From contig JAJTUQ010000006.1 of NCBI GenBank assembly GCA_021399445.1, positions 2,542,001 through 2,606,000 on the forward strand: a DNA stretch of 64,000 nt, written 5' to 3'. Below the pieces are notes generated by a model. It searched no databases and was not told the origin of the DNA. It saw only the letters and a program-made list of their open reading frames with translations. The DNA is from Xylogone sp. PMI_703. Taxonomy: Eukaryota; Ascomycota; Leotiomycetes. Shown here one piece after another: positions 1 to 64,000 of the stretch (its first letter is position 1; every line of letters starts with the position of its first letter). The position numbers and the translations under genes were made by a program.

Positions 1-70
1 ACACCTTCGTGGCACATTTATAAGAAACGCCCACAAACAATTTCAGCTTCTTCATACTTCGTCAAAAGCT

Positions 71-1612
71 ATGTCTTACTTAGATCCGGATAAAGGACGG
101 ACATACGAGGACGCATCGCGCCTTCTGGAGTCCTTGCAATCGAACCGTACTATTGTGTCAATGGTGTCAAATACATCAGGAGATCCGAACAGTGTTGCCA
201 TTCCCGAAATGGTAGAGTGGACCAGAAGAGCAGGTTATGATATCTCAGACCTCGCAAAATCCGGCTTAAGATGTATCCATGTCGCCGGCACCAAAGGGAA
301 AGGAAGTGTGTGTACTATGGTAGAAAGTATTCTTTCTCAGTACCAGAAACACAACGAGAACAACGACGGCAATGTTAAAAAGGGAGCCGCCAGCTCAGGG
401 CTAGGCGTGGGCAAGATTGGAGTTTACACTTCTCCTCACCTTGTCACGGTACGAGAAAGAATAAGGATAGACGGCTCTCCTATCTCAGAACCTATGTTTA
501 CACAATACTTCTTTGACTTATGGGATCGTTTCACTCAAACTGCCGCCTCACATTCACTCCCAAATCCTACATCAGTAGAACACAGACCTTTTTTCTTCCG
601 GTACCTCACAATCCTAGCGTTTCATATCTTTATTAAAGAGGGCGTCAAGTCTGCAGTCATCGAATGTGGTATCGGCGGAGAGTATGACAGCACCAACATT
701 CTTCCTCCTGAAGCCATAACTGTGAGTGCAATCACAAGGCTTGGAATCGACCATCCTGGAATGCTTGGAAATACGCTTGAGAGTATAGCCTGGCATAAAG
801 CTGGTATAATGAAGCCAGGTGTACCTGTTTTTACGGTGACTCAAGCTCCTGAAGCAGAACTTGTGCTTAGGCGAAGGGCTGAAGAGAAGGGGGCCAAATC
901 CTTGAGTGTCGTGCCGAGGCTGGATGCTCTTGACTCCGAAAAAGTGAAACTAGGCCTTCTGGGAGAGTTCCAAAAGGACAATGCCAGTTTAGCTATTGCT
1001 ATCACTAAGGAGCACCTAAAGGCAGTTGGAATAATACCAAAAGCAGGTAATCAATCTATAGAGCCAGAAGCTCGTAAGGGCCTAGAACTTGCCACTTTAC
1101 CTGGAAGATGTCAAGTTATTGAAGAAAGGAATATCCTCTGGCATATAGATGGAGCACATACTGTCGATAGTGTCGAAGCAGCGGCGGAGTGGTTCTCCAG
1201 CAGAATTCAAGAAGCATCGGCTACTGATCAGCTCCCTCCAAAGACACTGCTGATTTTCAACCAGCAGGATCGTGATGTGACACAACTCCTTCAGGCATTA
1301 CTCAACGGTTTTCAGAATAAGTCAACTGAAGGCAGTACTAATTCATCAGGGTTTACATATGCTGCCTTTTGCACAAACGAACCCTTCAGCACAGAAGATA
1401 ATAAGCCCATCGATTTGGAAGTCCAAAAGCAAGCTGCCGATGCATTTTCTGCGATCACTGGGAGCACAAACCACAAGATATGTAGCAGTGCTGAGGAGGC
1501 TGTGAGCTATGCGAGAACGATCTCAGAGAAGGAGAAATTACATGTCCTCGTAACTGGGAGTCTGTACTTAGTCGGAGCATTCCTAAAAGTTGTTTCTGGC
1601 GGTGAAAAATAG
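71..1612 (+). CDS. MET7: Folylpolyglutamate synthase
   Basis: Adds glutamates to tetrahydrofolates with ATP, retaining folate cofactors in cytosol and mitochondria and supporting methionine and purine synthesis. The 513-residue single exon carries the Mur-ligase/FPGS P-loop GTKGKGS at about residues 73-79, the folate-binding segment beginning YTSPHLVTVRERIRIDG, the ECGIGGEYDSTN block, the LGIDHPGMLG stretch, and the ligase C-terminal motif HIDGAHTVDS. Length fits the family (about 500-550). The first ATG is used; it lies only 70 bp from the window edge, so an upstream exon with a mitochondrial presequence cannot be excluded. The following gene is convergent. Confident on motifs; the N-terminus is less certain. 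Confidence 0.95.
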   Translation: MSYLDPDKGRTYEDASRLLESLQSNRTIVSMVSNTSGDPNSVAIPEMVEWTRRAGYDISDLAKSGLRCIHVAGTKGKGSVCTMVESILSQYQKHNENNDGNVKKGAASSGLGVGKIGVYTSPHLVTVRERIRIDGSPISEPMFTQYFFDLWDRFTQTAASHSLPNPTSVEHRPFFFRYLTILAFHIFIKEGVKSAVIECGIGGEYDSTNILPPEAITVSAITRLGIDHPGMLGNTLESIAWHKAGIMKPGVPVFTVTQAPEAELVLRRRAEEKGAKSLSVVPRLDALDSEKVKLGLLGEFQKDNASLAIAITKEHLKAVGIIPKAGNQSIEPEARKGLELATLPGRCQVIEERNILWHIDGAHTVDSVEAAAEWFSSRIQEASATDQLPPKTLLIFNQQDRDVTQLLQALLNGFQNKSTEGSTNSSGFTYAAFCTNEPFSTEDNKPIDLEVQKQAADAFSAITGSTNHKICSSAEEAVSYARTISEKEKLHVLVTGSLYLVGAFLKVVSGGEK

Positions 1613-1992
1613 CTGTACTATTATCACATCATGACAATTTGTCAGAGTTCTATGATTCTGTTATAGGATATAGGATTATCCATCTTATTATATTTATTAT
1701 TCGTCATGATACCCCTTTCCTGTTGTCATCGAGAGGAATAGCTTTAGAGAATGTTATTTGTACAAGATATCTTTGTGCAGCATCAGTGACAAGCAAACAA
1801 AAAAGGAAAAAACAATCCTTAACACCCCCTTACCCAAGATAGACAATAGCCCCTGCTCACGAGAGCAAACATTCTAAACATAAAAGCCTCGTATCCTATA
1901 TCATCATTTTAGGCATCCTTGGTATGTAAAGCTGTCGCCCGCCCAAATATATGCTTTCCATGGCACGACTCCTCACAACATCAATCCTTAAA
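1613..1992. other. Convergent 3' intergenic stretch
   Basis: AT-rich sequence between two converging 3' ends. It should hold both terminators. I see no gene in it. Confidence 0.6.
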
Positions 1993-2832
1993 TTAATCCT
2001 CAACGCGTTCATCACCCTCTTTCGGGCCCTCGATATGTCCGTCTTTATCATCCCCTTTCGCCTCCTCCGGCGCCTCCTCTGGTGCCTCCTCCCTCTCCTC
2101 GTCCACCAACCCGACATCCCTTCCAACAATCTTCCTCAAAACTGCCATCTTCCGATCAAAGCTCTCCATAATAGCCAACATCTCCTCCTCTCCCAGTCCA
2201 GCACCGCCACCTTCACTCCCCTCCACTCCATCCCTCTCCTTCTCCTCCGCGCCGACACCCACCCCTTCAACTCTAAGCATCAACTTCCTCCCTTCCCCAT
2301 CCTCCTCCTCACCCTTGCGCTCATCCCCTCCATCCCAGGTGGGCGCATTACGGATCTCCGCATTAACAATCTGCCATTCCGGACTTAGACTCGTGGCAGA
2401 TAACACGGCATCGCCCGTATCATTCATATCAATTATCAGGACGCGCTCTTCTCTCTCCCCTCCGCCTGCTGTTCCTACGTTTCTTTTCGACTTGCTTTTC
2501 TCGGATTTATGTGCGCGCGAGGCCTGTCGACTGGAGCTGCTGGAGCTTGTTGTCGAGTTGACGAGGTGCTTGGACGAGGCTAGCGAGGGAGGCTGAGAGT
2601 AGTCGGCGGGTGGGTTCGTCGGATGGTGGGGGGCTAGAGAGCGGATGCAGGCGTTTGTGAGGAGATCGGAGGCATCGTCGTCGGAGAAGAGGTAGTGGAC
2701 TCGCGAGGGGTGGATTGTGGAGGATGTGCTGGGGTCGTGGATGAGGGTGAAGAAGGGGGAGAAGTTCGGTGGTGGTTGGAGAGGCGGTTGGAGTTGGTCT
2801 TGTAGGTCTGGAGCTTGCATTGTTGCTTGCAT
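1993..2832 (-). CDS. Conserved fungal hypothetical protein
   Basis: A 279-residue single-exon protein of a type I recall as an unnamed conserved ascomycete protein; no function is known to me. The N-terminal part contains PPNFSPFFTLIHD, then HYLFSDDDASDLLTNA, which looks like the family core. A serine- and lysine-rich linker follows, then RVLIIDMNDTGDAVLSA and LSPEWQIVNAEI, an acidic/glycine-rich stretch, a helix around EEEMLAIMESFDRKMAVLRKIVG and an acidic tail of APEEAPEEA type. There is no signal peptide or membrane segment. Two in-frame ATGs lie four codons apart (2832, 2820). The opposite strand is also open for 145 codons, but that reading looks like a shadow. Confidence 0.7.
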   Translation of the reverse strand: MQATMQAPDLQDQLQPPLQPPPNFSPFFTLIHDPSTSSTIHPSRVHYLFSDDDASDLLTNACIRSLAPHHPTNPPADYSQPPSLASSKHLVNSTTSSSSSSRQASRAHKSEKSKSKRNVGTAGGGEREERVLIIDMNDTGDAVLSATSLSPEWQIVNAEIRNAPTWDGGDERKGEEEDGEGRKLMLRVEGVGVGAEEKERDGVEGSEGGGAGLGEEEMLAIMESFDRKMAVLRKIVGRDVGLVDEEREEAPEEAPEEAKGDDKDGHIEGPKEGDERVED

Positions 2833-5832
2833 TATTATTAATATATTATCGTGGAATTAACGTCATCGGGATTCTTGAGAAGTGAAGTTGACTGTTTTTG
2901 TTTGGAATGGTAGTTTATGGGATGTTGTCTGGGGAGAGCTACCTTGTAGCAGAAGGTCTGGAACGTCATGATTCGTTATCGATAAACGGTCACTAACGGC
3001 ACACCTCGGATGTTATTTTTAGCACCCACAGCTGCCAGTGCACTGGAGAGAATGGTAAGTCCAGGGAATGTTGGATATAGGAATATTTCAATCAGCATCA
3101 TTGAGATCTAGTAGAATTACTCTTATCTTTCTGCTTAAACTTCTGAATTTAAACCCACTCTGTCAGTGAGCAAGCCATTTACACTGAAATCAACCCAGGT
3201 ATTAGGGACTTCTTTATGTGCTGTCTCTACCAGGATGAAATGATCAAGCTAGAGTTCAAATAAAATACAAGAAGAGGATAGATATTTAATTTTTAATCCA
3301 TTCTTAATAATCACCATATGCAATTATTATTAGGCGGCAGAGTATTCATACGTTAGCAGGTCTGCCACACATAATATAAGTATAGAGAGCTCTCGACCCG
3401 TCTATACTCTAGCCTAGAGTAAGGGAGTTGATAGTGAGCTCTTTAAGCTGAGACATCTCTTGGCTGCAGTCCAATATAACTATTTTTCAGTTCTTGAGCC
3501 TCACATAAGAGGTCGGAGGATATGAAAGATAATTCGTCTACATTTGTCTTAATCTTCATGTAGACTACTAAAAATAAGAATCTTTATCTTCAAGGAGCTA
3601 TTAAACGCGCCGAACTGTGTAGAAGAAACCTGGTATTCACCTGCATCTGAATTGCTATGGGCTACCTCCCTCTTTTCAACGTGCGCTATATAAGCACACT
3701 TAAGTGGGCGGCTAGTAAGGGGCCCTCAACCTTGGGATAGCGGGTACGAATGGTTTAACGGTGATGGGACCCTCTTCATTAAATGCGTTTGTATAAAATC
3801 CCAAGACTCTGAGGGTCCCGCAAAATCGGTGCCGCCCGGTTTTATCTAGTCCAACACACTAAGGACTAGGGTTTTGCTATTTTTGACCTTGCTTCTTTAT
3901 TGTTTTCCTACTTCTTTTCTATATCTTCTTCAAAGAAAAATATTTTTTCGAATAAAAAGCACAAAAGAAGCGAGAAGATATCTGTGGTACCGATGTTCTG
4001 AATAGTTGATGTTACGTCACCTTGATCACACTCTTAACGAGAGGCTTGCGCCGAGAAGCCTTGAAGTTTGTGCCTAGCAGTTGAACGTAATGGGCACATA
4101 ATGAGGCTAACAGAATCCTGTATCGAATTTCAAAGCAAGAAAGGAAAGTAAAAATAACCTGAAAACTATCAGGAGTAACTTGTAGAAGTGAAGCACAACA
4201 CCTACCTAGCTGATAGAGGCAAGGGGAGACGCAGGTACGCAAATGCTCAAAACTTTGTCTGAGTCCAAGTTCTTCGACATCACAATTCTAACAGTCATGG
4301 CTTTCTCTCCGAAGCTATAGATTGACCGCGCTTCCGTGCCTGAACCTATAGTAATTCTCAGGATTCAGGATGGATTCGTCAGTGCTACTGACGGCAGTGG
4401 CACGATACCTCAGATATATATTATCAATGCAGTCATTGTTGCACAAGCATCCCGCTACCCTCCATCGAAGGACGGCTTAGAAACAAACGAACAATTGGTT
4501 CTCTACTTACTCTTTGAGGCTGCTACGGTTAGGCTCGAGCACATGAAAGATCAGTGCTCTGTATGAAGTAGAGCCACAACATATACAGCTCTCCATAATA
4601 GTCCGTTTCTGGACCGGTGTCTAAGAGACAAGCGTTTTAGATATCCTAGCTCGTAAACGCGAGGTAACGCTCTATGATGACGGCAGCAACGAGGTTCAAG
4701 CTCAGCGGGTAGCAAGACGGCGTTTCAGAATTCCTAGAGCGCTACACACCGCTGTACAGCATAAGTATTGCCAATCCTATTTTTGGAGAAATCTGCAGAA
4801 ACGAACGATTATACGCAGCAATGGGCTAGGACACGAAGGGCAGTGGTGGTAGAGTTGTAGTGAGAAAGAGCGGTGGTTGCACCCTGTCAGCGTTATCGAT
4901 AAGGCACGTGACCGGAAGCAGACATTCTTGATGGCTGATGTCATCGCGACCCGCTTCTCCAATTGACGCTGCTGACCTAGCAGCCCATAACTTTCCGCCT
5001 TCTTCGCTACAAAGAGGAAAGTCGGGCAAAAACAAGCTGCACCCACTTTAAATCCAAAGGTTACCCCTTGTGCTGTATCAATTCCCAACTCAACAAACGG
5101 AAATACTGACCATTTGTTTAATTGTTGACAAAGTAGGAGCGATATTTGATCAATTCTTCATTTGAATTGCAATCAAAACCGCATTGAAAATTCATCCTTC
5201 ATCTTCCCTGTAAAGCTTGTTCTTTACCGTCCCCCATCCTTCAACTACAAGCTTCTCTTAAGCGGTATCGGAACTCGGCTATGACGGCGCACTTGGGATG
5301 ATAACGTTTCCACTTCTGAGGATTTCTCCCCATGTCTGCGGTCTGTACCTGGACGATGGAACCCAGTAAAAACTCTTTTTTGCGGCCTTCGACGCTGTCC
5401 ACCGCAACAACTACACTTGCTTGTACCAGCTAATACTGGAATATGCATCCAATCCGGTTGCTGGGTTGGTTGCTTATGGCCTCACTATTCCCGGGGTCTT
5501 GCAGTTGATCAAATCGTAGGTGCTGTTGGGAGTTGCTCTTTCAAGTCAAGTCTCCAGCTTATTTGCTTGCTTCTCTCTCTCTCTTCTTTTATTTTTTTTG
5601 TGGCTTTTAATTTCTCCTTGGCTTTTTCCACCTTCAATCTTCAATATACTTGCTGGGCACCCCTAGCAAGTATAATACACCTAGTTCTCTTCGTTCTACC
5701 ACTCTTGCCACTTCTATTTCCATCACTACTACCCTATAATCTACAGATTGCTGGAGTCATTACTGTCTGTCTGCAAAGTTATCTGCGTGACATGTACCCG
5801 CTGTTGCATGCTGTAATTCCCTCCGCCTCATC
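2833..5832. other. 3 kb intergenic region upstream of the transporter
   Basis: No convincing gene. It holds the foldback element described separately, some short ORFs with no recognisable motif (around 4012-4242 minus and 4336-4566 plus, the latter opening with GTG), a CACGTGAC box near 4904, and a pyrimidine-rich stretch at about 5570-5610 in the presumed transporter leader. The short ORFs could be transposon debris, but nothing identifies them. Confidence 0.5.
3706..3837. repeat. Imperfect inverted repeat (foldback/MITE-like)
   Basis: The left arm (3706-3738) carries GGGCGGC, then CCCTCA, then CTTGGGAT. The right arm (3798-3837) carries the complements in reverse order: ATCCCAAG, TGAGGG and GCCGCCC. 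The matching blocks are separated by small unequal spacers around a loop of about 59 bp. I found no clear target-site duplication and no coding capacity. This could be a small non-autonomous element or simply a structured promoter segment. Confidence 0.5.
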
Positions 5833-7725
5833 ATGAATTCGACCATTGCGCCTTCAGATCTTGAGAAGACTGCTGCTGAGAAGCACTTAGCAACTGCTGA
5901 ACAAAAATACTTGCGTGACGATGCTCTGGAGCAAAAACACCTTCGGAACGAACCTTTCACCGAGCCGCAGCGACCCATCTCAGGAACATCATCCTCACGC
6001 GACCATACTCCCAATGTCTCCAGCAACGCCTCCACCAGGGACGACCGCAAAGATGCCCTCCAAGAATCTCCTGAGGAGATGCCAGACTTGGAGCAATTGG
6101 CACCAGTCCCGAGTCGTCCTGTCTACTCAGTCTTCTCGCCGTGGCAGAAACGATTCATCATCCTCATGGTGACCTGGGGCTCCTTTATATCTCCTACCTC
6201 AGCCAACATCTACTTTCCCGCCTTGAACCCGCTGTCTCAGCACCTCAATGTCTCGCACACTCTAATCAATCTCACCTTGACGTCCTATATGATCTTCCAG
6301 GGCCTTGCGCCGACTATCACCGGTGATCTGGCAGACATGGCAGGTCGACGGCCCGCTTATATCATTGCATTCACGGTCTACTTAGGGGCGAATATTGGAT
6401 TGGCCCTGCAGAACAGTTACGCGGCACTTTTTATCCTCCGATGTCTTCAGAGTACCGGTAGCAGTGGGGCTATTGCCCTGGGCTACGGAGTTGTAGCAGA
6501 TATCTCAACCAGCGCAGAAAGAGGGAAATATGTTGGAATACTAACCATGGGCACCATGATGGGTCCAGCCATAGGACCAACAATAGGAGGTATTCTAGCG
6601 CAATTCTTGGGCTGGAGATCCATATTCTGGTTCCTCGTCATCATCGCCGGGCTCTTTTTAGTTCCATACGCGCTGTTCGTCCCTGAGACTGGCCGCAACG
6701 TTGTTGGAAATGGCTCTGTACCGCCGCAAGGTTGGAACATGACATACATGGAATACCGTCGATTCCGCAAGGCCTCGAAATCCCAAAATCAGCTCTCTCG
6801 AACGGTATCTGCGGAAGGTCGACGCCTAGCACAAGCTGAGCTCGCACGCTCTCGGCACCTCCGGTTCCCCAATCCACTCAAGACAATTAGAATCATCATG
6901 GAAAAGGACATGTTCTGTATCTTACTCTACGCTTCTCTCGTCTACACAGCCTTTTATGATATGATGGCATCGATTCCCTTGAACTTCAGCAATATTTATA
7001 ACTTCAACGACCTGCAGATCGGTCTCTGCTACATCCCCTTTGGATGCGGCTGCGCCATGGCAAGCTTCATCAACGGCCGCATGCTAGACGCAAATTACCG
7101 CCGCGTAGCCAAAGAAATCGGCTTCACCATCGACCGCAAGCGTGGAGACGACCTGCGTCACTTTCCAATCGAGCACGCTCGTCTCGGCATCATCTGGACC
7201 CCGCTATTCATTGGTTTGGCCGCCATCATGTGTTACGGCTGGGTCCTCCAGCAGCGTGTGAATCTCGCCATACCTCTGATCTTCCACTTCATCATCGGTC
7301 TCTGCCTGAACGGATCGTTCAACATCATGGCTACCCTGCTCATCGATCTCTACCCACAGAGTCCCAGCACTGCTACTGCAGCGAATAATCTCGTCCGATG
7401 CTTCATGGGTGCGGCTGGCACGGGTATTATTAACATCATGATCGATCATATGGGCAACGGATGGTGTTTCACGTTCCTTAGCCTCATGTGTGTGGCGACT
7501 ATGCCGTTGTTGTTCATAGAACTCAAATGGGGCCCTCAATGGAGAGAAGAGAGGGCTGTGAGGGATGATATCAAGAGGGAGGAAAAAGAACGGCGGAGAC
7601 GAGAAGAAGAAGCTGGCGTTCGAGAACCCCAAGTTCTAGAGCAGCAGGTATCCACTGCTGACATGTCAGAAAAGCCAGAACCCAGTGATGAGAAGAGGGA
7701 AGGGAAAGAGAAGGATGAGGAATAA
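5833..7725 (+). CDS. MFS drug:H+ antiporter, DHA1 family (Qdr-like)
   Basis: Plasma-membrane major facilitator predicted to export drugs or toxic metabolites against protons. The 630-residue single exon has a charged, disordered N-terminus (about 1-100), then 12 predicted membrane segments. Motif A is GDLADMAGRRP between TM2 and TM3, and antiporter motif C is GPAIGPTIGGILAQFLGW in TM5. The central loop holds VPETGRNVVGNGSVPPQGWN, the signature I associate with fungal Qdr/Flr-type DHA1 transporters. The tail is a long Lys/Glu-rich cytoplasmic extension. The start is the first in-frame ATG after a pyrimidine-rich leader. The substrate cannot be read from sequence; quinidine, polyamine or azole export is only a family-level expectation. 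Confidence 0.93.
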   Translation: MNSTIAPSDLEKTAAEKHLATAEQKYLRDDALEQKHLRNEPFTEPQRPISGTSSSRDHTPNVSSNASTRDDRKDALQESPEEMPDLEQLAPVPSRPVYSVFSPWQKRFIILMVTWGSFISPTSANIYFPALNPLSQHLNVSHTLINLTLTSYMIFQGLAPTITGDLADMAGRRPAYIIAFTVYLGANIGLALQNSYAALFILRCLQSTGSSGAIALGYGVVADISTSAERGKYVGILTMGTMMGPAIGPTIGGILAQFLGWRSIFWFLVIIAGLFLVPYALFVPETGRNVVGNGSVPPQGWNMTYMEYRRFRKASKSQNQLSRTVSAEGRRLAQAELARSRHLRFPNPLKTIRIIMEKDMFCILLYASLVYTAFYDMMASIPLNFSNIYNFNDLQIGLCYIPFGCGCAMASFINGRMLDANYRRVAKEIGFTIDRKRGDDLRHFPIEHARLGIIWTPLFIGLAAIMCYGWVLQQRVNLAIPLIFHFIIGLCLNGSFNIMATLLIDLYPQSPSTATAANNLVRCFMGAAGTGIINIMIDHMGNGWCFTFLSLMCVATMPLLFIELKWGPQWREERAVRDDIKREEKERRRREEEAGVREPQVLEQQVSTADMSEKPEPSDEKREGKEKDEE

Positions 7726-8528
7726 CCTTCACGTTATACCCTTTTGATTATGAATTTGGGATTCCCCCTGCAAATTTTTCTTTTTTTTTTTAATTGAACA
7801 TTGTTTTACGGGATACAGGCATTCAGCATTAGAAGGCGTTATTTCACATAGACTGGAGTTTGGAAAGGAAAAAAAACCGGGTATGATGCTTTACGAGGAA
7901 CGATAGAACTTGGTAATAGATTCTGGGAACTCGTCCTCATCCTTTTTCTATGGACAAAGCGGGGTTTATAGTTTATAATTGTTATGTAATACAGAGAGGT
8001 AGAGCTTGTGTAGTTAGTTGTAGCTTGTAAGTATTCATAGAGGAAATGTCTAATGTTCACGAGAAGATGTATATATACTTTTATATTGTTGGTTGGAGAG
8101 TATCATGATAGATGCCACCACCTAATTTTAGCCTTTTAGAGCACTAGCTGAAATGAAAATGGATTGTAAGGAGGTGTTCTTATCGGATAGTGATAGCCCA
8201 TTGCTCAGCAGCTAGACAACTATTTTAGGTGCAATTTTTTAATTCATATTTTGATGCTCTATATACAAAAATTCTTTCATTTTGTGCGAATCGCTGAACA
8301 AAACAAGAGTAACATGCTAGCACTTTACGTGCAGCTTTTCTTACTACGGCTAGGCCTCATGCCGGTATATTTTTGTGATTCTTTTTCTCTCCTCATAGGA
8401 AGGAAAATGAAGCGGTAAAAAATAAAAATCAATTCGTAAACCAATGACATGGGACGCCACAATGCAAGCTATATACTAATCACAAATTATATACCAAAGA
8501 TGCTCATAATCCGGGATGTTCGAAGAAT
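7726..8528. other. Convergent 3' intergenic region
   Basis: AT-rich stretch between the transporter and the 3' end of sulfite reductase. It contains poly-T and poly-A runs compatible with 3' UTR and polyadenylation signals. No gene seen. Confidence 0.6.
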
Positions 8529-11500
8529 CTACTCCTCATCGGACTCCTCTTCCGCAACCTATGATTACACTCGTTAGCCACTCATTCTGAAATATAAAAT
8601 TGTCGGAATCTAAACTCACATCATCATGGAATGTCTTTCCTTCAGTTGTCTCCTTGATGATACCCACCCGGATAACGAAATCACCGAAATGCTCTCCTTC
8701 CTGTCGTTCAAGCGCGTATCGCTTCAACATTGGCTTCATGATCTCCAAAATCTCATCTTCCTTAATGCTGGCTCTGTATAGCTTGTTCAGGCGGTTACCA
8801 TGGTAGCCACCACCCAAATACATGTTGTAGGCACCATAGGCCTTACCAACGAAAGCGACTTCCGCTAACCAAGGTCGTGCGCAGCCGTTTGGACAACCAG
8901 TCATTCGCATGACAATGGATTCTTGGCTGAGACCATTCTCCTCAAGGGTTTGTTCGAGTTTCGTGATGAGCTCGGGGAGATATCGCTCTGATTCTGCCAT
9001 TGCGAGACCGCAAGTTGGGAAAGCCACGCAGGAAGAAGAAGAGAGACGAAGACCACTAAACTGTACATTGTCAAGCTTATACTTAGCCATTAACTGCTTC
9101 ATCTTTGGCAAGTCTTCATCGGTCACATTGCTAAGGATCAAATGTTGGTTGCCAGTGAGGCGGAATTCACCCTTGTGAACCTTTGCAATTTCACGGAGAC
9201 CAGTTTTCATCTGGAAATTAGCTGTATCTTCAACTCGACCATTCTCAATGAAGAAAGTAAAATGGTTCAAGCCGAACTCATCCTTTTGCCATCCGAAGGT
9301 ATCAATGTTGCTCACAAACTTGAACGGCTGAGGCTTCTGGAATTGCTGACCCCAGAGATCCTCAACCTTGCCACGGAAGACATCAACGCCCATATCGTCG
9401 ATGGTATACTTCAGACGAGCATGCTTACGGTTCTTACGGTCTCCAAAGTCACGCTGAACGAGCATGATCTTCTCGCAAGCGATGTGGACCTTATCAGCTG
9501 AAACGAACCCAAACATGCTTCCGGTTCGTGGGTAGGTTTTCTTGTTGTTATGTGTCACACCCATACCACCACCAGCAAGAAGATTGAAGCCAGCCAGGTG
9601 GCCATCTTTGCCCTTGATAGCAATAAGACCGATGTCGTGTGCATATACATCAGTGTCGTTATTTGGAGGGATAGCAATCGTGATCTTAAATTTTCTTGGA
9701 AGGTATGTGGGACCATAGAGAGGTTCAAAATCTTGAATTGCATCACCGCCAACTTGAGTCTTTTTATCATTCTCATCTTTCAACCAAATCTCGTGATATG
9801 CAGTGGTTGATGGTAAAAGGTGGTCAGAGATTTTCTTGGCACATGTCCATACCTCCTTGTGATACTGCGAAGCAGTTGGCGTAGAGCTGCACATAACATT
9901 TCTATTCACATCACCGCAGGCAGCGATCGTTGTCATTAGGGCTTTATTAATTGCGCGCATAGCGGATTTTAGATTGGTCTTTACCACTCCGTGGAACTGG
10001 AAAGTTTGACGAGTTGTCAGTTTCATGGTTTGATTGCCATATGCCATGCTAATGTCATCCATTTGAATCCATTGCTGCGGTGTCGAGATACCGCCAGGTA
10101 GTCTGCATCGGATCATGAATGCGTAGGCTGGTTCAAGGCCTTGAGCCTTGCGCTCATCTCGCAGATCACGGTCATCTTGCATATAGGTACCGTGGAACTT
10201 GGTCAACTGTGAGTCTGACGCGGAGATTGCCATAGTCGACATGTCTGCAAGACCTTCCTCAATTGTACCACGCAGGAAGTTTGAGCTCGCCTTGATATCT
10301 TCGTTCGTGATTGGCGGGGGTTCGTCTGGGAGACCTTCTACTTTGTCTACTCCAAGTGCTTGCCAAATCAGGGGTTCCCAAACCTGGTAACCGGTCTGGA
10401 ATGCGTCCGGATCCTGATCGTCACCGAGACCAATATCAGCAAGGCGCTTGCCACCTAGGTTGGCTAGAACACGGTCAAGGTCCTTTCCTGGCTTATTATA
10501 GTATACCTTATCTTCCTTGCGGGGCCAGTAATGGCTGTCACCGAGAGCGAATACCGAATAGTTGACTGAAGCGAGATCCAGCTCGGTGTTGTCCTTGATG
10601 GCATCCCAAAACGGGCGACCGTTCTGTGGGAATTCACCTTGTCCTGCAGTACTGGTGAGGAAGACTATGTTCTCCTCATTAGGGAGGTCTTCAATCGGGT
10701 AGTCTTCCATAGCCATAACAATAGTTTTCAGGCCTCTAGCCTTTCCTCTAGTGCCAAGTCTCTTGGCAAGTGATTGGGCGTTTCCGTTGTCAGAAGCAAA
10801 AAGAATAGTCAAAGGAGCTCCGAACAGACCCTCGAGAAGCTGGTTGTAAGCATCCTTGGCTTTACGCTTTTGAATAGCCCGAACCTCGGTACCGTAGTCC
10901 TGAGAGAGGCTGGCAGCAAACTCAGGATGTTTCTTCACCAACATCGTGAGATGGTTCTCGCGATCTAGGAATTCCTTGAGCTCTTTCTTGATGCGCTCAG
11001 AGTCCAGAGAGAAGTTTGGTTCTCCCATCACCTCATTGTGTGGGTTCCATCTATAGAGTGGCCAATATCCAAGATCGACTGCCTTCTTCGTCTCCCTGAG
11101 AACGGTCAACGGTGTGTCATCCTCCTTAAAGTAGGGAAGATAAGCAAGGACCACTGAGGGGCCATTGAACTTGTCAGCCTCAATCATTGCCTCAAGGACT
11201 TGGGTGTATGAGCTGTATACAGCCACGGATGCAACATATGCATTTCCAAAGTTCATTGCGTACAACCCTATATCCTTCTTCCTTCTCATCGCATCGGCAG
11301 CAGCACGATCGGAATATGGTGTGGAATCAATGATGAGCATGTTAATATTCTCACCAGAGGCGATGACATGGTGCACACCGGAATTGCCAAGATCATATGA
11401 CCACGCATCAGATCCGATGAGCCACTTGGATTCTCTACGGAATAGAGATCTCTTCTGAAGTAAGTTTTGTGCAATTCGAGACCCGTCCGTTAATAGACGA

Positions 11501-13471
11501 GGAATAATCTCATCTGCCAATTCGTCTGTCTTCATCTCATCGCCCCAGCTTGAAACCCACCTAGACAGGAATTTTTTAGGTATTTCCGTAACGAATTCAT
11601 TAGAAGTTGAGGCCTTTTGCACTTCGTCGACAAAGCGTTCGCGGTGTTCTTTCCTAGCCAGGAGGGATCCAAATCCAAACTCAGGGGTGGCTGAAACCTC
11701 CGCAGAAATACCTGCATTCTTTGCCGCAATTGCATTAGCAATATATAGCTTTTCACCAAAAACTTGATTCAAAATTTTCATGTAAGCGCTCTCCACCTGG
11801 GGTTGCAAAATGCCGCTCTCCAAATCATCTGCTGGGCCTTCAGTAATACCGACTTCTAAATTCTGTATAGGTTTCTCAGACTTGAGATTCTGGAAGACAC
11901 CTCGGAGGGCTTGCTCAACAGTTTCGGGTGCAATGTAACCAAGTTGGTGTCCTACAATTACTTCGACACCACCGGCAGGGCTGGCCTTCAAGGTAGTCAA
12001 CAAATCGAGAAGCAGTGGTCCCCATTTCGTTGTCTTCTTCCGAATCTGCTCCAGGACAGCTAATCTCTTGATCGATTTCGGAAGGGTCTCGATAAGCTTG
12101 CTACCTAACCAAGGTCTGTATAGTCGTACAGTGAGGATACCAGATTTAGCGTAGACATCAGTAGCCTTTGCCTCGTCAATTGCCTTGGCAAATAATCCGG
12201 CATCTGATCCGAAAATGAAAATAGCAGCAGTGGCATTGGAGGGACCAGAGTAGTGGAACGGTGCATATTCTCGTCCAACCGCCTCCTTGAGCTGGGCCCA
12301 GATGGAGGAAACGAATTTGTAGATGTCGTCTGATGTAACAGGGCGCTCATGAACTGTGTCGATTGTAGTTGCTGATGAAGGGGTATTATGCCCATCTATA
12401 CTGCTTTCTTGGTCTCCCTTTGACGATCCTACTGAGGAGGCCTTTGATGGGATCGGTGCAGCAGAAGATTCTACCGGAGAGGCAGACTCTACGCCCTCCA
12501 TTGAACCGTCGACGGCTGCCGCAGCCGTATTCTCAACCACTTTGGCAACCTTGCCATCATCAGCATATATACCGGAGCCGGGAACTCTGGTACGCTGGAA
12601 CTTTCGTGCAGCTGGAACATCTAGGATTTCCTCCACTACTTCATGTTTCTCGAATGGAATTGGGGTATCATCAATGGAGCAGCCGGCGTCAAAGAAGTGA
12701 ATGACTCCCTTGCCTGACTTGATCGCAAGAGCATGTGCGGTCAAAGCGATGTCTTGGGCCTCTTGTAGAGTCTCTGACTGCAAGAACGTAAAGCCGGAGT
12801 TACGGATAGCAGTGATAGAGGAGTAGTCGGGGTATTGTGCGGGATGAAGAGAGACATGGATGACTACGGGGTGGTTTGCCAGGCGGTACAAGTGGGGCAC
12901 GGCAGAAATGAGAATTGAGGATGTTGTGGTAACTGCAACGAGCTTGCCATTCCGAATTGGCTCGAAGACAGATAATAAAGGATCATTGTTGTGCCGCACA
13001 GCTTGGATCTGTTCGGAAAGTTGCAGATGGTTAGCTTGTGCAAAATTATGCAAAAGTACATGAAGCTTGAATAAAAATCAACCCCCACCTCAGGAATGCG
13101 GTCCTCGGTAGTAGCTACTAGACTCTGATCCTTTTGGGCAGCATATCGTGAAAAATGTGAAGAGAATTCGGACTCTTGGGAGAGTGCAGGCTGCACCGAG
13201 ATGATCACATCACTGGAGAGGTAGGCGATTCGAGCCACTATTCGCAACACACAAAAGTATCAGCCACAGCACCTGGAATTCATCATACGGCGGGGCCTGC
13301 AACAGCAGCTGACGAGCACGCAATCAACCAGCCTGGGAGATACGTACCAGCCTCCCCGGGAGTATGGATCTGAGAAGATGCCGCAGCCATTGTGTCTGGA
13401 TGCTGGCCACTGGCACTCTGCTGGGCAGAAGAAGAAGAGAGTTGCTGAGAACGAAGAGTGAGGGCCGCCAT
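8529..13471 (-). CDS. MET5: Sulfite reductase [NADPH], hemoprotein beta subunit
   Basis: Reduces sulfite to sulfide in the assimilatory sulfur pathway, with a separate flavoprotein alpha subunit. Rebuilt exons: 13471-13348, 13237-13089, 13008-8620 and 8558-8529, giving 1563 residues. The second exon supplies VARIAYLSSDVIISVQPALS, expected near the N-terminus of fungal homologs. Order: a pyruvate-oxidoreductase-like N-terminal region; a flavodoxin-like domain (ILFASDNGNAQSLAKRLG, STAGQGEFPQNGRPFWD); ferredoxin-like half-domains (MKLTTRQTFQFHGV); and the siroheme/4Fe-4S cysteines in SSSSCVAFPTCGLA and TGCPNGCARPW. The last intron restores the acidic C-terminus VAEEESDEE. The ATG at 13471 is preferred; an in-frame ATG at 13663 would add unlikely-looking residues. 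It shares its promoter with Ku70. Confidence 0.95.
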
Positions 13472-14357
13472 CGTTGCAGCAGAAATACCTCTTGGGGTGG
13501 CCTTGCTCAACAGCAAAAAGTTCTGGTAGGCCGGGGCGAAGTTCGGGATGTAGAGACACTGGCTGGCAGAGGGGGAGGGGGGCAAAGGGCCTGGTCTGGG
13601 GAGGCTTTCTGGCAGTCGCTGGCCAACGGGAGCCAGCTCAATTACCCTCTTCTGCGCCGCCACAGGCTCTCCTCTACCCTTTATTTCCTTCTTCGGCCAT
13701 CAGCCGTGAGCACGCAATCGCACGGCTGGGGCCACGTGACCTGCTGCTGGTCCTCCTTCAAATCCCGCTGCCAATAGCCAAACAAACACCGGCTGTAGCT
13801 TCATGTTACTACTGGTCTTATTTTCCAATCACTTGGGAGCGTTTGCTTTCGTGCGAGTGCAATTAGAAATACGGTGTTTGGAGAATCCTCTAGACTCCAG
13901 AGCACGCAATAAAACAAGCGCAAGAAATATTAAAAACATGCGGAGGTGTTGATGGACAAATGCGGCCGTCAGCCTTGCCGCCTTCAAACCTCAGGCCAGA
14001 AATTATCATGACAAACCCCACCTTCGTCACTTAGTCACGTGCAACAAAGAGTCTTGGCATAAAAGTTCGCTGCGATATCGGTATATCACGTGAACAGGCG
14101 ACACAGCAGCTCCTGACTTCGCGTCTGCCTCTGCCGCGTCGCGTTGGACGGTTCATGGTATGACGGCAGCCTATCCTAGCGGGCTGCTCTAGAGAGGTGC
14201 CATCGAGTCTCATGAGGGTAGCAGCCGCAAATACTCCTAACCTGCTGCCTCCCAATGTGAATTAAGACTTATCAATATCAATTGGCTGGAAAGAAAAGCA
14301 GAATACCGACAAATACGTCATCTATTCCTGCTGACGTCAAATCCATCTCTAACCACT
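13472..14357. promoter_or_regulatory. Bidirectional promoter, sulfite reductase / Ku70
   Basis: An 886-bp divergent spacer with three CACGTG boxes at 13733-13738, 14036-14041 and 14087-14092. Each reads TCACGTG on one strand, the core bound by Cbf1-type bHLH proteins that help activate sulfur-assimilation genes in yeasts. The motif is seen; its use here is inferred. Confidence 0.55.
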
Positions 14358-16422
14358 ATGGCTGACGAAGAGAAGAAGTGGAGACCTGATGATGAGGATC
14401 AGGAAGACGAGGATGATATTGATGAAAATGTAATTCGCAATCCGTTTTCAGCATCATTCGTCTCTGACTGAATAACTAGGATTATAGAGACCAAAAAGAT
14501 GCCGTCCTTTTCGCTATCGACATTAGCAAGTCCATGCTTGCCCCTCCTCCACCATCCGACTCCAAAAATGATGCGCAGGATAGCCCAGCTTTAGCCGCAC
14601 TGAAGTGCGCATACATGATTATGCAGCAGCGAATCATATCTAACCCCAAAGACATGATAGGCGTCCTTCTCTTTGGCACTGAAAAATCAAAGTTCCAGGA
14701 AGATCATGCAGATTCACAAAGTGGCCTTGCTTATCCCCATTGCTATCTTTTTACAGACCTGGACGTTCCGGCAGCAGGTGATGTGAAGGAGCTTAGAGAG
14801 CTGGTTGAGGACGAAGAGGTGCGAAATGAGATCTTACAACCAGCGAAGGAGCAAGTCTCAATGTCCAATGTCCTATTTTGCGCAAATCAAATTTTCACCA
14901 CGAAAGCTCCCAACTTTGGCTCCCGGAGACTATTTGTGATAACAGATGAAGATAATCCACATGCAGCAGATAAGAATGCCAGAGCCGCCGCTGCTGTCCG
15001 CGCTAAGGATCTATATGACTTGGGAGTCGTTATTGAACTATTCCCCATATCCAGGGTCAATCACCAGTTTGATAAGGCCAAGTTCTATGACGTAGGTATT
15101 CAATTAGATGTTATTCTCCGATTTACTAATAGTCGTAGGATATCATCTACCGCGATCCTGCCGAAGTAGAGGAATTGTCTCCCGGCCTGACCGAGCTGAA
15201 AGCCGAGGGTGGAGACGGTATCTCGCTACTTACAGGACTGATATCTGATATTAACTCGAAGCAAGTAGCTAAGAGAGCTCTATTTTCAAACCTACCTTTC
15301 GAAATTGGCCCGGGCTTCAGGATCTCTGTCAAAGGCTTTAATATCCTTCAGAGACAAGAGCCAGCTCGAAGTAGCTACATCTGGCTCGAAGGAGAGACCG
15401 CTCAGGTCGTTACGGGAGAAACTACAAAACTAGAAGAAGAATCAGGCCGCACACTAGACAAAACAGAGATCAAAAAGGCTTATAAATTTGGTGGCGGGCA
15501 TGTGTTTTTCACTCCAGCCGAGCTGAAGGAACTAAAGAATTTTGGCCAACCTATTCTCCGTATCATCGGGTTCAAGCCTCGGTCAATGCTTCCTCTATGG
15601 GCTTCGATTAAGAAATCTACATTTATCTACCCCAGTGAAGAGGATTATGTGGGCTCGACTCGTGTCTTCTCCGCCTTGTGGCAGAAACTGTTGAAAGATA
15701 AGAAGATGGGCATAGCGTGGTACATAGCACGATCAAACGCAACGCCGATTATTGTCGCCATTCTTCCCTCGGCCGAACGTACAGACAGCACTTCCAAAGG
15801 ACAGGTTATACCGGCGGGCTTATGGCTCTATCCTCTCCCTTTTGTCGACGATATCCGCAACCCACCAGGAACACCCGATCCTCTTGTGAGCCCTGATGAA
15901 CTCATCGATAAAATGAGAATTATTGTGCAACAGCTGCAGCTGCCAAAAGCTATGTACGATCCCGCGAAGTATCCCAATCCGGCATTACAGTGGCACTACC
16001 GAATCCTACAGGCTATCGCACTGGAAGAAGAAATTCCCGAAACGCCTGACGACAAAACCGTGCCAAGATATAGGCAGATTGATAAGCGCGCTGGGGAGTA
16101 TGCTATTCAGTGGGGAGAGACTTTAGAAGCACTCAGTCTCGTGCATTCGAAGCATAGGGGTACGGCTGCGGGAGTCAAGCGAGACCGCGGAGCAACCGAC
16201 GACGATGATCGGGGAAAGAAAAAGAGTAAAGTAGCATCAAGTGCGCCCAAATCTCTTGAAGAGATGAGTATGGATGATTTGCGAAAGATCATCCAGGGAG
16301 ATAGGTTGGATAAGTACAAAGTCGCTGATTTGAAGGACTTGCTCAGGAGCAAGGGTTTGAGCGACAGTGGGAAGAAGAGCCAATTAGTAGAGAGGATCGA
16401 GCAGTGGGTTGAGGATAACTAG
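14358..16422 (+). CDS. KU70: Ku70, DNA end-binding subunit of the Ku heterodimer
   Basis: Binds broken DNA ends with Ku80 for non-homologous end joining and telomere protection. Exons 14358-14429, 14480-15091 and 15139-16422 give 655 residues, typical for fungal Ku70. An acidic N-terminus leads into a von Willebrand-type domain ([13 protein letters not shown], then [13 protein letters not shown]). The Ku core contains [16 protein letters not shown] and [19 protein letters not shown], and the arm includes [20 protein letters not shown]. The end is a SAP DNA-binding motif ([20 protein letters not shown]). The tiny first exon was placed because [15 protein letters not shown] joins in phase 0 to [14 protein letters not shown]. 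Introns are 50 and 47 nt. Confidence 0.95.
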
Positions 16423-16853
16423 GTGCATAAAATAACTTCACAGTTGGGAATGTGTATGGATACTACGCGTTGGTACGCATGTTTTGGCGTTCAGGAGTTC
16501 GCCCCGTCAAAAGTACTTGCTACGAGGAGGCAGAATAGGGAATAACTTTGTATTATAATAGCAAGCTAATAAGTGCGGCTTGAACAACAGGTAAATCAGA
16601 GGATGGAAAAGCACAAAATACCATTTAATTTTGACGGTCTACAACCGCTGCACGATGTGGAACCCGTGAGAAATGCTTCCTATAACAAAACACTTATTCA
16701 GGAAAATAATCCTATTCCCAAAACATCCTATCCTACTCATCGATTATATACAATTACATCTATGATCCTCCCCCTCTCATGCTCCCCACCTAAGATGAAC
16801 CCCCAAAAAATTATATACATAAAAAGCCAAAGAAGTAAAACATTAAAAGAAGA
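16423..16853. other. Convergent 3' intergenic stretch
   Basis: AT-rich spacer between the Ku70 and dehydrogenase 3' ends. A 171-codon plus-strand ORF overlaps it, but its downstream half is the shadow of the dehydrogenase exon. No gene seen. Confidence 0.6.
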
Positions 16854-17949
16854 TCACGCATACCCCAGTGCAGAAAACGTGTCCAGATTCTTCTTCGTAT
16901 CCTCATCCACGAACGGAAGCTGCTCTCTAATCGTGTACTTCTCCCCACTGATCTCAGCCACTTTTGCATTCAAGCCCGGCTGCGTGGAGAAGTCCTCGAT
17001 GGCAGATACAGCGGTGGATACGGGCGTCAGGATCATGTTCTGGAAGAGATGGGCGTCGGCGAGGCCGGTTTCTGTCAAGAGTGTGTGAGTATGGAGAAGG
17101 GCATATATAATAAGGGGGTAAAATTGGAGGACGAGTGGGGGGAATATAAGGTCACGTACTGATTACTGCTGGTGCGATGGCGTTGAGGGTGATTCCTTCG
17201 CCTTCGAGTAGTGGTCCCATGGAGCGGACGGCTTGGATGATCCCAGCTTTGGAGGCGGCGTACATGGGCGCCATTGGGAAGGCGTATAGTCCTGCATTGG
17301 AGGCCGTGCAGATTATTGATCCCTTGTGGGATGCAGTGTTCTTTCGCATGTAGTGGATGGCGAGCTTGACGGCTGGGTAAGGGGTATGAGTTAGTGAGTA
17401 CTTGTATATGTACATTTTTGCTATTTCTTGAGAATAGAAGGAGGTTGACATAATAGAAGGGAGAAAGGAAACTGTTGATATACGAACAGTATAAAGTTCC
17501 GTAAAGATTGATATCGAGGGTTTTTAGTACCGGTTTCGTTGGTTCCTCGTTTTTCTCCTTTACGAACTCTCCTCTCTCCGTGATCCCTGCATTGGCAAAT
17601 ACGACTTGGATGTTTCCAAACTCCTGGTATACTTCCTCGAAGACCTGCTTCTGGTTGTCCCAGTCACCAATGTCACATTTCTTGAATGCGAATGTGACTC
17701 CTGGATACTGGGATTTCAGATCGGCTAAGACATTCACTGCTGCAGTCTCTGATATATCTAGGATGGCAATCTTGGAGGAGCGACTTGCGAAGAAGTTGAC
17801 TACTGCGAGACCAATTCCTGAAGCGCCACCTGAGAATGGTTGTTAGATACTTAGATTTGAAAAATGGTAGGTGTATATTATTTGAGTAGTGGTGGAGTTT
17901 GTGTACCTGTTACTATAACGCCTTTGTCTTTCAGTTCTGTGGTTGCCAT
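16854..17949 (-). CDS. Short-chain dehydrogenase/reductase (15-PGDH-like)
   Basis: NAD(P)-dependent oxidoreductase of the classical SDR family; the substrate is unknown. Exons 17949-17907, 17829-17488, 17372-17160 and 17071-16854 give 271 residues. The nucleotide-binding motif TGGASGIG is split by intron 1 at the first glycine codon. CDIGDW binds the adenine side, FANAGI is the NAG motif, and the catalytic residues are Ser in CTASNAG and YAASK (Tyr-x-x-x-Lys). PAVIKTGL follows the active site. Intron 2 uses the donor GTTCGT, weaker than the others, so the junction near residue 130 is least certain. The architecture resembles fungal 15-hydroxyprostaglandin dehydrogenase-like proteins. Confidence 0.9.
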
Positions 17950-19274
17950 TTTCTGGTTTGTATAAAAGGTGTAGTAATGTTTGTTCTTTAATATGCAATT
18001 ACACTATTGTTAACGAAGAGAAATATATCTAATAGATCATCAGGATATCGCAAGCTCTATAGGTAGCAAGACGATACGTATATATGGCATGCACCGAACG
18101 TCTTCAAGAGCTCCAGGTGCCCCTCTCTGCCCCTCAACACCCGGAACTCCCCCACATAGGGAGCCTTTAACCCACATCAGCCCCGATCAAAGAGCTACTG
18201 GCGTGAAGCAGAGGCGATTCTCACGATGAACTTTACTTTAGCAGAAGGGCATTCTCCGAGCTCTAACGTTGTCGTAGCTTGGCAGGAATCGCGTACGGAG
18301 ATACCTTTGTGGGCGGTCGGGGAAGCCCCATTATTAGAGACTATTTCCAGCCTTCCGACCTTCTCCTCTTCACTGGAAGAGGCCATCGCATTGCCCGAAA
18401 TCTGGGGAAAGAAAATTAATGTAGGTTCTGAAGGAGTAATAATATCACGGCAATAGCAGCAGTAAGCCTCGGCTACAGTACGCAGTACTCATAGCAACAA
18501 GGTGGTCGCAGCGTGCCTCGTCCTGAAATTGGCTGAGAGACATTTCCATCTCCACAGAATGCGTGCTGGCAAAGTTACATAGATGTAGATGCGATGCGAG
18601 TTGTTGCGGTTGATTGAATGGTTGGCAGCACCAGGATCTGTACAGCAGCACCCAGCACCGAATGTGCAAATCACAATGCGATGAATCAGTCCCTACATAT
18701 TCTGTGTGTACAAGGGAAGACACGCATCGAAGGAGAGAACCTGAAAGCAGCAGTATCGGTGTAGCTTGCAGTTCGTATCGTGATAATCCTGAATTTTACT
18801 AAGTACTTGGGCGACTGCAATCCAAAGTTAATTTCCTGGAATGCAGAGATCGAATATAAATTTTTTTGTAGTGTGCGATGAATTTTTGGTTATTTTGGCG
18901 GTTCTGTGTATCGTCGAATAGGGCGGGGGCTTCCGATGAGGTCTCAATTTTGAGGGCAAGAATTGCTTAGTCATCCAAAAAGTTGAAGCCGCAGGGACGA
19001 CACGGCGTGCGCCAGTGGTTGCTCTAGCGCCTGAATTTTCGCACCGACGACGATGCGTAGGAGGAATTCCTCTTCGACGTTCCCAACCCACTCGCTGCTT
19101 CTGCTCTAGCCATTCATTTGGAACGACAATCCTTTGTCTCTCCCATACGGTATTGCGAGATCGCTATAGAACTCTTACATCTAACCACTTAACTTATGCT
19201 TGGATGCTGGTAATTGCCTTTAACGAGACGAATTTCCCGACAGGGCGCATCAATCCGCTCTAGATTTAGAGACA
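17950..19274. other. Divergent intergenic region
   Basis: 1.3 kb between divergent genes, presumably both promoters. A 63-codon minus-strand ORF from an ATG at 18386 and an overlapping 76-codon plus-strand ORF from 18226 are present. Neither has a recognisable motif, and I do not call them as genes. Confidence 0.5.
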
Positions 19275-21660
19275 ATGGAGCCCGTTAATGAGCGTAAGTC
19301 TAGCTCCCAAAGACGCTATCTGAAGTGTTCCTGCGTGGTATCTTCTTCAGGACTAACCTCGCCCAGATCCAGAGGCTCCCCTCAAATATGAATCCCCTTA
19401 TATGACCGAATCTGCAGCAGACAATTCACTAGAATCGCCCTTAAAACGCCGGCTATCGACAGAATTTCAAGGTGAAGCTGGAGAAAAGCGACAGAGAATT
19501 GAGACGACGAAAGATGACCTAGATCTGGCTGCTCTGATAGCACAGGCTACTGCCTCTGCAACTCAGCAGTTCGTCGAGTCTACAGCTACCCAAGAAAATG
19601 ATAACCAACAATATCATGGCTTGTCATCAGATCTATTCGTGGACAATGCCCCCGAACAAAAAGAGACTCTCGCTCACAACAGTGGCTTCTCCTCCGATCC
19701 CCACCTTTACATGCGGATCTTGAGTTTACCCATCTTGGAGAGCTTGGTAAGTTCAATTGATTATACTAATGGAGAATATGCGCTTCTCGCTTTTTTCTTT
19801 TCAACTCGACGCTAACATTCTGCTCCAGTCTACCCAGATCCTCTCCACCTTAGCTCAAGGGCCTTATGAAGATACAATTCGAGTAGTCACTGAGCCCTCG
19901 TCAGAGCTTGGACAAGCATACGCAACTCTAAGGTCCCTCTTCGAACAGACAAAGAAGATCTATTCTCAGAAGAACTCTTTTCTTTCAGCAGACGAATTGA
20001 ACATTCGCGAGACAGAACATCGAGCAACAATTCGCACGACGAATCTAGCCACATTCATGTCCGGTATATTCGGTGGTCAGGATGTTGGTTTCTATGAACT
20101 CAATGACCAGTTCATAGATTCTTTCACTCCGGAAGGAGCTGCGTTTGAAAAGGAACCTGGGCAGCTCTACCTGAACTTTAAAACTCAAATGTATCTTTCT
20201 GCCGTGTCTCAAGAAGAGCAGGAAAAGTCCAAAGAGGAAGTATTGGACGAACTCTTCCCTACTAATATGGATCAAATACTTTTGGCTAGACATCCAGAAG
20301 TGCAACTATCGCAAAGTGAATTGGATTTTATCCAGAACGCAAAATCCCGTCGAGATTATCTCATGACCGAAGGAGGTGATATCGATGCCATTCGTAAGTT
20401 CTGATCTCAAATAAAGGTAGTCGAAGCTAACAATTTCCTAGAAGCACTATCTGAGAGATTCTCTTGGGAAGACTTCTTGCGCAGCTTGAACTCTTATCTC
20501 CGAGAAACTTACGATTCACTGATTGCACCTTATATGAAACGACATGCTCTCACAGCCCCAGCATCACCTAGCCGACCTGAACATATAAACTCCACTTCAC
20601 ATAACAATCACAACTCCCTCCAGACCCCTGGTGGACAACAGCCTAACAACTCTGAGCATGATGCAATTGCACAAGCGTCCCTTGCCGCTGCCCAAGCTGC
20701 TCTTCAGGGTGTTGGATTCGGCCAGTATTCAACTACTCAGCAGCCACAGCCTCAGCAACAGGCGCCTCAGCAGCTACAACAACCTATTAGGGGTAAGTGT
20801 TATTACATCAACCCCTTGCATCCAGATACTAACTATCTTCAGCACCACAACCTTCTCCTTATCAAACCCCGCCCCAGGCAACCTATCAGTCACACTATGC
20901 AGGAGCAAATATCCCCTATCATACTCAAAGTGCGCCAACTCAAGTCCTCTATGAACAAGCCAGACAAGCCGCCGTTGCTAAAGCAAACCCCCATAGTCGT
21001 CGACCAGGCCTACCTAGTCAGCGTCGGCCATGGAGTACTGAAGAAGAAAATGCGTTAATGGCTGGTCTCGACCAGGTTAAAGGGCCCCATTGGAGTCAAA
21101 TCCTTGCCCTATATGGCGCAAAAGGTCAAATAAGTGAAATTCTTAAAGACCGTAATCAGGTCCAGTTGAAAGATAAAGCCAGAAATCTGAAGTTATTCTT
21201 CTTGAAGAGCAACATCGAGGTACCATACTACTTGCAGTGCGTAACAGGCGAACTGAAGACCAGAGCTCCAAGCCAAGCAGCCCGAAAGGAAGCTGAGGAA
21301 CGTGCAAGGCTCGCCAGCGACGAAGAGCAAGCTCGTTTCAATGGCATTATGACCCTGGCCAGTGGAATTTCACAGAAACCGGTCACCAATGAACAAGCGC
21401 ACACTCCGGATCCAACATCTCAGACCCAGTCTCCTACCAATAGCCAGGACATCCATGATGATCACGTTAACCAGATCCCAGATGTACCGCAGCCCGAACT
21501 ACCAATGGAACCCCCGGCACCTCTTAGCGACGAGGAGCAGCTTCGGCAACATCTCATGGCAGCAACGGCGGCCGCTACTGCTTCTGAGAATCAACCTAGC
21601 AATGAGCAGAGTTATGGACAAGTTGCACCTGTTGCACCTATGGCTACTATGCCGTCTTAG
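19275..21660 (+). CDS. Telobox Myb protein, Tbf1/TRF-like
   Basis: Predicted nuclear DNA-binding protein recognising telomere-type repeats, at telomeres or, as Tbf1 does in yeasts, at gene promoters. Exons 19275-19293, 19367-19746, 19829-20393, 20442-20792 and 20843-21660 give 710 residues. An N-terminal NLS-like PLKRRLS precedes a helical TRF-homology-like region (exons 3-4). A Gln/Pro-rich linker leads to a C-terminal Myb domain starting RRPWSTEEENALMAGLDQVK and ending in VQLKDKARNLK, a variant of the telobox VDLKDKWRNL with Trp replaced by Ala. The tail is Gln/Pro/Ala-rich. The 19-bp first exon is required to bring the frame to an ATG. Tbf1 versus Taz1 orthology cannot be settled by eye. 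Confidence 0.88.
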
Positions 21661-22780
21661 CCGAATTAATCCGTGTTTTATTAGTTCTTTGTGGCATTTC
21701 ACTTGTTTCCCTCATCAACGGTTGTGTAGTCTTGAGGCGTCTGCTTTTTTTTCTTGTTAATATTTATCTCACTAACCTCTATCTGGTGAAGAGAATAGTG
21801 AGTTGAGAGAATTGAGTTTGAAGTTGGCATTACTTTTATACCATGATATTGGCATACTGGCATTTTCTGAGGTCGGTTGGTTTTCTACAAGGAATCCGAA
21901 AGAATGGAACAAGGGAAAATCTCGCAGAGTGCGGATACTTTTCTTGGAATGTCGATTGAGGCTCCATGTTGGAATTCTTTGGTGCTGTATATTAATAAAT
22001 ACCCTTTTTTTTTAGCGAAATACCTCTACGGTACGCTTCAATGGGGGAAGCAATTGTTTCGAAAGTGTAGGGTATATTTAATAAAAGAGAGTCTCAAATA
22101 CTGTGATGGAAATTATAAACAACCATGAGGCCCATCTGCCTTCGTATAGTTTAGTATTAGCCCCGAATTCAATGACTGCATTGTGACCCATACTCGACTG
22201 CTTAAACGGAACATGAGACTCATGCTATACTATCTCAACATGCTTTTGAATGTTATGACGTGGTCATCTTAGCATCTAAGTAAGGTACTGCAAATGAGGA
22301 GGCTTAGCTTTCATATTATAGAATCAATTGTAACGACAAAACACCGATGGCTTGACAACAAAACAGCAATGAATCGACAATAAAACAATAACTTGACAAA
22401 CAATAACTTGACAAACAATAACTCGACAAACAATAACTCGACAAATCAACAACGAATCGATAAATCGACAATAACCAGACAAAACAACAATAAGACAGTA
22501 AATAGCTCAACCAAAACAAAACAAAAATCGACAAAGCAGCAATACATCGACAAACCAACAATAAATCTTATGTCCAACCCAAGAACCAATAGAAGTACAT
22601 CATTAATCTAGATATTCTTTTCCCAACGAAACGCCATGCTCCTAGTATTGCATAACTCTATTTTCTAAATCCATGATACTTGGAACATATATTTCATCTT
22701 CATCAGATTCTAGTATCTGATCGTTCTTGAAACTCCAAAAGGTGTTCTTTTGAGGCTTAAAGCGGATATTCGACTGGGGC
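21661..22780. other. Intergenic region with simple repeats
   Basis: Contains the presumed 3' UTR of the telobox gene and an A/C-rich low-complexity tract at about 22320-22570 that includes a 15-bp tandem repeat. A 66-codon minus ORF around 22642-22842 overlaps the end of the next gene and may be a decayed extension of it. Confidence 0.5.
22383..22442. repeat. 15-bp tandem repeat, 4 copies
   Basis: Four head-to-tail copies of AAACAATAACTTGAC; the last two carry one C-for-T change (ACTCGAC). Degenerate related units continue to about 22570 (CAACGAATCGATAAATCGAC and similar). Confidence 0.85.
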
Positions 22781-23583
22781 TCACTCTCCACGCACCATAG
22801 TATGATTTTTCTCGGACGCCTCCCATTTAGGAAGGTGAGCATTGAGTGTCAGGTATATACCAAAGGGTATGTTGAGAGCAATGACTCGATCTGGTATAAG
22901 CTCTCGTAGTTGACTAGGTTCCAGATCGTGTTTAAGCATGATTTCTATAGCTTCTTGCATATTTCGTCGGTTGATGACGTTAGGTGTATCGGCCAGTATA
23001 CTCTTCCCGAATGAGCAAATGAGGCTTGCTGCGTTGAAATTTGGTTGATGAGGCTTTGAAGATTGGTGTGATGGCAGTTGCTTCTGAGCCACAAGTTTTT
23101 GTACCTCAGGCTGAGACTCGGTATCCCGTCGAGGTCTTTTAGATGGCCGAGTGTGGAATTCGTTGTCGTCGCTTTCCTGATACCCATCCTGGATAATTCC
23201 TTCAAGAAAAGCTTTACAGCGCTTGGGATCCTCAAAACAATCAGTGTATTTGGATCTGATAATTAAAAGGCACTTTCTTTGTGAATTAGACTTGATTAGA
23301 GCCTTAAGTGTGATACCCAATCCTCAAAACAGCTGACGTACATAGAGGTCTCTGGCCTTCCTTCAAGACTGCAAGAGACTTCCCAGCGTTGAGACCGGAT
23401 TGGTTTTGGTACTGGCTTTCCAGAGATATGTCGCCACATAGTGGAGTCCGCCATATTGCATATTCGTTGATAATCATCCTCAAAGCCATGATCAAGGTCG
23501 ACTGTATATGCAGTCATGCCTATCTTTGCACGATTAAAGATGAGTGCATGTTGAATATTGACTATGTATTTGGTCGGAGGCAT
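22781..23583 (-). pseudogene. Frameshifted tandem paralog A, unrecognised family
   Basis: I do not recognise this family. The N-terminal half reads from ATG 23583 (MPPTKYIVNIQHALIF...); the C-terminal half is one frame over and ends at 22781. It is clearly homologous to the next gene: TMWRHIS matches AMWEYVC, CFEDW matches DLESW, and AIEIMLKHDLEPSQLRELI matches AIEIMDQNEIAPEQLRSLT. The break falls at the GGG in GATTGGG (about 23313-23319), just after the conserved Trp. One missing G would explain it. Candidate introns there are 26-51 nt and would delete conserved residues or put the branch site too close to the AG. A basic NLS-like RPSKRPRRD sits mid-protein. It could be a pseudogene, a sequence error or an unusual intron. 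Confidence 0.6.
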
Positions 23584-23953
23584 TTGCGATGGTTGGATTA
23601 TAGAAGGCGTCTGGGTTTGCAATACTCGGATGGATAATATTAAGGGTGATGCATCGGGTTATCTGCTCGCGACGCTCCTTTGAGACTCACGATGTCAACT
23701 CGGATTCTCCTATGCTCGGGCCGCACGATGCAGGTTGAACAGGATTTGATATCGATATCATTGCCACAGCTCCGTGTCGAATATTTCCCCGATTGAATCG
23801 ACTATTAATCCCTACTGTATAAATAGTTTGTTTTGAAAGTTGAGGTTGGATCGGTTTGTCTCGGTCGTTTGCTTCATCTCGGTAAATGTGATTAAGCTTA
23901 ATCTTGGTTCCATTTTACCCTTGAATTATGAAAGGACGACATAAATAACTCAA
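23584..23953. other. Spacer between tandem paralogs
   Basis: 370 bp between the 5' end of paralog A and the 3' end of paralog B. No gene seen. Confidence 0.6.
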
Positions 23954-24886
23954 TCATACTGTTATATGAATTGCCTTAACTCGTCTTCGTGCCAATATTG
24001 CAGCGCCGTGCCTCTGCCATAACTCTTTCCAGTCGAAAACGTGTCTCCGCATCCGCAGATAAGTACTAAAAGGTATACCGATGAACCGAATTTGCTCTAT
24101 TGTAAGACTTCGGAGTTGCTCTGGTGCTATCTCATTCTGATCCATGATCTCTATGGCCCTGCCGATATCTTCCCAATCTCCTCTGGATGTCTTGTGTCGT
24201 AAGTAGGTTTCGAACGAGGAGAGGATTATGTCTGTATCAGATATTTCCGTGGGATGTATTGAGCTGGCTCTCTCTGAGGGTTGAATGAGGGCGACTTTTG
24301 ATTCTGGCGGTGGCGGCGGAGGTCGACTCGGTACTGGAACAATTCTCATCACGTTGGACTGGGCCTGAGGTTTAACACCTGAACCATATCGAGGCCTCTT
24401 AGGTGGGGGAGCTCGACTTTCGCTGGAATCGCCGTCCCTCGTGCTATCTTTGCTTTCGTTGTCTTCCGAAGATACTGGGAGCCCATAATCTGTGACCGGT
24501 CGCTCACGCTGATTTGAACTAGCTTTGTAATAGATAGTCCTAACTCGAACGTGGGCCACTACCTTGGAACCGAGCTGTCTCATCATGGGTTTAAGTTCAA
24601 GCCAACTTTCCAAATCCGGTACAGCATAGTAGGTTTTAGAAGAATTTCTCCGGCCAGTGCGATATGAGCATTGCCAGTACGCTTCCTCCTTCCACGGTCC
24701 TTGTAAAGTATTCTTGCAGACATATTCCCACATGGCAGCACCTGCTTGATCTTTTACGGTGCAGTAACTCCCATCCCATTCTGATTCAAGGTCGATGAAA
24801 CGGACTCTTGAGTTTACTTCTTTTCCTTCGTAAATTATCTGATGGTGGAGCTCGATGAGATGTTCCGGAGCACGTGAATATATCAT
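23954..24886 (-). CDS. Intact tandem paralog B, unrecognised family
   Basis: A 310-residue single-exon protein with no family I can name. The first ~130 residues form a compact domain (RVRFIDLESEWDG, AGAAMWEYVC, EEAYWQCSYRTGRR, YAVPDLESWLEL) ending in a beta-rich KVVAHVRVRTIYY. A disordered acidic/proline linker contains an NLS-like PPPKRPRYG and PPPPPP. The last ~75 residues are helical, with IAPEQLRSLTIEQIRFIGIP and YLRMRRHVFDW, reminiscent of a SAM fold (inference from the leucine/glycine pattern only). With its frameshifted neighbour it marks a local tandem duplication. No signal peptide; a nuclear location is plausible. Confidence 0.7.
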   Translation of the reverse strand: MIYSRAPEHLIELHHQIIYEGKEVNSRVRFIDLESEWDGSYCTVKDQAGAAMWEYVCKNTLQGPWKEEAYWQCSYRTGRRNSSKTYYAVPDLESWLELKPMMRQLGSKVVAHVRVRTIYYKASSNQRERPVTDYGLPVSSEDNESKDSTRDGDSSESRAPPPKRPRYGSGVKPQAQSNVMRIVPVPSRPPPPPPESKVALIQPSERASSIHPTEISDTDIILSSFETYLRHKTSRGDWEDIGRAIEIMDQNEIAPEQLRSLTIEQIRFIGIPFSTYLRMRRHVFDWKELWQRHGAAILARRRVKAIHITV

Positions 24887-25424
24887 GTTGTCGATAATTA
24901 GAATATGCGAGGAACTGAAAGCCAGTAGGGTGTGAGTTGTCAGGCATTAATATCTTTGATGAGCAGGCGGGAAAATGGTCAATAGGCGTATTATATGTCG
25001 AATGTGCCCTTTTCCAGCTAGGGCAGGAGAATTGGTAGCCCTCCTACATCTCAATCTTAGCCTATCAGTATCAATGATGTCATAAAGATTAGTACATACT
25101 TGCACTGTAGTGTATGCTTTAATCCCATCTAGTTTAATAATTTGCAAGATTTACGGTGAAGAAAACATGAAGTTGCCATGACATCGTCTTATCTCGGTAA
25201 AAGGCTCTGCATGCCTCAAATTTGACTGACGAGAATAATGCAATTGATTATGTAGGATTGTGGAAAACATCGCTCAATGCCATGTCTTCATTCTATGATT
25301 AAGAACAGATTGAAGGAAATCAATGGATGTAAAGAAAATTGAGATCTTGAGATGAGAAATATTCCATAAGGCTGCACCACAGCCTTGCCTGGATATAATA
25401 GCCTTATTATACCCGAACTAACGC
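24887..25424. other. Intergenic stretch
   Basis: 538 bp between paralog B and the 3' end of the NRPS-like gene on the same strand. No gene or repeat seen. Confidence 0.6.
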
Positions 25425-28400
25425 TCAGCCTTGTGTCGAGTTACTTAGAAACCCTTCCTCTCTCCACCGCCCAATCCATTTCTCGGCCCAGTCCTCACAT
25501 ACTGGCCCAGATTCTTTAAGAATAGGGGATATAATTTGGGTCTTACTTGTCTCAAATACCTTGTCCTTGATCCCATCTTCTTCATCTACAAGAAGCCCCT
25601 CAAAAGAAGGAAGAAGACGCAAGGCTGGAATCTCTAGGTCAGTCGCTGTAGTATGATGTCGTCGAAGCCACTCCGAAAGGGGAATTATCGGAAGTGGCTG
25701 ATTTTTGGAAGATAGATTCGCTTTATTCAAGATGTCAAGCAGAGTTGACCATGGCAAAGGATTTGGATTTGTGATGTTGTGGACGTCGTAGGTATTTCTG
25801 TGTGCCTGATCCTTCTTATGCGGTTGGAATACAACTTCACTAATAACTTTAGCGGCAACATTTACAGGAACCCAGTCGACGATTTTCATTTTTAGTGCCG
25901 GGAGAGCATTGATTGTAGTATGCACTGAGCTGGCAAATAAAATCGGCCACATCTCATCGCTGTTCCACTGACCAGTAGCAGTGGAGCCACATAGTTGACC
26001 CACGCGGAGGATGGTAACAGGTATGTTGAGTTTTGATGATGCTGATTGTGTTAGACGTTCGACAACATACTTACTCTGTGCATAACCTGTAGATAATGCC
26101 ACTTCCGGATTGGGGCCGATTGGAGATTCAGAGATATTAAGTGGAGCACCTCTACCCATACAAGCTGAGATGCTGCTTGTGAAGACGAATCTCTTTCTAA
26201 TTCCAGTACAGCAAAATCGCAGTAAGTTCATGGTGCCTGGATACAATATCCGTCAGTTTTATCCCATCAACAGGATACATGGTTGGAGAAAATGATCGGG
26301 AAGACATACTCCTAATGCAATCCTTCTCAAAGTCCTCAACCGTCTGGTTAAAGTTCATCTTCCATGCATTATGCATGACTACTGTCACGGATGTTGCTAA
26401 TTTATAATACGATTCTATGTCAAGTCCGAGTAACGGATCCTGCATAGCAAAATTCAAAGTCGTAATTTTACCTTGAGAGTCGAGAATAGACGTATCTATG
26501 CCACGGCTCTGAAGAGCGAATCTAAGCCTCGAAGTTTGATTTGGACCTCGAATCAAGGCATATATGTGAGTAACTTCTCTATTTGAAGATAGGCTTTGAA
26601 TGAGTGCAGTGCCTAGAGATCCGGAAGCACCTGTAAGTAAAACTACTTCTTTGTCCGCAGTTGTGTGAGGACCCAACTGTTGAGAAGGCCAGTCAAGGAA
26701 TTCAGTCTCAAATCTTGAGATCATTTGATTGATTATTTCTGATTGTGGGATCTTGGTCTGTTCATCTTGTTTCCTTGATTCCACGTTGAGAGCTGCCACA
26801 AGTTTGGACACGGTAGGATTCTCGAATATAGTGTTGAGGGATATTTTCCGACCTAGGGTGTGAGATAGAGATGAGCGCAAGCACAATGCAAGTCTTGAGT
26901 CAATTCCTAGTTCATGGAGAGGTGTCCAATCTTTGACCATCTCTGGGGAAACATTTGAAAGAGATCTAAAGAGACTGCGGACATATTCCGTGAGATCGCC
27001 TTCCATGACTGAAGAAGACAGATCAGGCATTGAACCCTCTAGTCTTTCATAAAGCGCAGCTATTTCAGATTCGTACATATTTCCCGCTTCTTTCCGTTTA
27101 ACATTGCCTTTTGGCGTGACTGGGAGGCTGCTTCCTTGTGGAAGAAAGTAAATCATGGATGGCATGATTTGGGAGTGACTCGGGAATTTCTTGTTAACCT
27201 CTTTGACGGTATTGACTATCTCTTCTCTAATGGTATGGTCTGCTGGATCATACATCTCACTAACCTCGACTAGGAGACTTACACACGGTTTCGCATGTCC
27301 CAGAGCAAGCGCTTTATGTATCATCTTCGATGATGTCTGTATATCAAGTTGAAGCGGTCCAGCACTAGTATTCTCTCCATTGGAATGGACAAGAATGTCA
27401 TCCTTTCTTCCTTGAAGGACGTAATATCCACTCCCAAGGGGGTCTTCCACGAAGAGATCATTTGTCCGGTATGGTTGTCCCTCGGGAAGATCATCAAAAA
27501 TATTGGCTGCCAACTCAAATCCTTTGTATACCACACATTCATATAATGCTTCGCCTACTTGCTCCATATGAACGAGAGCATTATCAGGATAAAGATTTCG
27601 GAATCTATAACAATGCGGATTGCTACGCGAATGAGGAATAGTACGCATTGGGGGACCGATTTCGGTACTACCGTAGGTCGATTTCACATTAACTCCGTTA
27701 TCGACTAGCACCTTAATAATCTTCTCTGACAATGCTGCTCCTCCGGGTTGTACCACCTTCATAGAGGCTAGCGGACCGAAATCACCACCGGTATCTAGGA
27801 TATGCTCAAAGAAATTCTCGATAAGCGTTGGAGCGCAGTGAATACAGTCAACTGGGTATCCTAACGATTCCAGAGTCCTCCAAGACTGGAAGATTGCTTT
27901 TGTGGCCATTGGTCCTAATAAGGGTGGAAATGAGAGAACCATCCCGTTTGGTAATCCTGATAAAGCAATAGAGATTCCGGCAATATGATACCTAAATATC
28001 GGTTTAACGCACATACTTCTAGGAAGCAATGAAGCAAGCAAACTTACAGAGGGAATAAAAGAAACCAATTTACAACTTCGAACTCTTGATACAATCGATA
28101 CATTCTTGCAATGAGCATCATACTTCTATTTGTATGTATAATCGGCTTTGGCATGCCTGTGGAACCAGAAGAATGGATAATATACGTATGTCTTTCCCAG
28201 ACATCACTAAAATCCTGGAACTTTAGGGAGTCGACTTCGTGTTGCTCTGTTTCCTGGTCTCGAGGAAGTTGTTCTAGTAGCGCTATCTTTCGCACGCCAT
28301 TGGTGTCTGTGTCCGCATTTTCAGAGTCCACGATAACCGCAGAGACGTCACATTTCTGAAGGAGATGGTGAAGAGCAACGATGGCGTTGGATTCTGCAAG

Positions 28401-28829
28401 AAGGAGCACTCGCACTCCGAGCTTTTGAAGGGCTAGCTGAGTACAAAAGTATTCCAACGTTCTCCCTTTCCCTAAGAGACCTATCGTTGGTTGCTTCTGA
28501 GTGGCATTTCCCGATTTGAGCTCTTCCTCTAATTGTCGAGCATACATGAGGGCTAATGTCTCTGTAACCGCATCGAACTCATCCCAGGTCATGGATTCGT
28601 ACGGAGAGTTGATGTCAGAATTTTTGGGATAGAGCATGGCCTTATGGCCCTTATAAATGATGCCGTCATGACGAATAAGAGCCCCGAGACTGACCAGTTT
28701 AGGATTTGAATATCGTTTAGAATGTGGGTGACCGTGCAATGTCCATAGGTCCAGGATCTTCTTAGATGCTTTTGGTGAAGGGACGACCAATGGGTCGGAG
28801 CATAGTGGGAAGGAAGTATCAAAAGTCAT
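25425..28829 (-). CDS. NRPS-like enzyme, adenylation-thiolation-reductase
   Basis: Activates a carboxylic acid as an adenylate, loads it on its own phosphopantetheine arm and reduces it to an aldehyde or alcohol with NADPH. Exons 28829-28048, 27991-26310 and 26236-25425 give 1091 residues. Adenylation motifs: HSSGSTGMPKPI (A3), STYGSTEIGPP (A5), YRTNDLF (A7), GRKDDILVHSNGEN (A8) and TPKGNVKRK (A10). The carrier site is ELGIDSRLAL (Ser arm). The reductase has LLTGASGSLGTALIQ (Rossmann), a serine in TSSISA and YAQSK (Tyr-x-x-x-Lys). There is no condensation domain, as in fungal Lys2-like and carboxylic-acid-reductase-like enzymes. Intron 1 (56 nt) joins FPL to YHIAGIS; intron 2 (73 nt) joins CIRS to TMNLLRF. 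The substrate is unknown and no tailoring genes adjoin. Confidence 0.93.
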
Positions 28830-30737
28830 CTTCGGTGCAAAAATCAAGCAGCATATGAGCTAACTTTAGAGACAAAGAAAGGGTGCAAAGAGGAAGCAAA
28901 AACCACAATCATGAAATAGCAAATGCTCAGCCGCGACTAAGGAGATGTCTACTGTAAACAGACGCTTAAGTGAATAACAAATATTACGGGCAAGCAATAT
29001 AATGCGAACCGGAAACCAGATGATGAAATGATTGGCGAAGTGGTAGTATCGAGGCCAAGGTTAATCACCGAGTATCAATCTACGAAAACTGCCACCCAAA
29101 AATGTCGACAATGCCCACCAACAACCGGATCCAGCCGAATCTAATCGAGAATATACAACAATAGCGAAAGAAGAAGAGCAACGAAAGCGGCTCAACCGTG
29201 AGCTAAAGGTTGTGTGAGATCTCACAATTTCGCAAGATTGACCCTAATCTCGCGCGCACAAAAGGGCAAGCCTTTGTGAACCCGCCACCTACCGTACATG
29301 GTACCCTGTCCGGTAATGAGCAACCGGGCAGCGAGCAAGCCATTAAGCCAGCCCATTCCAGCCCTCTTTTTTCCCCCTAACACGCTGTGCAAAGGAAGAG
29401 CTACATGTTACGACTTCGTAATAGCGCAGCGGCAAAGCGGACTGGGACTGGGGAAGAGGATGGACCCAAAACGGAGAAAAGACTCGGGGAAGAAAAGATC
29501 GTGCCAGTGAGATAGAGAGATAGCGCGCAGTGGTCTACCGTGACGGGCGAGACAGAGACCTAGAGACATGACAGCATAGAGAGCCACCATCTAGATCCGA
29601 ATTTCATTTCTCTTTTCCATGCTACGCAGATTTCCACAATTTGGAACAAAAGAATATTCCGGATAAACTGCTCGCAACCGGGGAAGCATAAGAAACAAAA
29701 ATCCAACACTGTTACATAAATGAAACATTAAAAAGAAAAGAAAAAGAATTTTTCAAAAGAAGTAAAGCGTCCCGGATAGCCATATTGTGGAACCGAAACG
29801 AAGACAACACATATCTCGACTTTGCTTTATTCCGAATGATGCCCGGCGCTATCCGCCAGCCTGTCGTTGCCTCTCGGCCAAGATAAGCCAGCCACGGTTA
29901 CTGTACACGTCGCCGCGGAATGGAACGTCCGGGGCCGTGGCCATGCTGGATCGAGAGGGTTTAGAGTGAGAACAGATACTTGTTGCAGCAACCTGTCTCT
30001 TGTGTTATCTCGGACAGTGCCGAAAGATGGGGATAGTAGCAGAAAACAATGGAGAGAAGTAATCAGGCCAAGAGACTATGGAGCGGGTGATGGGGCCAAA
30101 GGGTATTTATTCCTTTGGTTGCTTTGCTTTGCTTGAGTTAATTAATTTAAATTAGCATTTGCTTGCTTCGGCAGTTAATCGCGCAAGGAGGGCTTGTGTA
30201 CAGGACAGGTACAGAACGGTTGTGGAGTACATGAAGGTCTCCGATTAATGGGGTCTATAAGGCTATGCAGAGGGAGGGTTCAAGGATCCAATACAGATGA
30301 GACATACGAGATCACCAGAACGACATGTCTTCGAGAGCAGTACAGATTCTGTCATTCAGTACTCGAAACTTGCTAAACAAACACATTTATTCTCATTTTG
30401 GAGAGGCGGAAAATAAAGTGTAGAGAAAACTTTTGAAGTTGTAACTTCAAAACAAAATGAAAACACAAACCCAATAATACAAGGAGCGATACAAATGGCT
30501 TAGAAGCAGCCCCAAACCATAAAACCAAATTAAAAGCAAAATTGCAAAAGTGATAAATTTTGCAGAGAGACAAAGCACCAAACGACAAAATCTTTACTGT
30601 ATACGTTTGTTGCCCGACGGGCAGCCCTCTGCAAAGTGTGTCCCAAGAGTGGAACTGGAACCATTCCTTTTTCCTTTTCAGCTAGAGCAACCGCGAAATC
30701 ACTGAGGCCACCTTTGAGGCTTCAAGCACTTCCCCTT

Positions 30738-30785
30738 ATCAGCCTTATCGATTGGCGATAAGCTCGATAAGGAGCTTCTTTATCG
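30738..30785. promoter_or_regulatory. GATA-motif cluster with hairpin
   Basis: Five GATA/TATC cores in about 50 bp. CTTATCG (30744-30750) and CGATAAG (30756-30762) form a perfect 7-bp inverted repeat around ATTGG; CTCGATAAG and TTTATCGC follow. Such clusters bind AreA, SreA or white-collar-type GATA factors in fungi. Function here is inferred. Confidence 0.4.
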
Positions 30786-30821
30786 CTTTGTAGGGGCAGG
30801 AATTTGCTGCATCTGGAGGAC

Positions 30822-30873
30822 TAATCATTGCTGTTAATCATTGCTGTTAATCATTGCTGCTAATCATTGCTGG
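30822..30873. repeat. 13-bp tandem repeat, 4 copies
   Basis: Four consecutive units of TAATCATTGCTGT, the last base varying (T, T, C, G). Confidence 0.85.
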
Positions 30874-31757
30874 ATGATGTGAGATCGTGACTTAACTAGA
30901 ATCTGTGGTTTATAGTAGATTAAGTGGGTTTCTTAATCCAAGATATTGGTGAAGCTGTCTTTTTTACTCATTTATCGTGCTTATCATATTCGTATTTGTA
31001 TCCTTTGGAAAGAAAAATATAATGGATCTCTTAATTTTTCTCTCTACCACAACTACTGAAATGGGTGCCATTTCTTGGCCTCAACTCACAAAGATAAACC
31101 CCATAAACTACTAATCCTAAGTTCCTCTAGGGAAATTAAATACAATATGCCGTCTTCAAAGCTTCAGTCTCCGTAAGAACCACTCCTCTCATTACCACCA
31201 GCGCCTCAGGCCACAATGAGCCCCTCCATACCCCGCAGCTCCTCTATCACTCCACTACAAAAACCCACCAAACGCCGTCAGAAACCGCTCCAGCAACAAC
31301 ACAAGCCAACCATCTTGCACATAAAATACCCTAGTTACAAAGGTACATAGCATCCAAACGCCGTGCTCCAAGTCCCTTCATATCATATTAACGGCGGGAC
31401 TGTCTTACGTACGAACTGGCGGTTTTTATTGGTGTAAATGAACACTCCGCGGGGTCATAAGTAAAGGCTTGAAGCTCCTAGCTGTAAGCGTTTACCCAGA
31501 GTTTCTGTCCATTCACCGTACACAGGCGAGTAGCCCGAGGTAAGGTACTGATTCTTTGAAGATCTTTTTTCTCCTCTTCCTTCATATCTTCCATTTTTCG
31601 ATGAGGATAAGATCTGTTCTGTTCACATCTCTTTTCTACATGTCGACAATTCTCGAAGCTATTGCCCGTTACACCTAGTCTGCTATTGTCAAGGTATATC
31701 ATTACAAAGGAATAGAGGCTGGGAATTCTACAAATCCAGCATCTGCCACCACCAACC

Positions 31758-33107
31758 ATGTCAAAACCCGCGGTTTTGCTAATTGACCGCGTGGCGCATG
31801 TCCAGAAGGAATGGGAGGACTGCGCTGAATTCGCGACCTTGAAGGTATTGTCTTCTGCTTTCCCATAAAGTCAACCCAGCAATTCGGTCAATTGATTAAT
31901 TATATGCAAGGTGTTTAAAGGTAAAACCCGACAAGAGTTCTTCGAAGCTCTTCAAAATGGAAGCTATGATGATGTTGTGGCCCTATACAGGAGCAACGAT
32001 TCCACATCTGTGAGTTTTAAGCTCCCTTAGGAGGTAAAGCTTATTTCTTACCGGAACTGCATGATATAGTTGACAGGACCATTTGATGAAGAATTGGTTA
32101 CAAAGCTACCTAAATCTCTAAAATACATATGTCACAACGGAGCTGGATATGATAACATTGACGTCTCGGCTTGTACCGCAAAAGGTGCATACCCGTCACT
32201 CTCAATAAACGAAAAGATCACATTTTACTGACTGAAAGATAGGTATCCAAGTTTCAAGTACACCTGTAGCTGTCAACGCTGCCACAGCAGACGTAGCATT
32301 GTTCCTCCTCCTCGGCGCTCTTCGCCGCGTCCACAAACCATATGCCGCAATCCGCGCGGGCCAATGGCGCGGTTCATCCTTCCAACTAGGTTACGACCCT
32401 CAAGAGAAGGCTCTGGGAATTCTAGGAATGGGAGGAATAGGACGAGAAGTAGCCAATCGAGCACGCGCATTCGGCATGAAGATCCAATACCACAACCGGA
32501 GTCGGCTTTCCCCTGATCTCGAAAAGGACGCAAAATACGTGAGTTTCGACGAGCTGATTGCTACGAGCGATGTTTTGAGCTTGAACTTGAGCTTGAATAA
32601 GAACACGGCGGGTATTATTGGGAAGAAGGAATTTGAGAAGATGAAGGATGGTGTTATTATCATTAATACGGCGAGAGGGAAGTTGATTGATGAGAATGCT
32701 CTTGTTGCTGCTCTGGATAGCGGGAAGGTATTTAGTGCCGGATTAGATGTCTATGAAGAAGAACCAAAAGTGCATGAGGGGCTGCTGAATAATCCCAATG
32801 TGGTGTTGTTACCGCATATCGGCACTGCGACGAAGGAAACTCAGGTATGTCACCGAATCTTCAGTGCAGTTCTACTACAACCGTGCTCCTAGATTTGCAG
32901 GGGTTATACTAACGGTTTATCCATAGAGACATATGGAATTATTAGTGCTGGAAAATTTAAGAAGTGCGGTACTAAAGGGGGAATTAGTTACTCCAGTTCC
33001 AGAACAAGTATGTCCCAAATTTCCTCCTGTTTCTATCTATACCTTGCATTGCCATGTCAACTAATTTATCTGAAACCGACTGCTAACAATCATAGGCTAA
33101 GAAATAA
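31758..33107 (+). CDS. D-isomer-specific 2-hydroxyacid dehydrogenase (Gor1-like)
   Basis: NAD(P)H-dependent reductase of 2-keto acids such as glyoxylate or hydroxypyruvate. Exons 31758-31844, 31911-32009, 32070-32184, 32243-32844, 32927-33007 and 33096-33107 give 331 residues. The substrate loop is ICHNGAGYDNID; the Rossmann motif is GILGMGGIGREVANRARAFG. Catalytic residues are Arg in NTARGKLID, Glu in DVYEEEP and His in LLPHIGTATKET. The last exon encodes only AKK. Without splicing the central exon alone would look like a truncated 197-residue protein. Cofactor and physiological substrate cannot be set by eye; yeast Gor1-type glyoxylate reductase is the nearest match I know. Confidence 0.93.
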
Positions 33108-33580
33108 GTCTTATATTCCAAAACTATAGCTATCCAGGAAAATCTCCTAGAAATACGCCACTCGGAGTTATCAAGCCCCATTGCGGTGAAGAAGACCTAC
33201 CCTGTACATAGAAGTCATAGCATCTTTCATCAAAAGAAAATATGCACATCATGAATAGAAAGCAAGAGATGAATAGCTTGGATTCGTTATCTCGCTAAAT
33301 GCAGAAATAAAACCTCCCTGCATACCTATCCGAAAGCTCTATCCAAATCCAAGATAAAAATACGCTTATCGACCACCTGAAATTTCCCACAGGGGGTTGC
33401 GATGCTTGGTATAGAATCACAAAGTGCGGTTTGCTAAAAAAATAAAGGCTGCCTAGTACGCCGGATTCCCCCAGTTGAAAAGAAGAGTGAAACATGTTTG
33501 TAGTCTACATGAGGTACTTTGTATGCGAGAAGAAGAGAGGAGAAGGTAGGGAGGCGAGGAGGAAAATAGGAGTAGAAGTA
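33108..33580. other. Convergent 3' intergenic stretch
   Basis: Between the dehydrogenase and phosphatase 3' ends. No gene seen. Confidence 0.6.
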
Positions 33581-35493
33581 CTACAACTTCGGCTTTGCAT
33601 CGCCTGCGGCTGCGCTTGCTTCCTTGTTGAGAACGACATCGCCACCTTTCTCTCCATTGCCAAAGAAGATGACCTCCACGGTCAAGTCATCCCTGTTGGA
33701 TTTTGTCAGCAAGGAAGGTAATCGTACTAAAACATGGGTGAGGCGAGAGTCTAACCTGTATCTTCTGGAATACGGAGCGGGAAGAGTGAGCAAGGCGCAC
33801 ACCATATCCCTATCCTTCCCACCTAAAGCGTTTCGCACCAAATGCGTTGCGACGTTCTTATCTTCTACAACGAATCTATCGTCTTTTCCGCCTTTTACAC
33901 CCCATTGTTGCTGTCGAATGGGAGTCTTCTGACCATTCTTCTGAACCTCTTCTTTACCTTGCTCTACTGGCAGACCTTTTTGTTGCGAGAATAGCTTTGC
34001 CCAGGTACTTCCCAAGTTACCGTTATTCTCTTGCTGCTGCTTTTCGATCCACTGGCCTACGAGTCCCACGACTTCTTCGTTGGTGAGCATCTCCCAGAGG
34101 CCATCTGTAGCCATGACAAGAAAATCCCCCTTCCCTGGCTCGATCTTGGTAGTCGTGACCACTGGTTCGGCAGTGACATAGGGAGGAGTCTGTAATAGCT
34201 GGGATGGAGTCCGGCCAAAAAAGGAGTTCTTTAATCGTTCCGCAACTTCACGGGTCCACTTGTAGCTTGCATCTCCAAATGCACGAGTAGGTTCAAGGCC
34301 ACCTAAGACACGACCATTTCTGATCACATGTTGCTCTCCAGGGTGGAGTTTCCGCATTCTGGCCTCTTCATCAGGATTACTACCGGTTTGGTCTACTGAG
34401 AGCGAAGTTGCAACCCATTTCCCGCTTTCGCCTCGTCGTCCAAGGACAGCTCTGGAATCTCCAGTGCAAGCTACCCGTAAGAGTTTTGACTCGCTATCAT
34501 AAAAGGAGAGGAGTGCGCAAGAACCCGATAGTGCGGGGGCAAGCATTTCAGCAGCAACGAGCTTCGAATTCGCCTTGAAAACTTTATTGACGCTTTCATG
34601 AACAATCTCATTGTCTAGTTTGAGGAAGCCAGTTTTGATGGCATTTTCAATCGCATCTGGAGAAGGTGTGGTCACTCTTGGATCAGCGAGAGCGGCTTTG
34701 TAGGTAGAATTAAGTTCACGGGCGACGTATCCAATTAGTACTTGGCGAAGTTTTGCGGATGTAGTCCATCCTCTTCAATTGTGTTAGTAGGATTTCTTCA
34801 GAAAATTAATAAAGCTGAGCTAGAAACTTACGCATGGCCATCAAACACACCCCAGAACATCCAGTCATTACTGGTGCCCGCCGCAGTCAGGGACTCGGGT
34901 AATTCAATGATTTTCTCCGCATGGTCATCCTCGATAGGGTCGTTGCTCGGTATCTGGACTACATCATATCTCACGACGCCATTCCCGCGCCCTACTATAT
35001 ACGACTCCTCATTCCTTCTAAGCTTCTGCGTGGCTTGTTCTGGGGTCAACATTTCCAAGACCCGTCGACCAGCGGCGTCCGTGTCCTTAAATATGGGCTG
35101 ATTGCCTGGAATAGTCCCAGTATATAGGGAATCCGCCCCAACCACCACTGCTTTTCTTTCCGAATCGCTTTGGCCCGTCTGTGCTGGGCCCGAGGTCGAG
35201 GTTATGCTTCGAGACTGTTGAGTAATTGCACTGCTACCAGGTTCTGCGCCTTTGTATGTATACCATGCGCCATATCCAACGAGGCTAGACACCAAGGCGA
35301 CGGAGAATCGTCGTATATACATCGATGATGCAGGCCTTGCTACAGCGTGTCCTGTTCGAGTTGACGAGGAGACTGCTCTCAAACTTAGAGTAGAGCGCGA
35401 GGCCTGCAGGATGCCGCCATGACTATTGCGAATGAAGCTGTGATGCGGAACTTGACGCGCAGTCCGAAATGCTCTGACTGCTACTCGACGCAT
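33581..35493 (-). CDS. Mitochondrial PP2C-type protein phosphatase (Ptc5-like)
   Basis: Mg/Mn-dependent Ser/Thr phosphatase, probably the pyruvate dehydrogenase phosphatase type. Exons 35493-34832, 34772-33756 and 33692-33581 give 596 residues. The Arg/Ser-rich N-terminus (MRRVAVRAFRTARQV) looks like a mitochondrial presequence and is followed by a short hydrophobic segment (VALVSSLVGYGAWYTY). PP2C motifs: WGVFDGHAGWTTS (metal Asp, restored by intron 1), SGSCALLSFYD, ACTGDSRAVLGRR, VMATDGLWEML and YRDDLTVEVIFF (metal Asp, restored by intron 2). The ATG at 35493 is chosen because upstream codons start from non-ATG and the presequence begins there. Intron 2 has the donor GTTAGA. Confidence 0.92.
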
Positions 35494-35986
35494 TGAATCT
35501 CGATGATGTTTGTCAGTGAGACTCAGACCGAGATTCTCGTTGACCGAGGCCGCAAGAGGAGTCCTTCCCCGGAGGCTACAAACATGCGCTAGGACGGATC
35601 GAGTCAAGGTCGCGTGTGCGATATGTTCTGGCCTTGTCGAGGAGGATTTGAAGAGATACAGAATATTTCGCAAAATTCACTGTAAAATGAAACCTATCTC
35701 AAAAAATAATCAGATCAAGAATGCACCTCTACTTGGCAGGTTGACGTCTTGATGCTATCCAGCTGTTCCTGTGGAGGGCAAATCTGGGCGGCATCTGAAA
35801 CAGGAAAGGCGCAGAAATTCTGCCGTTTTTTGTGGGATGCGTCATTCGCCGAGAGCAGGTGGGTTGCAAATCACGGCCCCTCATCATGCGCGAAGGGGAT
35901 AATGTGTTCTTCTCGCCACAATCCTCCACATTACATATATTCGGCGCACCCCGTGCATTTGCACGAAGTAGACAATTGGATACGCG
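35494..35986. promoter_or_regulatory. Bidirectional promoter, phosphatase / Rqc1 homolog
   Basis: 493-bp spacer between divergent start codons; must carry both promoters. No distinct motif recognised. Confidence 0.5.
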
Positions 35987-38149
35987 ATGTCTACTCGGCA
36001 ACTTAGGAAGTTGCAAAAACAGCGCGAGCTCGAACAGGCAAAATTAAAGGCAGAGGCCGCAGAAGAAGAGGAAGAATCAGAGGACGAGCCGGTCTCATTC
36101 CAAAATAATAAAGGGAGCCTGTTTGCGAATCTAGCGGCACTCGAAGATGAAGGCGCAGACGAGGAAGATGAGGCCGAGGATAATGCGGTAAAATCTAGGG
36201 AGGAAGAGGAAGAGGCACCAGTTGCTGCACCCAAAAAGGCGAAGAAGTCCAAGAAACGAAAGAAGGCAAAGAAAGGGAAACCATCGGATGCACTACAGCC
36301 CACTGTTCAGGAAGAAACTGGTCCTGATGAAATTGACGCAGCCCTAGAAGCTTTAAATATCTCTAGACCAACTGCAGAGTCCACTAGCGCATCAGATAGG
36401 CCGATCGATCCAAACTACGAGAGAATATGCGCATTACTAGGCATTAATACACAACATCTTAAGGTTGCTAATGAGATGCGGAACCTTTTCGGGAGGGAAG
36501 CTATTCAGAACAACGATGATGCTGGCGGTGCTATTCCTCGAGGCGCGCGGCGGAGAGACCGAGCGATGCGCCGACAAGTTGATCTCGAGACGGCGCTTAA
36601 AGGGCACCATCCTCCAGGAAAGGGACTTCCGGAAATGGTGTTGAGAAGGAACCCGTTCATACAGGGCAAAGATGATTGGCCAAAGGCAACTACTGGCGGA
36701 CTTACAGTGGGCGTGGATGCAGATGGGCAACGCTTGGATGGGACAGTTTTGTTCAAATTCAACCATGAGATAGCCTATCAATCTGTGCAGAGGCAATTCC
36801 ATATATTTGTGGAGGTTGGGAGTCCTGAGAACCTGATTGGGCTCTTACAGAGAAATCGTAGGCTGGCCTGCTCTCTATTTTGTGGTATTTACTGACAGAC
36901 TACAGCATACAACATATCCCTTCTTATCCAGGTCAGCAAGATTGCGAAGAACCAGTCTGATAATGCCCTGGCATTTGATCTACTCGAAAGGGCCTTATTT
37001 ACTTTTGGTCGAGCCACCACTTCACTCTTCCACACAAAGCTAGCCCAAGGCAAGGCGCGGTTGGACTTTAGGTATTTTGAAAATAGAGAGTTTTGGCTAG
37101 CGGGCTACCACTATATCAAGGGACTGTTCAAAAAGGGGACCTATCGAACAGCGTTGGAATGGGCAAAACTGCTACTGAGTCTCGATCCTGTGGGGGATCC
37201 CTACTGCATGGGATTCGTGATTCATCATTTCGCACTACGGGCATTCGAACCCCAGTTTCTGCTGGATTTTGCGCAAGAACCCCTTAAGAAGGAGCAGCCA
37301 CATTGGCTCTATACATCCCCTTCACTCGCCCTAGCGGCACTACAACTGCGAGACGGGGCTAAAAGCAGGGAGCTCCTAGAAAAATCAATGAACCGGATCC
37401 CATGGCTGTTTGAGAGCTTGTTCCGAGAGTTGAAGCTCGATCCGCCTAGATCCATCTGGGGCCAGCAGCCGAGGTCGAAGGCAGAGGAGCTCTTCACACA
37501 ACTGTACGTGGCTCAGTGCCACGATCTGTGGAATACGCCAGAGGCAACATCTCTGCTGATGGAGATTGCAAGTGCAGTACCCAAAATCAATGCTACGACT
37601 CCTGTCTTGAGTGATAAGGACGTATCACTGGATCTCGTTAGACATCTGTATCTGGAAGAAAATACCAACCTCATGGCTCTGGCACCGTCGGCTATGCTTC
37701 ATCGAAGTAACAACTCGGACTCTGATCCTCTGCCGCCAGACAATAGCCTCCGTTCCTACAGCATCCCTACGTCGGATCAACAAAGCTCGGCAGATAATTC
37801 CCTGTACCATCCGTTTGCGGCGCTCGCACGCCTGCTTCCTGGATGGCGGGATGGAAACATTGCACGCGAAGATCTAGAGAGGCAGATGGACGATGGCAGC
37901 TTGCGCGAGCGCCTGGAGGCAGAGATTGCTGAGGAAGACGCTGATGAGAGCACCGGAGCTGGAGCTTGGTCGCTCGCACGGACGCTGCTAGATGTGCTCT
38001 GGCCGCATCGATCAGCGCCCATCACGTCGAGCGACCACTCGTCCGATGAGGAGTGGGCGAGTCTGCCTGATCTTGAAGCTGCAGGAGACGCGGAGGAGGC
38101 AGAGTATGAAGATGCACGGCAGGATGGCTCTGGAGGAGAGGCTAGGTGA
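35987..38149 (+). CDS. RQC1: Rqc1/TCF25 homolog, ribosome quality control
   Basis: Predicted subunit of the ribosome-associated quality control complex that handles stalled nascent chains on 60S subunits. Exons 35987-36857 and 36906-38149 give 704 residues. The start MSTRQLRKLQKQRELEQ is typical of the family. Acidic and Lys-rich tracts follow (PKKAKKSKKRKKAKKGK). The TCF25 core includes FKFNHEIAYQSVQRQFH, then NPYNISLLIQVSKIAKNQ (made by the 48-nt intron), LLERALFTFGRA, NREFWLAGYHYIKGL and GDPYCMGFVIHHFALRA. The tail is acidic. Seen: family blocks in order. Inferred: the complex role from yeast. Confidence 0.92.
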
Positions 38150-39131
38150 TTGTATCAACAGTAGTAGTTGAGAAATAGACGACTACCTTTGCCAGTTATG
38201 GTAATAATACTGTACATTACTGTACTCCGTAGTGAATCGAAGATGGTAGTTGTGTCTTTCTCCTTAAGTACGTACTAGAATTGGCCAATCAGATGTAGCA
38301 GGACCCCTTCACAATAAGACAGTCCAGTACAGTACGGCCAGTAGAGAATATCAAAATTATGCACCTGCATAAAAACCGCACATGAGCACAAGTCTCTTAA
38401 ACCCAATGACCTCGGCATCGCCGGGACAGGACCTCCGTGACAAAAGCCAAGAGAAGGGACGAGAAAAATTCAGAAGAAAGAAGCACACGACCGGGCAACG
38501 CGCGATGACATCATACCGCGCGCCCAAGCCACACCCGACGGCGCAACGTCAGAATCAATCCCGGAGATAAGTTTGCGGTAAAAAAAAGAGGAATCATCAC
38601 CTTATTCAGCAGCCCTGCGTTACGCGTAGATTACGGGAATAACCAGCTAGAAAGAGAAAAAGAAGGTGAAGAAAAAGATGAGGAATGAAAAAATGAATGA
38701 ATGACTGGATGATTGATCTTTATGGCGAGGGTTTGTCAGCCAACGGGCGCACCGCAGTGACAGTATAAAGGGGAGTAGGGGAGCGAGTCGCTATGATGTC
38801 AATGTTGGTGGGAGACTCCCTTGCGCTCTGCTTTGATCATCATCATCATCATCATCATCGTCACACTACCCTGGTTGGGCACTATTTATCTTGTTTATTA
38901 TAATCACCTATACCACTACTACTTAATATATTGACGATTCTCCAGCACGGCATTCTTGATTTTCTTTTCTCCTCTTGTCTTGCATGTACTTCGGTCTTTC
39001 GATAATATCAAGTTCCATCATCACCAGCTTTTAGGCACTGTCGTTGTCGTGTCGTATCCCTTCTACAAATCACACCTGCAGTTCAAGTAGAAGCGTCCTG
39101 GTGGTGTGAGACCACACACTCGTAACTAATC
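38150..39131. other. Intergenic region, promoter of the Sfk1-like gene
   Basis: 982 bp with no ORF of coding character; contains the ATC microsatellite listed separately. Confidence 0.55.
38836..38859. repeat. (ATC)8 microsatellite
   Basis: Eight perfect ATC units in the presumed promoter or 5' leader of the downstream gene. Confidence 0.95.
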
Positions 39132-40156
39132 ATGCTCTTCGGGCTTTTATCGTACTGGGTATGTTTCTTCTCCTCTTCAATACCCAATATCTAGTTCTAT
39201 CCAAACGAAACGAAACGAAACAAAGTGCCAAGTATAACTGAAACTAACATAATGAAAACAGATCTTTCCAGTCGTCTCCTCCCTCTGCTGGCTAGGAACC
39301 CTCCTCGGCCTCCTCATCCACTGGAACGTCGTCGGCAAACCCCACTATGCCTCCATGGACGCCTCCCAGTCCATCGCCTACATCTCAGACGTCGGCGCCC
39401 AGAGCCTCAAGCCCCTCTTCATCGCCGGCTCCGCTGTCACCGTCGTCTCTCTCCAGATCGGCTTCTTCGCCGACCGCTGGCTGCGTCACCGCGGCCGTCT
39501 CCAGCGTAACCTGACGCCCCTCGAGAAATGGCTCTCCGTCGTCGCCATGCTGTTTGCGCTTATCGGTGCCGCTGGCTTGATTCTCTTGTCTATCTTCGAT
39601 ACCCTCAGACATCCGAGATTGCATGATGTGTTCTTGCTTATCTTCATCGTCGGATACATCGTCAGTGCCATTTGCTTGTGCTGGGAGTACCGCCGTCTCG
39701 GGAAACGTGAGCAAACCCAAAACCCTTGTTTTTTTTCCTCAAATACTGATATAGCACCTAGACTTCCGAGAATTCAACATCCTCCGCATCTCCTTCTACA
39801 TGAAACTCTTCTTCATCATCGTCGAAGTCGTCCTCGCCATCGCCTTCGTCTCCACCAACTGGAGCGGCAAGTACAACGCCGCCGCCGTCCTCGAGTGGGC
39901 CGTCGCCTTCATCTTCACCTTCTGGCTCGCTTCCTTCGTCGTGGATCTCTGGCCCGCACGTCGCACGCACAATCACGACTTCGATGTCGCTGCTGCTAAG
40001 AGACCCGCTTCTTCGTCGACCAACCAGATGGAGGAGGCCAGGATGGCGAGGGGCCATCCTCGTCCTTGGAGGGATACGCTCGATAGCGAGAGGACGTTGG
40101 CGGAGCCGGCGCCTGCTACTACGGCGGGGGGACGTATGAACGGGTATGATTTCTAG
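39132..40156 (+). CDS. Frag1/DRAM/Sfk1-family membrane protein
   Basis: Six-pass membrane protein; the yeast relative Sfk1 sits in the plasma membrane and supports PI4-kinase signalling and lipid asymmetry. Exons 39132-39158, 39262-39706 and 39762-40156 give 288 residues. The first exon encodes only MLFGLLSYW. Predicted helices: IFPVVSSLCWLGTLLGLLIHW, PLFIAGSAVTVVSLQIGFF, WLSVVAMLFALIGAAGLILL, VFLLIFIVGYIVSAICLCW, LFFIIVEVVLAIAFV and VLEWAVAFIFTFWLASFVV. The C-terminal 60 residues are cytoplasmic and polar. Unspliced reading gives a frame-shifted, Arg-rich protein, which is an artefact. Confidence 0.9.
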
Positions 40157-40881
40157 ATCATAAGAAAGAAGATGTGGTCAGGTTCTTCTTTGACGTGGTA
40201 ATCCATACCCATGAGAGATATAAGAATAATGAAAGAGAAGGTGGAAGTTGGACACGAAGAAATACGATAAAACGACTCTGTAAGAAGGGGGATTGTACTA
40301 CCACAACTGCATACGCTTTGTTTTCCTTTTTTTTCCTAATACACTTGAACGGGAAGAATCGGCGTTCTGGGCTGGAGGCATATTTTGAAGATGTTAGTTG
40401 CATGGGAGACGTCCATTGGCGTGTGGCATGAAAGAAACTCGGCGTTCGGGAGATTTAGCATAGGTGGTGAAGCAGCCATCATAAAAGATACATCTAATAG
40501 AACATACATTGCATTTCACAAATTCTCATTCTTATGTGTCAAGCAGTAGGACTTACTGATGGAATTGGCAATCTTTTTGAAATGTCTTAGATTTTTTCGG
40601 CACTTGCTACAAAATAGAATCGTCACATATCGTACATGCTTAAAGAACGACCCAGAGTTTCCAGCAAAAAGGAAAAAGAAAAGAAAACGCTCCGTTTCCC
40701 AATTCATTGAAATAACCAAAATTCCGTGTGCGTAAGAAAAGCTAACAATGATCATAAGCAGAACTCCGCGTAAATAGCGTACAGTAGATAGACATTGGTA
40801 TGTGGTACATTTGCAAAATCATGGCCTCAAGAAAAAGCACAAAAAATTTATGAGATTTTTGCCAAAAAGGTGAGCCATTGA
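40157..40881. other. Convergent 3' intergenic region
   Basis: AT-rich 725 bp between the Sfk1-like and EIS1 3' ends. No gene seen. Confidence 0.6.
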
Positions 40882-43491
40882 TCAATCAATCACTTCGCGA
40901 AATCGTGAATCCCTCGCTGGACTGCTAGACTTCACGGTAAGAAACGTAGGCGGAGGCGCGAGGTCCTGGTCAAAAGCATCTCTCGCCTCTTCAGACTCCT
41001 GATTCTCCTCGCCAGTTTCCTCGTGAGGTCCTTCAGTCGAGAGAGATGAGACCTCATCGTCCCGACTGGAAGGCATGCCAATGCGTTGATCCTCTCCGTG
41101 CTCCTCCTCTCGATTCCTTCCCGCTAGAGCGACCTCGCGCATTGACGAGGGATTAGCCTCAAGACTCGAGGTGCTGTTGTTCGCGCTAGCTGCCCCACCA
41201 GTCAGTGCTGCTCCACCGATGAAGGCTTTGTCATCTCCCGTTGTGTTAGGACTGCTTTTGGTTCTGCTCAAGCGGCGAGCCCGGAATTTGTTGAGCCAGT
41301 TCTTCACTTTTGATTCACCGGGAGAGCTGGGGGATATTGGCGTTGACATATCTTTATTGGCTCGGTCAGCTTCCTGTTGCATTCGTTGCTCAGCTTCTCG
41401 TTCCATCGATGTCCTAATATCCTGTTCAGGAGTTTCATGGATTTCCGGGGCTTCATGGGTTTCATGACTTTCATCAACTTGGTGATCCCCTTCCTCCTCT
41501 AGGTGGCTCTCTTCCCTCTGAGGCTCGGGTTGAGGCTGCGCTGGGGACTGTATTGGTGTCTCCGGTTGTTCAATTGTCTCGGCAGCAACGGCAGCATTTT
41601 CAGTCTCACCGATCACTGGAGACCTCAGTGGAGTGCCAGGCTCTTTAGACTTGCGTTTCTCTTTTGCTAGACGCTTCTCTTCAGCTTTAGCAGCCTTCTC
41701 CTCATTCTTCTTTGCCCGCCGTTCATCTTTCTCTTGTTCTATATTCTGTCAGCAACGTTACTTTTAGTGTACTGTTCAGACCAACTCACGCTTCAGTTTT
41801 TTATTTATATCTGAAATCTCCTTATTCCGTGCTTTTTCGGACTCCGCCTTTCGTTGCTTTTCCTCCTCATCCAATTTTATGGCAGCTAATCGAGCCTTCT
41901 CCTTTTCTGCCTTCTCATTTATTTCATCTAAGACTGGCTGAATATTCCTTGCTGCTATAGCGTCTACGTCTGACTGGTCAACAAATTTGCCTCCACCAAT
42001 ATCAACCTTGCCGTAGTTTTCCATACGAGTTGCACTATTGACTTGGGCAGCAGCATGGGCTTTCACTTCCCAGTCCGTCAGGAGCGAAGGAGCAACCTTT
42101 CCCGTATCGGCAAACACTTGCTCATCCATGCTATGCAGCTTGTTTGTTACATTTCGCTGGGCAGCTGCAATTAGTGCTTCACGTTCTTGTTGTCGCTTCT
42201 TAGCATCTACTTGAGACAAATTGTCTGAGAATATGGACATCTGTGCCCGTATCCTGTCCGATTGCTCCCTGTCATCTATCATGCTATCACTAGATGCTCT
42301 CCGCCTGGTCCTTCCTCTTATTGTGAGCTTTGAAGGTTTTCGAGCAGGATAGATTCCACTCTGCATGTGTTCGGCGTATACTTTAGCAAGGCGCTCCTGG
42401 GCCAACTTTTGGGCGGCCTCTTGAAGGCTTGCATTTGTAAGTGTCATAGCTGGTATCTCTTCGATTGAGCTCATTGATCGCTGTCTCCTATGTGCTGCTG
42501 TTGCCGCGCCGTGTTTGGCAGTATCGAGCTGTTTTTGTTGCTGGGTGTACATCTTTTTGGCCATTGCTACGGCAGAAGCGCGAAGAACGTCATTGTGATG
42601 CTGATCTTCAACTTCTGGCGCAACAGGTGGATGAGATGTATACATTTCCCGAGACATTGCAGTAAAAGGTACGGATCCGCCTTCTGGGAGAAGTGAGCTG
42701 GATCTGGGCGACGATTTTGTTGCTGAAGTAGCGGCGCGTAGAGCATTCGCAGCAGCATTCGATTCATCCGGATAGCTTTCCACCTTGATCATGGGAACCG
42801 GTGTTGATATTGCTCGTTTTCGACTGTTAGACATTGCACCAGTCGCTGCCAAAAGGGAGCCTCGGCGGTCCAGAGCAGTTTTATCGCTCTCGGGCTGAGG
42901 CGTACGGGCTCCTTCGCGACTCCTCTTGAAGGCTTGGTTTGCCGCCGAATTTCCCCAGTTATTCGCCTCTGGTTTCCATGCCTCAACCTTCGTGTTGTCT
43001 CTGTGGGCAAGCAGCGCTGCCCTGGCACCATGGGAACTTTGCTCTGGTTTCCAGCCAGGTGCCATCTTGTAGTCTTTGGCGAGAACGGCCGCGGCCGAGG
43101 CTGAAGCTGATGGATTGGGCTTCCAGGGCTCGATAGACTTTTGATTAGTCCATCCCAGAGTTGCTGCTCTTCCAGCAGCTGAGTCGTCGGCTTTGAGACC
43201 CGCAGACGGATAGCTCGGTAAGTCTCTGGGACTGGCGAATTTCAGAGAGGCGGCGGCACCTGCGATGATTTTATGTCAGCGATGCTGGATGAGGTGATTG
43301 GAGTCGCATCGACACCACTTACCGGCTGCTGACAGCTTTTGGTTGTCATCGAGGACCTGGATGCGGGTGGAAGAAGCTCTGTTTACATGCGGTGCCTGCT
43401 CGCTTGAGCTCATGTGAGGCGGGTGACTCTGGTCCATTGGCCCGCCTGCGCCCAGCGTGGATGTTGCGGTCTGACTTCCAACAGCCGCCAT
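40882..43491 (-). CDS. EIS1: Eisosome protein 1
   Basis: Component of eisosomes, the plasma-membrane furrows organised by BAR proteins. Exons 43491-43323, 43259-41790 and 41738-40882 give 831 residues. The N-terminal block after intron 1 reads AAASLKFASPRDLPSYPSAG, followed by repeated KPNPSASASAAAVLAKDYK and GARAALLAHRDNTKVEAWKP stretches that define the family. A long coiled-coil, Lys/Glu-rich region (EKEKARLAAIKLDEEEKQRK) is continued by exon 3 (QQEKDERRAKKNEEKAAKAE). The tail is acidic and Ser/Pro-rich. Intron 2 (51 nt) must end at the second of two nearby AGs to avoid a stop. No membrane segment, as expected for a peripheral protein. Confidence 0.92.
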
Positions 43492-44879
43492 AGTAAATAG
43501 GCGGATAAGGCGTCAACTCCTGTTCAATTACAGCTGCGTCTTGTAGTATGATGTCGAGAAGATATATATTGAGACAAAGGATAGTGACACTCGTATTAAG
43601 CAAAGTTGTGCTGAAGAGCACCTCTGAAGACCGGAGATTGACGTAAAAGATCACGAGATATTGGAAATGGATTGATTCCAGAGGGTTTCTGCGCAGGAGT
43701 AAGTGGTTTGGTATGTCGGGATATATCAGATAGTAGCGATGACGCGGTAGAGAGACGTAGATGTGCGGGATGGATGTCGAATCATGCTCAGCCTCAATTG
43801 GCAGCTTCTGGACCCTTATCAGCCAACGACGACTATCGACCGCAGTGTCTTGGAGAGAACAACTGACGCGTATACTGTTGAAATGCTTCACAGTATCAGA
43901 TGTCTTTGAGAGAGAGCTTGAGGAGAAAAGAAAAAGCCCGTGTGCAAAGCAGGATCAAAGCCATCAGAGTCATCATCAGGATCATCAACATAGTCGGACC
44001 CTCTGGCCAGCTCGATCGAGGCCCTCTGCCCGCACCCGCCAGCGCCTGACGTCATGCGGTTGCATGGGCAGCACTGATGCTTCAGCGTGATTTAAGTGGC
44101 GCAATCCTCCATCCGGCTAAGCCACACCTGGCTGTCGTCTCTGCTGGGCTCTGTGCGCTCTGTGCACGCTATGCTCGTCTAGACCTAGCACAAATGCATC
44201 AGCCACACTTTATCTCAGAAGTGCAATTCTTGCGATCTCTTCGGATCAGCATCGCCCAGACGTAATCACCGTCGCCCATTCAGCACAATTCCTGGAATGG
44301 AGACAACAGCTCCTGCAGTCCATCATCGCAGACCTGAATGTGTCACAGCCGGCTGTCAATTCGCTGCAGACATGCGACGAACTCATAATGGACCCTCAGA
44401 CCCTTGGTCAACCAGGTCAATGTGGAGCTGGATCTGCATCTGGGATCCCTCACAGTGTACTGTACCTCGGTATATATGTGACAGCAATAATACTGTACAA
44501 TGTTGAAAGTCAGAGATCTAGATTCAGCAGTGCGGGCCTTTCAAAGGATTTATTTTATCTTTTTATATGATTTATTCTATCATATGTAATATCAAGCAGC
44601 ATACAGATCTGGCAAGTCTACAGTACTGTAATGAATCATCATTCTTTGACCACAGTTAACTCTAACTCCAAAGAATACATAACACGATGCTGACTCCTCG
44701 TTTCTGTTCTCAGGTGGCCCATACCATGTTGTGAACCCTGGGTCAGTACAGTAGGAGGTGAAAGAGTTGAATTCTCTAGAACGCCAAGATATAAGGAATG
44801 CAATTGAGGTCTAACGCCTAACAATTGCCCTCCTTCGAATGCCGAAATGCCCTCGTGAGGATCTCAGTCTTCCTGTAAG
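43492..44879. other. Intergenic region upstream of EIS1
   Basis: 1.4 kb. Short ORFs on both strands lack recognisable motifs. Presumed EIS1 promoter on the right side of the gene. Confidence 0.5.
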
Positions 44880-47320
44880 GCACGGTGTAGTAAGTCTACG
44901 AATTGTCGCGCCACCTTTTTAAACTCCCTTTCCGTAGTGGAGTATAGTCATAAGTATCTTGGATATTCGAGGTCAACACATTCTTTGAATGCTCTCCGCA
45001 ATCCCGTAATACTCCCTCTTCAGGTCTCTTAGTAGCCTCTTGCAACACAGCCGTCGGACCAATCACCCAATCCTTCCGTAATCACACCTATCATGAAGTT
45101 CTTTCCAGCAGCCATTATGAATTTATGAGCGAAAGTATTCCGCCTTCTATATTGCGGACGTCCCAGGACAATTGCCTGTTATTGATGATCCAGTCCCTCG
45201 TTGTTAACCTTTCGCCTCTTGTAGTGTATTAGACAGCTTTGTGCGTTTTAATTACATCTTGTCCAATATGCTACCATGCTGATATCAATCGAGGGCTTGG
45301 TAACTTGTGAGCCGCTCCGTTGACTCCCTAGCAAGCTTTAAGAGGTGAAATCGCTGCTGGAGTCCGATCATGCACCTTGTCTCCTTGAGCCTCACATGCC
45401 ATTTTTTCTGCCATTTTAGCTTGATGCCTAACGCCGTAACAGATTTATTGGTTTAAAACAAGCAGTACTTTTCTTGATTGCTCAATATCCCTGCAAATCA
45501 TTGATGCTGATACAACATCAAAACTGTGAGGCTCAAGGGGATACTCCTCCCATCACCACGTCGATCTTCATCTTCATCACGTATGCCTCATACACCGCAA
45601 TTATTTTCTTTCTCCATCCCACAAGGTAATCGTACCTCTCGCTATTCGATCCAAACAGCACGATGTTCTTTTCGATGACCACCGCAGGGTGGTCCCATAC
45701 TCTGTTGGCCCATAATCGCCCTGGGTAGCGCGCTCACACCCTCCAGTCTCATATCGAACGGAATACGATGATCAGGTAGCTCCATTGTCGAGGGAAGCAT
45801 TGGATGTCGCATCATTCCTACCAGCATTTCCCTCGCTTCAGCCACTTCTCGATATTGGACCCCATCAGGATCATTCCCCAGGAATTGATTATTCATCCAC
45901 GCACGTAAACCACGGATATACTACTGCTCTCTTCGTCCCCCTCCGTGTCATCCTCCGTGTCATCTACGGCCCGCAATATTATCGCCAGCAGGACTCTGGC
46001 TAGTTCTTCCATACCACTCTTTTTGGTGATATCCCAGGGTCCCTCCTCTACACTTGTGTACCTTACGTTGCTGGTTGACAACCATGTGTATCCTGGTTAC
46101 TCTGCGAATAGCCTTCGACTGATAACTCGGGGATCATTCTCAGCAGCAATCACTTGAGAACACAATTGGAGGGCCAGGAAGGTGCTTCAGGTACGAGAAA
46201 CTAAGTTCCGGTTTTGCTACTCCAAGTAAGCGCCCGTGTAGTCCACAATGGCAGGATCAGAGATGTCGCCTCCGATTCCAAAGATGAAAAGATTGGGCCG
46301 TGTCTGTCGCACAATTTCCCCTTGCAACTCAACAGTAAAGATAGCAAATCGAGGCATTGTGAAGACAGTGGATGAGTGGTGTATAAATCGTCCTCCTCCC
46401 AGGGCATGGCCTTTTCTCCTTTCCCACCATCATCATTTTCCTTTACCTTGCCTGAGACTCGCTACTTGACCTGTCCCAATGAATACTTCGCCCACTTTAC
46501 CATGCCACTCGTCCTCCGCACATGAACCCTCTCCAAAGGCCAGCCCATGCTCGTCCGGTTCAAAGCCTAGCGGACGTATCTCCTGCGTAACTCAGGAATA
46601 AAAATTGTTTGAAATTGATTTTGACGCTGATTCGAAAACGACGTCGGCTTTGTGCAAGCTGTGTTTCACAAACCCCTGCTGGGACATCTCGACTGCCCAA
46701 CATTCTGGTTAGTGCTGCTCTTGTGTAGCAGGTGGGTTTTATAGTGTCAAGCCGTGTCTTCCATCACAGATAGATGTCAGTTAAGACCTTCAGGGTGTCT
46801 GGCAGATGGAGAGAAGTAGAAGGAGCCCATGATTCTCGAAGCCCATGATTTTCGAAGCCCATCTCTCGGATATCTACTCCATCCGACTTGTTGTATGCGA
46901 TACTGGCATGGTGTGGTAAGGATTAACACATGCAGTCTTTACTCCTAGGGCAAAATTGAAGCGACCCCTTAACGCTCGAATGCCCCCGAGCTCGAATTAG
47001 CGTTTGAAAGATACGGCAACTGATCGCACAAGAAATGGTGCTGGATTCTGAAAAGAGCGTCGATCTTCTCTCAACGACAAGGTGATCGAGGTTGAAACAG
47101 GCGGGTTGTGACAAAGGTGGCTCACCCGATGAGAGCCGTGTTGCATTTCTTGTCCAGGTAGATCAATATCCCCACTGGCAATGATCACTAGCTGGTGGAT
47201 GAGAACATTGAGATTAATGATGCCACCGCCTGCAATCCACGAAGGCTTGTTGGAAATTCTCACTTGTACATAGCCAGTCTGGTGGCTATGCTTGTTCTCC
47301 GAGAACTTGCAATCCAACTT
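44880..47320 (-). pseudogene. Decayed coding DNA, identity unknown
   Basis: Minus-strand fragments with protein-like composition, broken by stops and frame changes. Around 47317-47100 I read QVRISNKPSWIAGGG and LNVLIHQLVIIASGDIDL. One frame from about 46590 to 46205 stays open across two consecutive TGA codons (GFEPDEHGLAFGEGS, then MPRFAIFTVELQGEIVRQ and NLFIFGIGGDISDP). Fragments at 46081-45893 and 45896-45642 (MNNQFLGNDPDGVQYREVAE) are in different frames. At about 45000-44880 lies REFKKVARQFVDLLHRALQ. I recognise no family. It may be the remainder of the helicase-bearing gene just upstream on this strand, or another relic. Confidence 0.4.
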
Positions 47321-47887
47321 GCTAATCTCGCATCGGTGGCGGAGACCTTGGTGAGCTTCTCATAGCGTAAGAATCCTTCTGTGTCCGGATCGCTCTGGTG
47401 AAGATCGATCAGCTGATCTCATAAGTAAACATTGTAACTGAGTTGAAACCGCACTCTTGTTGCTATAAAAGCCCTGTGCCTCGTTGTATTTATAAGTTAA
47501 CCACGCATTCAACGGTTAGCCTGGTGTGGAAATTCAGCACTTCTTTGGCTCTCGATGAGTGTTCGACTTGTACATCTTTTCTACCTTTCTGTACCATTCA
47601 TCTTCTGCGCAAGAGCCCTCGTCAAATTGTTGTAGATCCATCCTATCCGTAGGCGTTAAGTATCTGTCTGCTTTGGTTTGGCCTTCACTCAACTAAAGTG
47701 CACCCCCCTAGAGTCTATGCCCTTGACACGGTACCGTAGTAGAGGGATGATCGGTCTTCATACTAGAATGTTGAGCCTACAACTATGTTGAAGGCCTAGC
47801 CGCGCGGGGCCATGACTAGCATTCGGCCTTTTTTCATGAGTAAATTCTTCCTAGATAATAACGATGGTTGGTTTGCAGTAAAGAGCG

Positions 47888-49345
47888 CTATTGCCAAGGA
47901 ACCATATTTTCACATTCAGTGTGTGGCCATTGTTGGTTATATCTAGCGGCTCCAGTATAAAGAGACCTGAATTCCACACTGCGTGGGAAGTGGCAGCTAG
48001 GGTCAAGATGTTGAGGCGGTGATGCATCACAGACGGTCATCAGTGCACTTTCTCCTTGAATTGCGTCAAGGGCTAAGCCTTCTGCGCGCTCAAAATCTTT
48101 CTCTGGGTGGCCATGGGCAGGCTTGGCATATCCATGCTTAAAGACCTTCAGCTGTGAATGGTACGGCGACACATGTGCTAGGTCAGAGGGTGTAATGCTT
48201 GCCTTAATCAGAGCATCCAGTGAAGGCTCAGCATCCACTGAAGATTCCGCATCTGGCGAAGACAGGGCAGCGCGGTACTTGCTCGAGATTGACTCGAAAG
48301 GTGCTAATTGATAGTCCTCTGCAACAACAAGCACCCCCTAAAAGTCCACATAATAGCATAAGGCTGCAAATTCAACAACGTTGATTTGGCCGGCTTCGTC
48401 TACGATGATATGTGATATCTGCCGGGGTAGGCGCTGGGACAGGCCCAGGACCAGGAGTCCGAATAGAATTGCTACCAGCACCTGGGCTGGAAGACTGCTT
48501 CCGCTTCGAAAATAGCTATCTTTATCCGAAAAGTTGTACGGGTTGAAGCTGTGCTGGTAAATGCTTATATCAAAATTCCAATCAGCCATATGCTAGTTGC
48601 CGATAGCTTGCATCAGTCGTTACAGAGGCACTCTTGCCTTAGATTGCGTCAATGATATAGCCTTCTACCTGGCCGAAGCCATCCTTGAGATAAGTATGGG
48701 AGAGCCCGACATATCTATGTTTAAACGCCTTGAGTTGTGAGTGGTATGGCGTTACATGAGCTAGGTCCGATGGTGTGACGCCTGCTTGAATGAGAGCCTC
48801 GACTAGGTTGATCTGAACAGCTGCTGATCCTTAGTTGCAGAACCAGCCAGTTGCCATATCTCGGATTTCTCTCGTTCCTACCATCTCAAAGAAACGGATA
48901 GTAAGATCGCTTTGGCACCTGGGGAGGCTATTCTTAGACTGAAGGCAAAGGATTGCTAGAGGTTTTGTTCAATTGGTGCAGCAAGCGTCGCATCCAGTGG
49001 TTTATCCTCATAAAGACTTTGGAATAAGCCTGTGCAATTCCTTAAGTCCTCGGCCTTGATATAGCAGCCGAGAGTCGCGCATCGAGTGGTGATGGTCAAG
49101 GTCTTTCCCAGGCCACAGTCGCAACAACAGTCCAATACTTGCCGTCAATTTTTCTACATACGATTAGTATAAAGATTACTATAATAAATATATATACTAT
49201 ACCTTTTGTGAGTAACTCTCTCGGTTACTGATTGTTTCAAACGGTCTCTAGCGGCATCTTCTGCGGCCGGTATATTCCTGAACTCCGCAGCTTTTGAGAG
49301 CATAAGTCGTGGCTGCCCAGCCGATATGCCTTCAGGCTCTGATGG
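47888..49345 (-). pseudogene. Decayed UPF1-like SF1 helicase, partial duplicate copies
   Basis: Helicase motifs survive on the minus strand out of frame with one another. A Walker A-like GLGKT sits at 49114-49100, after a possible intron that follows RLMLSKAAEF. DEAGQ (motif II, usually DEAxQ) is at 48400-48386. Two copies of a motif IV-V region occur: LAHVTPYHSQLKAFKH near 48752 and LAHVSPYHSQLKVFKHGY near 48171. DAIQGE (motif V) is near 48067, and HHRLN, like motif VI RLNVALTRA, at 48024-48001 in another frame. The order (Walker A, copy 1 of TPYHSQ, DEAGQ, copy 2) shows duplication or rearrangement plus decay. UPF1/AAA_11-AAA_12 assignment rests on motifs only. Confidence 0.6.
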
Positions 49346-49902
49346 CTATGCTGGAGACAGTTTTACCAAGCCATTGTGATGTTGATGCTGTAAAGTGGAA
49401 GAGAGGGAAGGGGGCGTGCGCCTTTAAATAAGCAGGTAGTGCCGTAGTGAATGTAGAGATTAATGGGAGTATTGAATTCATTAACAAAGTAAAATGATTC
49501 AAGGTAGAGAATGCAGCGAATTCAATCGGAATTGTAGACGGATTCCACCTGTTCACTGGCTATCTAGAGAAAAGAGAATAGAGAAATTCAATACCCATCT
49601 TTGTTTTCCGCCAAATGAGACATCGCTCTCATCCAAACGTCAATATTCACTCAGCATCATAGTAAAGTAGATTTCAGGCAGTGGCAATTCGACATAGAAA
49701 ATGAAAAGGAGCGATTCACTGCACAAGAACTGAAAAGGGTAATTCAATTCTACCACATATCATACCAATAATCATCAATAACAATCATATCGCAACATGA
49801 CATGTACGCATGCATGCATAGCGCTTCAAAAATCGAACTCTGCTGATAAAAACGCCAGAATCACAAACAATTTCCCAAGCTATAGGCCAAAAGTATTTCT
49901 CT
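49346..49902. other. Intergenic stretch
   Basis: 557 bp between the helicase relic and the 3' end of ATX1. No gene seen; a 74-codon minus ORF (49556-49332) has no motif. Confidence 0.5.
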
Positions 49903-50374
49903 TTATTCCTCAGGAAGATCAATGCTCTTCTCCTCGCCGTCAACCTCACCGGAGTTCACCTTCTTGCCGGTCTTCTTGATGGTCTTGAGAACAGTCTCGT
50001 ATGCGAGGGATGGCTCGGCGACGACGGTTGCGGTCTGGGAGTCGAGGGAGACTTCGTAGGATTTAACGCCTGGATTAACCCGGAGAGTTAGCTTTTTGCT
50101 CAAACTGGCTGAGGTTTGTATCTTGCGCTGCTGTAGAGAATTGGAATACAGAGAGGTAAGTCCTCGATCGTGCTGTCGCAATGCGGGGCGCATCGAGAGG
50201 GGTATGATAAGAGAGGAATACGAGCTGACTGTCCTCTCCCCTTTCCGGAAGCAGATAAAGACCAGAAGAAAGCAACAAAAACATACCATCGAGTCTCTTG
50301 AGCACTCGGTCCACAGCTCCTGAGCATCCGCCGCAAGTCATAGTGACATTGAACTTGTAAGTGTGTTCCGCCAT
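49903..50374 (-). CDS. ATX1: Copper metallochaperone Atx1
   Basis: Cytosolic chaperone delivering Cu(I) to the Golgi copper ATPase (Ccc2 type). Exons 50374-50287 and 50069-49903 give 84 residues, close to family length. The copper site MTCGGC (MxCxxC) is at about residues 12-17, in the usual first loop of a ferredoxin-like heavy-metal-associated fold. GVKSYEVSLDSQTATVVAEP forms the middle strands, and KKTGKKV is the conserved Lys-rich loop for docking to the ATPase. The 217-nt intron is longer than most here, but the joint G|GC, giving DGVKSYEV, matches the family exactly. Confidence 0.95.
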
Positions 50375-51278
50375 GTCTTCGGTATTCGGTATTTCGCGAT
50401 GATAGGAAGTTCCGTAAGAAATCTAACGTCGAACGAAAAAGGGTTCTGATATGTGAGAAGCGATAGTAAAGAGGAGAGAGTGCAATCTACACTTTATATA
50501 GTAGAACGAGTAAAAGAGAGAAGGGGAGTAAGCAGAAATAGCTCAGAATAAATACGGACAAATATGCTGGTTGTTTCGGTTTAGTGATAACGGATGGCGG
50601 TCGTAAACTTAGCCGTCAGCTTAGAAATCGAGGGGTTCAGCAGGTTACGCCATCAGCCCCGTCTCTCACTCGTCGTCGTTACGAAAAGGTACGAGTTCTG
50701 GATTTGGTTTCGGTGTCGAAACGCTAAACGCTACACGTATCCTCAGCTTTGAAACTTGCTCAATTTAATTAATTTCCCTCCTTTTTTCTTTCTTTTTAAT
50801 TTATGGTAATCGTAGCTTGGTTTATTTTACTTCCTTTGATATCCCTTGTTCTTTGTGACAGATATAGATTAAATCCGAGGTAAAGGCAGCCGGATAGTCG
50901 GAATTAAGTAGTTAATTAGCTCTTTACGGTCATCTTTTTGGGCTCCGAGCCCGAGGCTTTGAGTGGTGGAGGTTGAGCTGTTTTTGCGTCGTTTCATGGC
51001 TTCATCGTGTCTCGACCACCATGTCCGAGCAAAGCGCCAGTGTCGCATGCGTCCTTCACCAAGACACAATAGCCAAACATTCCTCATTCAGTTCCTCATT
51101 CCAGTTTCGAGATTAATTGATAAAATATTGCTCACATGTCTCTCATACAATTTTGCAGAGGTATAAAGTTACAATGGATTAAGAGGCCAATTACTAAAAC
51201 GGCCGTGTCTAAGCTATCCTTGGAGCTCTAACGAGATACTCCTGAAAAATAAAGACCGTAATTAAAGTATCACGCAGA
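50375..51278. other. Intergenic region, ATX1 promoter
   Basis: 904 bp between the ATX1 start and the 3' end of the RBM5-like gene. Pyrimidine tracts near 50780; no gene seen. Confidence 0.55.
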
Positions 51279-53826
51279 CTATCCCATACGTTGATACCGT
51301 TCCTTAGCCAAATCCTTGGTCTTGTTCAGGAAATCGGCATAGCTGCTCTTGGTTTGTCGCTGGGCCTCTTCAACGGCGTCGCCTAGCCTTCCTCCCTCTG
51401 CTCCTAATCCTACGCCCTGAGCATATACATGCGTCTCAATTGACTCTGTCCTGCCCGTGCCCTGAGCTCCCAGCCCTTCGCCTGCTGTCCAACCCATCTT
51501 GCCCAATAATGCTGCTCCTTTTGATTGAACCGGAGCTGCCAGCTCTTCATCGTTTGCTGAAGGTCCAGGACTATCTTTCGGTACTTTCTTTTGTGAAGCG
51601 GGCTGTTTTGGCTGGTTGAAAGCTTGTCTACGTTCTTTCGCTCGATCACGATAAGCAGAAGCATCAGTTCCAGCAGCTGCTGATTTCTTGAGCTTCGCGG
51701 TCGCTTTCGCAACAAGATCCTCATTCTTCAAGTTATCCCGATGGAGCTGGCTCAAACGTTCATGTTTGTTGACCTCAGCTTCGGACTTGAATTGCCGTGA
51801 GCAAAGCAAGCAACACTTTCGCTCCATATCCGCAAAGCTCTGCTTAGGCGGTGCCTTTTCTGCCTCCTTAGCTTCTTCTTCATTTGCCGACCCCGAGTCT
51901 TCTGCAGTCGCGGACGGGTCTTTAGCTGGTAATCCATGTAATTCTGCATGCCTATTGTTCCAGAATTGAAGATGAGGTGCAACAACAGTAGCTTCTTTTT
52001 CGGCTTTCCGCTTTTTAGATTTTGCGTCGTCGGGCTTCTTACCCTCCACAATACCTTCGTTTGCTCCTTTTGCCGCAGCGTTCGTCTGTTCAACTTCTTT
52101 AAATGTAGTCGGATCTGTCTGCTCAGATACGATAAGTTCACTTGCGTAGGCTGCTTCATCCCAGTACATCAATTTGAGAGATGGGTTTAACAGTGGACTA
52201 AACGTAAAACGAGAAGACTCGGGGCCTGTAGGATATAGCATCGGAACAAATACGCCAGCGTGTATGTAGGATACCATGACAGGCTTAGAAGAAATTGTGA
52301 ACTTTTCTGCCGCATTGTATTTGGCCATAGCCGCCTTCGCATCATCCACAGTGTTGAACTCGGCAAATCCATATCTCCAGCTGTCGTTGGTTTTCCTGTC
52401 TCGGACTAACAGAACTCGCCGTAATGTTCCTTCGGGGGCACCTAGAGCGACATCTCTTGATGTGGAGGAGATTTTTGGCTTCTTCGCCGTGTGGACATCT
52501 GAGGAGGCGGTGCTTTCTTTGTTTTTGTAGAGTTTACTCACTCCCTTTGCAAGAATTTCTTCAGTTACGCTGGGTTCCAACCCTCGGAGCAGAAGGAACT
52601 GGGAGGCAGTATTGTCGGGAGAAACATCAGTATCCCCGGTAGTTGCAAGTCCTGAAAATGCGGACATTCGAGCCGGCGCAACGAGACCCTGTTGGGCAGC
52701 AACTTTGCTAAGTTAGTAAGGTTCTCCTCACTCCTAGAGAGGGACACCAACCAGTCCTTGGCGCATTACAGCGGAAACAGAGTGTCCTGTGCGGATAGTT
52801 TGCAAAGTTACACTGTAGACATCAGATAAAAGTTACTAATAGTCGAGGAGGTAGAACATACAACATCGCACATCCAGTCATCTTCGTTCCTTCCAGCAGG
52901 CTCGCGTTCTTCTCTTTCTCGACTGAAGGTTATGCGCACATATGCCGGAGCTCTCGAAGAATCTTGGTCGGAGTGAGACGGTCCATACAACCCTACTTTT
53001 GGATGAAACCGATCAAGGAATCGTGTTGCCTCGCCGATTGTGCTAAACTGAGCAAAAGCGAACTGTCTTGATAATCCTAAATTCCGTAAGAGATGGTAAA
53101 TCCTAAGAACGAAGCAGGTCTCTTACCAGTCTTCTTATCTTTAATTAATCGTATCTCTTCAATACCATCAACATGAAGGCTATCTTTAAGCTCGTTTAAG
53201 ATCTGTATAACACACAGCGGCCACAGTGGCCATTCCAATGCTTAGCCAGAGTCCACAAATATATTCTTCGTTTTAAAGCACTTAGGCTGTAATAGAATAA
53301 TGATGACTAAGGTAGAAATTCCGCAAAAGGGGAAGGGGTAGGCCAACGTCTTCCTGTGTAAAATGCACCGGGAGTCCTTCAAGTATAACCGTTCGACTTG
53401 GCTGTCCCTTGTAAGACTGGGACCGAGCTGGACTGCGACTCCTGTGGCCACTCGGGGATTCATAATCCTCCCGATCACGATCGATGTAGCGATCTGATCC
53501 CCCGCGGTGTGAATATCTCGATCTCTCGGAGCCGCGATCATGGTCACGGTTGTACTGATCAGACTCATACCGATCTCGGCCACTGCGGTAATATCGGTCA
53601 TCCTCGTATCGCCGTGAAGAATGGCTGTTATCTTATGGAGTCCTTGTTAGTATAGATCAAAATTACGTTCTATACCCTACTCCGAGTTACCTCTCGTCCA
53701 GGCTTGGTCCTCTCGTGAGTGTCGTTGAGGCGACTCATCTCGATATCTAGGATAATCGTCATACATAGTAGAATCGTGTCCCGAGCCGCGATTAGGACTC
53801 GGTCTAGAAGATCGTGGGCGATCCAT
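51279..53826 (-). CDS. RBM5/RBM10-type RNA-binding splicing factor
   Basis: Predicted nuclear regulator of spliceosome assembly. Six exons (53826-53691, 53631-53348, 53202-53127, 53076-52862, 52812-52752, 52702-51279) give 731 residues. Order: Arg/Ser/Asp-rich N-terminus; RRM1 from VILEGLPVHFTQED through QFAFAQFS; a RanBP2-type zinc finger DWMCDVCNFANYPHRTLCFRC; RRM2 (FLLLRGLEPSVTEE to YGFAEFNT); a C2H2-like finger CCLLCSRQFKSEAEVNKHE; and a C-terminal G-patch GAALLGKMGWTAGEGLGAQG. This is the animal RBM5/10 plan. Donors GTTGGC and GTTGGT are unusual; an intron acceptor at AAAG (52703) rather than the nearer TTAG is needed for frame. Confidence 0.92.
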
Positions 53827-54136
53827 CTGCGGTAGGTATCTCGGTAGAACGCGCTGCGAATATCGTTTGCGCAAGTAAAAGAGGGTTGAGATCTCGTGGG
53901 ACAGCCTTGTGGTTCAAAGCTTCAGTGCCAAGACGGAAGTGGTAAGGCTAGAAGCGTCTATATTAGTCAGCAACCCCAAGCTGCAAAGTCATGTGCTTGC
54001 GCTCCATTCCATATCATAAGTCCAGCATAGTCAGACAAGCTGTGGTTGGGCACGATTTTACAATTTTTACAATAAATAATACCTTAAACGTATCATAAAG
54101 ATTATTTCATCATTGTTTACATATTAGATAGAGCCA
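53827..54136. promoter_or_regulatory. Bidirectional promoter, RBM5-like / MOCS2B
   Basis: 310-bp spacer between divergent start codons. No distinct motif recognised. Confidence 0.5.
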
Positions 54137-54690
54137 ATGGCCAAAATTGTGCAAGAGGGCAATTGCTATGTCGCATTGACTCAGGACCATCTCGATGTTC
54201 AATATACCATGGATTTAGTGAGGAGTCCTAAAGCAGGCGCAATAGTTATATTCGCAGGTTCGAAGCCCTGCGAAATTTCTTGTGAACCTGGTTAACAGGC
54301 TCTGTTGTAGGCACTACCCGGGATAATTTTTCGGGAAAGCCTGTTAAGGAACTTCAATATACTTCCTATGAACCACGTGCTCTGCAGACAATGCTCTCAA
54401 TATGTAAAAATATTGTTGAGAAGCATGGTATTACGTCAATTGCAATGATTCATAGGCTTGGTGTTGTTCCTATTGGCGAAGAGAGTATTTTAATAGCTGT
54501 GTCCTCGCCGCATCGTCAGGCAGGGTGGAGAGCTGGTGAGGAAGCTCTCGAGGAGTGTAAATCCAAAGTGGAGGTATGGAAGAAAGAGGAGTTTGAAGGT
54601 GAAGAAGGTGTCTGGAGGGCAAATCGAGACGGAGCCCAGGGTACCTATTTCAATAAAGATGAAAATGTTCAAACTGCTCCTGGACCTTAA
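54137..54690 (+). CDS. cnxH: Molybdopterin synthase catalytic subunit (MoaE/MOCS2B)
   Basis: Large subunit of molybdopterin synthase, which transfers sulfur from the small subunit's thiocarboxylate to precursor Z during molybdenum cofactor synthesis (needed for nitrate reductase). Exons 54137-54257 and 54311-54690 give 166 residues. Family blocks: AGAIVIFAGTTRDNFSGK (made by the 53-nt intron), YEPRAL, MIHRLGVVPIGEESILIAVS, SPHRQAGWRAGEEALEECK and the catalytic-lysine segment VEVWKKEEF. The 5' splice site GTTCGA lies inside a strong hairpin, noted separately. The small subunit is not in the window. Confidence 0.94.
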
Positions 54691-55132
54691 ACTCAGTGGT
54701 TCAGTAAATATATAATGTTATATATATATAATTAAACCGATATATTGAGAGGAATTTTGAGGTAATGAAAACTCATGATGGATTGAGAGAGGGATACCAA
54801 AAAGTAGTTCTTATCCTACTGTCATGAAGACCCTCATGATCCCTTGTCGATATGATTGTAGGGACCTCCCTAGGTTTGTGGTATTATCCTACATCTACAT
54901 ATACAAGTGAGATGCTGAGATAGCCTCAAGGCACAGAGTCTCTGTTTATGACTCTCAATGGCCTTGACTTTTCGTCCATTTCAAACCCCGGAAGACTCGG
55001 TGCAGCTGAGATCGATACATAGAACTCCTATAGCGCCGTACTTACCACAGTCCATTGCGCTAGGTGGCGCTCCTGGGGGGCAATCCGAACCTATTCTCCA
55101 TGAAATGGTTCACAGGATCCATATTTAAAGGA
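54691..55132. other. Convergent 3' intergenic stretch
   Basis: 442 bp between the MOCS2B and CIA30 3' ends, with an AT-dinucleotide run at about 54717-54732. No gene seen. Confidence 0.6.
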
Positions 55133-55996
55133 TTATTTCTCCTCGGTATCTTGATTCCATCTGATCTTCTCACCATGCTTTGTCTTGAGTTGCCCCTCCT
55201 CAACTCTTTCATCTTCTTGCATGTCCTGCTCCGATAATCGATTTGTAGCCCATACCCTCTCAATACTGAGATCAAAATCTCCTGGGATACGATCAATAAG
55301 TCCAATCCCTACCGTGCGGATCTTCTGCTTCAGTATCTCAGACTGCGGCTCTACAACCACACCATGGTTTGTCCGCACAAATTCGTTCCATTTGATGAGA
55401 ATAGTTTCCCATTCTCCAGGCTTCCTTGCATATAATCTATGTTGATGAAGGTCTGTCGGTACAATCGAATCGGTTTGGAGATTTACGAAATACTTTCGTC
55501 CGTCCGATTTTATTCTGAGGGCGAGGTAGGCGTAGTGATCAACGTTCCAAAACGATTTCCCAAAGAGAGTGGGCCCTCGTTCAAGAGTCCGCCAAGCTGC
55601 GTAGCCTGTCCTCTGTATGTGGGGTCTGTTTGGAGGTAGCTCAATTGATATATTTCCATGGAATCTAGCATGACCGTAGGGATTTGCTATAGGTGAGGAA
55701 GTTGCGCCGGGTTGTGGCGGAACCCAATCGAGAGCTGCTTTCGAAAACCCGCCTGTATCTGAGTCGCAGATCACTTTGCATTCCTTAATTGATTCTGGTT
55801 CGTGGAAGGTCGCTAGGATATATGGCTTTGTAGCAGGCCTGGTGCCTTCTGCTGTAAGAGCTTCAGAGGGGCATGAGAGTTAGCTATAAGTTCCAAAGGC
55901 AAAGGATTGGTTAGATTTACCAATATTCGAAAGCCGTTTGAACTCATCCAAGCTTCGGCTAAGGAAGCCTTTTGCTAAATTGGGTGTCACTCTCAT
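55133..55996 (-). CDS. CIA30 / NDUFAF1-like complex I assembly factor
   Basis: Mitochondrial chaperone for assembly of NADH:ubiquinone oxidoreductase. Exons 55996-55921 and 55860-55133 give 267 residues. The first exon MRVTPNLAKGFLSRSLDEF supplies a basic presequence-like start. Exon 2 begins ALTAEGTRPATKPYILATF and contains CDSDTGGFSKAALDW, GYAAWRTLERGPTLFGKSFW, YAYLALRIKSDGRKYFVNLQ and EWETILIKWNEFVRTNHGVV, the successive conserved blocks of the CIA30 beta-sandwich domain; the acidic tail ends near WNQDTEEK. Reading without the intron would lose the presequence. Length is slightly short for animal NDUFAF1 but normal for fungi. Confidence 0.92.
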
Positions 55997-56402
55997 TGCT
56001 GGTTAGTTCCAGCGCATCACCGCAATCAGTGTGAGAAGGATTGGTGATGCAATATCGGAAAGTTACTTTGGCTTCGTACTCGTACTGTAAGCGAGTAGCC
56101 AATTGGCTGCCCCTCCATTCTGCTGTTGCAAAAAAGCTCCGATATTCACATAAATCCCGTAATTATTACGGCTTTAATTTACTTTTCATTTTGATAATAT
56201 TTGTAATTGAGTAGATTTACTGTTAGACGACATAACTATATTCAATAGAAATACTGTAAAATGTTCCTTAGAGCGGGCGCACCTGAGTTACTCCGTACTG
56301 AGAAGGATAATTGATTTTCCAGGCCATTCTTCCTTCCTCTTTTGGTTTTGATTCAGGTGTTTGCTATTTATACCCTTAATTGTTGAAATAGATTCTATCA
56401 TT
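55997..56402. other. Intergenic region between CIA30 and the tRNA gene
   Basis: 406 bp, AT-rich, presumed CIA30 promoter and tRNA upstream region. No gene seen. Confidence 0.55.
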
Positions 56403-56420
56403 GGACAGATGGCCGAGTTG

Positions 56421-56476
56421 GTTAGTTTCCCACCAAGAGACGAGTCGTTGAGTTTGTGTATTAACTAGTTGATAAG
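56421..56476 (+). other. D-loop insertion in tRNA-Leu, intron-like
   Basis: 56 nt, starting GTTAGT and ending GATAAG, with TTAAC at 56461-56465 whose branch-type A lies 12 nt from the end. A 5-bp direct repeat GGTTA (56420-56424 and 56476-56480) makes the exact boundary ambiguous; the excised product is the same. Confidence 0.75.
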
Positions 56477-56496
56477 GTTATGGCGCCAGGTTAAGG

Positions 56497-56513
56497 TTTA
56501 TCTTAACAATGTT
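56497..56513 (+). other. Canonical tRNA anticodon-loop intron
   Basis: 17 nt directly 3' of position 37, the standard eukaryotic site. CTTAA (56502-56506) is complementary to the anticodon-loop TTAAG, as in normal pre-tRNAs cut by the splicing endonuclease. Confidence 0.85.
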
Positions 56514-56530
56514 TCCTGGTCACGAAAGTG

Positions 56531-56585
56531 GTGAGTTCAGTCTTAACTGCATAATATTAATATCCATCACTAACACAATCCATAG
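56531..56585 (+). other. Variable-arm insertion in tRNA-Leu, intron-like
   Basis: 55 nt with a consensus fungal donor GTGAGT, branch sequence CACTAAC (56568-56574; branch A 12 nt from the end) and acceptor CATAG. It follows the CAC-GAAA-GTG variable hairpin exactly. Confidence 0.8.
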
Positions 56586-56623
56586 GCGTGGGTTCGAGTC
56601 CCACTCTGTTCACTACCATTTCC

Positions 56624-56630
56624 TTTTTTT
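56624..56630 (+). terminator. Pol III T7 terminator
   Basis: Seven T residues 12 nt after the tRNA discriminator base; another T tract follows at 56634-56642. Confidence 0.75.
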
Positions 56631-58261
56631 GAATTTTTTTTTGAATTTTTGGAAACCTAGCTTTCAATTGTCTTCTTACGCTTTATTTGTTATTGATCTC
56701 TGCCGCTGTGATCTAATCGTTAAGGGGGTTCAATTGTTTAGGCTTGGCTTGGCTTCTAGGACAATTCAAGTTGTTTGTCCTCGTCTGCGTATCCAATTCC
56801 AGATTAGGAAGTTGCTCTTTGGAGGAAGTATGAACCAATGAATGCTCCAAGAAGCTTACCTTGTCTACGTTTCTTCCTGCACTCAAGCCTTTCAGAACGA
56901 CATTCTCTGATCGGGCATACTGTGCTACGCGTTCCAAAAAGATGGGAGGGAACCGGTAGGTTGGGCAGCAGCATCAACGCAGAATAAATTCCCGAATCTC
57001 TGTTTCAGGGTTCTATTCGTGCTGATGTCGGAAGAGCTGGTGCAACATTGCCCTTGGATTGGGCAGGACCTTCCTGGAAAGAGAGAAAGCCTGGGCTCGA
57101 GTATTACCCTATGTCACACAGCTCATCCAGCCGACCATCGCAGTAACGCGCGAGAGCCTTGTATCTTACAGCATGACGAACACATGGCTCCTATTCCTGA
57201 CACTGTGGAACCTGAAAGGCGTGCCTATCGAATGCTCACTGCAGCTTCTGCTTCAAAAACGATCCATGGCCCAGCTAGTAAGCCCTGGGATACTCAAACT
57301 CATTGGTTCAGGGAATGAGTTCTCTCGAAACCCCAAGTGACGATGCCACGCAAGTATTCTGATGTTGTTTGAGTTTGTTGATAGCATTTAACCTTTAAAG
57401 TCAAAAACATTTTGATTTTTCATCTTATTTTGCTATCTATTTCATGAACATGACTAGGCATTGATTGATGTGTTATTTTTCTCAAATTGTGCTTCACACA
57501 AATGCTTCTCCTACGCGACCTTGAAGTTCGTCCTTAAATTCCAGTGGAATTGTTAATACATAATCTCTATTCATTGCTGTATCCATGATTTTACGTTCTT
57601 GAACTTAGTCTACGGAGAGAGTAAGAGCCCCTTTGTATCTGAGAGCTATCTCTACCTAGGCGGGTTTCGGAGGCCGACCTAGTGATCCTTCTGATACTGG
57701 AATACGTATGGCTGCACTGCCTCAGCAGACTGTCCTACGTTACTCAACCTCATATCTGTTTGTTGAAACGATCTTATTCGATTCAAAATTCGCGCCATGA
57801 CGAATGCATCTGACATGCATTGAACCTTGACATCCTCATTGGGAGGCAACCCCCAAGCAAGATTTCCAGAAGAGAACTGCTCTGGACCACTTCCACACGT
57901 GGTAACATGATCTTCGACCAGGACTCGATCCATATGTAGTGAGATCCACTTTATATCTACAGGGAGAAGCCAAGAAAATGGATCCCTACGAGGCTCAAAT
58001 CTAAAACAGTGCAACAGGACGAAACATCCAACTCCAAGCCGATGCTCTAGATCTTGCGACACAAAGCTATGATGTTTAACACAGATTATCGACATAAAAC
58101 AAGAAGCCATTTAAATTCCATACATATTATTTGCGACTCACTATTGCATCTCAGCCAAAACACTGTCTTCCATCGGACAGGCCGACTCATTGGGTCGTTA
58201 TTGTCATCCAAAGAGATCGTATCTAGGTCTTGATACGTAACTGTTGTCTATTTCGCAGGCT
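56631..58261. other. Intergenic region with orphan ORFs
   Basis: Apart from the orphan minus-strand ORF listed separately, a plus-strand frame at about 57020-57340 stays open for about 94 codons and reads protein-like (RVLPYVTQLIQPTIAV, then MTNTWLLFLTLWNLKGVP), but it has no clear ATG or family. The segment before 58262 (CTATTTCGCAG) resembles an intron acceptor in the leader of the regulator gene. Confidence 0.45.
57679..58110 (-). CDS. Orphan ORF, hypothetical
   Basis: A 143-residue frame from a true ATG. I recognise nothing in it. The N-terminus is Cys/Val-rich (MASCFMSIICVKHHSFVSQD) and the middle reads FSWLLPVDIKWISLHMDRVL. There is no signal peptide or repeat. It is divergent from the AflR-like regulator, 151 bp away. 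It may be a fast-evolving gene, a fragment of a larger one, or chance. Confidence 0.35.
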   Translation of the reverse strand: MASCFMSIICVKHHSFVSQDLEHRLGVGCFVLLHCFRFEPRRDPFSWLLPVDIKWISLHMDRVLVEDHVTTCGSGPEQFSSGNLAWGLPPNEDVKVQCMSDAFVMARILNRIRSFQQTDMRLSNVGQSAEAVQPYVFQYQKDH

Positions 58262-59587
58262 ATGATGAACTCACAGCAACTGCATAGAGCCCCACAAACC
58301 AGCCAAATCCAAACACAGCAACTATCTCGATCTCCTCAGAAACACAACCTGACTCAGCAGCTCCAGCCAACGCATTCACAGCTAGCAAAGAAGAGACTGA
58401 AAGATAGTTGCAATAACTGTTCTTTATCAAAGGTGAAATGCAATAAATCAAAACCTAGCTGCAAACGATGTCAAGAGCGGGGACTTTACTGCTACTACTG
58501 CCCATCTCAAAGATCAGGAAGAAGATCCGCCTCTACGCTAGCTGTGACGACAGCTCCGACAACATTAACACCAATAACTCCTCGAACAAGTGTCACGACG
58601 TATCATCCGCGCAGTCCACCTGCAAAATTCATTCCTAAGGACGTAGTGAAGGAAATGAATCCATTTGATGACTTTCCTAACATTACGTATGAGGCCGAGT
58701 TTCAACCTTGGGAACCAACATCGGCATCTAACCTAACCTTCGATAATAATACATTTGACCCTATTCTGATATCTCCTCTTACAACTTACTCCACTTCTGA
58801 CGCTACAGGCCAGTATTCCGGTGGGCAAGAGCTTAGCCCTCCAGCAAGCGTTGATGATCTAGACTATTTACTTAACAACTTTGCTGGAAACACACCTCCA
58901 ACCCCTCATACGCCATTCTCTCTTCGAACACCAGGTCATATTGATACTCTGACGCCATCGGGGCTAAAATCTATTCCTGACATACCACACAGCTGCCTTA
59001 ACCTAGCTCTGAATATAATTCCAATGTTACAGAGCTCACTACCAACATGCGCATTGGTCTCAATCTCGCAGGAGAAGCACAAACTGGTCCCATCACCAAG
59101 TATTGAACACATAATAGCTACTCATAAAGCCATTATCGACTCTCTTTCTCTTATTCTCTCCTGCAACTGCTCACTGGATGAGCATCTAGCATCTATTATT
59201 TCCATCATAATTTTCCAGATTTTGACGTCCTTTGTTTCCGCAGCAAGAGAGGCGGATCATATTCCAAACCCAGTCGTCAACAGAAACCATGGTTATCATC
59301 CAAATCGACTAATACAACCAGGTACGCCTCCGATGAGCAACAGAATCCGTGTCCAGCTCATCCTGAGTGAGATCCACCGTGTTACGACCATAGTGGATGT
59401 ACTCAGCACTCGGTTCAAGGAAGCTAGGGGGTATATAGATATCGACACCGGCAGCTCTGTAGCTTGCGATATGAGAATTAGGAGTCATTGTATTTCGGCA
59501 AGTGTGTTTGCTCAGCTAGAGTTGGATTTGAGGAGGAGATTGGGAGAAGTTATGAATGAAGTAATGCAGGTTCTAAGGGGAGGATGA
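58262..59587 (+). CDS. AflR-like Zn2Cys6 transcription factor
   Basis: Predicted nuclear activator. The 441-residue single exon (starting ATGATG) has a Gln/Ser-rich N-terminus, then a zinc cluster CNNCSLSKVKCNKSKPSCKR plus CQERGLYC, spacing C-x2-C-x6-C-x6-C-x2-C-x6-C (Cys 50-77), the same spacing and flavour as AflR. A basic tail RSGRRS and a Pro/Thr/Ser-rich linker lead to a C-terminal regulatory region (CLNLALNIIPMLQSSLPTC, HKAIIDSLSLILSC, QLILSEIHRVTTIVDVLSTR) of the AflR type. The family includes regulators of secondary-metabolite clusters; here there is no adjacent cluster, so its target is unknown. Confidence 0.88.
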   Translation: MMNSQQLHRAPQTSQIQTQQLSRSPQKHNLTQQLQPTHSQLAKKRLKDSCNNCSLSKVKCNKSKPSCKRCQERGLYCYYCPSQRSGRRSASTLAVTTAPTTLTPITPRTSVTTYHPRSPPAKFIPKDVVKEMNPFDDFPNITYEAEFQPWEPTSASNLTFDNNTFDPILISPLTTYSTSDATGQYSGGQELSPPASVDDLDYLLNNFAGNTPPTPHTPFSLRTPGHIDTLTPSGLKSIPDIPHSCLNLALNIIPMLQSSLPTCALVSISQEKHKLVPSPSIEHIIATHKAIIDSLSLILSCNCSLDEHLASIISIIIFQILTSFVSAAREADHIPNPVVNRNHGYHPNRLIQPGTPPMSNRIRVQLILSEIHRVTTIVDVLSTRFKEARGYIDIDTGSSVACDMRIRSHCISASVFAQLELDLRRRLGEVMNEVMQVLRGG

Positions 59588-59989
59588 GACACGTATCCGG
59601 TGTCGACGTTTCCGATATCTAGATTTTGGAGGGGTAGTCCGTCGGATTTGTTTCTGGTTGTATCTGGGAGGTAGGTGTGTGTAGTCAATGGCGCTTGGAT
59701 TATAATGGCGGTTTTAGCAATGTGGTTTTGGCGGCCTGTCTTTGCTTTAGAATTGAGGTACGGGAATACGGAGTGGTATAAGCGTTTCATTTAAGTCGAT
59801 CCTTACGATAATTGAAGCCTCATTTGGCTTAACTTATTTTATCACTCAGAAGCTCATAAGAATAAAAATTCTAATTGGGAAAGTTATGTGATCAATTTGT
59901 ACCACATAGACGTAACTTCACGGGTAGGTTTAATAAAAACAATGGGTTATGTCGCTACGTGCCTCTTTAAATTGAATGTTTTGATTTAT
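59588..59989. other. Convergent 3' intergenic stretch
   Basis: 402 bp between the 3' ends of the regulator and the DUF2264 gene. No gene seen. Confidence 0.6.
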
Positions 59990-62094
59990 TTAATTCCCAA
60001 TTTCAGTCTCTAACCATGCTGGAATAGTCGGCCTTTTCTCCCATCCATCCAGATAGCTCTTCGGCTCGACACCCTTTCCACTGGGCTTCGCATATATACC
60101 GGTAACAAACCAAACTGTCTCCCCCTTCTTCACCGTATACTGCAGAGTAGGAATAACCGTACGACTCTCCATGATGTTCGAGTTTGGATCCGCGTTCACC
60201 AGCATCGCTATCCTCTCCAGCTTCTTCGAGAGATCTACGATGCCCACTGCGCCCTTTGAGACTGCGAATGCGCCAACTGAGCCTGGTGAGCGACCCTCAG
60301 GTGTGTCGACATCGTAATTACCGATGATTCTAGGCATGGTGCCTTCGCATTTGTTTGAATCGTAGAGGTCTAGATTCCTCCTATCAGGAGTTCGTTCGTT
60401 GTAGATGGCGAAAGATCCATCTGCTGTCATGACTTCCCTTCCAGCCTCAATTTTGTGGACTCTGAGGTGCCAGTTGGGCGTCGCTTCCACGGGTGGGATG
60501 AGGTATGTTAAGATCTTCACGTCATGGAACGGCTTCCAGACTGATCTTAATACAGGAAGATTCTCCCGCGTGACGATTTCTGCTTCTTCGCACTGTCGTC
60601 TTGGTTTCCATAATTCGCCTCCGTCTTCGGATAATCCTAGCTGGGAGGCTAAAGAGTATTGCTCAAGAGTGAAGCAACCGGTGGGTACGGAGTAGCCAAA
60701 TGCGCTACTATATGCAAATGATCCGTACTTGGCGTGCGTACCTTTCATGGGATATGAACATGCTTGACCGGAGGAGAGAAGGAAGCGATGCCCGCCAAGA
60801 TACGATGTGATGTGTCCGGGGTGTTTTAAGGGTTTGGTGATAGGTAGTTTTGTGGTGGGGTATGGCTCCTCCTTTGAAGTCCAGAATGGGTGGTCTTCAG
60901 GTACAGCGAGGCAAAGAAATGCCAGACATGACCAGTATGGACTGCCTGGGGAGTTGTAGTTCTCGGCGAGATACATGCAAGGGTAGCTGTAGCCTATGGT
61001 CAATGTTCCAGTTGGACCGAATATTTGATCCTGTGTCTGCCACCATCGTAGATTTCTGAATAACAACCCCTTTACAATGCCCCAGGTCAATGGTGCCGGG
61101 AGCTCGACATCGGCATAGGCCAGAGCACCCCAGAATGAAGCCATTGCGAACCTATAGCCAACACTGCGACCAAATGGGGTAGCGCGACCTTCGAACAGAT
61201 TAGAAATTAGAAATGAAGTGAGCCTCTCGATATACAAAATAACATACCTTCTTCATCGAAATAGTGAATGAAATCAAGGGCATATGCCTGAGCTCTCTTC
61301 TTGAACTCTTCTGCTTTCGCAGGATCCTGGTCGCCGGCGAGTTTAGCATAGAGTAGCTGAAGGAATTGGATAGCAAAACTACCACTGTAATAGTCTTGCT
61401 GCCATATACCCTCTGGGCCATCATTTGACCAGCCTTCGCCGCGATAAAAGGAGTTGAGATGTATGATATCCTGCTGGATCTTTTCTTGGGAATATTTGCC
61501 TCCATTCTTCTTCAATCCTAGATTAGCAAAGACTCTGAACCAGAGCCAATTTGTATTTGGCATACTGTGAATAGTTAGATATTGAAGAAAACAGCAGCAC
61601 GGTCGATAACCCACGTACATCTTCTCGTTGATCGAGTTCCCTAGCCATCTCTCTACGTTGTGCCTCTCCTTCTCAGATAATTTATCCCAAAAGACTGGCG
61701 CAACAGCAAGTGTGAATCCCAATGGACACATCTCTACCATTCTCTGGTCATTGTCTCTTGGATCGCCCCAGTATTCGCTAGACTCTGGATTGGTGCCGTT
61801 CTTTAAGCCCTCAATCCACCATTCGGTACCATCATATGTTCCCCCACCAGCTAACAGACTTCCTAATCCCCATAATGGACGGCAGAAACCCTCAATCTCG
61901 GCAGCTCTGTTGTCAAATCGGACAGCTGTAGCTCCAGGGACCTTGATAAGAGCTTTCTGGGGAGAGAAGTGCGTCTTTAGGGGATCTAGGAGTGCTTTCA
62001 GGAGCTCTTGGACCGAAGCACGATCTGAAATGTTGATTTTCGAGAAGGGGTGGATACTGTCGTATCCTAGGACAAGTGGGGTGGTCTCCCCCAT
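59990..62094 (-). CDS. DUF2264 family protein
   Basis: Family of unknown function found in bacteria and fungi, probably an all-helical toroid related to sugar-active enzymes (inference). Exons 62094-61619, 61564-61248 and 61188-59990 give 663 residues. Blocks: [20 protein letters not shown] near the N-terminus, [60 protein letters not shown] and [20 protein letters not shown]. Intron 1 is 54 nt with no stop, so an unspliced reading looks continuous, but splicing restores [10 protein letters not shown]. No signal peptide, so intracellular. It converges on the AflR-like gene. Confidence 0.9.
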
Positions 62095-62603
62095 AGTGGA
62101 CAGCAGTACTATACAGCTCTGATTTCTGTCTTGGAGGCAAGCAATGAGAAAAGAAAGGAAACAGATGTATTGACAAGAAGTATGAGATCACCTACTCCCT
62201 TCTTACCGAAGAATTGAGAGAAGAGACGCAAATATCCATCCTGGATTTCTTCCCTCGTAGTGTTTTTGTCGAGGTTGGATAAACAGAGGTACCTGGGTCG
62301 GAGGCGGGGTAGCTCTCGGTGGGACATTTCGACGGTCCGCTGTTGCACCTCACTGGCGGCTAAAATGCCCGACTTCGCACCTTGCCTTTTTGAAGCCAGG
62401 GACACTACGCTCCGTCACAGCTTCTCATTGATGGAAGAATTTCAAACCGTTCTGGTTTTTGCGGATGTAGACGGATAACGGATAAATCAACTATGATGCT
62501 AAGCGCAGAGCCTCTACTATGATCAGTGTTACCCAAAAAAAAATAAAAAATAAAAAAACAAATCAGTTAATTATATGTATGATGCCAAAAGTGATCACAT
62601 TAT
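62095..62603. other. Intergenic stretch with small ORF
   Basis: Presumed promoter of the DUF2264 gene. A minus ORF with ATG at 62327 (MSHRELPRLRPRYLCLSNLD...) ends at 62109 and contains a possible donor GTAAGA. I could not assign it. An A-rich tract lies at 62534-62560. Confidence 0.45.
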
Positions 62604-64000
62604 TTAAGAATCTAGAACTCTATTTTGCTGGTTGCAAATAGCTCGTGGCTTGAAATCGTCATACTCTAGGCCCCAATCATCCATTTTCAAGTCATTCATA
62701 GCTGTTTGTAATTTATTCTCTAGATCCCAAATTCCACCATTGATGATTTCCCCAACACCTCCAGTGGGAGATGTAACCGCAAAGCCTCGAACCGATGGCA
62801 ACGAATTTATACTATTTTTGAGTGAACGGACAGAACTTCCAGCATGATCGGGTAGACTAAATTCTCCAACTTTAAGATACTGGGAGCTGAAAGTTGCGAA
62901 TCCGAACACCATGTATTTAACCCTTTCTTGTACTGGTATTGGATTTGTCTTCTGAATTTCGGAGCCTAGCAACTGTTTTTGAAATGCCTGAATTACTTGC
63001 TCAATTTTTAGAAAGGCGGCCTCGCGCTGCTCATTAATTGCTTCTATACAAAAATTGTTAGTTCAGGTATTTTTAAAAAATGGAGATCAGAATCATCTCG
63101 CCGAATAGAAATATGATCTTTCGTTTTAGACAATATAAGGGTTATATAAAGCACTTATAGAACATTATATCCCTAAAGACTTAGAAACTGCACCAATTCC
63201 AAGACTAGACTGGACCGTGAGTTTCGAGAGGATCATTTTCTGATTGTAGTCTGTACGGGATCGCTTGGTCACGGTCTGGTCTCAAAGAGATGCCACTTAC
63301 TGAGTGTTCTAGTAGATAGTCGAATACTCTCATCTGTCAGATCGATTGAATTACAGGCATCTTGCTGGGCAACTCGTGAAAGCACTTTGAAGTGATACTT
63401 CCTTTCAAATATCCATGCAATCCACAGCCACATTAAAAGAGTTTGATCAAATTTATCTGGAAGGCCTTGAGAGTCTACAAGTCCATCGAACCATGATATC
63501 GCGTGAGGTGCCACCAGTGTATGCCACTGATACTTATCGACCAGTACTGTGACCTTGTATAACATCTGCAGATCGAGCCGAGGCGGTACTTGAGTGCTAG
63601 TTTCATATAGGATACCGAGTATGATCATCATAGCTGTCGGGTCGTCATCTGGATCTAACAACTCAATCTCAACAAAACCATGCTCTATTAGTTCTTTGCG
63701 TTCACAAAATGCGGGGCCTTCAAACATCCCTTGAAAGTAGCGTGAGGATGAAATGAGTTTCAATGAGGAAACTCGCAGACGAATTTCTTTGGTTATGATA
63801 CTAAGAGGCCCCACAGAGTACTTTGCGTACTCTTCTTGTTTACCTGACGCAGGATCTTCTTTGTTTGACGAAGGCCCTTCTTGCATTCTTGGCGGAGACT
63901 CTTCTTGTTTAGTTGACAGTAACGCCTTCTGGGCTTCCGGTTTGAGACAGGTGTTCTCCATCCCGAGGATTAACTCCACGTCTCCGTTGGAGTCATAGTT
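62604..64000 (-). CDS. BTB/POZ-domain protein, 5' end beyond window
   Basis: Fungal BTB-domain protein of unknown target; BTB folds mediate dimerisation or cullin-3 binding. Exons: 63301 to beyond 64000, and 63043-62604, with a 257-nt intron (donor GTAAGT, acceptor TATAG) joining TLS to KAINEQREAAF. The frame is open to the window edge and reads YDSNGDVELILG, the usual first BTB strand, so the start lies outside; the internal ATG at 63961 is not the likely start. A Lys/Glu/Pro-rich insert interrupts the BTB before LRVSSLKLISSSRYFQGMF. The later part is helical (LLMWLWIAWIFERKYHFKVL). The C-terminal exon holds GFATFSSQYLKVGEFSLP and ends NRVLDS. Confidence 0.75.

Follow-up and report, generated by a model that had tools for sequence, protein, structure and literature searches.

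The window analysed here, a stretch of 64,000 nucleotides from the genome of Xylogone sp. PMI_703, contains at positions 56403-56612 (+) a sequence that reads as a class II tRNA-Leu(AAG) in four exons, with a mature length of 82 nt. The exons are separated by an ordinary anticodon-loop intron and by two further segments of apparently spliceosomal type, arranged as follows.

56403..56420 (+): exon 1, 5' strand of the acceptor stem, 5' strand of the D-stem and D-loop to G18
56421..56476 (+): D-loop intron at 18/19, 56 nt, GTTAGT...TTAAC...AAG, putatively spliceosomal
56461..56465 (+): branch-site-like TTAAC of the D-loop intron, A 12 nt from the intron 3' end
56477..56496 (+): exon 2, 3' strand of the D-stem, 5' strand of the anticodon stem and anticodon AAG to G37
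56497..56513 (+): canonical anticodon-loop intron, 17 nt, with CTTAA complementary to the anticodon region TTAAG
56514..56530 (+): exon 3, 3' strand of the anticodon stem and the variable-arm hairpin CAC GAAA GTG
56531..56585 (+): variable-arm intron, 55 nt, GTGAGT...CTAAC...TAG, putatively spliceosomal
56570..56574 (+): branch-site-like CTAAC of the variable-arm intron, A 12 nt from the intron 3' end
56586..56612 (+): exon 4, T-arm, 3' strand of the acceptor stem and discriminator A

On re-reading the sequence we arrived at the same coordinates, ends, branch motifs and lengths for both GT-AG segments as the initial annotation of this DNA, which had also described the tRNA as broken into four pieces; this division is confirmed by the behaviour of ARAGORN on raw and joined sequence. 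In the raw window ARAGORN calls no tRNA and all Rfam families stay below their gathering scores, while at a loose threshold the Rfam tRNA model matches the T-arm piece alone (15 bits). When 56421-56476 and 56531-56585 are both taken out, the remaining 99 nt are called as tRNA-Leu(aag) with a 17-nt intron in the anticodon loop. Removal of the variable-arm segment alone gives no call, and removal of the D-loop segment alone gives a poor tRNA with a 73-nt intron. The product of intron removal forms a cloverleaf with all stems, the anticodon AAG and the long variable arm of a class II tRNA-Leu. The earlier description of every stem in the 82-nt product as paired holds provided that G-U pairs are counted, since these occur at acceptor pair 2-71 and D-stem pair 13-22. 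The AAG with which the D-loop intron ends is a less usual 3' splice site.

Split leucine tRNA genes across the genome

The assembly searched comprises 50.1 Mb in 25 contigs. It contains three more AAG genes, two on contig C1 and one on C12, each of which has a variable-arm GT-AG intron; the four genes agree in all 82 exon bases, including an exon 1 that is the same, base for base, in the window gene, the C1 pair and the C12 gene. GT-AG introns were also encountered in the leucine isoacceptors TAA and CAA, giving in total eight tRNA-Leu genes of three isoacceptors with ten GT-AG introns at four sites: the variable arm of AAG genes (four of four), the D-loop of AAG genes (two of four), position 26/27 of TAA genes and position 30/31 of CAA genes (each in both of the genes found). 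Two of the loci are the following.

L021:3881-4029 (+) and L021:4836-4986 (-): AAG pair on C1, inverted, with starts about 1.1 kb apart
L176:43-188, equal to C12:5300762-5300907: the second of the Leu(TAA) genes, whose intron at 26/27 is 53 nt long (GTTAGT...CTAAT...CAG)

The two C1 AAG genes lack precisely the 56-nt D-loop segment, so that exon 1 runs directly into exon 2 at an empty D-loop site, and their variable-arm GT-AG introns, of 50 and 52 nt, lie at the same site as in the window gene. The C12 AAG gene (L099) has both, a D-loop intron of 55 nt, whose body differs from that of the window D-loop intron, and a variable-arm intron of 49 nt. That the segment is cleanly absent from the C1 genes, and that different GT-AG inserts occupy one and the same variable-arm site, places these insertions beyond chance. 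The D-loop intron, which only two of the four genes have although their exons do not differ, is probably being gained or lost. Pairwise, the variable-arm introns are 59-70% alike (shuffled pairs average 50-52%), although for two of the six pairs the best of 200 shuffles is at least as similar; all four keep a GTRAG start, a TAG end and the YTAAY branch motif. Within the C1 pair, the exons and anticodon introns are identical, and the variable-arm introns and flanks are different. The first 13 bases of the D-loop intron, GTTAGTTTCCCAC, are shared by the window (56421-56433) and C12 genes, an identity that extends well past the splice site; CCCAC within it is complementary to the T-stem strand GTGGG.

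The TAA gene on C1 carries a 52-nt GTTAGT...CTAAC...TAG intron at 26/27. The C12 TAA gene, found with the joined TAA sequence as query, has a 1-nt deletion between the acceptor and D-stem with its splice signals intact, and it may be a decaying copy. The two CAA genes, on C19 and C21, contain GT-AG introns at 30/31, one of 51 nt and one of 64 nt. Between them three acceptor pairs and two T-stem pairs are changed on both sides and are still paired, as expected of working tRNAs. The common intron site in this diverged pair points to an old event, and the intron is to be expected in related Leotiomycetes. By contrast with these isoacceptors, a CAG gene and a TAG gene, the latter from the B-box set, have the anticodon intron alone; in both cases the anticodon was assigned by eye and the ARAGORN label differs. 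With the GT-AG introns removed, all seven genes tested (the C12 TAA gene lay outside the set) are called tRNA-Leu by ARAGORN, five with the right anticodon. For the C1 TAA and C21 CAA genes the program sets the anticodon in another register, and we assigned it from stem pairing.

Several searches contributed to this list, with differing reach. The joined 82-mer returned the C1 pair and missed the window and C12 AAG genes, although an intact copy should match well; likewise, the joined CAA sequence recovered only the C21 gene, in two pieces, and missed the C19 gene. The anticodon-arm 14-mer with up to one mismatch occurs at 13 places (14 in the reversed control), four of them exact, namely in the window gene, the C1 pair and the C12 gene; at the nine one-mismatch places ARAGORN sees no tRNA. 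A pattern of branch motif, AG and T-arm matched 12 times in the whole genome and 22 times in the reversed control; four of the 12 matches fall in three AAG genes, one of them matched twice, and the C12 AAG gene was missed on account of its branch TAAT, so other genes may escape this pattern. The D-arm pattern gave 15 places against nine in the control, four of which were read as tRNA genes (one TAA, two CAA and one CAG), ARAGORN finding nothing at the other 11.

More generally, the genome tRNA profile search scored 63 of 1824 candidates and gave 53 matches, 50 of which were read. There are 103 B-box places, of which 86 among the 100 listed were read, as were 60 of the 73 in the set marked for reading. 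TGGTBTAGTGG occurs at 68 places (105 in the control) and AGCTCAGTTGG at 27 (19 in the control), and none of the four places newly read for the latter is clearly a tRNA. In this partial survey the ARAGORN calls gave no confident instance of the Phe and Ile isoacceptors or of most of those for Val, Pro and Arg. At roughly positions 530-690 of each of L129, L130 and L131 lies a Glu-like tRNA sequence that has an anticodon intron of about 20 nt; L130 and L131 show no TTTT run within 35 nt, and the three sequences may be tRNA-derived repeats. The 18-mer TCCTGGTCACGAAAGTGG is absent from viral contigs and occurs at seven loci in bacterial and archaeal genomes, all seven labelled bacterial, a number that is about that expected by chance on our estimate and is uninformative.

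These genes allow the possibility to be weighed that the loci are pseudogenes, tRNA genes broken by insertions from which no tRNA is made. The 1-nt deletion in the C12 TAA gene would fit such decay. Against it stand the four AAG genes, in which variable-arm introns that differ by 30-41% go with unchanged exons, and the paired stem changes in the CAA genes. Moreover, our genome DNA searches, which are weak on split genes, and our partial tRNA survey turned up no AAG, CAA or TAA gene free of interruption; a divergent intact gene for these isoacceptors may lie elsewhere in the genome. CTT and CTC, which we take to be read by the AAG isoacceptor, make up 40 of the 105 Leu codons in two window genes. 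The initial annotation had named several intact AAG genes, together with insertions that drift freely or mutated stems, as the marks of a pseudogene; for AAG we see a different pattern, in which no intact gene was found, the exons are identical and the introns differ except round the splice signals. We therefore regard loss of function of these loci as extremely improbable.

Splice signals and the nature of the extra introns

All ten introns begin with GT and end with AG, the 5' ends being GTTAGT (four), GTGAGT (three), GTAAGT, GTGAGA and GTGCGT, and in all ten there is a YTAAY motif with its A 9-15 nt from the 3' end. By a narrower test, a branch motif within 7-14 nt is present in eight of nine introns tested and in 4-12% of shuffled versions of the tRNA GT-AG introns, the product of the shuffle frequencies for those eight being 1.7e-9. 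As a sample of mRNA introns we used two window genes (encoding Ku70 and an RBM5/10-like protein) whose proteins were mapped exactly onto the window. Their seven introns, of 50, 47, 59, 145, 50, 49 and 49 nt, are all GT-AG, and two end in AAG, as does the window D-loop intron. The tRNA GT-AG introns measure 49-64 nt against 47-59 nt for six of these seven, in agreement with the earlier remark that the inserts have the length of mRNA introns. The same 7-14 nt test detects a branch motif in two of the seven mRNA introns; if anything, branch motifs are stronger in the tRNA GT-AG introns. The 145-nt intron, in the RBM5/10-like gene at window 53203-53347 (-), has no clear branch motif by this test.

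As a control, 35 ordinary tRNA introns (33 distinct) of 9-51 nt were taken by ARAGORN from 53 loci of the genome, with boundaries that can be off by a few bases. None has GT..AG ends, none has such a branch motif and one starts with GTNNGT; these introns are short, 13 distinct ones being at least 20 nt long.

We considered whether the extra segments might instead be ectopic tRNA introns of the kind that the tRNA-splicing endonuclease cuts at bulge-helix-bulge (BHB) motifs in the red alga Cyanidioschyzon merolae and many archaea. A few eukaryotes do have ectopic tRNA introns and several introns in one tRNA gene (PMC3978253, PMC4090602, PMC9602550), and in the C21 CAA intron the central helix of such a motif is complete (4/4, a value reached by 1.6% of shuffles), with 2/4 in the outer helix and 0/4 in the inner. 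In the other eight of nine introns the central helix has 2-3 of 4 pairs, which is equalled by 60-98% of shuffles for seven of them and by 14% for the C19 CAA intron (3/4), and in none of the nine do both flanking helices have at least 3/4. BHB cleavage also leaves unexplained the GT..AG ends and YTAAY motifs, which the 35 canonical introns lack. It is thus exceedingly unlikely as an account of these segments.

The exon upstream of a group I intron has U as its last base. Here the introns do end in G, but the last base of the 5' exon is G rather than U in all ten cases, and GT..AG ends with a branch motif are not known as a mark of group I introns. Very small or degenerate members of that class, like those of 56-81 nt in Phialophora rRNA, are similar in size and likewise reside in a fungal non-coding RNA (PMC3160393), yet we attach next to no probability to an origin of this kind.

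An introner origin was also considered and rejected: the D-loop intron with its flanks matches only itself in the genome, which gives no sign of a recent repeat family. Inspection by eye for a target-site duplication revealed a junction ambiguity of a few bases in the D-loop intron only.

Taken at the level of sequence, the extra segments are strongly supported as spliceosomal-type introns inside nuclear tRNA genes. Such a reading had been put forward for the window gene; the comparison within the genome supports it and extends it to eight genes, three isoacceptors, four sites and ten GT-AG introns.

Proposed transcription and maturation of the split genes

The sequence elements that may direct transcription of the window gene are listed below.

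56365..56372 (+): TATA-like TATTTATA, 31-38 nt upstream of the gene, a possible Pol III upstream element
56410..56421 (+): A box TGGCCGAGTTGG, whose final G already belongs to the D-loop intron as its first base
56591..56601 (+): B box GGTTCGAGTCC, equal to C22:2598591-2598601
56624..56630 (+): run of seven T, Pol III terminator-like, 3' of the gene

By the A-box consensus, TGGCCGAGTTGG is read as an A box. It runs through the exon-intron junction unchanged because the start of the D-loop intron, GTTA, repeats the start of exon 2, GTTA. The GT-AG introns sit between the A and B boxes, both of which stay readable, and in the eight genes the stretch from base 8 to the T-arm GGGTTC spans 116-180 nt. 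Each of the eight split genes is followed within 35 nt by four or more consecutive T. Internal boxes and T-runs are thus present as sequence motifs, and their use by Pol III is predicted. The absence of TTTT inside nine introns would favour Pol III, but is not significant (P 0.07, shuffles).

It is possible to envisage that the introns are spliced in a Pol II read-through transcript, with the tRNA subsequently cut from the spliced RNA. As a rule, spliceosomal introns belong to Pol II transcripts (PMC8527467). On the other hand, the readable A and B boxes and the T-run after each of the eight genes speak for Pol III, and spliceosomes are described as acting on the Pol III transcript U6 (PMC10484740) and on Pol I rRNA (PMC8527467). 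We consider the Pol II route highly unlikely, and prefer transcription by Pol III followed by spliceosomal removal of the GT-AG introns.

In the proposed pathway, Pol III would transcribe from the internal A and B boxes to the downstream T-run, yielding a pre-tRNA with three introns. The spliceosome would then take out the D-loop and variable-arm introns by way of the 5' splice sites GTTAGT and GTGAGT, the branch motifs TTAAC and CTAAC, and the 3' AG. Only after this step could the tRNA fold, whereupon the tRNA endonuclease and ligase would excise the ordinary 17-nt anticodon intron. It is very probable that the window locus is a functional nuclear gene transcribed by Pol III, with spliceosomal GT-AG introns and an anticodon intron handled by the endonuclease and ligase. 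Beyond the window gene, spliceosomal introns have probably settled at four tRNA-Leu sites in this fungal lineage and would form a further class of tRNA intron, such that the whole supply of AAG, CAA and TAA isoacceptors would need the spliceosome to act on Pol III transcripts before the endonuclease. We infer that Pol III transcribes these genes, that the spliceosome removes the introns, that the steps follow this order and that the cell depends on the genes.

By the textbook account, eukaryotic nuclear tRNAs have a single kind of intron, which the tRNA endonuclease cuts. If the genes described here are spliced as their sequence indicates, a single tRNA passes two unrelated splicing machineries; the spliceosome would accept tRNA precursors and translation would depend directly on the spliceosome. 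Such genes escaped the gene finders used in this work or were misnamed by them, and genomes seemingly without an essential tRNA may hold more of them. Because genes with the same exons differ in having or lacking the D-loop intron, they offer a direct test of how a Pol III gene gains or loses an intron.

Comparison with known systems

Searches of open-licence PubMed Central papers, assessed mostly from titles and the beginnings of abstracts, turned up no report of spliceosomal introns in tRNA genes, and words beginning with "spliceosom" are absent from PMC4090602 and PMC8450103. In the genome studied here U6 gives one full-length match over the cut-off (G000:C20:2705914-2706024, 73 bits), and so no intron is evident in its U6. 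A weaker full-length match at C21:3523655-3523760 (41.2 bits, below the cut-off) is perhaps a pseudogene.

One close likeness is to the mRNA-type intron in the U6 snRNA genes of Schizosaccharomyces pombe and others, where a spliceosomal intron interrupts a small fungal non-coding RNA made by Pol III (PMC10484740). Unlike U6, the host here is a tRNA; two such introns can share one gene, they occur in several genes and at four sites, and a canonical intron calls for a second splicing system. Spliceosomal introns also occur in the rRNA of lichen fungi, and engineered yeast can splice them out of rRNA made by Pol I (PMC8527467). These ascomycete nuclear introns resemble ours in residing in a structural RNA, but the RNA is there rRNA transcribed by Pol I and here tRNA, probably transcribed by Pol III.

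Nuclear or nucleomorph tRNA introns outside 37/38 have been described in C. merolae and the Guillardia theta nucleomorph. Those of C. merolae lie also in the D-loop and number up to three per gene (PMC3978253, PMC4090602, PMC9602550); there a BHB and the tRNA endonuclease are assigned, whereas here we find GT-AG ends, branch motifs and no BHB. Many ectopic tRNA introns of the G. theta nucleomorph are said to form no defined BHB (PMC3978253), and our comparison with them concerns BHB status. Finally, canonical 37/38 introns are present in the same genes as the extra introns, which differ from them in position, size and signals, GT..AG being found in none of the 35 canonical introns.
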